From an uncultured Pseudomonadota bacterium (GTDB lineage Bacteria; Pseudomonadota; Gammaproteobacteria; Methylococcales; Methylomonadaceae), in assembly GCA_903848905.1 (NCBI GenBank), contig CAINHP010000002.1:1-33850 (forward strand): a stretch of DNA of 33,850 nt, read 5' to 3'. Positions 1 through 33,850 of this stretch are shown here, piece by piece (positions within the stretch are counted from its first letter, which is position 1; every line of letters starts with the position of its first letter). The notes beneath the pieces were generated by a model. That model had not been told where the DNA came from. It did no database searches and saw only the letters and a program-made list of their open reading frames with translations. The translations under genes were made by a program, and so were the position numbers.

Positions 1-20
1 ATGACAGTGATCGCAATCAA

Positions 21-821
21 ATGTTTCCATTAACTGGAAAAGTGCAGGAAAATCCAGCATGGTTAGCGTCATTTTTGATGCAAACAGGTTTGTTTTTGCT
101 GATTGTGCTTCTAACACGCAAACAGCTTATTGATTTACGCACTCGTCGCACACTGAATTTTTTAGTAGTGACGCAACTATTAAGTGCGTTACTCGTGTCG
201 CAAAGTCATACATTATGGCGGACGAGTTATACACACTGGCAACAAGCACAAACGGTGATGATTGTGTTGTTTAGTGTGTGGCTGATTTTTTTAATATTGC
301 AACGGATGTTAATTTTACTTAATGAAAAAGTACGCAATGCTAAAAATAGCGAACGTTTATATTATTCTCTATTAACGGTTGTCGCGTTTGCATTGATGAA
401 AACCGTAATTTTAGCGTGGGATGGGCGTTACGTGGTTTTTCCTACTGCGGTGACGCAAATTATGGCGGCAGGCTTGCTTGGGCTCGTGAGTGTGAATCTT
501 CTTTTTGGTAAAATGTCGTTTTCACGCAGTCTGCAATGGCAGGCTTTACTGGGATACACACTCGAAAATAAGCAAATTTGCACACAAGTTGCCGCTGTGT
601 TTATGGGACTTGGCGTCGCATTGCTGGTGGGGGAAACATTCGCGTTTATGATAAGCCGTGATTTGATTATGGCGTACCCGCAATTTTTTACACGGTTGTT
701 GACGGCAAGTTGGTTTACAATGAGCAATGGTCAGTTGCAAGGCTGGTTGCTTAGTTTGTTAATATTGGGATTACCTTTTTATATGAACAAAAAAGCGCCT
801 CATCTGAATGAAAATTATTGA
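21..821 (+). CDS. Polytopic membrane protein of unknown function, possibly 5'-incomplete
   Basis: I do not recognise a family. The 266-residue product has about six hydrophobic stretches, starting near residues 14-32 and ending near 240-256, separated by short basic loops, so it is an inner-membrane protein. The reading frame has no stop between position 3 and the first ATG at 21, so the true start may lie outside the window. In another frame a short ORF end (stop at 31-33) overlaps this start, which would fit translational coupling to an upstream gene. The stop overlaps the -35 element of the thioredoxin promoter. The coding call rests on length, membrane character and codon use like the neighbours. 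Confidence 0.75.
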   Translation: MFPLTGKVQENPAWLASFLMQTGLFLLIVLLTRKQLIDLRTRRTLNFLVVTQLLSALLVSQSHTLWRTSYTHWQQAQTVMIVLFSVWLIFLILQRMLILLNEKVRNAKNSERLYYSLLTVVAFALMKTVILAWDGRYVVFPTAVTQIMAAGLLGLVSVNLLFGKMSFSRSLQWQALLGYTLENKQICTQVAAVFMGLGVALLVGETFAFMISRDLIMAYPQFFTRLLTASWFTMSNGQLQGWLLSLLILGLPFYMNKKAPHLNENY

Positions 822-846
822 CGCAATGCGTTGACGCCCCTATAGT
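818..846 (+). promoter_or_regulatory. Sigma-70 type promoter of trxA
   Basis: TTGACG at 818-823 and TATAGT at 841-846 are separated by exactly 17 nt. A second TTGACG copy lies at 831-836. The -35 box overlaps the stop codon of the upstream membrane protein. A start near 853 would leave a leader of about 47 nt with a GGAG ribosome site before the GTG start at 900. Confidence 0.6.
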
Positions 847-899
847 TTGATGGCCTTTAAAATTTTTATTTTTATTTTTATCTATCTGGAGAAAAAAAC

Positions 900-1229
900 G
901 TGAGTAGTGACGCTGTAGTGCATATCAATGACAGTGATTTTAACGAATTGGTTTTAGAATCTGAGTTACCCGTATTACTTGATTATTGGGCAGAATGGTG
1001 TGGCCCTTGCAAAATGATTGCACCCATTTTAGATGCGGTAGCAGAAGAATTTGAAGGTAAATTAACAGTCGCAAAACTTAACATTGATGACAATCCACAA
1101 ACCCCACAAAAATATGGCGTTCGTGGTATTCCAACGTTGATGATTTTCAAAAACGGTGAAATTGAAGCAACGAAAGTTGGTGCGTTAACGAAAGCGGCAT
1201 TAGTTGATTTTATCAACAGCCATTTGTAA
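900..1229 (+). CDS. trxA: Thioredoxin
   Basis: Small cytoplasmic thiol-disulfide oxidoreductase that keeps protein disulfides reduced using electrons from thioredoxin reductase. The 109-residue product has the WCGPC active site (Cys34, Cys37), the buried acid Asp28 and the cis-proline Pro78 in the GIPT motif, and is the length of E. coli TrxA. The GTG start is preceded by a GGAG ribosome site (ctggag) and gives the usual N-terminus. It has its own promoter upstream and a strong terminator downstream, so it is probably transcribed alone. Confidence 0.97.
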
Positions 1230-1253
1230 TCGACGCCTCAATTCACGGATGAT

Positions 1254-1290
1254 AACGCTAAACTTGGCTAAGCTAAGTTTAGCGTTTTTA
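1254..1290 (+). terminator. Rho-independent terminator of trxA
   Basis: A perfect 12-bp inverted repeat (1254-1265 with 1275-1286) extends inward by about three more pairs to a 3-nt loop and is followed by a T-rich tail. Confidence 0.9.
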
Positions 1291-1318
1291 GTTTTACGCA
1301 ACGGATAACGAGATTTTA

Positions 1319-2191
1319 ATGCAACGTTCTTTTAATACTATTGGTGTTATTTGTAAACTCAACGATCCACGTGTGGCGAGGACACTCACTAATGTGTGCG
1401 CGTATCTGCGCGAGCATAAATATCACGTTTTTGTTGAGCAAGGTAGCGCGCAATTTGTATGTGATAGCGCTGATGTCAATATTGGCAGTGTTAAACAACT
1501 CGGTGAAGCATGTGATGTCGTAATTGTGTTGGGGGGTGATGGCACATTTTTAGCGGCTGCTCGAGATATTGTCGCGAGTAATATTCCGCTTATTGGCGTG
1601 AATTTAGGTCGACTCGGATTTTTAGTCGATATTTCACCTGATAGGTTAACGCAAACGCTGACGCAAATTCTCTCGGGAAATTACACGCAAGAGCAACGTT
1701 ATTTGCTTCGCGCAAAAATTCTGCGCAATGAACATGTCATTCACGAAGAAACTGCTGTGAATGAAGTAGCGATTCATCGTTGGATTACGCCGAGTATGAT
1801 TGAAATTGTCACCAAAATTGATGGTGTATTTCTCAACTCACAACGCTCAGATGGTTTAATTATCGCCACGCCAACGGGTAGTACTGCGTATTCACTTTCA
1901 GCAGGCGGGCCTATTTTATATCCATCACTTAACGCCTTAGTGCTTGTGCCACTCAATCCACATACGCTGTCTAATCGACCGATTGTGATTCACGATTCGG
2001 CTGAAATTGAAATTAGTTTTTGTCAGCGAGAACAAATTAACGCGCTGGTCACTTGCGATCATGTTGAAATTCCAGATGTGTTAATTAGTGATAAAATTCT
2101 CATTACAAAAGAACCTTTGCCAATTACTATTCTGCATCCAGCAGGACATGACTTTTTTGATATTTTGCGTAGTAAACTCAATTGGGGTTAA
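1319..2191 (+). CDS. nadK: NAD kinase
   Basis: Phosphorylates NAD to NADP, the committed step of NADP synthesis in the cytoplasm. The 290-residue product shows the diagnostic GGDGT motif (Gly72-Thr76) with Asp74, the NEVAIHR segment and the SDGLIIATPTGSTAYS segment of the bacterial family, and its length is that of E. coli NadK (292 aa). It starts 29 nt after the trxA terminator, so its promoter must overlap that terminator or transcription must read through. The next gene follows closely. Confidence 0.96.
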   Translation: MQRSFNTIGVICKLNDPRVARTLTNVCAYLREHKYHVFVEQGSAQFVCDSADVNIGSVKQLGEACDVVIVLGGDGTFLAAARDIVASNIPLIGVNLGRLGFLVDISPDRLTQTLTQILSGNYTQEQRYLLRAKILRNEHVIHEETAVNEVAIHRWITPSMIEIVTKIDGVFLNSQRSDGLIIATPTGSTAYSLSAGGPILYPSLNALVLVPLNPHTLSNRPIVIHDSAEIEISFCQREQINALVTCDHVEIPDVLISDKILITKEPLPITILHPAGHDFFDILRSKLNWG

Positions 2192-2251
2192 TTGAGCGGC
2201 ATTTATGCCATCGTCATCAATAATGAAAATGAAATTTTAATGGAGTTTGTC

Positions 2252-2635
2252 ATGAGTTTGTTACCTGAAAATTTAAAATATGCGCTCTCACACGAATGGG
2301 CAAACGCGGAAGCTCAGCATATCGTTCGCGTGGGTATTACTGATTTTGCACAAGAAGAACTAGGTGATTTAGTTTATGTTGAGCTACCTGATGTGGGGCG
2401 CAGAGTGGACGCAAATGAAAGTTGTGCTACCGTTGAGTCAGTCAAAACAGCCTCTGATATTTTAAGTCCGGTCAGTGGTGAAATTGTCGATGTCAACTCT
2501 GCCGTCGTCGATGATCCTGAAAAAATCAACGATGATCCCTATGGCGCATGGCTGTTTTGCGTGAAAGCCGATGATATGTCACAACTTGAGCAATTACTCA
2601 CCCTAGATGCTTACCAAAAAATGATTACAGGATAA
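2252..2635 (+). CDS. gcvH: Glycine cleavage system H protein
   Basis: Lipoyl carrier that shuttles the aminomethyl group between the P, T and L proteins of glycine cleavage. The frame is open from a TTG at 2192, but the ATG at 2252 gives the family N-terminus (PENLKYALSHEW) and has a GGAG ribosome site six nt upstream, so I chose it. This gives 127 residues, matching the usual length. Lys65 in the ESVKTASD motif is the lipoylation site. No gcvT or gcvP lies in the window, so the partners must be encoded elsewhere. It sits in a same-strand run with nadK and dgkA. Confidence 0.94.
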   Translation: MSLLPENLKYALSHEWANAEAQHIVRVGITDFAQEELGDLVYVELPDVGRRVDANESCATVESVKTASDILSPVSGEIVDVNSAVVDDPEKINDDPYGAWLFCVKADDMSQLEQLLTLDAYQKMITG

Positions 2636-2641
2636 AATAAA

Positions 2642-3004
2642 ATGGCGTACCAAACGGCAACAGGATTAAAGCGAATTATCAATGCTGCACATTATTCAGC
2701 TGCAGGATTTAAAGCAACATGGGCGCATGAAGAAGCGTTTCGACAAGAAGTTATTTTATTTTTACTTGCGGCGCCAACCGCTTTTTTTGTAGGCAAAAGT
2801 GCGGTTGAAATTGTATTACTGGTATCGAGCGTGATTGTAATTTTACTCGTTGAATTGCTCAATTCAGCGGTTGAAGCGGCGGTGGATAGAATTGGTTTTG
2901 AGCATCATGAATTGTCAGGTCGTGCAAAAGATATTGGCTCAGCAGCGGTGATGTTATCAATTTTAGGCGCAGCGGCAACGTGGTTAATTATTTTATTTTA
3001 TTAA
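2642..3004 (+). CDS. dgkA: Diacylglycerol kinase
   Basis: Small inner-membrane enzyme that phosphorylates diacylglycerol to phosphatidate, recycling the lipid left by periplasmic glucan or lipid A modification. The 120-residue protein has the usual three transmembrane helices (about 35-52, 55-75, 98-119), the catalytic-site motif ELLNSAVEAAVDR near residues 66-78, and the HE..GRAKD segment. Length agrees with E. coli DgkA (122 aa). It begins 6 nt after gcvH, so the two are probably cotranscribed. Confidence 0.95.
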   Translation: MAYQTATGLKRIINAAHYSAAGFKATWAHEEAFRQEVILFLLAAPTAFFVGKSAVEIVLLVSSVIVILLVELLNSAVEAAVDRIGFEHHELSGRAKDIGSAAVMLSILGAAATWLIILFY

Positions 3005-3020
3005 ATTGTAAAGGATTCAA

Positions 3021-3956
3021 ATGAGTGCGTTAATTTGCGGTTCAATGGCTTATGATACGATTATGGTGTTTCATGATAAATTTAAACACCACATCCTGCC
3101 TGAAAAAATTCATATCTTAAATGTCTGCTTTTTAGTGCCTGTAATGCGTCGTGAATTTGGTGGTTGCGCGGGAAATATTGCCTATAATCTCAAGCTACTT
3201 AAAGAAGAGCCGCTCATTATGGCCACCGTGGGGCATGATTTTGAACCTTATGCAAAGTGGCTAAATCAACACAGTATTAGCGGTCAATTTATTCGCAGTC
3301 TTGATAATGAATATACCGGTCAAGCCTATATCACCACCGATGAAGACGGCAATCAAATTACCGCGTTTCATCCTGGCGCCATGAATTTTTCCCATTTGAA
3401 TCATGTGCCAACAGTTGCGAATAGTGTCCGTATTGGCATTGTATCGCCTGACGGTAAAGAAGGCATGCAGCAACATGCACAGCAATTCTTTGATCTTGAA
3501 ATTCCGTTTATTTTTGATCCCGGTCAAGGTATGCCGATGTTTGATGGCGCGGAGTTATTAACGCTTATTGAGCAGGCCACATGGCTCACGCTAAACGACT
3601 ACGAAGCAGAAATGATGCAAGAGCGCACCGGACTTAGCTTAGATGATTTGGCGCAAAAAGTAGAGGCATTAATTGTCACGCAAGGCGGTGAGGGGTCAAC
3701 GATTTACGCTGGCGGTGATAAAATTCATATTCCAGTTGCACCAACGTCAACATTGGCTGATCCAACAGGTTGCGGTGATGCGTACCGTGCTGGCTTGCTT
3801 TATGGGCTGCTTAATAATTTAGATTGGAACGTGACAGGACGTATTGCGTCGCTCATGGGTGCAATGAAAATTGAGCATCATGGTACACAAAATCATACGT
3901 TCACACTTGAGCAATTCAAAGCACGTTATGTTGAAAGTTTTGGTAGCCATTTTTAA
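3021..3956 (+). CDS. PfkB-family carbohydrate/nucleoside kinase, probably adenosine kinase-like
   Basis: Ribokinase-fold kinase. The N-terminal glycine motif (GGCAGNIAYNL, residues 47-57) binds the sugar or nucleoside, and DPTGCGDAYRAG near the C-terminus carries the catalytic Asp253 and the anion hole. The 311-residue length is typical. Family members phosphorylate fructose, ribose or adenosine. Standalone proteobacterial proteins of this kind next to housekeeping genes are often adenosine kinases, but the substrate cannot be fixed from sequence. An AAGGA ribosome site precedes the ATG, and mazG starts 3 nt after the stop, suggesting a nucleotide-related pair. Confidence 0.88.
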   Translation: MSALICGSMAYDTIMVFHDKFKHHILPEKIHILNVCFLVPVMRREFGGCAGNIAYNLKLLKEEPLIMATVGHDFEPYAKWLNQHSISGQFIRSLDNEYTGQAYITTDEDGNQITAFHPGAMNFSHLNHVPTVANSVRIGIVSPDGKEGMQQHAQQFFDLEIPFIFDPGQGMPMFDGAELLTLIEQATWLTLNDYEAEMMQERTGLSLDDLAQKVEALIVTQGGEGSTIYAGGDKIHIPVAPTSTLADPTGCGDAYRAGLLYGLLNNLDWNVTGRIASLMGAMKIEHHGTQNHTFTLEQFKARYVESFGSHF

Positions 3957-3959
3957 ATT

Positions 3960-4754
3960 ATGCTAAAAAATACGCAAAATCTATTAGAAATCATGACGCA
4001 ACTGCGCCATAAAGAAACCGGTTGCCCGTGGGATGTGAAGCAAGATTTTGCGAGTTTAATTCCTTACGTTATTGAAGAAGCCTACGAAGTGGTGGACGCG
4101 ATTGAACGTGAGGATTTAGACGATCTTCGTGCAGAGCTGGGTGATTTACTTTTACAAGTGGTGTTTCATTCGCAAATTGCCAGTGAGCGTGGCTTATTTA
4201 CGTTCGACCAAGTAGCGCAGTCCATTGCAGATAAATTGATTCGTCGACATCCTCACGTTTTTGGGGATGCGGTGTTTGAAAATGACGCACAGCGTCACGC
4301 CGCGTGGGAGCAAGCAAAAGCCGATGAGCGAAAAGAAAAAGATCCCGCATCGCAAAGTGTTTTATCGGGCGTGGCGCGTTCACTCCCTGCACTTTTAGAA
4401 TGTGAAAAAATTCAAGATCGCGCGGCGCAACATGGCTTTGACTGGAAAACTGTTCCACCTGTATTTGATAAAGTGCTCGAAGAACTCGACGAAGTGAAAG
4501 AAGCGTGGGAATCTGGTGATCAAGCGCATATTCAAGAGGAAATTGGCGATTTGCTGCTTGTCGTTGTCAATTTAGCGCGGCATTTAAACGTGAATCCCGA
4601 AATTGCGCTCAAACAAAGTACACAAAAGTTTTCAAAACGATTTCACTACATTGAAAAAAGCGTCGCCTCTTCGGGGCGTGAATTAAAATCATGTGAACTT
4701 GACGAACTTGATGCACTTTGGAATGAAGCAAAGCGGGAACTGAAAAGTTCCTAA
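3960..4754 (+). CDS. mazG: Nucleoside triphosphate pyrophosphohydrolase MazG
   Basis: House-cleaning enzyme that hydrolyses NTPs, including damaged ones, to NMP and pyrophosphate. The 264-residue protein has two MazG repeats. The first has the catalytic pattern EEAYE (from residue 39) followed by ELGD (59-62). The second repeats it as LEELDEVKE...EEIGD near residues 165-195. Length equals that of E. coli MazG (263 aa). It is separated by 3 nt from the PfkB-family kinase, and the two are likely translated from one message. Confidence 0.95.
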   Translation: MLKNTQNLLEIMTQLRHKETGCPWDVKQDFASLIPYVIEEAYEVVDAIEREDLDDLRAELGDLLLQVVFHSQIASERGLFTFDQVAQSIADKLIRRHPHVFGDAVFENDAQRHAAWEQAKADERKEKDPASQSVLSGVARSLPALLECEKIQDRAAQHGFDWKTVPPVFDKVLEELDEVKEAWESGDQAHIQEEIGDLLLVVVNLARHLNVNPEIALKQSTQKFSKRFHYIEKSVASSGRELKSCELDELDALWNEAKRELKSS

Positions 4755-4781
4755 ACTTATCGTTAATTAAAGAGGCCTAAC

Positions 4782-4967
4782 ATGAACAAAATAATCAATA
4801 TTGTTTCAATTGTCGCAGTTGTCGTGATGGCAATTTATGTTGCACCGTTTTTAATTACGGTAATTTCCTCTGGAGTTGTTCAATTTTTAGTGAGTGTAGG
4901 AATGATTTATCTTATTGTCAAAACCGCATTAAAGTCTAACTCGAATGATTATGATAAGTATCAATAA
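4782..4967 (+). CDS. Small hydrophobic membrane protein
   Basis: I do not recognise it. The 61-residue product contains two predicted membrane segments (about 5-27 and 30-48) and a polar C-terminal tail rich in Asn, Asp and Tyr. A good ribosome site (AGAGG) lies about 7 nt before the ATG, and the gene fits between mazG and the SOUL protein with short gaps of 27 and 14 nt on the same strand, which supports its being real. Confidence 0.6.
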   Translation: MNKIINIVSIVAVVVMAIYVAPFLITVISSGVVQFLVSVGMIYLIVKTALKSNSNDYDKYQ

Positions 4968-4981
4968 CTCAAAGGATTCCC

Positions 4982-5542
4982 ATGGCCATTCAAGAAGCGG
5001 AATATAAGATCGTCGAAAAAGACGGTTGTTTTGAGTTGCGTGATTATGCCGCTCATATTCTTGCCGAAATAATGATTGATGCGCCTTTTGAAAAAGCGGG
5101 AAATAAAGCGTTTCATCCACTTTTTGAGTATATTTCTGGCGCCAATCAGCTAAAAAATACGCTTGAAATGACAGCACCTGTATCACAGCAGGTTGTCAGT
5201 CAGCAAATTGAAATGACCGCGCCAGTGAGTCAACAGCGAAAAGAAGGTAAATGGGCAATCAGTTTTATGATGCCCGCGTCGTATAGATTTCAAACGCTTT
5301 CCGCCCCAACAAATAGCGCAATTCAGCTGCGTCAAGTACCCGCGCGACGTATCGCGGCAATCACGTACAGTGGTTTTTGGAGCGAAAAAAATTACCACCG
5401 TCATAAAATAAAATTGGAATTATGGATTACTCAACACCCGTGGCGCGTCACCGGTGAGCCTGTGTGGGCGCGTTATAATTCGCCTTTTACATTGCTGTTT
5501 TTTCGACGTAATGAAGTATTGATTCCAGTTGATGTCGATTAG
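4982..5542 (+). CDS. SOUL-family heme-binding protein
   Basis: Member of the SOUL/HBP family of small heme- or tetrapyrrole-binding proteins; the cellular role in bacteria is not settled. The 186-residue protein begins with the family N-terminus (EAEYKIVEKDGCFELRDY) and contains the doubled MTAPV motif, followed by FMMP and the C-terminal PVWARYNSP and FRRNEV segments. The doubled motif is a family feature, not a recent duplication. No signal peptide is seen, so it is probably cytoplasmic. An AAGGA ribosome site precedes the ATG. It is convergent with the next gene, with stops one base apart. Confidence 0.88.
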   Translation: MAIQEAEYKIVEKDGCFELRDYAAHILAEIMIDAPFEKAGNKAFHPLFEYISGANQLKNTLEMTAPVSQQVVSQQIEMTAPVSQQRKEGKWAISFMMPASYRFQTLSAPTNSAIQLRQVPARRIAAITYSGFWSEKNYHRHKIKLELWITQHPWRVTGEPVWARYNSPFTLLFFRRNEVLIPVDVD

Positions 5543-5543
5543 T

Positions 5544-5831
5544 TTATAAATGCGATTCGCTACGCTGTTTGTGATTTTTCCATTTAGAATAAAAATAAGC
5601 ACTACTTGAGATCACGCCAGTGACAGTGGCAACACCTGCAATAATTGGCGCTGCGGTAACAATAAGTGGCTCAGATGCAAGACCAAGCGAAACGCCAATA
5701 GCATAAAACCCGCTCGGCTCTGCGTAAGTGGCGCCAATTCCAACAATGGCGGAAATAACGGTTGCTGTCATGGCAATATCTTCAGCGCGCTTAGCCACTT
5801 TTTCGTGTGTGTGTTCGTTTTGGTCTGTCAT
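5544..5831 (-). CDS. Small membrane protein of unknown function
   Basis: The 95-residue product has a charged N-terminus rich in His, Glu and Lys (1-17), two hydrophobic segments (about 19-50 and 56-80, rich in Ala, Gly and Val) and a basic tail. I recognise no family. It is convergent with the SOUL gene and divergent from the adenylate cyclase, so the 510-bp region with the CRP-type operator could also serve its transcription. No convincing Shine-Dalgarno sequence is visible before the ATG at 5831. Confidence 0.6.
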   Translation of the reverse strand: MTDQNEHTHEKVAKRAEDIAMTATVISAIVGIGATYAEPSGFYAIGVSLGLASEPLIVTAAPIIAGVATVTGVISSSAYFYSKWKNHKQRSESHL

Positions 5832-6158
5832 AAAGAGTGAAGTAAGTTATGCCAAGTAAGTTATTTGCACCATTTTATCAAAAAATGGCTGCTAATTTAA
5901 AAATCTTCAAAAAATGACATTTCATTTTCGTCGTTTCATTTGATTGTTTTTGTAAAGTAGATGATATCCATATTCATTTCTTCAATTTTGTGCTGAATTG
6001 AAATTTGGCGGCAACAAGGGTGGATTTGCCCAAACACTAAAAAAACCATTAATCATAATACTGGAATCCTTTTTTTATGTCTAACACCTTATTTTTTAAA
6101 CGCTAAAAAAATTCTATTTCTATTAACCTAACAATTAATCAGAAAAATTAAATTATCA

Positions 6159-6184
6159 AAAAGTGTGAACTGCGTCACACTTTT
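6159..6184. promoter_or_regulatory. Perfect CRP-type operator upstream of adenylate cyclase
   Basis: A 26-bp perfect palindrome has 10-bp arms (6159-6168 and 6175-6184) around a 6-nt spacer. Its core, TGTGA at 6164-6168 and TCACA at 6175-6179, is the exact consensus of the cAMP receptor protein site with the required N6 spacing. The right arm runs into TTGACG (6183-6188), a possible -35 box. In E. coli CRP-cAMP represses cyaA, so feedback repression is a reasonable inference here. Confidence 0.75.
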
Positions 6185-6252
6185 GACGTAAATTCTCCAT
6201 TCCCAAAAATATAACCGTTAAACTGTAAGTAGATTTAATGATACAAAAAACG

Positions 6253-6285
6253 TACATGATTGTCTGAAAGGCTCATGTATTTTTT
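6253..6285 (+). terminator. Terminator-like hairpin in the cyclase leader
   Basis: A 7-bp perfect stem (6253-6259 with 6273-6279) with a 13-nt loop is followed by six Ts. It lies 60 nt before the cyclase ATG and downstream of the CRP-type site. It could be an attenuator for the cyclase message or the end of a short leader RNA. The stem is modest and AT-rich. Confidence 0.4.
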
Positions 6286-6344
6286 ATATCGTTATTCCAA
6301 CATATTGGAATTTATAGATTCTTAGTAGATGAGATTTAACGAAA

Positions 6345-8015
6345 ATGCCTAAAAAACTGACTTTAAAATTCACATTGATTTCTGCATTTTGTGGATTATC
6401 GTTAATTGGCTCTATCTTGCTCACGGTGATTACGTCGTATGAAGTAAAAAGTTTTATTCGTGAGCAACTGCGTATTCGTATCACAGATACGGCAAATATC
6501 ATGGCAACGCAAATTGAAGGTGAGCTACATCAAAGTATTCAAACCGTTGAAGATGATAAAAGCGATGCGTATTTAAAGCTCAAAAACGCGTTACAAATTA
6601 TGCGCGAACACGGAACAGGCATTGCCAATGCGTATACTATGCGCAAACAAGAAAATGGTGAATTTGCCTTTATTGTGGATGGTTCGGAGAAAGATCAAAA
6701 TGCAACGGGCGATATTTACCCACAGTCTTCTGTCACGCCAGTGCTTAATAGTGCGTTAAATATCAATTCAGACGATAAATCTCCACGAAGCGAGACCGAT
6801 ATTTATAAAGATGACTGGGGTGTTTGGCTTTCCGCTTATGCGCCCATTTTTACGAAATCAGGACAATTTGATGGTATAGTCGGAATTGATGTTTCTGCTC
6901 AAAGCATACAGGATCAAGAGTTTAAATATATCGTGACGATTTCCTCTATTTCATTGGTGTGTATTTTTTTAATGATGCCGCTTGGTTTTGTGTTTGCTAG
7001 TCGAATTCGGCGTCCTTTGGAGGCACTCACCACTGAAATGGAAAAAATTGGTCGGTTTGAGCTTAACGATGAGATTTTTGTTCCTACACGCATTTATGAG
7101 ATAAATAGAATGGTGCAGCGACTTGAGAGTATGCGACGTGGTCTTCGGTCTTTTGAAAAATATGTTCCATCTGATTTAGTTCGGGATTTGATTGAGCTTG
7201 GACGCGATGCAAAATTAGGGGGTGAAAAAAAGAATTTAACCATCTTTTTTTCGGATATTGCGAATTTCACCTCTATTTCAGAGCGATTAGAGCCTGAAAA
7301 ATTAGTCGGCTTTTTGGGAGAATATTTGACGGTGGTGAATGATGCGTTGTCGCAAAATCAAGCGACGGTGGATAAATATATCGGTGATTCAGTCATGGCT
7401 TTTTGGGGAGCGCCTCGCAATGTAGAGAATCCCGCAATAAAATCGTGTCAGGCGGCACTTGAATGTCAACGAAAAATTAATTTGTTGAGTCAAAAGTGGC
7501 AGTCTAATGGGCTTGACGTTGAATTTAAAACTCGAATTGGCATTCATACAGGGGATGTCATTGTTGGAAATATTGGCTCTGAAACACGTATGAACTACAC
7601 AATTATTGGTGATAATGTGAACTTGGCTAGTCGCATTGAATCAGCTAATAAATTTTATGGGACATCTATTCTCGTCAGTGAAACCACGCATCAACAAGCA
7701 AAGAAACGTTTTGTCATGCGACTGATTGATTTTGCAGTTTTAAATGGCAAATCAACGCCTATTCGGCTTTATGAATTAGTAGGCTATAAAGGTGATATGA
7801 ATAAAAATCAGCTTTATCAAATTGAATTATATGAAAAAGCGTTTCATTTTTACACAGAGAAAAGGTTTCCAATGGCTATATTTTTGTTAAATAGATTGCT
7901 TAAGAAAAATCCATTCGATTACGCTGCGTATTTATTACTCGAGCGTTGTGAGAAATATCAACTTTATGCGCCAAGTAAAGATTGGCAAGGTGAGTATATT
8001 TTAGAGGTTAAGTAA
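6345..8015 (+). CDS. Membrane-bound class III adenylate cyclase with periplasmic sensor and HAMP
   Basis: Makes cAMP from ATP at the inner membrane in response to an external signal. Order: helix 1 (about 10-30), a periplasmic Cache-like sensor (31-195), helix 2 (196-218), HAMP (219-270), the catalytic domain (about 295-480), then a helical tail resembling TPR. Metal-binding Asp304 and Asp348, the base-reading pair Lys344 and Asp423, and transition-state Asn426 and Arg430 are all present. The Lys/Asp pair is the ATP signature of class III cyclases; guanylate cyclases carry Glu/Cys. The gene is monocistronic, downstream of a perfect CRP-type site, which ties the product to its likely receptor protein. 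No CRP gene lies in the window. Confidence 0.93.
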   Translation: MPKKLTLKFTLISAFCGLSLIGSILLTVITSYEVKSFIREQLRIRITDTANIMATQIEGELHQSIQTVEDDKSDAYLKLKNALQIMREHGTGIANAYTMRKQENGEFAFIVDGSEKDQNATGDIYPQSSVTPVLNSALNINSDDKSPRSETDIYKDDWGVWLSAYAPIFTKSGQFDGIVGIDVSAQSIQDQEFKYIVTISSISLVCIFLMMPLGFVFASRIRRPLEALTTEMEKIGRFELNDEIFVPTRIYEINRMVQRLESMRRGLRSFEKYVPSDLVRDLIELGRDAKLGGEKKNLTIFFSDIANFTSISERLEPEKLVGFLGEYLTVVNDALSQNQATVDKYIGDSVMAFWGAPRNVENPAIKSCQAALECQRKINLLSQKWQSNGLDVEFKTRIGIHTGDVIVGNIGSETRMNYTIIGDNVNLASRIESANKFYGTSILVSETTHQQAKKRFVMRLIDFAVLNGKSTPIRLYELVGYKGDMNKNQLYQIELYEKAFHFYTEKRFPMAIFLLNRLLKKNPFDYAAYLLLERCEKYQLYAPSKDWQGEYILEVK

Positions 8016-8095
8016 TGCTTGAAAAACGACAGTTAATAACATAATAAGACTACAATTACAGTGCATTTTCACTTTATCAATATAAAGAGGTATTT

Positions 8096-8335
8096 ATGTC
8101 CAAAAAAAGAGCGAAAAAATCGGTAACGATCGAATTACCCAGTGCGATCAAATCATTCGTGCAAAATCCTGTTGCCAAGTTTGCACATCATTTTAATAAC
8201 GCTGTATTTTTCCGCGATCGTACTGCGTATTCACGCCAAAACAAACACAAAGGCTCTGAGCCTTTCTCTCTATATTTACACGCGGCAGTGACAGTATATA
8301 GAGAAAGGTTCACGCACTTTTTTTTACAATCTTAA
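8096..8335 (+). CDS. Small basic conserved protein (DUF7230-like)
   Basis: The 79-residue product has a lysine/arginine-rich start (SKKRAKKS) and a central NPVAKFAHHFN...FRDRTAYSR...KHK stretch. This recalls a family of small basic gammaproteobacterial proteins of unknown function that I believe is catalogued as DUF7230; treat the name as tentative. A good ribosome site (AGAGG) precedes the ATG. The last 25 codons run through two inverted repeats, so the C-terminal residues after about 60 are probably not conserved. Its stop overlaps the end of convergent radA by 4 bp. Confidence 0.65.
   Translation: MSKKRAKKSVTIELPSAIKSFVQNPVAKFAHHFNNAVFFRDRTAYSRQNKHKGSEPFSLYLHAAVTVYRERFTHFFLQS
8249..8329. 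terminator. Nested hairpins and T-tract between the small basic gene and radA
   Basis: Hairpin A is a 7-bp perfect stem with a 3-nt loop (8249-8255 with 8259-8265). Hairpin B pairs 8261-8275 with 8296-8308 (13 pairs, 2-nt bulge). They share 8261-8265 and cannot both form. Hairpin B is followed 10 nt later by a run of eight Ts. It probably ends the plus-strand transcript and, on the other strand, radA. Confidence 0.5.
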
Positions 8336-9708
8336 ATTTCAAATAAAATATCCAGCATTTCCATTAGCGTCGTCACGCCGTAGATTGTCAAACCTGGAAT
8401 GACATTTTTGGGTGCATTGGCTTTAGGAATGACGGCTTTTTTAAACCCATGTTTAGCCGCATCATTTAAACGCGCATGACCGTTTGCCACAGGGCGGATT
8501 TCACCATTGAGTCCCAATTCACCAAAGAAAAACGCTTCTTGCGATACCACTTTGTTTCGCAAACTCGACACGATACAGGCTACAATGGCAAGGTCTGAGC
8601 TGGTTTCGCTAACGCGAATACCGCCGACGACGTTAGCGTAAATTTCATCACTAGCCGTGGATAGTCCACCGTGGCGCGACAGCACTGCAAGCAACATAGC
8701 AAGGCGATTTTGATCAAGACCGACGGCTAATCGACGAGGATTGCCGTATTGGCAATCAGTCACCAAGGCTTGTATTTCAACAAGCAGGGGGCGTGTGCCT
8801 TCCCAAAGAACAGTAACAACGCTACCTGATGAGGGTGTTTCAGCGCGATTTAAAAACATTGCTGAGGGATTTTTCACTTCTTTTAGACCAGCGCCGTCCA
8901 TCGCAAAAAAACCTAACTCCCCAACACTTCCAAAACGATTTTTATCAGCACGTAGAACCCGATAACGTGCATCATCCGTTGAGGCAAGCATCACTTGTGT
9001 ATCGACAATATGGCTAAGGGTCATCGGGCCTGCGAGTGAATGATCTTTGGTGACGTGACCGACCATGAAAATCGACACATTATGTTGCTTGGCGTATTGG
9101 GTGAGATAACTCGCTGATTCTCGCACTTGCGAGACACTGCCAGCGGCCGATTCGCAGTGCGGTGCATACATCACTTGAATTGAATCAATGACAAGCATTT
9201 GTGGTGCGATGTCGTTTAAGACATCACAAATACGCTCCACTGACGTCTCAGCCAGCATGAATATTTTATCAGCGGGTAATTTCAACCGATTGGCGCGTTC
9301 TGCAATTTGCTGAAGGGATTCTTCACCTGATACATACAAGACTGAAATATCGCGTGCGGCAATGTTTGCAATGGCTTGAAGCAAAAGTGTACTTTTTCCC
9401 GCACCCGGTGCGCCGCCAATCAATACCACACTGCCGCGGACAATTCCGCCACCTAAAACGCGATCAAATTCAGAAATTCCGCTGGAAATGCGCTCCGCTT
9501 GTGATAAATTGACATCAGATAAACGTTTTACTTCAGAGTGATTGCCTGCATAACCGCTACTTGGCGGGTGTTTTTCTAAGGCTGCGGGCGCAAGGCGAAT
9601 CTCTTTAATGGTGTTCCATTCGCCACAACTCGCACATTGTCCGTTCCAGCGTGGATAATCTGCGCCACATTGATCGCAGACGAAAGCGGTTTTTGTTTTT
9701 TTGCTCAT
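8332..9708 (-). CDS. radA: DNA repair protein RadA
   Basis: RecA-related ATPase that promotes branch migration of recombination intermediates. I chose the ATG at 9708, which gives 458 residues and the E. coli-like N-terminus; an upstream TTG at 9744 would add 12 residues without family support. The N-terminal zinc finger has C-x2-C pairs (CDQC and CASC), followed by the Walker A motif GGAPGAGKST, the RadA-specific KNRFG motif and a C-terminal Lon protease-like domain. It is convergent with the small basic gene and divergent from adk. Confidence 0.96.
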   Translation of the reverse strand: MSKKTKTAFVCDQCGADYPRWNGQCASCGEWNTIKEIRLAPAALEKHPPSSGYAGNHSEVKRLSDVNLSQAERISSGISEFDRVLGGGIVRGSVVLIGGAPGAGKSTLLLQAIANIAARDISVLYVSGEESLQQIAERANRLKLPADKIFMLAETSVERICDVLNDIAPQMLVIDSIQVMYAPHCESAAGSVSQVRESASYLTQYAKQHNVSIFMVGHVTKDHSLAGPMTLSHIVDTQVMLASTDDARYRVLRADKNRFGSVGELGFFAMDGAGLKEVKNPSAMFLNRAETPSSGSVVTVLWEGTRPLLVEIQALVTDCQYGNPRRLAVGLDQNRLAMLLAVLSRHGGLSTASDEIYANVVGGIRVSETSSDLAIVACIVSSLRNKVVSQEAFFFGELGLNGEIRPVANGHARLNDAAKHGFKKAVIPKANAPKNVIPGLTIYGVTTLMEMLDILFEI

Positions 9709-9737
9709 GGAGAGAATTCGTTGGATTAAGCGTATTT

Positions 9738-10463
<726 letters not shown>

Positions 10464-10468
10464 GAAAA

Positions 10469-11881
10469 ATGGCAGGGAAAACGTTATACGATAAACTTTG
10501 GGCAGACCATGTTGTGCATACGGAAGATGATGGCTCGTGTTTAATTTATATTGATCGGCATTTAGTGCATGAAGTTACCTCACCGCAAGCCTTTGACGGC
10601 CTGCGTTTAGCAAATAGATTGCCTTGGCGCGTTTCACGTAACTTAGCGGTTGCAGATCATAACGTCCCAACGAATCATCGTGATCGTGGGATTGAAGATC
10701 CCGTTTCGCGTTTGCAAGTAGAAACGCTCGATAAGAATTGCGCCGAATTTGGCATTACCGAATTTGGTATGAATGATATTCGCCAAGGTATTGTGCATGT
10801 TATCGGCCCAGAGCAAGGTGCAACGCTACCTGGTATGACGGTGGTTTGTGGTGATTCACATACTTCAACGCATGGTGCATCCGGCGCGTTAGCGTTTGGG
10901 ATTGGCACATCTGAAGTGGAACACGTGCTTGCCACGCAATGTTTAGTACAGAAAAAAGCCAAAAATTTATTGATTAGCGTCAATGGTCAAGTCGGTGCGG
11001 GCGTGAGCGCAAAAGATATTGTACTCGCCATTATCGGTCAAATCGGCACAGCCGGAGGTAATGGCTACACGATTGAATTTGGTGGAAGTGCCATTCGTGC
11101 GCTGTCAATGGAAGGTCGCATGACGGTTTGTAACATGGCTATTGAAGCGGGTGCGCGTGCAGGTTTAGTAGCCGTTGACGAGATTACCATTGATTATTAT
11201 CGCAATCGTCCGCTCTCACCTAAGGGGGATGATTGGTTTATGGCGGAGCGCGTTTGGCAACATTTGCATTCAGATAAAGAGGCGGTTTTCGATAAAGTCG
11301 TCAATATTGATGCAACGCAGATTAAACCGCAAGTCACATGGGGAACATCACCTGAATTAGTGGTTGCAATTGATGCAAACGTTCCTAATCCAGCAGACGA
11401 ATCCGATGCCGTGAAAGTGCAAAGTATGCAACGAGCTCTTGATTATATGGGGTTGCATGCGGGTCAAAAAATGACCGATATTCATATTGATAAAGTGTTT
11501 ATTGGCTCATGTACCAATTCGCGTATTGAAGATTTGCGTGCGGCAGCGGTCGTTGTCGAAGGTAAAAAAGTGGCAGCGAACGTGAAATTAGCGCTAATTG
11601 TTCCCGGTTCAGGTCTTGTCAAAGCACAAGCAGAATCAGAAGGCTTAGATAAAATTTTCATTGATGCAGGATTTGAATGGCGCGACGCGGGTTGTTCTAT
11701 GTGTCTTGCGATGAATGCAGATCGTTTAGAAGAAGGTGAGCGCTGCGCATCGACATCGAATCGTAATTTTGAAGGACGACAGGGTTATGGTGGACGGACA
11801 CATTTAGTGAGTCCTGCGATGGCCGCTGCAGCTGGTATTGCTGGGCATTTTGTGGATGTTAGTACATGGACGGGAGAATAA
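10469..11881 (+). CDS. leuC: 3-isopropylmalate dehydratase large subunit
   Basis: With LeuD it isomerises 2-isopropylmalate to 3-isopropylmalate in leucine synthesis. The 470-residue protein is an aconitase-fold [4Fe-4S] enzyme with the cluster ligands Cys348 (GSCTNSR), Cys409 and Cys412 (GCSMC). Conserved active-site segments [12 protein letters not shown] and [15 protein letters not shown] are intact. leuD follows after 4 nt. 2-isopropylmalate synthase (leuA) is not in the window. Confidence 0.97.
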
Positions 11882-11885
11882 AAAC

Positions 11886-12521
11886 ATGAGAGCGTTTACA
11901 ACATTAACTTCCCTTGTCGTGCCACTTGATCGCGCAAATGTAGACACTGACGCAATTATTCCAAAACAATTTTTAAAATCGATTCGTCGCACGGGTTTTG
12001 GTGTGTACTTGTTTGATGAATGGCGCTATTTAGATCAAGGGCAACCCGATATGGATTGCTCGCGTCGACCTATTAACAAAGAGTTTGTACTCAATAAACC
12101 GCAATATAAAACCGCGCAAATTCTGCTCACACGCGAAAATTTTGGCTGTGGTTCATCGCGGGAACACGCGCCTTGGGCACTTGAAGATTACGGTTTTCGT
12201 GCGATTATTGCACCGAGTTTTGCCGATATTTTCTACAATAATTGCTTTAAAAATGGGTTATTGCCTATCGCACTCGACGCGGATACGGTAGATGCGCTGT
12301 TTAAAGAATTAACAGACGATTATGTGTTAACGATTGATTTATCTGTGCAAACCATTACGACGCCAAGCGGCAAAGTGATTGTTTTTGCGGTGGATGAAAA
12401 TCGCAAATTTCGTTTGCTCAATGGACTCGATGATATTGGTTTAACGCTCAAGCAAGCGGATAAAATTCACGAATATGAAGCACAACGCGCAAAACGTGCG
12501 CCTTGGTTGTTTGCTCAGTAA
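11886..12521 (+). CDS. leuD: 3-isopropylmalate dehydratase small subunit
   Basis: Forms the heterodimeric isomerase with LeuC. I chose the ATG at 11886, which gives 211 residues beginning [20 protein letters not shown] as in the family; an in-frame upstream ATG at 11838 would overlap leuC by 44 bp. The swivel-domain motifs [11 protein letters not shown] and [15 protein letters not shown] are present. It is followed within 16 nt by a small HicB-like gene rather than directly by leuB. Confidence 0.96.
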
Positions 12522-12537
12522 CATTAGGTGCTAACGA

Positions 12538-12723
12538 ATGAGTGAAATTATTTTTTTAGTCGAAGATGACGAAGACGGCGGTTTTATTGCCAAAGCCTTA
12601 TCTGCGTCTATTTATACGCAAGCAGATACTATTGAAGAGTTACGTGTGAATATTAAGGATGCTGTATCTTGTCATTTTGAAAATAATACAAATCATTCCA
12701 AACTGGTTCACTTATATTTTTAA
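12538..12723 (+). CDS. HicB-like small protein inside the leucine operon
   Basis: The 61-residue product (MSEIIFLVEDDEDGGFIAKALSASI...ADTIEELRVNIKDAV) has the HicB-type fold: a beta strand, a Gly-Gly turn, a strand with an ALG-like segment, then a helix with EELR and the DAV..HF ending. Solitary members are common in bacteria and are sometimes misannotated as 2-oxoisovalerate dehydrogenase. The protein stops after HLYF, a few residues short of what I recall for the family. No HicA toxin follows. An AGGTG ribosome site precedes the ATG. It sits between leuD and leuB on the same strand and must be transcribed with them. Confidence 0.7.
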   Translation: MSEIIFLVEDDEDGGFIAKALSASIYTQADTIEELRVNIKDAVSCHFENNTNHSKLVHLYF

Positions 12724-12764
12724 TACGCAATCAAAAAAAATTAACAAAAAAGGTTTTTACATAG

Positions 12765-13850
12765 ATGACAAAAAAAATTGCAGTTTTACCCGGTGACGGG
12801 ATTGGAACAGAAATTGTTGAACAGGCAATTAAAGTGTTAGATTTTCTTAACACAGATATGAATTTAGGATTTGAGTTTGAAAATGGATTAATTGGTGGCG
12901 CGGCGTATGATGTCCATGGCACGCCATTTCCACAACAAACTATTGATTTAGTCAAACCCGCTGACGCCATTTTACTTGGTGCTGTAGGTGGTTATAAATG
13001 GGAATCACTTGATATTTCAGTTCGCCCAGAAAAAGGTCTACTCGGTCTGCGTTCAACATTGAATTTATTTTCAAACTTGCGTCCTGCCATTTTGTATCCA
13101 CAACTCGCTGATGCGTCAACACTAAAACCTGAAGTGGTTTCTGGCCTTGATTTAATGATTGTGCGTGAATTGACTGGCGGTATTTATTTTGGTCAACCAC
13201 GTGGCGTGCGTGTACTTGAAAATGGCGAGCGTCAGGGTTTCAATACAGCCACTTATACAGAATCTGAAGTCCGTCGTATTGGACATTCGGCTTTTAGAAT
13301 TGCCCAAAAACGCCATAAAAAATTATGTTCAGTAGATAAAGCGAACGTGTTGGAATGTACGGAGTTTTGGCGCGAAATCATGATTGATTTAAGCAAAGAA
13401 TATCCCGATGTAACGCTTTCTCACATGTATGTTGACAATGCAGCGATGCAGCTTGTTCGTGCGCCTAAACAATTTGATGTGATTGTTACGAGTAATCTGT
13501 TTGGTGATGTGTTGTCAGATTGTGCATCAATGTTGACAGGATCAATTGGTATGTTGCCTTCTGCGTCACTTGATGAACACGGCAAAGGGATGTATGAACC
13601 TATTCACGGCAGTGCGCCTGATATTGCAGGTCAAGATATTGCCAATCCATTAGCGACGATTTTATCTGTTGCGATGATGCTGCGTTATACGTTCAACAAC
13701 GAAGCAGCGGCATTACGTATTGAAAAAGCGGTGAATGATGCACTGGATTCGAATGTGCGTACAGCTGATATTTACGCGGCAGGCACGCAAAAAGTAAGTT
13801 GTTCACAAATGGGCGACGCTGTCGTGTCAGCGCTCAAAAACAGAGGCTAG
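12765..13850 (+). CDS. leuB: 3-isopropylmalate dehydrogenase
   Basis: Oxidatively decarboxylates 3-isopropylmalate using NAD in leucine synthesis. The 361-residue protein has the N-terminal LPGDGIGTE motif, the substrate-binding [10 protein letters not shown] segment, [11 protein letters not shown], the metal-binding [10 protein letters not shown] motif and the NAD-binding [10 protein letters not shown]...NP segment. Length is typical. asd begins 3 nt after its stop, so the leucine and aspartate-family genes are on one message. Confidence 0.97.
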
Positions 13851-13853
13851 GGA

Positions 13854-14876
13854 ATGAGCAAAACATATAATATTGCTGTCGTTGGTGCGACAGGCGCCGT
13901 GGGCGAAATGATGCTCTCTATTTTAGAGGAGCGTCATTTTCCTGTGGGTGAAGTGTATGCGTTAGCGAGTGCAAACTCAGTGGGTAAACGTTTACCTTTC
14001 AAAGGCGGTACGCTTAAAGTTGAAGATTTGGCGACATTTGATTTTTCAAAAGTGCAAATTGGTCTGTTTTCACCGGGTGCGTCGGTTTCAGAAATTTATG
14101 CGCCTATCGCTGCTGCGGCAGGCTGCGTAGTGATTGATAATACATCTCAATTCCGCTACGACGATGATATTCCGCTCGTTGTGCCTGAAGTCAATCCACA
14201 GGCGATTGCGCAATATAAAACACGCGGCATTATTGCTAATCCAAATTGCTCAACGATTCAAATGCTCGTGGCATTAAAACCTATTTATGATGCGGTCGGC
14301 ATTACACGTATTAACGTGGCGACCTATCAAGCGGTATCGGGAACAGGTAAAGAAGCCATTGAAGAATTAGGGCGTCAAACATCGAATATCTTCAATTTAC
14401 AGTCATTTGAACCTAGTGTGTATCCAAAGCAAATTGCGTTTAATGTATTACCGCAAATTGATGTCTTTATGGAAAATGGTTACACCAAAGAAGAAATGAA
14501 AATGGTGTGGGAAACCCAAAAAATTATGGGCGACAGCAACATTTTAGTGAACGCAACAGCGGTGCGTGTGCCTGTTTTTTATGGTCACTCTGAAGCGGTG
14601 CATATTGAAACGCGCGATAAAATTAGTGCAAGTGAAGTGCGTGCTTTGCTTGAAAAAGCCGATGGCGTAACGGTTGTTGATGAGCGTGTTAACGGGGGTT
14701 ATCCAACCGCTGTGACGCATTCAGCAGGCCATGATGCCACGTTTGTGGGTCGAATTCGTGAAGATATTTCACATCCACGCGGTATTGATTTGTGGGTCGT
14801 ATCAGATAATATTCGCAAAGGCGCAGCACTCAATAGTATTCAAATCGCTGAAGTATTAATACGCGATTATCTCTAA
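13854..14876 (+). CDS. asd: Aspartate-semialdehyde dehydrogenase
   Basis: Reduces aspartyl phosphate to aspartate semialdehyde for lysine, threonine, methionine and diaminopimelate. The 340-residue protein has the NADP-binding VVGATGAVGEMML motif at residues 9-21 and the catalytic Cys132 in NPNCST. Substrate-binding segments ATYQAVSGTG and SEAVHIE are present. The leuB-asd order is common in gammaproteobacteria. The BatD-like gene starts 44 nt downstream. Confidence 0.96.
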   Translation: MSKTYNIAVVGATGAVGEMMLSILEERHFPVGEVYALASANSVGKRLPFKGGTLKVEDLATFDFSKVQIGLFSPGASVSEIYAPIAAAAGCVVIDNTSQFRYDDDIPLVVPEVNPQAIAQYKTRGIIANPNCSTIQMLVALKPIYDAVGITRINVATYQAVSGTGKEAIEELGRQTSNIFNLQSFEPSVYPKQIAFNVLPQIDVFMENGYTKEEMKMVWETQKIMGDSNILVNATAVRVPVFYGHSEAVHIETRDKISASEVRALLEKADGVTVVDERVNGGYPTAVTHSAGHDATFVGRIREDISHPRGIDLWVVSDNIRKGAALNSIQIAEVLIRDYL

Positions 14877-14920
14877 TGTTATCGCGGTAGGTTATTTTTA
14901 AAGTAAGGTGAAACGGTTCT

Positions 14921-16606
14921 ATGCCTCTTATTAGTTTTATTATGACGTTTTGGCTGGTGATGTGCTCGCCAGTGGCTTTTGCAACAGATATTACAGTTTC
15001 TGTGGATCGTCATCCGATAAGTTTGGATGAATCGTTTCAAATTATTTTTACGGCGCCCAGTTCACCCGATGCTGATCCCGATTTTAGTCCGCTTGAACAA
15101 GATTTTACGATTATTTCGCAAAGTCAAAATAGCAGCTCATCATGGGTAAATGGGCAATCACGTCAGAAAATTGAATGGGTTGTGAATGTCACGGCAAATG
15201 ATTCGGGTAATTTAATTATTCCTGTTATTAAATTTGGCCATGATGCGAGTCACGCGCTGCCCATTTCAATTTTGCCTAGCTCAGCAAACAAAGGTGTGCA
15301 AGACGATGACGATTTATTCTTGGAAGTGACGGCAACACCCGAAAAACCCATGATTCAATCGCAAGTGCTTTATACACTGAAATTATTTCGGAAAATTGAT
15401 TTAGCGAAAGCGAGTTTGAGTGATCCTGAATTAAATGACGCGGTGATTGAAAAACTCGGTGATGATGCTAATTACACCACGCAAGTGAGTGGCGTGACAT
15501 ATATGGTCATTGAGCGTAAATATGCCATTTTTCCACAAAAAAGCGGTGTGATTACCATCAAGCCGCTCGTTTTAACCGCGGACGTGATTTCACGTGGTCG
15601 ACAAAATCCCAATTCGTTTTTTAATTCACAAATGACGCAGCGTCGCATTGTCAAATCCAATGCCGTGACGCTCAATGTTCAAGCTATTCCAAGTACGTTC
15701 GCTGGGCATTGGCTTGCAGCTGAGCATGTTGAGCTGACACAAACATGGTCAGATGATACGTCGCAAATGAAAGTGGGTGAGCCGCTAACGCGTACGATTA
15801 AACTCGTGGCAAATGGGTCAACCGTTGGACAGTTGCCTGAACTCAATACCGCCAAACTGGATCCACAGCTCAAAGCCTATAATGATCAACCTGTTTTGCA
15901 AGAAATGAAAAAATCCGATGGTTTAATGGCTATTCGTGAAGAAAAAATTGCCTTGATTCCATCCAAAACAGGGGATTATACGTTGCCAGCAATTCATGTT
16001 GCCTGGTTTAACACTAAAACGCAGCGCATGGAAAGTGCTGATTTACCGGAAACCGTGTTGCATGCCACCGCCAATGAAAATGGCTTACAAACACAAGTCA
16101 CGCCAGCCCAATCTAACCAAGCATCCACTGCAAATGAGTTTGCACTCACACCAAGTAATTCATCAAATGAATCGGGTACTTGGAAAGGCATTGCTATTTT
16201 TTCTAGTATCGGTTGGCTGATCACGTTGGGGCTTTTAGCAGTAAAATGGTTTATTTCGCGTCGAAAAGTGGTTGAGGTTATCGAAACGCCAGCGGAAATA
16301 TCACTTAAAATGTGCTCAAAATTGTTGAAGAAAGCCTGTTTAAGCAATGATAAACAAGCGGCAAAAGAAGCATTGCTTCACTGGGGGAAAATTCAATTTA
16401 ACGCCACTAGTTTAGGGGCGATTGCGCCGCATTGTGAAGCGCGTTTGCGTGATGCCATTTTAGAACTCAATACCGCGCTTTACAGTCAACATAATGTCGC
16501 ATGGGAAGGTAAAAAACTTTTTCAAGGATTTAGTGAAAATGCGGCTCGCGCTAAATTGTCTAGTCGCAGCGAAGATGACGTATTAAAAACGCTTTATCGT
16601 TTGTAA
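14921..16606 (+). CDS. BatD-like protein (oxygen-tolerance family)
   Basis: Membrane-anchored periplasmic protein of the BatD family. BatD is usually encoded with MoxR ATPases and von Willebrand factor proteins and is linked to stress tolerance. The 561-residue protein has a signal peptide (cleavage near Ala21-Thr22), an all-beta periplasmic part (22-420) with repeated immunoglobulin-like strands, a Ser/Asn/Thr-rich linker, one transmembrane helix (about 423-445) and a helical cytoplasmic tail. No MoxR or VWA gene is present here, so it is separated from the usual operon. Its stop overlaps the next start (TAATG). Confidence 0.82.
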   Translation: MPLISFIMTFWLVMCSPVAFATDITVSVDRHPISLDESFQIIFTAPSSPDADPDFSPLEQDFTIISQSQNSSSSWVNGQSRQKIEWVVNVTANDSGNLIIPVIKFGHDASHALPISILPSSANKGVQDDDDLFLEVTATPEKPMIQSQVLYTLKLFRKIDLAKASLSDPELNDAVIEKLGDDANYTTQVSGVTYMVIERKYAIFPQKSGVITIKPLVLTADVISRGRQNPNSFFNSQMTQRRIVKSNAVTLNVQAIPSTFAGHWLAAEHVELTQTWSDDTSQMKVGEPLTRTIKLVANGSTVGQLPELNTAKLDPQLKAYNDQPVLQEMKKSDGLMAIREEKIALIPSKTGDYTLPAIHVAWFNTKTQRMESADLPETVLHATANENGLQTQVTPAQSNQASTANEFALTPSNSSNESGTWKGIAIFSSIGWLITLGLLAVKWFISRRKVVEVIETPAEISLKMCSKLLKKACLSNDKQAAKEALLHWGKIQFNATSLGAIAPHCEARLRDAILELNTALYSQHNVAWEGKKLFQGFSENAARAKLSSRSEDDVLKTLYRL

Positions 16607-17535
16607 TGTTTTTACCCAAAGATTTTATTCAAACCGCGCAAGGACTTTTATTTGCTGTTGTTGTCGCAGGCGTTGAAGAAAACAAAGTCCGTTGCTTTTT
16701 GCGTTATGTGTGCCATGAAAATGGACAATGGCGAAAAATCGCTACCGATCAAGCCAATGCGCTATTAACGGCGCATTATCCCTTTTATTGTTTTCATTCC
16801 CCTTCGTTGGATGCGTTTTTGCATGGCGTTTCACTCGATGCGGTTACCCATCATCATCGACCTACTGAGCGCTTAACTCAGCTTTTACATGAAAAGACTC
16901 ATGACGCGATTGAAAAAGATTGCGTGGATTTATGTCGGTTATTTGAAACGCAGGGCGTTGATTTATCGAAAGTAGGCGTAACAGGTTCACTGCTTATTTC
17001 ACAGCAAAATACGAATTCAGATATTGATTTAGTGTGTTATGACTTGGCTGTTTTTACACAATGCCGCGCCACGCTGAGAGAATTACTCGCGCAACACACA
17101 TTGACCGATTTAAGCGAAACGGATTGGCAAGCGTCTTATGAACGACGTGATTGTGAATTAGATTTTGACTCTTATGTGTGGCATGAGCGTCGCAAATTCA
17201 ATAAAGCGTTAATTAACGGACGTAAATTTGATTTAAGTTTGGTTGAGCCACAACCCATTTCTACTATTTCTTATCGTAAATGTGGCGCGATAACCTTATC
17301 TGTGCGCGTGAAAGATGATGCTCGCGCGTTTTGTTACCCAGCGGAGTTTCAATTAGCGCATCCGCGCATTCAAAGCGTGGTGTGTTTTACCGCCACTTAT
17401 ACGGGGCAAGCGATAGTGGGTGAAATGATTGAAATTGCTGGCATGCTTGAAGAAGATGAACACGGCAATCAGCGTATTGTCGTGGGATCAAGTCGAGAAG
17501 CGCAAGGTGAATATATCAAAGTGATACGCGCATGA
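16606..17535 (+). CDS. Nucleotidyltransferase-domain protein
   Basis: The 309-residue protein has a polymerase-beta-type nucleotidyltransferase core: Gly127-Ser128 and the metal-binding Asp139 and Asp141 in the pattern GS-x10-D-x-D. The third carboxylate may be the Asp of CELDFDSY. Substrate is unknown; larger proteins of this type occur in archaea and bacteria without firm assignments. The N-terminal 100 residues match no domain I know. The gene overlaps the BatD stop by one base and the next gene by 4 bp (ATGA), so the three are translationally coupled. Confidence 0.75.
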   Translation: MFLPKDFIQTAQGLLFAVVVAGVEENKVRCFLRYVCHENGQWRKIATDQANALLTAHYPFYCFHSPSLDAFLHGVSLDAVTHHHRPTERLTQLLHEKTHDAIEKDCVDLCRLFETQGVDLSKVGVTGSLLISQQNTNSDIDLVCYDLAVFTQCRATLRELLAQHTLTDLSETDWQASYERRDCELDFDSYVWHERRKFNKALINGRKFDLSLVEPQPISTISYRKCGAITLSVRVKDDARAFCYPAEFQLAHPRIQSVVCFTATYTGQAIVGEMIEIAGMLEEDEHGNQRIVVGSSREAQGEYIKVIRA

Positions 17536-18173
17536 ATTTACGCGATTTTGACGCGGTTATTTTTGATTTAGATGGGTTAATTCTCGATACCGAGCCAACG
17601 TATTTTATCGCATGGCAAAAAGCAGCGGCGCAAATGGGATTTGATTTACCGTTTGAATTTTTTACGCATTTTTCTGGGCTTTCATATGTGGAAATTCGAG
17701 CGCATTTTCAATCGCAATGTGGTGAGGATTTTGATTTTGATTTGTTTCATGTGACGAGCAGTCAATGTTGGCGTGACATTGTTTTGCATCAAGGGATTGC
17801 CGTTAAACGGGGTGTACTCAATGTGGTTGCGCGGTTAAACGCTAAAAAAATACCTTATTGCATCGCGACGAATAGTCCGCGTGTGAATGCGCTGGAATGC
17901 TTAGCCTTAGCAAAAATAGACCATGTATTTCCCCTGGTCATCGGGAGAGATGATGTGATTCACGGTAAACCGATGCCGGATATTTTTTTCAAAGCGGCTG
18001 AGATGCTGGCGGTAAATATTCAATCATGCGTGGTGCTTGAAGATTCTCCTACGGGTGTTCAAGCCGCAAATCGGGCAGGGGCGTTCACGGTATTTGTGCC
18101 GTCGGCTTTTCCTGTGGATTTGCAGGCAAAAGCGCTTGCTGATTTAACGTTAGCGCATTTGGATGAATTGTGA
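17532..18173 (+). CDS. HAD-superfamily phosphatase (beta-phosphoglucomutase-like)
   Basis: Cytoplasmic haloacid dehalogenase-fold hydrolase. The 213-residue protein has motif I with nucleophile Asp12 and general acid Asp14 (FDLDGLILDTEP), motif II in ATNSPR, the motif III lysine in HGKPMPDIF and motif IV acids in VLEDSPTGVQAA. The alpha-helical cap of about 65 residues between motif I and motif II puts it with phosphosugar phosphatases and mutases. The substrate cannot be told. Its ATG overlaps the TGA of the nucleotidyltransferase gene, so the pair may act in one pathway. It is convergent with the broken HEPN gene. Confidence 0.88.
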   Translation: MNLRDFDAVIFDLDGLILDTEPTYFIAWQKAAAQMGFDLPFEFFTHFSGLSYVEIRAHFQSQCGEDFDFDLFHVTSSQCWRDIVLHQGIAVKRGVLNVVARLNAKKIPYCIATNSPRVNALECLALAKIDHVFPLVIGRDDVIHGKPMPDIFFKAAEMLAVNIQSCVVLEDSPTGVQAANRAGAFTVFVPSAFPVDLQAKALADLTLAHLDEL

Positions 18174-18196
18174 AATGGCTTTTATTTGCGATTTTT

Positions 18197-18652
18197 TTAA
18201 GAATAGGATTTAGCGAACTTTTTCACATGATTAAACATTTCCAGCAAATTACCCGCTAGTCTATAGGACTGATTTAAAAGGCTAGTCTGCAACGCTAAAT
18301 CATCGGGGTAATCGTGAGAAAACGCATTATGAACTTCTCGTAGTAGCAGCCGATCGTCTGCGCTGTGAATAGCGCCAATTTGTTCTAATCGATTTAATTT
18401 ATCAATAAACGCTTTTAAGTCCCCTTGTTCTTTCGTGGCTTCGAGAACAGCAGGGAATGGCTTTGCACCAATTGCATCCTGTCATTTACCAAAGCGTGTT
18501 GAAAATTGGTTGAGAATCGCAATATCGACATCGGATAAATTTTCTAAACTACTAGCCGAAAGCGGGAAATGGTTTTGTAATGCGGTCATTGCCCAATTTA
18601 AACGATCCGCATGGCGATCGCAGATTTAAATAATTTCAATCATCGGGTTCAT
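18197..18652 (-). pseudogene. Broken HEPN-like toxin partner with two in-frame stops
   Basis: The frame runs 152 codons from ATG at 18652 to TAA at 18197-18199, but codon 9 is TAA (18626-18628) and codon 57 is TGA (18482-18484). No frameshift is needed. The helical product reads through DRHADRLNWAM, FGK*QDAIGAK, FIDKLNRLEQIGAI and LLREVHNAFSHDYP, the layout of HEPN-like proteins paired with minimal nucleotidyltransferases. The last segment stands where I expect the RN-x3-H RNase motif, but the Arg position is His. Its ATG overlaps the TGA of the nucleotidyltransferase gene by 4 bp, so the pair was once a coupled operon. It is almost certainly non-functional. Confidence 0.75.
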
Positions 18653-18954
18653 TGTAATTGAATACCCGTATCTTTATCGATGCCATAAATAGGAAGTATG
18701 TTAGTATTTTCTAAACGGAGTACGACATCAATTCTTTGCTCACCCAGTTCAGAATGAAGTGAACGCAAAAAGTGTAATTTTGCCATGGCGATCAGTGAAA
18801 TGTCTTGATTTTCGGGTTCGATATAAAGATCAATGTCGCCGCCACGTTTTGTATCATCCACACGCGAACCAAATAATCAAACATGCGTCATCTCACCGAA
18901 ATAGAGACGCGCCCTTTCGCAAATGGTTTGCTGTTGAAAATACGTTAAACGCAT
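18649..18954 (-). pseudogene. MNT-type minimal nucleotidyltransferase with premature TGA
   Basis: The 102-codon frame starts with ATG at 18954 and is intact apart from TGA at codon 26 (18877-18879), just before the nucleotide-binding LFGSRVDDTKRGGDIDL motif. One base change (TGA from TGG) explains the stop, since Trp is common before LFGS in this family. The rest, with its aspartates (GGDID) and the RIDVVL segment, is well conserved. Proteins of this kind pair with HEPN RNases as antitoxins that modify the toxin. The partner follows with an ATGA overlap and is also broken. Confidence 0.8.
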
Positions 18955-18994
18955 CTGGCTATTCTCTCTGTTGAATGTACTTTTAGACTACAAT

Positions 18995-19120
18995 TTAAGC
19001 AAAAACCAACTTAATCAGCATAACATATGATATTGCAATTAATCCTAAAAATGCTCGATTCTTTATTTTTGTATTCTGCATATCTTGTTGCATCATTGAA
19101 AGTTGGGTAATTATTTGCAT
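18995..19120 (-). CDS. Possible 41-residue membrane peptide
   Basis: A short frame from ATG at 19120 to TAA at 18995-18997 encodes a Met/Gln-rich start (MQIITQLSMMQQDMQ) and one hydrophobic helix near residues 28-41. It lies 40 nt upstream of the broken nucleotidyltransferase on the same strand. No Shine-Dalgarno sequence is visible and I know no homologue, so it may be chance. Confidence 0.25.
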   Translation of the reverse strand: MQIITQLSMMQQDMQNTKIKNRAFLGLIAISYVMLIKLVFA

Positions 19121-19230
19121 TTAAGAATCTTTTATTTTTAATTCCGTTTGCAATATTCTTGCATAAAGTGATTTATTGGTAACTGCTCAATTTACACCAA
19201 AATAAATCTTTCCTTTTTACTTTTTTCATT

Positions 19231-19256
19231 TAAATTATTAACTGCTTGGTCGATAA
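19231..19256 (+). promoter_or_regulatory. Candidate sigma-28 (FliA) promoter of the chemoreceptor
   Basis: TAAATTAT at 19231-19238 and GTCGATAA at 19249-19256 resemble the flagellar sigma-28 consensus (TAAAGTTT, N11, GCCGATAA). The -10 box matches at 7 of 8 positions and the -35 box at 6 of 8, with a 10-nt spacer instead of 11. The start codon lies about 60 nt beyond the expected start site. Placement before a chemotaxis gene supports the call. Confidence 0.5.
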
Positions 19257-19323
19257 CGCTGTTTCCTAGAATCTAAAATTAAACGTTTTTTTCCACAAAT
19301 TTAAAAATTTTCGGTGATTTATT

Positions 19324-21240
19324 ATGGCTCTTATCAAAAAATCCTCGAGCGCTCCTATAACAAAAAATACAGAACGCTCAGACTCCGCTGAAACCCTTCG
19401 TAATGTAGAAGTTCAACGCAAAAAAGCGAGAACACTCGCAAAACAACAACAGGCCGCAGAACGTATTGCTGCAGCCACAGGTCAATTATCCTCGGGTATC
19501 AATGAAGCGGCGTCTGCAGCTGAAGAACTACGTCGCGCCTCGGATCAAATTGCAGCAGGCGCTGAAGAGGCATCAGGTGCTGCAGAAGAATCTACCGTTG
19601 CATTAAAGCAGGTAGTTAGTGCAATTGGTCGTCAACTGCAAAATGCAGAAACCTCCCAAACAAAAGGCGATAATGCTTACAATTTAATTGCCCGTGTTAA
19701 TACGGATATCAATGAATTGATTAAAAATGTCGGTCAAGCGGCTAGACGTCAAGCCTTATCAGTTGATATGGTTATTGAGTTGGAAAATCAAGCCGCGAAC
19801 ATTGGTGACATTGTGAAAGCGGTTGCGCGTATTGCCGATCAAACGAATTTATTAGCATTGAATGCTGCCATTGAAGCCGCGCGTGCAGGTCAGCACGGTA
19901 AAGGCTTTGCGGTAGTGGCTGATGAAGTACGCACATTAGCGGAAACCTCTGAAAAAAGTGCAAAACAAATTCAGGAATTAGTGGCGCAAATTCAAGGTGA
20001 AGTGAAAGTGATTGCTGAAGGGATTAATACGTCAGCGAAAACGGTGGAAGTCGAAGTTGAAAACGGTCGTCTGATTACCGAGCAACTCGAAAAAATTCGC
20101 GGGATTAGTATTGAAGTGGTTAATGGTATTCGTGATATTGCTACGGGTGCACAGCAATCAGTGACCGCGTCACAGCAGGCACTTATTGGCTCAGAAGCCA
20201 TTGCCGCAGCCGCTGAAGAGCAATCGGCCGCCGCTGAAGAAACCAGTAAAACCATTGATGAACAAGCACGTGCGCTTTCTGAATGTGAGCAACTTGCACA
20301 AAGTTTATCTGAGCTTGCTGAAGATTTGAAAACCTCAACTGATGTTGCTAAAAGTGCTGAAGAGGTTGCCTCTTCTGCAGAGGAATTATCCTCAGCGGTG
20401 CAAGAAATTAACCGTTCAGGTTCACAAATTATGGAGGCGATTAATCAAATTCGTGAAGGTGCTCGCTCACAAGCGTCGGCTACTGAAGAATCGGTTTCTG
20501 CGTTGACACAAATTCAAAAAGGCTTAGAAATTGCCCAAGAGCGCGGAACCAAAAGTTTAGATGCGGTGCGTGAAATTCAAGATTCGCTAACAACCAATAA
20601 AAAATTGGTGGACTCACTGATTAATGGTATTGGTAATTCGATGTCGAGTACACAAGACAGCATCAAACGTGTGACGGATTTAGAATTATTGTCACGTCGA
20701 ATTGATAAAATTGTGGATGCGATTGCAACCGTGTCTATTCAAACCAATATGCTTGCCGTGAACGGTTCGATTGAGGCGGCTCGCGCAGGTGAATTTGGTA
20801 AAGGCTTTGTGGTCGTTGCCACGGATATTCGTAATTTAGCACATGATTCAGCTGAAAATGCAGATCGCATTAAAGATTTAGTTAAAGCCGTACAAGATCA
20901 AATTGGCGTTGTCGGCAAAGATTTAGCTGAAATCGTTGTCAGTGCACAAACTGAAGTCGAAAAATCAAAATTGAGTACCAATAATTTACAAATTATTGAA
21001 ACAGATGTGTCGGAAATTGAGAAAGGCGCTGCGGAAATTTTAGCGGTGTCAGACGAAATTGCAGCGGCCATCAATCAAGTGAAAACGGGTGTGGATCAAA
21101 TTTCAGCCGCCGCGCAAGAAGCTGAAAAAGCGGCATCAGAAGCCGCTGCAGCGGCAACACAGCAATCACAAGGTGCTGAAGAATTGGCCACAGCAATTGA
21201 GGAAATTGCATCATTAGCGGATGAATTGCAAAGTGCGTAA
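19324..21240 (+). CDS. Cytoplasmic chemoreceptor with two tandem MCP signalling domains
   Basis: A soluble 638-residue coiled-coil protein with no membrane helix and no recognisable ligand domain. It carries two complete MCP hairpin tips: residues 171-206 ([17 protein letters not shown]...[13 protein letters not shown]) and 471-506 ([17 protein letters not shown]...[13 protein letters not shown]). The same motif positions recur at an offset of exactly 300 residues, including EES at 88-90 and 388-390, so the two halves are an ancient internal duplication. The second tip has diverged. MCP tips bind CheW and CheA. The architecture recalls DosM, the double-tip receptor of cytoplasmic arrays in Vibrio cholerae. 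It is followed 30 nt later by a triple CheW protein and is possibly transcribed from a sigma-28 promoter. Confidence 0.93.
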
Positions 21241-21270
21241 GCCTTGCAGCTCAATCTTTAGGAGATTGTT

Positions 21271-22878
21271 ATGACTAACGAGAATCTAAACGATCAGCCC
21301 GATTTTGAGCCGGTCGAAGATTTAGCACAGGCGTTGCCCGAAAGTGAGGAGCCATCATTCGATGAGTTGCAAGCTGAATTGCTAACTGAAGAATCGAATG
21401 TACAGCAATTCGTGACGTTTTATGCAGGCGGTGAAACCTTTGCTGTCGACATGGCGCCTGTACAAGAAATTATTCGTGTGCCTACCGTTGTGCGTGTCCC
21501 CCTTGTGCCTGATACGCTTGAAGGATTAGCGAATTTGCGTGGCAAAGTGTTGCCGATTATTTCATTGCGTCGTGTGTTTGGTTTTCCAGAACAAGAGTAT
21601 AACGACGCAACGCGCGCCATTGTGATTGATTTAGGCCAGCCTTTAGGGTTTGTAGTTGATCATGTGGCAAGTGTGGTTGGCGTTGAAATTAATAAAGTAC
21701 AAGATGTGACTTCAATTGGTGGCGTCGTGAATACCGAATTTTTGGCTGGACTGCTCAAAGATGTGGGTGGTGTATCCATGACCATGATTGTGGATTTTGC
21801 ACGATTAATTGCGCATGAGTTTTCGGATATTGCGCAAGCATCGAGTAATACGTCTGCAATGCGAAGTTTGACAGGGCAAGATGAGACGGTTGATGAAGGC
21901 TTTAGCGATGAACTGCATTTAGTGAGTTTTAGCGTGGCTGAGCAAGAGTACGCCATTGATATTCAAGACGTGCAGGAAATTGTCCAAATTCCCGATCAAA
22001 TTATCCATGTACCGCATTCGGATTCACACGTTTTAGGGGTGATGACGCTGCGTCAACGTATGTTGCCGCTCGTCAGTTTACGTCGAATGTTTGCGCTGCC
22101 TTTCCAAGAGGTGGATGAGAGTAGCCGTATTGTGGTGATTTCTGTAGGTAATGCGGCTGTAGGTGTTGTCATGGATACGGTCAACGAAGTCTTGCGCGTA
22201 TCAAAAAACGATGTCAGCGTGATGCCAGCCATGTTAGCGCGAGATGGCGATTTGTCTGAAATTAGCGAAATTTGTCGTTTAGATAATGGTAAACGCTTAG
22301 TGTCGATTATTTCAGCAGATAATATGTTCCGACATCAGGCCGTGCAAGAGGCATTGGGGGCTATTGACGGGAAAGGTGATGAGATGGAGCATCACGATGC
22401 GGCACGGGATGCAATTGAAGACGATGAACAAATGGTGGTTTTTCGTTTAGGAACTGAAGAATATGGCGTGCCTATTGAAAGCGTTCAAGAAATTGTGCGT
22501 GTGCCAGAGGAATTAACGCATGTTCCTAAAACACCTGCATTTGTGGAAGGGGTGATGAATTTACGTGGTAGTGTCTTGCCGGTTGTAGATCAACGTTTGC
22601 GTTTAAATTTACCCAGTTTGGCGCGCTGTGAGCAGCAACGGATTATGGTGTTTTTATTTGATGAATTGCGCACGGGCTTTATTGTGGATTCGGTGGCGGA
22701 AGTGCTTAAAATTCCGCGCTCGGCTATTGAACCTGCGCCACATTTATCAGTGAGTCAAGCGCATTTGATTTCGCGCGTGGCGAATTTAGAAAAACAAAAA
22801 CGATTAATTTTGTTAATTGATCCAACGCATTTACTGGAATCAAAAGATTTGAAAACGTTAAATGCGATGAATGTCTAA
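21271..22878 (+). CDS. Triple-domain CheW adaptor protein
   Basis: CheW couples chemoreceptors to the kinase CheA. This 535-residue protein has an acidic N-terminal tail (1-44) and three CheW domains in a row: about 45-182, 214-352 and 387-523. Each shows the FAVD/YAID/YGVP strand, a VQEI(I/V) helix, GLANLRGKVLP-like segment (second copy GVMTLRQRMLP, third GVMNLRGSVLP) and a closing GFVVDHV-type strand. Domain 2 has Gln in place of Gly in the NLRG turn, so its receptor or CheA binding may differ. Linkers of about 30 residues are acidic. The gene follows the double MCP gene with an AGGAG ribosome site and is surely in the same operon. No CheA, CheB, CheR or CheY lies in the window. Confidence 0.93.
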   Translation: MTNENLNDQPDFEPVEDLAQALPESEEPSFDELQAELLTEESNVQQFVTFYAGGETFAVDMAPVQEIIRVPTVVRVPLVPDTLEGLANLRGKVLPIISLRRVFGFPEQEYNDATRAIVIDLGQPLGFVVDHVASVVGVEINKVQDVTSIGGVVNTEFLAGLLKDVGGVSMTMIVDFARLIAHEFSDIAQASSNTSAMRSLTGQDETVDEGFSDELHLVSFSVAEQEYAIDIQDVQEIVQIPDQIIHVPHSDSHVLGVMTLRQRMLPLVSLRRMFALPFQEVDESSRIVVISVGNAAVGVVMDTVNEVLRVSKNDVSVMPAMLARDGDLSEISEICRLDNGKRLVSIISADNMFRHQAVQEALGAIDGKGDEMEHHDAARDAIEDDEQMVVFRLGTEEYGVPIESVQEIVRVPEELTHVPKTPAFVEGVMNLRGSVLPVVDQRLRLNLPSLARCEQQRIMVFLFDELRTGFIVDSVAEVLKIPRSAIEPAPHLSVSQAHLISRVANLEKQKRLILLIDPTHLLESKDLKTLNAMNV

Positions 22879-22888
22879 ATAAGGAAGT

Positions 22889-22914
22889 AGGGGCGGATTC
22901 ATTTCGCCCCTTAT
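22889..22914 (+). terminator. Probable terminator after the triple CheW gene
   Basis: A GC-rich 7-bp stem (22889-22895 with 22905-22911) with a 9-nt loop lies 10 nt after the stop codon. The T-tail is short and broken, so termination may be partial. Confidence 0.5.
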
Positions 22915-23151
22915 GACTTGATTAATTTATCCGCCAAGTTACGCCGTATGTTTGAAAAACCCTCCAAAAAATTCTCCGACTGGTAAAAATCAGTTTTTGT
23001 CGTTATCCCGATTATCGTTAAGCATTCTTCCAAGTGATTAGTTTGTCTATCTGTGTATGGAAATTAAATTTGGATATTTGTAATAAGTATCCGACAATTA
23101 ATGGCATTTTTTAAATAATGCTTAATTTCAAATTTACTTTCATGGATAGTT

Positions 23152-25197
23152 ATGCTTATTCGCCTAATCAGTTGTATTTTGTTAACGCATTTTTCTGTCG
23201 TAATGGCGGATACGTTAGATGTGGCTAAAATTCATAAAGCGTCCATTTCATTAACGTCTCATTTAGGTATTTTGGAAGATAAGGACCAAACGCTTACATT
23301 CGAAGAGATACAAAAAGAGCCTGTCCAATTCAAAACGAATTTGCCAGCAAGTGAAGCAATCAATTTATCTTATACTGCATCAGCATTTTGGTTAAGGTTC
23401 AATTTCGATAATAGCAGTAACGAGTCAATTGAAAAAGTCATTGAGATTAATCAATCTTTGCTAGAAAACGTGGATTTTTATTGGCAAACTCAAGGTAAAA
23501 CCATCAAAACGATTCACACGGGTTATGCCCACCCTTTTCAGAATCGCGCCTATAAAACCCGAGTATTCGCTTTTCCCTTGATGCTCAAGCCGCATAGTCA
23601 AAATGTTATCTATATAAGAGTTGCTTCACCTAACGCAATGAATATTCCTGTTCGATTATGGAATTTAGAGGAATTTCAAATCAAAGATCGCAATGCGCAT
23701 GTCTTTCAAGGTGTTTATTTTGGCATTTTGTTTGCCATTGCCATTTTTAGTTTAGCGATGGCAATGGTGTTGAAAGAGCTTGATTACGTTATTTACGTGT
23801 GTATTATTTTTTCGATTGCAATAAGTTTTATGTCGTTTCGAGGGTTGGGAACAGAACTTATTTGGCAAGATGCACCTGAATTCACAAAAGTGGGCACGTT
23901 ATTGTTTTCGTCTTTTGCGGCGATGGCGCAATTATTTTTTATTCGGCGAATATTGGATGTACGAACATTGATTCCAGGACTCGAGTACATTATGACGGGC
24001 GTGATGTTTTTGCTGTTATGTATTTCAATAGGTGTTGTATTGAATTTCACTATGACAGCCAAATATTCATCATTCGTATTAGTGGGTTATGAAATTTTTA
24101 TATTAGGGATTAGTTTCATTGGTGTTCTAAAACAAAGACGCAGTGCTCGATTCTTATTTGTGGGTTTATTGATGCTCACCATTGGTTTTATAACCTCTAT
24201 TCTCTATGCACTAGGATTTCTTCCCAGTAATACGTTTACGATGTATAGCTCTCAAATAGGGTCTGCACTGGAGTTATTGATTTTTACATTACTGCTAACG
24301 GATCGCTATCAGTTGATCCATTTGGAAAAATTGCAAAGCGATAGAAATTTAGAAGAAACAAATCTGCTTTTGCTAGCTGAAATCGAAGAACGTAAAGACA
24401 GTGAAAAGCGTCAAGTCGCATTAACCCATCAACTTAATCAAATGCAGAAGTTGGAGAGTATTGGGCGATTAACCTCGGGTATTTCACATGATTTTAATAA
24501 TCTCTTGATGGCAATATCGGGCTATAACGACTTGAATAAACTCTCAGCGAAAGATTTGACCCCAAGTCCGCTTATTGACGTTGAAAATATTAAAAATGAG
24601 TTATTGGATAATTCAAAACAAATTGATATTGCTTGCTACAAAGCTAAAAAGTTAATTGCTCAAATGCTGAGTTATTGCCGCCGCGATCAAAGTGAAGTCG
24701 TCGAAAATCCGGTATTTAATGTCAATAATGAAATACATGAATCGCTAGATATGATTCGTAAAATGATTCCAAGTACTATTCAATTTGAGCTCAATCTTTC
24801 TGATAAAGTCATTGCCTTGCAGCAACTTGATGAATCAAAATTTAATCAAATTATTGTCAATTTATGCGTCAATGCTTCACACGCTATTGCCTTCGCGAAG
24901 GGGACGATTCAATTTTACACAGGACAGACACAATTAAAAGGGGTGTGCAGCTGTTGTCAAAAACATTTTGATGGCAATTTTGTGGAGGTTCGCGTTTCTG
25001 ATAATGGATCGGGCATTGATCCTGTCGTCGTAAAACGTATTTTCGAGCCGTTTTATACGACTAAAGAGGTGGGTGAAGGGACGGGTTTAGGCTTATCAGT
25101 GATTGCTGGTATTGTACATAATGCGAATGGCTACATTTTACTCGAAAGCGAAGTAGGCGTAGGCACCACATTTAGATTGCTCTTTGCTTATCAATAA
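23152..25197 (+). CDS. 7TMR-DISM sensor histidine kinase
   Basis: Inner-membrane kinase of 681 residues. It has a signal peptide (1-19), a periplasmic DISMED2-type beta domain (about 25-175, with the SAFWLRF segment), seven transmembrane helices (about 185-385), a coiled coil (390-435), a HisKA domain with phospho-acceptor His446 in HDFNN, and an ATPase domain with N box (NLCVNASHA), DNGSGI, FEPFYTTK and GEGTGLGL. A CSCCxKH cluster (Cys599, 601, 602) sits between the N box and the G1 box. The 7TMR-DISM module is thought to sense carbohydrate or other small ligands. There is no receiver domain in cis and no regulator next door. Confidence 0.9.
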   Translation: MLIRLISCILLTHFSVVMADTLDVAKIHKASISLTSHLGILEDKDQTLTFEEIQKEPVQFKTNLPASEAINLSYTASAFWLRFNFDNSSNESIEKVIEINQSLLENVDFYWQTQGKTIKTIHTGYAHPFQNRAYKTRVFAFPLMLKPHSQNVIYIRVASPNAMNIPVRLWNLEEFQIKDRNAHVFQGVYFGILFAIAIFSLAMAMVLKELDYVIYVCIIFSIAISFMSFRGLGTELIWQDAPEFTKVGTLLFSSFAAMAQLFFIRRILDVRTLIPGLEYIMTGVMFLLLCISIGVVLNFTMTAKYSSFVLVGYEIFILGISFIGVLKQRRSARFLFVGLLMLTIGFITSILYALGFLPSNTFTMYSSQIGSALELLIFTLLLTDRYQLIHLEKLQSDRNLEETNLLLLAEIEERKDSEKRQVALTHQLNQMQKLESIGRLTSGISHDFNNLLMAISGYNDLNKLSAKDLTPSPLIDVENIKNELLDNSKQIDIACYKAKKLIAQMLSYCRRDQSEVVENPVFNVNNEIHESLDMIRKMIPSTIQFELNLSDKVIALQQLDESKFNQIIVNLCVNASHAIAFAKGTIQFYTGQTQLKGVCSCCQKHFDGNFVEVRVSDNGSGIDPVVVKRIFEPFYTTKEVGEGTGLGLSVIAGIVHNANGYILLESEVGVGTTFRLLFAYQ

Positions 25198-25277
25198 GAA
25201 TACAAGTGTTTCATTATTTGAAGAAATACGTGATGAGCTGAAAAATCGTACACTAACATTTTTTTGAAAAAAAAACA

Positions 25278-25318
25278 GCTATATACGGTAAAATAAAATT
25301 CAATTAACCGTATATAGC
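25278..25318. terminator. Bidirectional terminator between the DISM kinase and the cysteine repeat protein
   Basis: A perfect 12-bp inverted repeat (25278-25289 with 25307-25318) with a 17-nt A-rich loop. On the minus strand it is followed by a run of nine Ts interrupted only by the flanking base (25277-25267 region), so it ends the minus-strand gene strongly. The plus-strand tail is weaker. Confidence 0.8.
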
Positions 25319-25346
25319 CTTGTTTTATACACTATTCAAATCAGAC

Positions 25347-25790
25347 TTACTTCATATCCACGTAGTTGCTTGATTTGAATTTTGAGCCTTTGACTTGGCA
25401 TTGCAGAATGGCTTCATTCCACGTTGTACCCGCATGAATTTGTTTTTGGAAACAAGAAATGGTTTGATCGGAATCATTTGTTCCCGAGCATAAACGCAGT
25501 GCATTTTCCCATTCCCATTTGTCGCCTTCACCCCATTTGACATGACCGTTCATGACTTTGTCAAAGCATTCACCGGGTTCTTTGGCAACGGTGGTGCCGT
25601 TGCATAGCTTGGTAATATTGTTTTTTTCCCACTTGGTGTGGCCACTGCTATCCCAAGCGACTTTATCTTGAATGTGTTTTGCACAGTCCGCTTCATGTTC
25701 ATTTGCCATGGCTGGACTCATATGCAATGCGGTAAGAAAACCTAAAATTGAAATAGATTTTAAAATTGTTTTTGGATTAATTGCGACCAT
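25347..25790 (-). CDS. Secreted protein with three cysteine/tryptophan repeats
   Basis: The 147-residue protein has a signal peptide with cleavage near AMA-Asn30 and six cysteines at 36, 63, 75, 101, 113 and 131. These form three repeats, each of the form C-x(17-27)-C with Trp in the middle and Leu-Cys-(N/S)-Gly-Thr at the end of the first two (KLCNGT, RLCSGT); the third is shorter and ends LQC. The cysteines probably form one disulfide per repeat. I know no function; it is presumably periplasmic or released. A TATAAT box and a GGGGAAG ribosome site lie just before the ATG, and a strong terminator follows. It is flanked on both sides by sensor kinase genes on the opposite strand. Confidence 0.7.
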   Translation of the reverse strand: MVAINPKTILKSISILGFLTALHMSPAMANEHEADCAKHIQDKVAWDSSGHTKWEKNNITKLCNGTTVAKEPGECFDKVMNGHVKWGEGDKWEWENALRLCSGTNDSDQTISCFQKQIHAGTTWNEAILQCQVKGSKFKSSNYVDMK

Positions 25791-25835
25791 TATCTTCCCC
25801 TGAATATTATAGTTTTTTGATTCATAAAGTAAAAA
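25790..25835 (-). promoter_or_regulatory. Promoter and ribosome site of the cysteine repeat protein
   Basis: On the minus strand TATAAT lies at 25811-25806 with TTTACT 16 nt upstream. The expected start site leaves a leader of about 10 nt, just long enough for part of the GGGGAAG ribosome site before ATG at 25790. Confidence 0.45.
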
Positions 25836-26049
25836 ATAACCAACTGCGGAGCTAGGTTATCACCAGTCGTAATTTGTTGTCAATTAAAAAAGATATCCAA
25901 CGAAAGCAGGAGCTCTATTTGCCGTTTATTTAGTGGGGTAGGGGCATTGATTGAGCGCGGTATTGGCTGCTTGAGAGGCGGTATTAAAATTTTTTAGTGA
26001 AAAATAAAAAAATGATTAGTATTAACTGATTTTATGTGGTAAATTTAAA

Positions 26050-26357
26050 TCGAACAGAAAGTTTGGACTTCTGCTAATGTAATTTTGAAGTTTTTTTTCT
26101 GTGTATGGTTGTTAGCGGCTACATGTTTGTTTCGTGTTCTTGTAGATGAGTTAACACTGTTTTGCGTACTGTTACAGACAGCTTAGATTTTTCTTCTGTA
26201 TTTTCCTCTTTGTAGATGGATGTTGAAGTTAGTTTTTGGTTGCCGCCGCAAAGGTGGCTTTTTAGAAGTATAATTTGTGTAATGTTCAATTCTCAATTGA
26301 AGTATATATTTTAACTCTAATGCGCAAAAGAAAGCCGCCTAATAAGCGGCTTTTTTT
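26050..26357 (+). ncRNA. Possible small RNA region ending in a strong terminator
   Basis: No ORF covers this stretch, yet a textbook terminator (stem 26331-26338 with 26346-26353, 7-nt loop, seven Ts) ends it, and a weaker one (26242-26247 with 26253-26258, five Ts) lies inside. This fits one or two short non-coding transcripts. The start is not defined; I recognise no known RNA family. Confidence 0.25.
26331..26357 (+). terminator. Orphan rho-independent terminator
   Basis: An 8-bp perfect stem (26331-26338 with 26346-26353), 7-nt loop and T7 tract, with no plus-strand gene in the preceding 1.1 kb. Confidence 0.75.
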
Positions 26358-26631
26358 ATTGCCTAAAATAACATATCTCCGCTGATTTTCCTGAGTGAAT
26401 TTATTTAAATTTAAGATAAATAATAAGATTCTCAAATTCAAAATCATTCAAACTAAATTACTCTAATCTAGATGTTGATCTCACTATTTCATGACATTTC
26501 TTTTTTATGAATTGTTTGAAATGTCGAAGACATATTTTTATTAAAAATAAATTGGTTTTTCGTGAGGCTAAAATTGTTGACAAATATTTTAGGTGTTTGC
26601 AAACTATGGATAAAATGACTTAAGGGCTGTT

Positions 26632-28494
26632 ATGAATAACCATGAATATGTCTTAACTGAGCATGATATTATTGTGACGAGAACCGATTTACATGGCGTT
26701 ATTACGTTTGTGAATGAAGATTTGTTGCGCATTTCAGGATTTACGCGCGAGGAATTAATGGGTTTTAAACATAATATTTTTAGGCATCCCGATATGCCAG
26801 CAGACGTTTTTTCAGATTTATGGCGCACTATTCTTAGTGAATGTACATGGTCGGGCATTATTAAAAATAAAACAAAGGAAGGGGGTTTTTATTGGGTTCA
26901 GGCCGATGTGACGCCACTTTATGAGAATGATGTTTTAATTGGGCATATGTCGGTTAGACGACAACCGGCGCTTCATGATATTAAAAGGGCAGAATTAGCT
27001 TATAAGCAGATGAAAGCCGGCGTATTTAAAGGAAAGCTAAGCTTCGGGGCGATTGTCGAAAAACCATTTTTTCATAAAATTCAACGCAAATTTATTAATA
27101 TCAGTGTCGCCATAAAACTGGGTATATTGCTCAGTTTAAGCGCCTTTTTCATTTTATTTCTTGCTGCAATCAACCACCATACCTTAAATACGCTCAATGA
27201 TTATTATCAACAGCGCCTAGTTCAAATTCAAAGCGATACAACAAAAGTCTATCAAACGCAACTCCAGCAATTGCATGAGGATGAGATTAAAATTCAAGAA
27301 CTCGAAGATAAAATTGCGCTTTTGGAAAATTTGCCCGTAGAGTCGAGTCATCGCGTTATAAATCAGAAAGTGGATACGAAATTACTGGATTTTTTTTATG
27401 AAGAAAAATCACAGTTAAATAACAATTTTCTAGATATACAGAATAAAAATATTTTTTTCGGGATCATGATTCTGATTGCTCTGGTTCTATTATGTGAATT
27501 TATCATTCGCAGTATTCTTGTTCCGCTAAAAGAAGCCACGCATGTATTAACGCAAGTTGCCAATGGCAATTATCGGGTGCCTATTGTTTATCGCTCGAAA
27601 AATGAAATTGGACGAATGATGGAAGCGTTACGTTCAACGTCCGTGCGTTTGGGTTTTGATATTGCCAATGAGAAAAAAACGAGCACGGAAATAATTCAAG
27701 CACTCGAAAAAAATCAGGCACTTAACCGTCAAGTCACTCAAATGCAGAAAATAGAAAGTTTGAGTCGATTAACATCGGGAATTGCGCATGATTTTAATAA
27801 TATTCTCGCAGTCATTGTGGGTTATACGCAATTAAATCAATTTGTCGCCGATGACTGTCAAGATGAAAAGTTAAAAGAAGATCTTTTGTTTAACACGAAT
27901 CAAATTGAGATTGCAAGTGCGCGTGCAATGAGTTTAATTAAAAAAATGATGCTCTATTCACGTCAAAATCCCGTTGATCATGAAATGGAGATTAAGCCTA
28001 CAAAACAGGTTATTGATGAAGTCTTAGAGATGATAAAGCCGGCATTAACCAGTGCATTTCATCTTCACGCAATGATAGATTGTGAGCGAGATATTCAAAT
28101 TGATTCTATTGGCTTGCATCAGATTTTAACTAATTTGATTGTCAATGCGCGAGATGCCATGAGAGGTATTGGTGGCGGTATTGAAGTTTCCCTCAAAACA
28201 ATGACAACGCATGGGCTAGTTTGTAGTGCCTGTTCACATCATCTGGAAGGTCAATATATTGAATTGCGTGTGAGCGATAGTGGCACAGGGATTGGGGAAA
28301 GCGTGATTGAAAACATTTTTGATCCCTTTTTTACTACAAAACCCGCTGGTGAAGGCACTGGGCTGGGTCTTTCAACAGTGAGTGGTATGGTGCATGATGC
28401 ACAAGGGCATATTATTGTGGAGACCAGAACGACTGAGCCAAATCAAGGGACGGCTTTTAGATTATTATTTCCGATTTTAAGTAATCTGCCCTAA
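26632..28494 (+). CDS. Aer-type PAS sensor histidine kinase
   Basis: A 620-residue kinase. The N-terminal PAS domain (about 10-110) is close to that of the aerotaxis receptor Aer: NIFRHPDMP at 48-56, Trp73, KNK at 78-80 and YWV at 87-89 are its hallmark residues for FAD binding. Next come helix 1 (about 159-181), a mostly helical extracytoplasmic part (182-272), helix 2 (273-295), HAMP (296-350), HisKA with His386 (AHDFNN) and the ATPase domain (N box NLIVNARDA, DSGTGI, GEGTGLGL). It has a CSACSHH cluster (Cys531, Cys534, His536, His537) before the G1 box. It probably senses redox or oxygen through FAD. An AAGGG ribosome site precedes the ATG. Confidence 0.9.
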   Translation: MNNHEYVLTEHDIIVTRTDLHGVITFVNEDLLRISGFTREELMGFKHNIFRHPDMPADVFSDLWRTILSECTWSGIIKNKTKEGGFYWVQADVTPLYENDVLIGHMSVRRQPALHDIKRAELAYKQMKAGVFKGKLSFGAIVEKPFFHKIQRKFINISVAIKLGILLSLSAFFILFLAAINHHTLNTLNDYYQQRLVQIQSDTTKVYQTQLQQLHEDEIKIQELEDKIALLENLPVESSHRVINQKVDTKLLDFFYEEKSQLNNNFLDIQNKNIFFGIMILIALVLLCEFIIRSILVPLKEATHVLTQVANGNYRVPIVYRSKNEIGRMMEALRSTSVRLGFDIANEKKTSTEIIQALEKNQALNRQVTQMQKIESLSRLTSGIAHDFNNILAVIVGYTQLNQFVADDCQDEKLKEDLLFNTNQIEIASARAMSLIKKMMLYSRQNPVDHEMEIKPTKQVIDEVLEMIKPALTSAFHLHAMIDCERDIQIDSIGLHQILTNLIVNARDAMRGIGGGIEVSLKTMTTHGLVCSACSHHLEGQYIELRVSDSGTGIGESVIENIFDPFFTTKPAGEGTGLGLSTVSGMVHDAQGHIIVETRTTEPNQGTAFRLLFPILSNLP

Positions 28495-28547
28495 AATACT
28501 TGGTTAATTTTAATGAAATATGCTTATCTCAAGTCAACAGCAAATTT

Positions 28548-31500
28548 ATGTTAACCACTAAATTCTTCACGCTAATGCAAATTCTGGCTTTAGCTTTTGT
28601 GTATTTGCTGAGCAGTCAGTTATGTAGCCTGGTAGGCGCACCTAACGAATTTGGTAGCGTTATTTGGCCACCTGCTGGAATTTCACTGGCTTGTCTTGTT
28701 ATATTTGGCTCTCGACTTTGGTTGGGGGTATTTATGGGGGCATTTTTAGCAAACCTCTATTTCATTTTCAATCTAGCGAATACGTTAACGTCGTTGTCTT
28801 ATATTACGGCAAGTATTGAAGCTGTTGGCGCTACCTTGGAAGCGTTGGCGGGTGTTTGGTTAATGAAGAACCTAGCCCATTTCCCTAATCCGCTGCATAC
28901 AGAAAAACAAATTGGTTTGTTTATGGTGTGTGCTTTTTTGTCTTGTTTTACCTCGCCTACTGTTGCGATGGCAGCACTGACCTTAACGAATCAAATTTCC
29001 CTCAATGTTGCTGAGTCACATTGGATTGATTGGTATCTAGGCGACTTTATCGGCATGCTCATTTTTACACCGTTGGTGTTGATTTGGCTACATCGTTCTG
29101 CCTATTTTGATGGAAGACGGTTGGTTTTTAGCGTATCGGTGCTTACTGCCTTGCTACTGACCGTTTTACTTGTGAGCTATGAATTTGATGAAGAGCAAAA
29201 GCGCCTTCGCATTGAATTTGAAAAAGATACGCAAGTGATTAACGCGGCTGTAGAAAAAAAACTCTTAGGACATTTTAATTCACTTTATGCGATCGGCAGT
29301 TTATACAGTAGCTCAGAAGGGGTAAATCGACGTGAATTTGGGGCATTTGTCCGTCATCTCTTTCATGTATTTAGAGGCATTCAAGCACTCGAATTCAGTC
29401 AAGTGGTCACGAATTCCCAGCGTAAAGCGTTTGAAGCGTCTATTCGACAAGAAGGTTTTAGTAACTTTTACATTACCGAGCGAGACAAAAATAAAAACAT
29501 GTTAACTGCCGCGCAACGTGACCGTTATGTAGTGGTGAATTTTATTGAACCCATGAAGGGTAATGAAAAAGTATTTGGCTTTGATACGTTTTCTGATGAA
29601 AGTCGCAAGCAAACTTTCAATCAAGCCATCGACAGCGGTAAATTGACCTTAACGTCAAAGTTATCGCTCGTGCAGGAGCGCGGCACACAATCGGGGGTAT
29701 TAGCCATTTTGCCTGTGTATCGCAATGATATGGCTCACAATACAGTCGATGAGAAAAGGGCGAATATCCAAGGCTTTATTGTCGGTGTTTTTCGGATTGG
29801 TGACATGATTGATTCGGCATTAAATGAAATCAAGCATGAAAATTTAGCTATTCAACTTTATGATAACAGCAGTGATGCAGAATCAGATGTCTTATATGAA
29901 ACTCAAGAAATGTCAGCACGCGCATTAAATCTGACGAATTCGTTCATGATGAAGTTGGGTGATCGTTTTTGGCAAATGAAAATTTCAGCAACAAAAGACT
30001 ATTTAGAGAATCATGATGGATTAAGCTCAAATCACATTCATTCCAATTTTGCTTGGCATATTCTGCTAATGGGATTAATCATCACCAGTTTAATCGGTAG
30101 TGCTACCTTAATTATCACTGGCCGCAAGATGCTACTTGAAGATCTCATTAAAATTCGCACGGCTGAGCTGGCAAAAAGTGAGGAAAATTTTCGTACGATG
30201 GCTGATGCCACGCCTGTACTTATTTGGCAATCAGATAATGATGCGATCTGTTTTTGGTTTAATCAAGTGTGGCTAGATTTTGTTGGGCACTCACTTGAAG
30301 AGGAGATCGGAGAGGGTTGGTTGGACGGTGTTCATCCTGAAGATATTGAACATTGTTTTGATATTTATCATATCAATTTTAATTTACGTCTTCCGTTTAA
30401 AATGGAATATCGACTTAAACATCATAATGGTGACTATCGCTGGATACTCGATACGGGCATACCACGCTTTAATGCATTAGGTGATTTTGATGGCTACATA
30501 GGGTCTTGTATTGATGTTTCGGAGTTTAAACATACTCAGCAAATCATGAATGAAGCCAAAGAAGCCGCCGAAGTCCTTGCGCAGTCAAAAACCGATTTTC
30601 TGGCGAATATGAGCCATGAAATTCGCACACCCATGAACGCGATTATTGGCTTATCTCAATTAGCGCTGAATGTACCCGCTAATCGACAAAGTGATTATCT
30701 CGAAAAAATATTAGGAGCATCTGAAACGTTGCTGGATATCCTAAATGATATTTTAGACTTCTCAAAATTGGATTCTAACGCCATCAAAATGGAGTATGCC
30801 TCCTTCAATTTAGACCATTTACTCAATAATTTACATAATTTATTTAGCGTCACTGCAAGACAAAAAAATATAAAATTCATCTTAGATATTGACCCCCTCA
30901 TACGTCGCGAATTAATGGGCGATGCGCTCCGTTTGCAACAAGTATTAACCAATTTACTTAACAATAGTATTAAGTTCACTCAAATTGGACTTGTGCAATT
31001 GATTGTCACTCTTGTGCACCAAGAAAATGAAAAAATCGCATTAACATTTTCGGTCATTGACACGGGCATTGGAATGAACGAAGCCCAGCAAAAAGGGTTA
31101 TTTCAAGCGTTCTCGCAAGCGGATACTTCAATTAGTCGGCGTTTTGGTGGTTCAGGACTTGGCCTTGTCATTAGTCAAAAATTCGTTGAATTGATGGGCG
31201 GTAAAATTACTTGTCAGAGTACGCCTGATTTGGGTAGCGAGTTTTCCTTCACAATCCCTTTTGATATAGCAAAATCAGGTAAAGGCTCAGAAGCGATTAT
31301 ACCAAGTCCCCCTAAAAAAACACTTGCGCAGCGCCTTGCTGAGGCCGCAGAGTCGCTCAAAAATGTTCGGGTACTTCTCGTTGAAGACACACCACTCAAT
31401 CAACAAGTAGCGAGTGAATTCTTGCGCAATGCTAAATTAGATGTCACTGTGGCTGATAATGGCCAAGAGGCGTTAGATTTGCTTGAACACAATTCGTTTG

Positions 31501-31739
31501 AAGTAATTTTAATGGACATACAAATGCCAGTGATGGACGGGTTAGAAGCGACAAAAATGATTCGGGAGAATCCAAAATTTTCACAGCTGCCCATTATTGC
31601 GATGAGTGCAGGGGTGACTTTGGATGAACAAGAAAAATGTCACTTAGTGGGTATGAGTGATTTTATTCCCAAGCCGATTAATCCTGTTCAGATGCTAGAG
31701 AAAATTCAGCAGAATTTAATTTCACCATCCAATGTGTAG
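28548..31739 (+). CDS. MASE1-CHASE-PAS hybrid sensor histidine kinase with receiver
   Basis: Inner-membrane hybrid kinase. I chose ATG 28548 (1063 aa); a TTG at 28500 adds 16 residues, and neither has a clear ribosome site. Domains by order: MASE1 membrane domain of about eight helices (5-200), periplasmic CHASE (about 250-430), a transmembrane helix (about 505-525), PAS (545-660), HisKA with His690 in NMSHEIRTPMNA, ATPase with RFGGSGLGL, and a C-terminal receiver with phospho-acceptor Asp990 (LMDIQMPVMDG). There is no Hpt domain, so phosphotransfer to an output regulator must use another protein. The ATPase and receiver parts are close to those of the next gene. Confidence 0.9.
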   Translation: MLTTKFFTLMQILALAFVYLLSSQLCSLVGAPNEFGSVIWPPAGISLACLVIFGSRLWLGVFMGAFLANLYFIFNLANTLTSLSYITASIEAVGATLEALAGVWLMKNLAHFPNPLHTEKQIGLFMVCAFLSCFTSPTVAMAALTLTNQISLNVAESHWIDWYLGDFIGMLIFTPLVLIWLHRSAYFDGRRLVFSVSVLTALLLTVLLVSYEFDEEQKRLRIEFEKDTQVINAAVEKKLLGHFNSLYAIGSLYSSSEGVNRREFGAFVRHLFHVFRGIQALEFSQVVTNSQRKAFEASIRQEGFSNFYITERDKNKNMLTAAQRDRYVVVNFIEPMKGNEKVFGFDTFSDESRKQTFNQAIDSGKLTLTSKLSLVQERGTQSGVLAILPVYRNDMAHNTVDEKRANIQGFIVGVFRIGDMIDSALNEIKHENLAIQLYDNSSDAESDVLYETQEMSARALNLTNSFMMKLGDRFWQMKISATKDYLENHDGLSSNHIHSNFAWHILLMGLIITSLIGSATLIITGRKMLLEDLIKIRTAELAKSEENFRTMADATPVLIWQSDNDAICFWFNQVWLDFVGHSLEEEIGEGWLDGVHPEDIEHCFDIYHINFNLRLPFKMEYRLKHHNGDYRWILDTGIPRFNALGDFDGYIGSCIDVSEFKHTQQIMNEAKEAAEVLAQSKTDFLANMSHEIRTPMNAIIGLSQLALNVPANRQSDYLEKILGASETLLDILNDILDFSKLDSNAIKMEYASFNLDHLLNNLHNLFSVTARQKNIKFILDIDPLIRRELMGDALRLQQVLTNLLNNSIKFTQIGLVQLIVTLVHQENEKIALTFSVIDTGIGMNEAQQKGLFQAFSQADTSISRRFGGSGLGLVISQKFVELMGGKITCQSTPDLGSEFSFTIPFDIAKSGKGSEAIIPSPPKKTLAQRLAEAAESLKNVRVLLVEDTPLNQQVASEFLRNAKLDVTVADNGQEALDLLEHNSFEVILMDIQMPVMDGLEATKMIRENPKFSQLPIIAMSAGVTLDEQEKCHLVGMSDFIPKPINPVQMLEKIQQNLISPSNV

Positions 31740-31750
31740 CGGTCAAGATT

Positions 31751-33649
31751 ATGTCGATAAAAAATAGAAAGAATCCATCCGCGACGAATTTTTTTATCGT
31801 GTTGCTCTCATCACTTTTTATAAGTGAAACGCTCATTATGTTGCTTATGAGTGAATTGCCGGCGATGTCAGAGTGGCACGAAGCCTTTATAGATGCTTCA
31901 CTGCTGGTGACCATTAATTTTCCGTTGATTTATTATTTTTATTTTTTGCCTTTAATTCGTTTTACAAACCTTGTTAACATCAATCGAGACGAGTTACTCG
32001 CTAAAAATAATGCATTAGAAATAGAGGTGAATACCAATAAACGCCAAGCATCGTCCTTAGCGTTACTCATGGCTGATCGTAAAAAAATCGATGCGGAAAG
32101 AGAGCGATTGTTAAAGATTTTAAATGAAGCGAGTGATTTTATCGGAATGGCCGATATGCAAGCGAATATAACGTATCTTAATCCCGCAGGAAAAAGAATG
32201 GTGGGGTTAGCGGAGGAAGCGGATGTTTTGACACTTAAAATTCATGATATGCACACGCATGAAGCCGCGCAATTTGTGTTAAACGAGGCGATTCCCTATG
32301 TGTTAGAGCATGATAGTTGGCAAAGTGAAAATACGTTATTGCACAAATCAGGACACGAACTTGCGGTATCACAAATTTTGAGTCTTCATCGAGATAGTCA
32401 AGGCAAGCCAGAATTTTTATCGAGCATTATGCGCGATATTACGGGGGTAAAACAGGCAGAACAAGCGATGCTTGACGCTAAAGAAGCCGCTGAAACGCTC
32501 GCGCAATCCAAAACCGATTTTTTGGCGAATATGAGCCATGAAATTCGCACGCCAATGAACGCCATTTTGGGTTTATCTGAACTGGCTCTGCATTCAACAG
32601 AAAATAATCAAAACGACTACCTTGAAAAAATTCATGGTGCATCTGAAAATTTACTCATCATTCTCAATGATATTTTAGAGTTTTCAAAATTAGATTCAAC
32701 AGGCGTTGAAATTGATTCCGATTATTTTAATTTAAGTCTATTAATAAACAATCTTAATAACTTATTTGAAGAAACCGCTCGACAAAAAAATCTCACGTTT
32801 CATTTAGAGGTTATGCCTGATGTGCAGCGACATTTGATTGGCGATGCACTGCGACTGCAGCAAGTGTTAACAAACTTACTCAACAACAGTATTAAATTCA
32901 CGAAAACGGGTTTTGTGCGTCTTAAAATAGCCGTTTCACAGCAAGATGAGAAGCCTATTTTATTAACATTTTCCATTGAAGACAGTGGCATTGGCATTAG
33001 CCCAGAACAGCAAAAATTGCTATTTCAGCCCTTTACACAAGCGGATACGTCTATTACGCGTCGTTTTGGTGGCACCGGTCTTGGCCTTGTCATTAGCCAA
33101 AAATTTATTCATTTAATGGGCGGGGAGATTTCCTTAGAAAGTACCTTAAATGAAGGCAGTCATTTTTGGTTTACGTTGCCTTTTGAAATTGCGAAGAAAT
33201 CGCACTCAACCGAGTTTTTACCTGTCAAACAAAATAAACGCGCAACGAAAGAGCAATTAGAAGAAGCCGCAAAATTACTTTTCAATAAACGGGTTTTATT
33301 GGTTGAAGATATGCCGCTTAATTAGCAAGTAGCCAGTGAATTTTTGCGTAACGCAAAACTGAGAGTGGTGGTTGCCGACAATGGCAAAGAAGCCTTGGAC
33401 ATACTCGAATTTAGTAATTTTGATGTCGTTTTAATGGATATTCAAATGCCGGTCATGGACGGCTTGGAGGCAACACGGTTAATTCGCGAGCAACCCCAAT
33501 TTGCGACGCTACCCATTATTGCCATGAGTGCAGGGGTAACGCTTGACGAACAAGAAAAATGTCAGGCAGCGGGCATGAGCGATTTTATTGCCAAGCCGAT
33601 TAATCCACTAAACATGTTAGAAAAATTAAGAGATTTGTTAATCAAATGA
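31751..33649 (+). pseudogene. PAS hybrid histidine kinase split by an amber codon before the receiver domain
   Basis: The frame runs 633 codons in all, with TAG at codon 525 (33323-33325). Upstream: two membrane helices (about 13-34, 48-69), a coiled coil, PAS (120-235), HisKA with His263, ATPase with RFGGTGLGL, and the first receiver strand with acids Glu519-Asp520. After the stop the same frame continues with the rest of the receiver, including phospho-acceptor Asp563 in LMDIQMPVMDG. The paralogue upstream has Asn-Gln-Gln-Val at this point, so one C-to-T change (CAG to TAG) explains it. The 524-residue kinase may still be made without a working receiver; restart at a TTG at 33344 is possible but unsupported. 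It begins 11 nt after the previous kinase. Confidence 0.8.
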
Positions 33650-33670
33650 AATAACTATGTCATAAAACAT

Positions 33671-33712
33671 AAAAGGCTTTCAGGCGTAATTAGTAGGCTT
33701 AGAAGCCTTTTC
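33671..33712 (+). terminator. Terminator-like hairpin after the kinase genes
   Basis: A perfect 9-bp inverted repeat (33671-33679 with 33703-33711) with a 23-nt loop ends in four Ts, about 20 nt after the receiver stop codon. The large loop makes it a weaker candidate. Confidence 0.45.
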
Positions 33713-33790
33713 ATGCTTGACGTATTTTTACATGTAGATTAACTATTACGCCATCTTCATGATGATAAATATTGAATAAATTCAGTTACC

Positions 33791-33806
33791 TCCTGCGATA
33801 GCAGGA
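33791..33806. repeat. Small perfect hairpin near the window end
   Basis: A 6-bp stem (33791-33796 with 33801-33806) closes a GATA tetraloop. No T-tail follows. Function unknown; the 200 bp after the kinase show no other feature. Confidence 0.35.
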
Positions 33807-33850
33807 TTGTTGAGAGCTCGAATGTACACAATAATACGAAAAAATTATTG

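Follow-up and report, generated by a model that had tools for sequence, protein, structure and literature searches.

A CRP-type operator in a predicted activating position before a class III sensor adenylate cyclase gene of an uncultured Methylococcales genus

Introduction

In the genome of an uncultured bacterium of the Methylococcales, an order of methane oxidisers, an inverted repeat of the kind bound by CRP stands upstream of a gene for a class III adenylate cyclase. The genome is placed in this order by its kinship groups and by relatives that carry names in public records. The arrangement raises three questions: whether the repeat is a genuine operator, in which direction it would act on the cyclase gene, and whether the cAMP that such a cyclase would make acts back on the cyclase's own promoter. 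A sequence-only reading of the locus had proposed a closed loop of this kind, with repression as the favoured direction. Throughout, "the window" means the whole 33,850-nt stretch of DNA that was analysed, and the features on which the argument depends are these:

6159-6184, no strand assigned: CRP/Clp-type operator, arms AAAAGTGTGA (6159-6168) and TCACACTTTT (6175-6184) around the centre ACTGCG
6164-6179, no strand assigned: core TGTGA-N6-TCACA, TGTGAACTGCGTCACA, an exact match
6183-6188, plus strand: TTGACG box of the sequence-only reading, overlapping the right arm and conserved as TTTTGACG along with the operator
6196-6201, plus strand: predicted -35, weak (TCCATT), inferred from sequence, 17 bp upstream of the -10
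6219-6224, plus strand: predicted -10 (TAAACT), beginning 47.5 bp from the centre of the operator
6231-6233, plus strand: predicted transcription start, inferred from the position of the -10
6345-8015, plus strand: membrane sensor cyclase, 556 aa, PF00211 domain (E 4e-26)

Results

The operator as a member of a genome-wide regulon

The two arms of the operator are 10 nt each and 100% complementary, and they flank a 6-nt centre that is not palindromic. To call the element a perfect 26-bp palindrome, as had been done, is too strong, because ACTGCG differs from its own reverse complement and so breaks the symmetry between arms that are themselves perfect. The exact core was confirmed at 6164-6179, as was the spacing of 160 bp between the end of the right arm and the start of the cyclase gene at 6345. 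With symmetric arms around TGTGA-N6-TCACA, the element is predicted to belong to the class of CRP-type operators.

We then compare its occurrence with controls, the genome-wide counts being pattern searches and the matrix having been scored on the window, the sites and selected upstream regions. Across the 2.49-Mb genome (278 contigs) there are 19 copies of the core, against one of a reversed control, and the motif with 10-bp arms, allowing at most three mismatches, is found at 22 places genome-wide and at none in the reversed control. Four of these 22 sites are perfect, and the operator at 6159-6184 is one of the four. Scored with a leave-one-out matrix made from the 21 other sites, whose own scores range from 28.2 to 40.8, it reaches 38.0; the next-best place in the window scores 1.8 with the same matrix and the shuffle maximum is 5.2. 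The expectation that the operator would rank among the top sites of the genome thus held. Given how the core, extended-motif and matrix figures compare with their controls, we take the operator to be a real member of the regulon rather than a chance match, and almost certainly genuine.

Several other sites in the genome deserve mention in their own right. Two homologous promoter regions (G000:C267:1723-1789 and G000:C261:23313-23379) each carry two CRP-like sites 41 bp apart. Another CRP-like site (L184:2591-2616; G000:C235:16090-16115) lies between divergent cas1 and efp, its position suggesting that CRP may control CRISPR adaptation, and one more (L183; G000:C120:500-525) lies ∼400 bp upstream of the gene for a short partial-GGDEF protein.

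Promoter architecture and the predicted direction of control

Counted from the predicted transcription start, the centre of the operator (6171.5) falls between about -59.5 and -61.5, and the -10 is in register. Equivalents of this -10 are present at the same offset before the orthologous cyclases of two relatives, as TAAACT in genome G013 and TACACT in G006. Nor is the offset peculiar to the cyclase promoter: TANNNT starts 47 bases past the site centre in 12 of the regulon's 45 half-sites, where the mean over offsets is 1.7, and after removal of homologous copies and of the window itself it still does so in 10 of 37, where 5000 null rotations gave at most 8. Because the window shares this regulon-wide -10 offset, the operator would lie near -60, which is the lac-like position of class I activation. 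The predicted -35 is a poor match to TTGACA and is not kept in the relatives; a poor -35 is what would be expected of an activator-dependent promoter. Activation is therefore the favoured direction and repression an unlikely one, and we regard the operator as probably an activator site of the cyclase gene.

The sequence-only reading had instead favoured repression. CRP over the TTGACG box would then block the cyclase promoter, with E. coli cyaA as the model for the resulting negative feedback. The box does touch the right arm and is conserved along with it, but this conservation may merely reflect membership of the bound footprint. A good -10 was sought 16-18 bp from the box and was not found, AAAAAT being the sole candidate, and promoter-like matches in the region are not above those in shuffles; the regulon-wide, relative-conserved -10 gives the geometry of activation. 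Repression through TTGACG was accordingly not borne out, and we consider a repressor site improbable. It is very unlikely that the element serves the redox repressor Rex or some other regulator that recognises TGTGA-N6-TCACA. The Rex consensus (TTGTGAAW4TTCACAA) does include the core (PMC2883068), but the left core is preceded, at most sites of the regulon, by G, A or C and not by T, the inner bases AACTNCGT depart from AW4T, the sequence in the window, GTGTGAACTGCGTCACAC, does not fit the consensus, and the distance to the -10 suits an activator. Rex is, moreover, described as conserved among Gram-positives (PMC2883068). That the inverted repeat acts as an RNA hairpin or intrinsic terminator is scarcely credible. 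The 26-mer has a folding energy of -10.2 kcal/mol, but the site sits between divergent genes and a terminator scan was negative, on which grounds this reading was rejected; furthermore, the would-be loop ACTGCG is conserved, the sites of the regulon are informative at their centre, and the spacing to the -10 is fixed.

Conservation of the operator in relatives

G013 and G006 both retain the arms, the centre and the adjoining TTTTGACG upstream of the orthologous cyclase. The G013 cyclase is 88% identical and shares its gene neighbourhood with the window. The G006 cyclase is 73% identical over the 98 residues available, the intergenic sequence has diverged outside the footprint, and none of the window's neighbour genes was found in the 1.7 kb upstream. 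The operator is absent before the 62-66% identical cyclases of G001, G010 and G015, which stand in other gene neighbourhoods. The sequence-only reading had proposed that relatives keeping the cyclase should keep both arms; this is so in two genomes and fails in three, and the latter are nearly without the whole regulon (extended-motif sites number one in G001, one in G010 and two in G015, compared with 16 in G013, nine in G014 and five in the incomplete G006). From the pattern of presence and absence together with these regulon counts, we conclude that the wiring is restricted to one clade among the searchable genomes, having been seen in three related genomes only.

No such site was found before the two other cyclases of the genome or in 35 regions of the genus that hold further class III cyclases, and 20 upstream regions of class I cyaA genes in relatives held no CRP sites beyond chance. 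Since these other cyclase upstream regions are without the site, there appears to be no general wiring of cyclases of this kind.

The sensor cyclase

The protein encoded at 6345-8015 has a hydrophobic N-terminal helix, a putative extracytoplasmic sensor, a HAMP region and a class III cyclase domain, with only a weak dCache-like match in the sensor region and a sub-threshold HAMP match. Residues D304, K344, D348, N426 and R430 (the two metal-binding Asp, the substrate Lys and the transition-state Asn and Arg) are invariant in five orthologues. The catalytic domain finds its best PDB match in 3r5g (E 6.5e-37 over 195 residues), and, like CyaB (3r5g) and CyaC (1wc0), the protein has Thr at the adenine-contacting position (Thr419, in MNYTIIGD). 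The earlier description of a cyclase with the ATP-specific Lys/Asp pair is therefore right as to the class III domain (PF00211) and Lys344 and wrong as to the Asp, whose position is occupied by Thr419; because Thr replaces Asp in the pair, we assign the cyclase to class IIIb. Specificity for ATP is likely. A predicted structure of the cyclase (mean pLDDT 50.5) was left out of the argument. The gene is monocistronic, because radA, which follows it, lies on the opposite strand.

Two further observations concern the same gene. Its sensor half (residues 2-235; 6345-7050) recurs at ∼50% identity in proteins of 700-1200 aa across the genus, and has the appearance of a widely shuffled input domain. 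Downstream of the predicted -10 and before the ATG, the leader contains an imperfect hairpin with a T-run (6247-6285); inspection by eye did not reveal one in the leaders of the relatives.

The regulator and its signal

The search for a crp gene that the sequence-only reading had called for was successful. The genome has eight matches to the cNMP-binding domain, among which the sole CRP orthologue is encoded at G000:C28:14026-14682 (L008); the two other CRP/FNR-type proteins are FNR-like. The orthologue, here the C28 protein, keeps the DNA-reading residues R180, E181 and R185 and scores 271.9 bits on the NCBIfam CRP model (cut-off 266). Its own gene has no site before it that would point to autoregulation of crp (best matrix score 5.2). 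Separately, the genome encodes three short stand-alone cyclic-nucleotide-binding proteins (L005, L006 and L009, on G000:C70 and G000:C126), which are possible further cAMP receptors.

The C28 protein is 51% identical to CRP and 50% identical to Clp, and among PDB entries it matches Xanthomonas Clp (3iwz) best, sharing with it a 5-residue insertion, V84 and a REMAGR helix. The cAMP contacts of CRP are S62, E72, R82, S83, R123, T127 and S128 (PMC11253593). In the C28 protein Ser83 is replaced by Lys and Ser62 by Ala, and Ala84 is also changed, to Val, while the five contacts E72, R82, R123, T127 and S128 are kept. An alignment of 29 Methylococcales CRPs has T127, S128 and R123 invariant and E72 and R82 nearly so. 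We also observe that position 83 varies among K, E, S, T, Q and M across these proteins, the remaining pocket being nearly invariant. The NCBIfam label was not accepted as proof that the protein senses cAMP. On the same CRP model Clp reaches 323, compared with 272 for the C28 protein, and because Clp passes with the higher score the model cannot separate the two.

These resemblances bear on an alternative in which the regulator is Clp-like, binding the operator without nucleotide and activating the gene, so that c-di-GMP, by releasing it, would gate the cyclase gene's transcription; in that case cAMP would be produced as a downstream output and act on other receptors. Clp is known to bind TGTGA-N6-TCACA nucleotide-free and to be released by c-di-GMP (PMC5449483), and the genome, with nine GGDEF domains as well as the stand-alone cNMP-binding proteins, would suit such a scheme, as would the insertion, V84, REMAGR and the failure of the CRP model to discriminate. 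Against this, Glu99, the Clp signature residue at CRP position 83, is Lys in the C28 protein, although the role of this residue has been reported differently, as needed for c-di-GMP binding (PMC10333796) or in promoter binding (PMC6637768). In addition, T127-S128 is kept where Clp has T-T, and CRP and cyclases co-occur across genomes: a cyclase of class I or III is present in 49 of 51 genomes with CRP and in five of ten without (Fisher p 0.0008, related genomes being counted as independent and weak class III matches accepted). On balance we find the Clp-like alternative rather unlikely.

We prefer control by a CRP-like activator, and the mechanism that we propose starts from what was computed directly, namely the site and its conservation in G013 and G006, the regulon with its fixed -10 spacing, and the CRP-type DNA-reading residues of the regulator. 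The genome's single CRP-orthologous regulator would act as a class I activator by binding the operator at 6159-6184, with its dimer centred at about -60. From there it would recruit RNA polymerase to the promoter formed by the poor -35 and the -10 at 6219-6224, and this recruitment would switch on the class III sensor cyclase gene, which is monocistronic, from the predicted start. The likeliest consequence would be positive feedback: cAMP made by the three class III cyclases would promote more of the operator-linked cyclase, whose activity would then be set by its own sensor. Because the regulator partly resembles Clp, we hold cAMP to be only slightly favoured as its signal, and give the closed cAMP loop an even chance. 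In favour of cAMP are the five retained contacts, the co-occurrence of CRP with cyclases and the lack of the class I enzyme in the genus; Lys83, Ala62 and the Clp-like insertion speak against it. A signal other than cAMP, whether c-di-GMP or another ligand, is doubtful. It is also conceivable, though rather unlikely, that the CRP orthologue has a remodelled pocket (Lys83, where cAMP receptors have Ser and Clp has Glu) and directly activates the sensor cyclase gene; the promoter would then either relay c-di-GMP into cAMP or form a positive loop whose ligand has changed.

The class I cyclase, found in many other genera within the family and order, is encoded by none of the 18 genomes of the genus (G000-G017), 17 of which keep class III; judged by gene content, the genus has lost the class I enzyme.

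Discussion

For an uncultured genus of the Methylococcales, the analysis provides a computed CRP-type regulon in which the promoter architecture is fixed. The supply of cAMP may have been rewired here after loss of the class I cyclase, by placing a sensor cyclase under a global regulator in activating geometry. Because the regulator sits between the cAMP-activated CRP and the c-di-GMP-inhibited Clp, it poses a clear biochemical question that can be tested. A search through an open-access library of full texts found no paper joining methanotroph, cAMP receptor protein and adenylate cyclase.

The predicted promoter resembles lac-type class I CRP-dependent promoters in having its operator centred at ∼-60 and a poor -35, and its -10 lies ∼2 bp nearer to the site than in lac. 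In E. coli, a CRP site near cyaA exerts negative control over a class I cyclase gene. The present locus is like it in having a CRP site near a cyclase gene, yet the cyclase is a class III sensor protein, the geometry is that of activation, and the class I cyclase is absent from the genus. Xanthomonas campestris Clp (3iwz) shares with our regulator the DNA core, the 5-residue insertion and the recognition helix REMAGR; unlike Clp, the C28 protein has Lys in place of E99 and keeps T127-S128, and its genome retains cyclases. The cyclase has the Lys/Thr substrate pair of the class IIIb enzyme CyaB of Pseudomonas aeruginosa (3r5g), but its catalytic domain stands behind a putative periplasmic sensor and HAMP.

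The closest parallel to the wiring itself is Clr-cyaF2 of Sinorhizobium meliloti, in which a CRP-family regulator acts through an experimentally found site in direct control of a class III cyclase gene (PMC10127613, PMC5498481). For this reason the suggestion that such control of a class III sensor cyclase would be a separate wiring was overstated. Clr differs in being alphaproteobacterial, in answering to both cAMP and cGMP, and in its box, HGTYHCNNNNGRWACA, and the cyclase is a different one. CRP-family control of a class III cyclase gene is thus already known, and what is unusual at the present locus is the regulator and the predicted activating geometry.

Follow-up and report, generated by a model that had tools for sequence, protein, structure and literature searches.

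A two-gene chemotaxis locus

The window (i.e. the whole stretch of DNA analysed, the 33,850-nt contig CAINHP010000002.1 of assembly GCA_903848905.1; all coordinates are positions in this contig, and its genome is referred to as G000) carries two adjacent forward-strand genes, dosM and cheW3, separated by 30 bp and followed by a hairpin and a histidine kinase gene (Table 1). A prior sequence-only reading had described three CheW domains in one chain, coupled to a receptor with two signalling tips, and both descriptions held: the cheW3 product, translated from an ATG start, gave three separate PF01584 matches (106, 107 and 127 bits, each above the Pfam cut-off; whole-protein E 1.4e-95), and the gene across the 30-bp gap encodes a protein with two MCPsignal matches. 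In DosM (638 aa) a transmembrane segment and a sensor domain were looked for, and neither was found; its tips 1 and 2 differ in type and are equally conserved across 79 DosM sequences.

Table 1. Features of the dosM-cheW3 locus and its immediate surroundings (positions in CAINHP010000002.1)
Feature	Position	Strand	Basis
dosM leader and first 14 codons (stretch with a probable relic in G014)	19188..19365	+	80% over 178 bp
dosM, soluble receptor, 638 aa, two signalling hairpins	19324..21240	+	two PF00015 (MCPsignal) matches
DosM signalling tip 1, residues 159-215	19798..19968	+	near-invariant across 79 DosM
DosM signalling tip 2, residues 459-515	20698..20868	+	near-invariant across 79 DosM
Probable cheW3 ribosome-binding site, AGGAG, 6 bp before the ATG, inside the 30-bp gap	21260..21264	+	
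cheW3, triple CheW adaptor, 535 aa	21271..22878	+	Pfam; AlphaFold; best PDB matches
CheW domain 1 of CheW3	21406..21819	+	PF01584, 106.3 bits
CheW domain 2 of CheW3	21919..22338	+	PF01584, 107.4 bits
Leu-Arg-Gln of CheW3 domain 2 (LRG in domains 1 and 3)	22048..22056	+	never Gly in 85 CheW3
CheW domain 3 of CheW3	22429..22842	+	PF01584, 126.8 bits
Hairpin directly 3' of cheW3, 9-bp GC-rich stem	22889..22911	+	folding energy
7TMR-DISM histidine kinase, downstream neighbour	23152..25197	+	Pfam; same order in G013:C41

The hairpin, which probably marks the end of the dosM-cheW3 two-gene unit, lies in a 55-nt stretch with a folding energy of -20.9 kcal/mol (z -4.5). The 7TMR-DISM kinase behind it occupies the place that cheB takes in class F9 clusters (see below) and stands outside the dosM-cheW3 module. 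No CheA, CheB or CheR was found on the 33.85-kb contig (by ORF and Pfam analysis), which bears out the earlier remark that no CheA is nearby, though two CheA genes lie elsewhere in the genome (on contigs C149 and C173).

As for the flanks, three more consecutive sensor kinases (26632-33325, +) are found behind the 7TMR-DISM kinase, and the N-terminal PAS of the first resembles the PAS of an Aer-like receptor on contig C149. Between a HAD gene and dosM (18200-18960, reverse strand) there are frame fragments that resemble a decayed nucleotidyltransferase (GDIDLYIEP motif) and a partner gene, and that, judged by eye, are possibly a broken HEPN-MNT pair.

The pair carries the class F9 signature

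Two proteins define the class F9 chemotaxis systems: DosM, a receptor whose signalling domain is doubled, and CheW3, in which three CheW domains are concatenated (PMC9321776). As the window pair encodes two PF00015 matches in 638 aa next to three PF01584 matches above the cut-off, we assign it, on the grounds of its encoded domains, to the published DosM-CheW3 signature; the module is thus of a kind already known, and the idea of a new one falls away. In cluster I of V. cholerae (class F9), DosM corresponds to VC1403 and the triple CheW to VC1402 (PMC7534058), and the same pair is part of a cluster with CheB, CheR, CheY and CheA (PMC7534058, PMC11940527), whereas the window pair lies outside the F9 cluster of its genome, which is located on another contig. 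The V. cholerae F9 array, known by cryo-tomography, is two-layered and purely cytoplasmic, its receptors being held between two CheA/CheW3 baseplates, both of which are spanned by DosM (PMC7534058).

Although dosM and cheW3 are adjacent at the window locus, cheB, cheR, cheY and cheA are missing on the contig, so that the locus alone represents a partial F9 set, in a genome that, as judged by sequence identity, holds the CheA of a full one. Partial F9 sets exist in Nitratiruptor and Nautilia, which likewise have dosM and cheW3 without cheA in the cluster (PMC9321776). In these two, however, cheBR still belong to the cluster and the genome lacks an F9 CheA (PMC9321776), and the genome studied here does not belong to their type because its contig C173 encodes an F9-cluster CheA (recognised by identity to the CheA of F9 clusters).

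The F9 clusters of Methylobacter, Methylomonas and Methylotuvimicrobium (e.g. M. tundripaludum SV96, locus L070; M. buryatense 5G, locus L077) encode the same proteins in the same pair order, with CheW3 63-70% identical to that of the window. In these clusters the pair is followed by cheB-HEAT-cheR-cheY-cheA, while in the window it is followed by the hairpin and the 7TMR-DISM kinase. The window DosM is 64-79% identical to most of the F9-cluster DosM compared, and 44% to a divergent subtype.

Distribution and gene order

Triple CheW proteins were recovered from 14 of the 18 genomes of the genus (own genome included) and from 3 further genera of the family, with DosM directly upstream of CheW3 wherever this could be checked. 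A database scan of 84,980 species genomes yielded 335 related stretches, the best 80 of which were examined; these spanned Methylobacter, Methylomonas, Rhodocyclus, Thiocystis, Polaromonas, Janthinobacterium, Desulfobulbus, Desulfovibrio and Acidobacteriaceae. Among these best 80 of 335, DosM precedes CheW3 in all 76 loci that reach far enough upstream, and an F9-type CheA is encoded downstream in all 70 that reach far enough in that direction. The pairing is therefore not confined to one genome, and its recurrence (14/18 genus genomes, 3 further genera, the best 80 of 335 loci) indicates that the combination of a triple CheW with a two-tip receptor is not due to chance. The question raised by the sequence-only reading, namely which CheA co-occurs with such loci, is answered by the F9 type (70/70); the same count speaks against its suggestion of a CheA-less array.

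In relatives the F9 cluster runs dosM-cheW3-cheB-HEAT protein-cheR-cheY-cheA (often then cheY, a receptor and parA), and annotated Methylosinus and Azospirillum records show the same order. A CheD identity was considered for the ~210-aa cluster gene and rejected, as it encodes the HEAT-repeat protein.

Several loci departed from the common picture. In four genomes of the same genus (loci L061, L062, L066 and L069) DosM is only ~46% identical to the others; in the tree it branches outside 75 further DosM, although the CheW3 of these four groups with the genus. This suggests that the receptor was swapped or evolved very fast. Locus L061 (11923-12696), as well as L062, encodes between the F9 cheA and cheY a protein of 258 aa in which a partial CheW domain is fused to a CZB zinc-binding domain. 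Two F9 dosM-cheW3-cheB sets in opposite orientation lie within ~10 kb in L126 (Burkholderiales, PBB6), and L088/L095 and L082/L106 are also paired loci, each pair from a single genome. Furthermore, CheW3 genes were present on 12 plasmid records (Azospirillum, Methylosinus trichosporium OB3b, Methylobacterium, Sphaerotilus and Eleftheria); in the two that were inspected the F9 cluster is complete, and a transposase lies close to that of Methylosinus.

Predicted structures and the three CheW domains

The AlphaFold model of CheW3 (pTM 0.41) comprises three confident CheW folds of like build on low-confidence linkers, and in Foldseek it best matches CheW chains of the PDB, with TM-scores (by target length) reaching 0.85; by PF01584, AlphaFold and Foldseek alike, each of the three domains belongs to the CheW fold. 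DosM is modelled as two long helices (23-337 and 341-637, mean pLDDT 89), each of them bearing one tip at its middle.

Each CheW3 domain has the fold of the single-domain CheW of E. coli and T. maritima (PDB 6s1k, 2ch4), whose VQEI Glu and LRG Arg are likewise present in all three domains, and are kept there in 85/85 CheW3 sequences. CheW3 differs in having three domains per chain, and in that the second lacks the NLRG Gly family-wide. The Gln noted earlier in domain 2, and taken there as a hint of specialised binding, is indeed present (TLRQR, against NLRG in domains 1 and 3), but it is not peculiar to the window protein: domain 2 is without Gly in all 85 CheW3 (N 58, S 14, Q 7, E 4, H 1), and both other domains retain it in all 85. 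The Gln is thus a minority spelling of a family-wide loss of Gly. Since domains 1, 2 and 3 form one clade each across the 85 CheW3 (support 0.90, 0.999 and 0.71, respectively), the triplication of the CheW domain is old.

Domain 2 is the least similar to an ordinary single CheW (profile score 94, versus 142 and 149 for the other two). Against CheA P5 the profile scores are 64.6 for domain 2, 60.1 for domain 3 and 52.7 for domain 1, and a role of domain 2 as P5 mimic is not claimed, its score being too close to those of the other domains.

CheA genes in the genome and in its sister genome

The C173 CheA is 62-79% identical to the F9-cluster CheA of 16 relatives (98% in the sister genome G013) and ~37% to the other CheA; it is orthologous to the CheA of the relatives' F9 clusters. 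The C149 CheA belongs to a full che cluster beside genes resembling flagellar hook-filament junction genes, which has two single CheW proteins of its own. Contig C173 begins inside the intact CheA reading frame and is matched over 8.1 kb (97.4% identity) by contig C58 of G013, where the order is CheW3 (cut by the contig end)-CheB-HEAT-CheR-CheY-CheA. A further G013 contig (C41) carries the lone pair, which at the DNA level is 96% identical to the window, with the same 7TMR-DISM kinase behind it. G013 thus has two CheW3 genes, one lone (C41) and one in the cluster (C58), that are 79% identical, and the content of C41, C58 and C173 shows that both genomes possess the lone pair along with the CheA of a normal F9 cluster; that G013 combines the two is a second point against a CheA-less array.

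The canonical cheW3-cheY stretch was sought in G000 and not found, and a search of the genome returned no second assembled CheW3 or DosM. As C173 starts inside CheA, the cluster cheW3 of G000 is unassembled, and we tentatively attribute the missing cheW3-cheY stretch to a gap in the assembly. Likewise, neither the G000 nor the G013 assembly contains a second dosM, and since the cluster contigs end inside CheA and CheW3, respectively, a second dosM in G000 is not proven.

Duplication, selection and a probable deletion scar

In a tree built from 86 CheW3 sequences the lone copies of G000 and G013 group together, and the cluster copy of G013 is their sister (support 0.999), from which we conclude that the duplication took place inside this lineage. 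The lone CheW3 has the longest branch in the genus; at near-invariant columns it shows only three changes, all of them conservative, and in the lone DosM all such columns are intact. Between G000 and G013, dN/dS is 0.04 for the lone CheW3 (0.0049/0.125) and 0.015 for the lone DosM (0.0027/0.182), both below that of the cluster CheA (0.0119/0.142 = 0.08), and these low values show that the lone pair is under strong purifying selection.

A further relative, G014, has no CheW3 and no close F9 CheA (best match 37%). Nonetheless, its contig C104 (12121-12298) matches the dosM leader and first codons of the window with 80% identity over 178 bp (E 5.8e-40), and the match occupies the corresponding site, the same HAD gene preceding it. 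Of 17 genus members, G013 is the only other one to have this leader stretch. The dosM remnant of G014 joins directly to a short match to the end of cheW3 (AATGCGATGAA), a stop and then a GGGGC...GCCCC element resembling the hairpin behind the window cheW3, beyond which comes a superoxide dismutase-like ORF and no cheB. On the simplest reading, which we consider likely although the 3' half of the match is short, the lone two-gene unit already existed when the G014 line branched off, and G014 subsequently deleted it. Contig C20 of G007, similar to the sequence that precedes the pair, was considered as an empty site and dropped as a probable contaminant (for a nearby gene region, G007's own copy is 79% identical and that of C20 92%).

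Interpretation of the locus

Taken together, we hold it to be most probable that the locus is a second, stand-alone dosM-cheW3 copy of the F9 system of a Methylobacter-like methanotroph, adding to or varying the scaffold of an array that is run by the ordinary cluster. By homology with V. cholerae, DosM, with a tip at each end, would span two baseplates, to which CheW3 would supply three tethered CheW ring units, its flexible linkers bringing adjacent positions of the ring within the range of one chain. Most likely, the lone copy would raise or vary the supply of scaffold to a two-layer cytoplasmic F9 array, for which the ordinary F9 cluster, at its separate site in the genome, would provide the kinase (the C173 CheA) and the adaptation enzymes. 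The proposal of the sequence-only reading that the pair is a structural module served by a CheA encoded elsewhere is in keeping with what is published for F9 (PMC7534058, PMC9321776) and with the presence of the C173 CheA; this half of its interpretation stands, whereas the CheA-less array does not.

It is unlikely that the genome contains a single dosM-cheW3 pair, i.e. that the cluster lost its own and relies on the relocated one: the lack of any other assembled CheW3 or DosM in G000 is what such a loss would leave, but the start of C173 inside an intact CheA frame is the mark of an assembly gap, and the relative G013 keeps its cluster CheW3. Improbable, too, is that the lone pair builds a separate cytoplasmic array free of CheA, with a purely structural or sequestering role. 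Such an array would fit a contig devoid of CheA, CheB and CheR, the existence of partial F9 sets (PMC9321776), the formation of V. cholerae F9 arrays without CheA, though in fewer numbers (PMC7534058), and the divergence of the copy (79% identity to its cluster sister, longest CheW3 branch in the genus). Against it stand the F9-cluster CheA of the same genome and the unchanged interface-type residues (VQEI Glu and LRG Arg, three domains, 85/85), because of which no feature separates the lone pair from an ordinary array. We give little credence to a more elaborate version, in which the pair would form a compositionally distinct two-layer array without a kinase of its own, with CheW3 domain 2 in CheA P5 positions and array growth independent of CheA.

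It is still more doubtful that the pair serves the flagellar-linked C149 system as a class hybrid, of the sort proposed for Nitratiruptor (F14) and Nautilia (F3) (PMC9321776): the full che cluster of C149 beside flagellar-looking genes would offer a partner, but the hybrid species are without an F9 CheA, which the present genome has, and C149 already has its two single CheW proteins. Neither a CheA-free nor a C149-tied array is supported by positive evidence. Finally, a decaying duplicate, as the apparent deletion in G014 and the long CheW3 branch could indicate, is very improbable in the face of the strong purifying selection between G000 and G013, the full-length frames and the retained invariant columns.

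On the stand-alone reading, the unusual feature of the window copy is its separate location only, its parts being known; what is new is that a Methylobacter-like lineage has kept under selection a stand-alone duplicate of the F9 scaffold pair, of which a relative retains a probable deletion scar. F9 loci are widespread, a single scan having yielded 335 related ones. Specific residues to mutate are offered by the way in which CheW3 domain 2 and the two DosM tips diverge throughout the family. The host, a methane-oxidising lake bacterium, maintains under selection a separate copy of just two scaffold genes, and this lone pair offers a natural experiment in which to ask whether F9 arrays are governed by the dose or by the composition of their scaffold.
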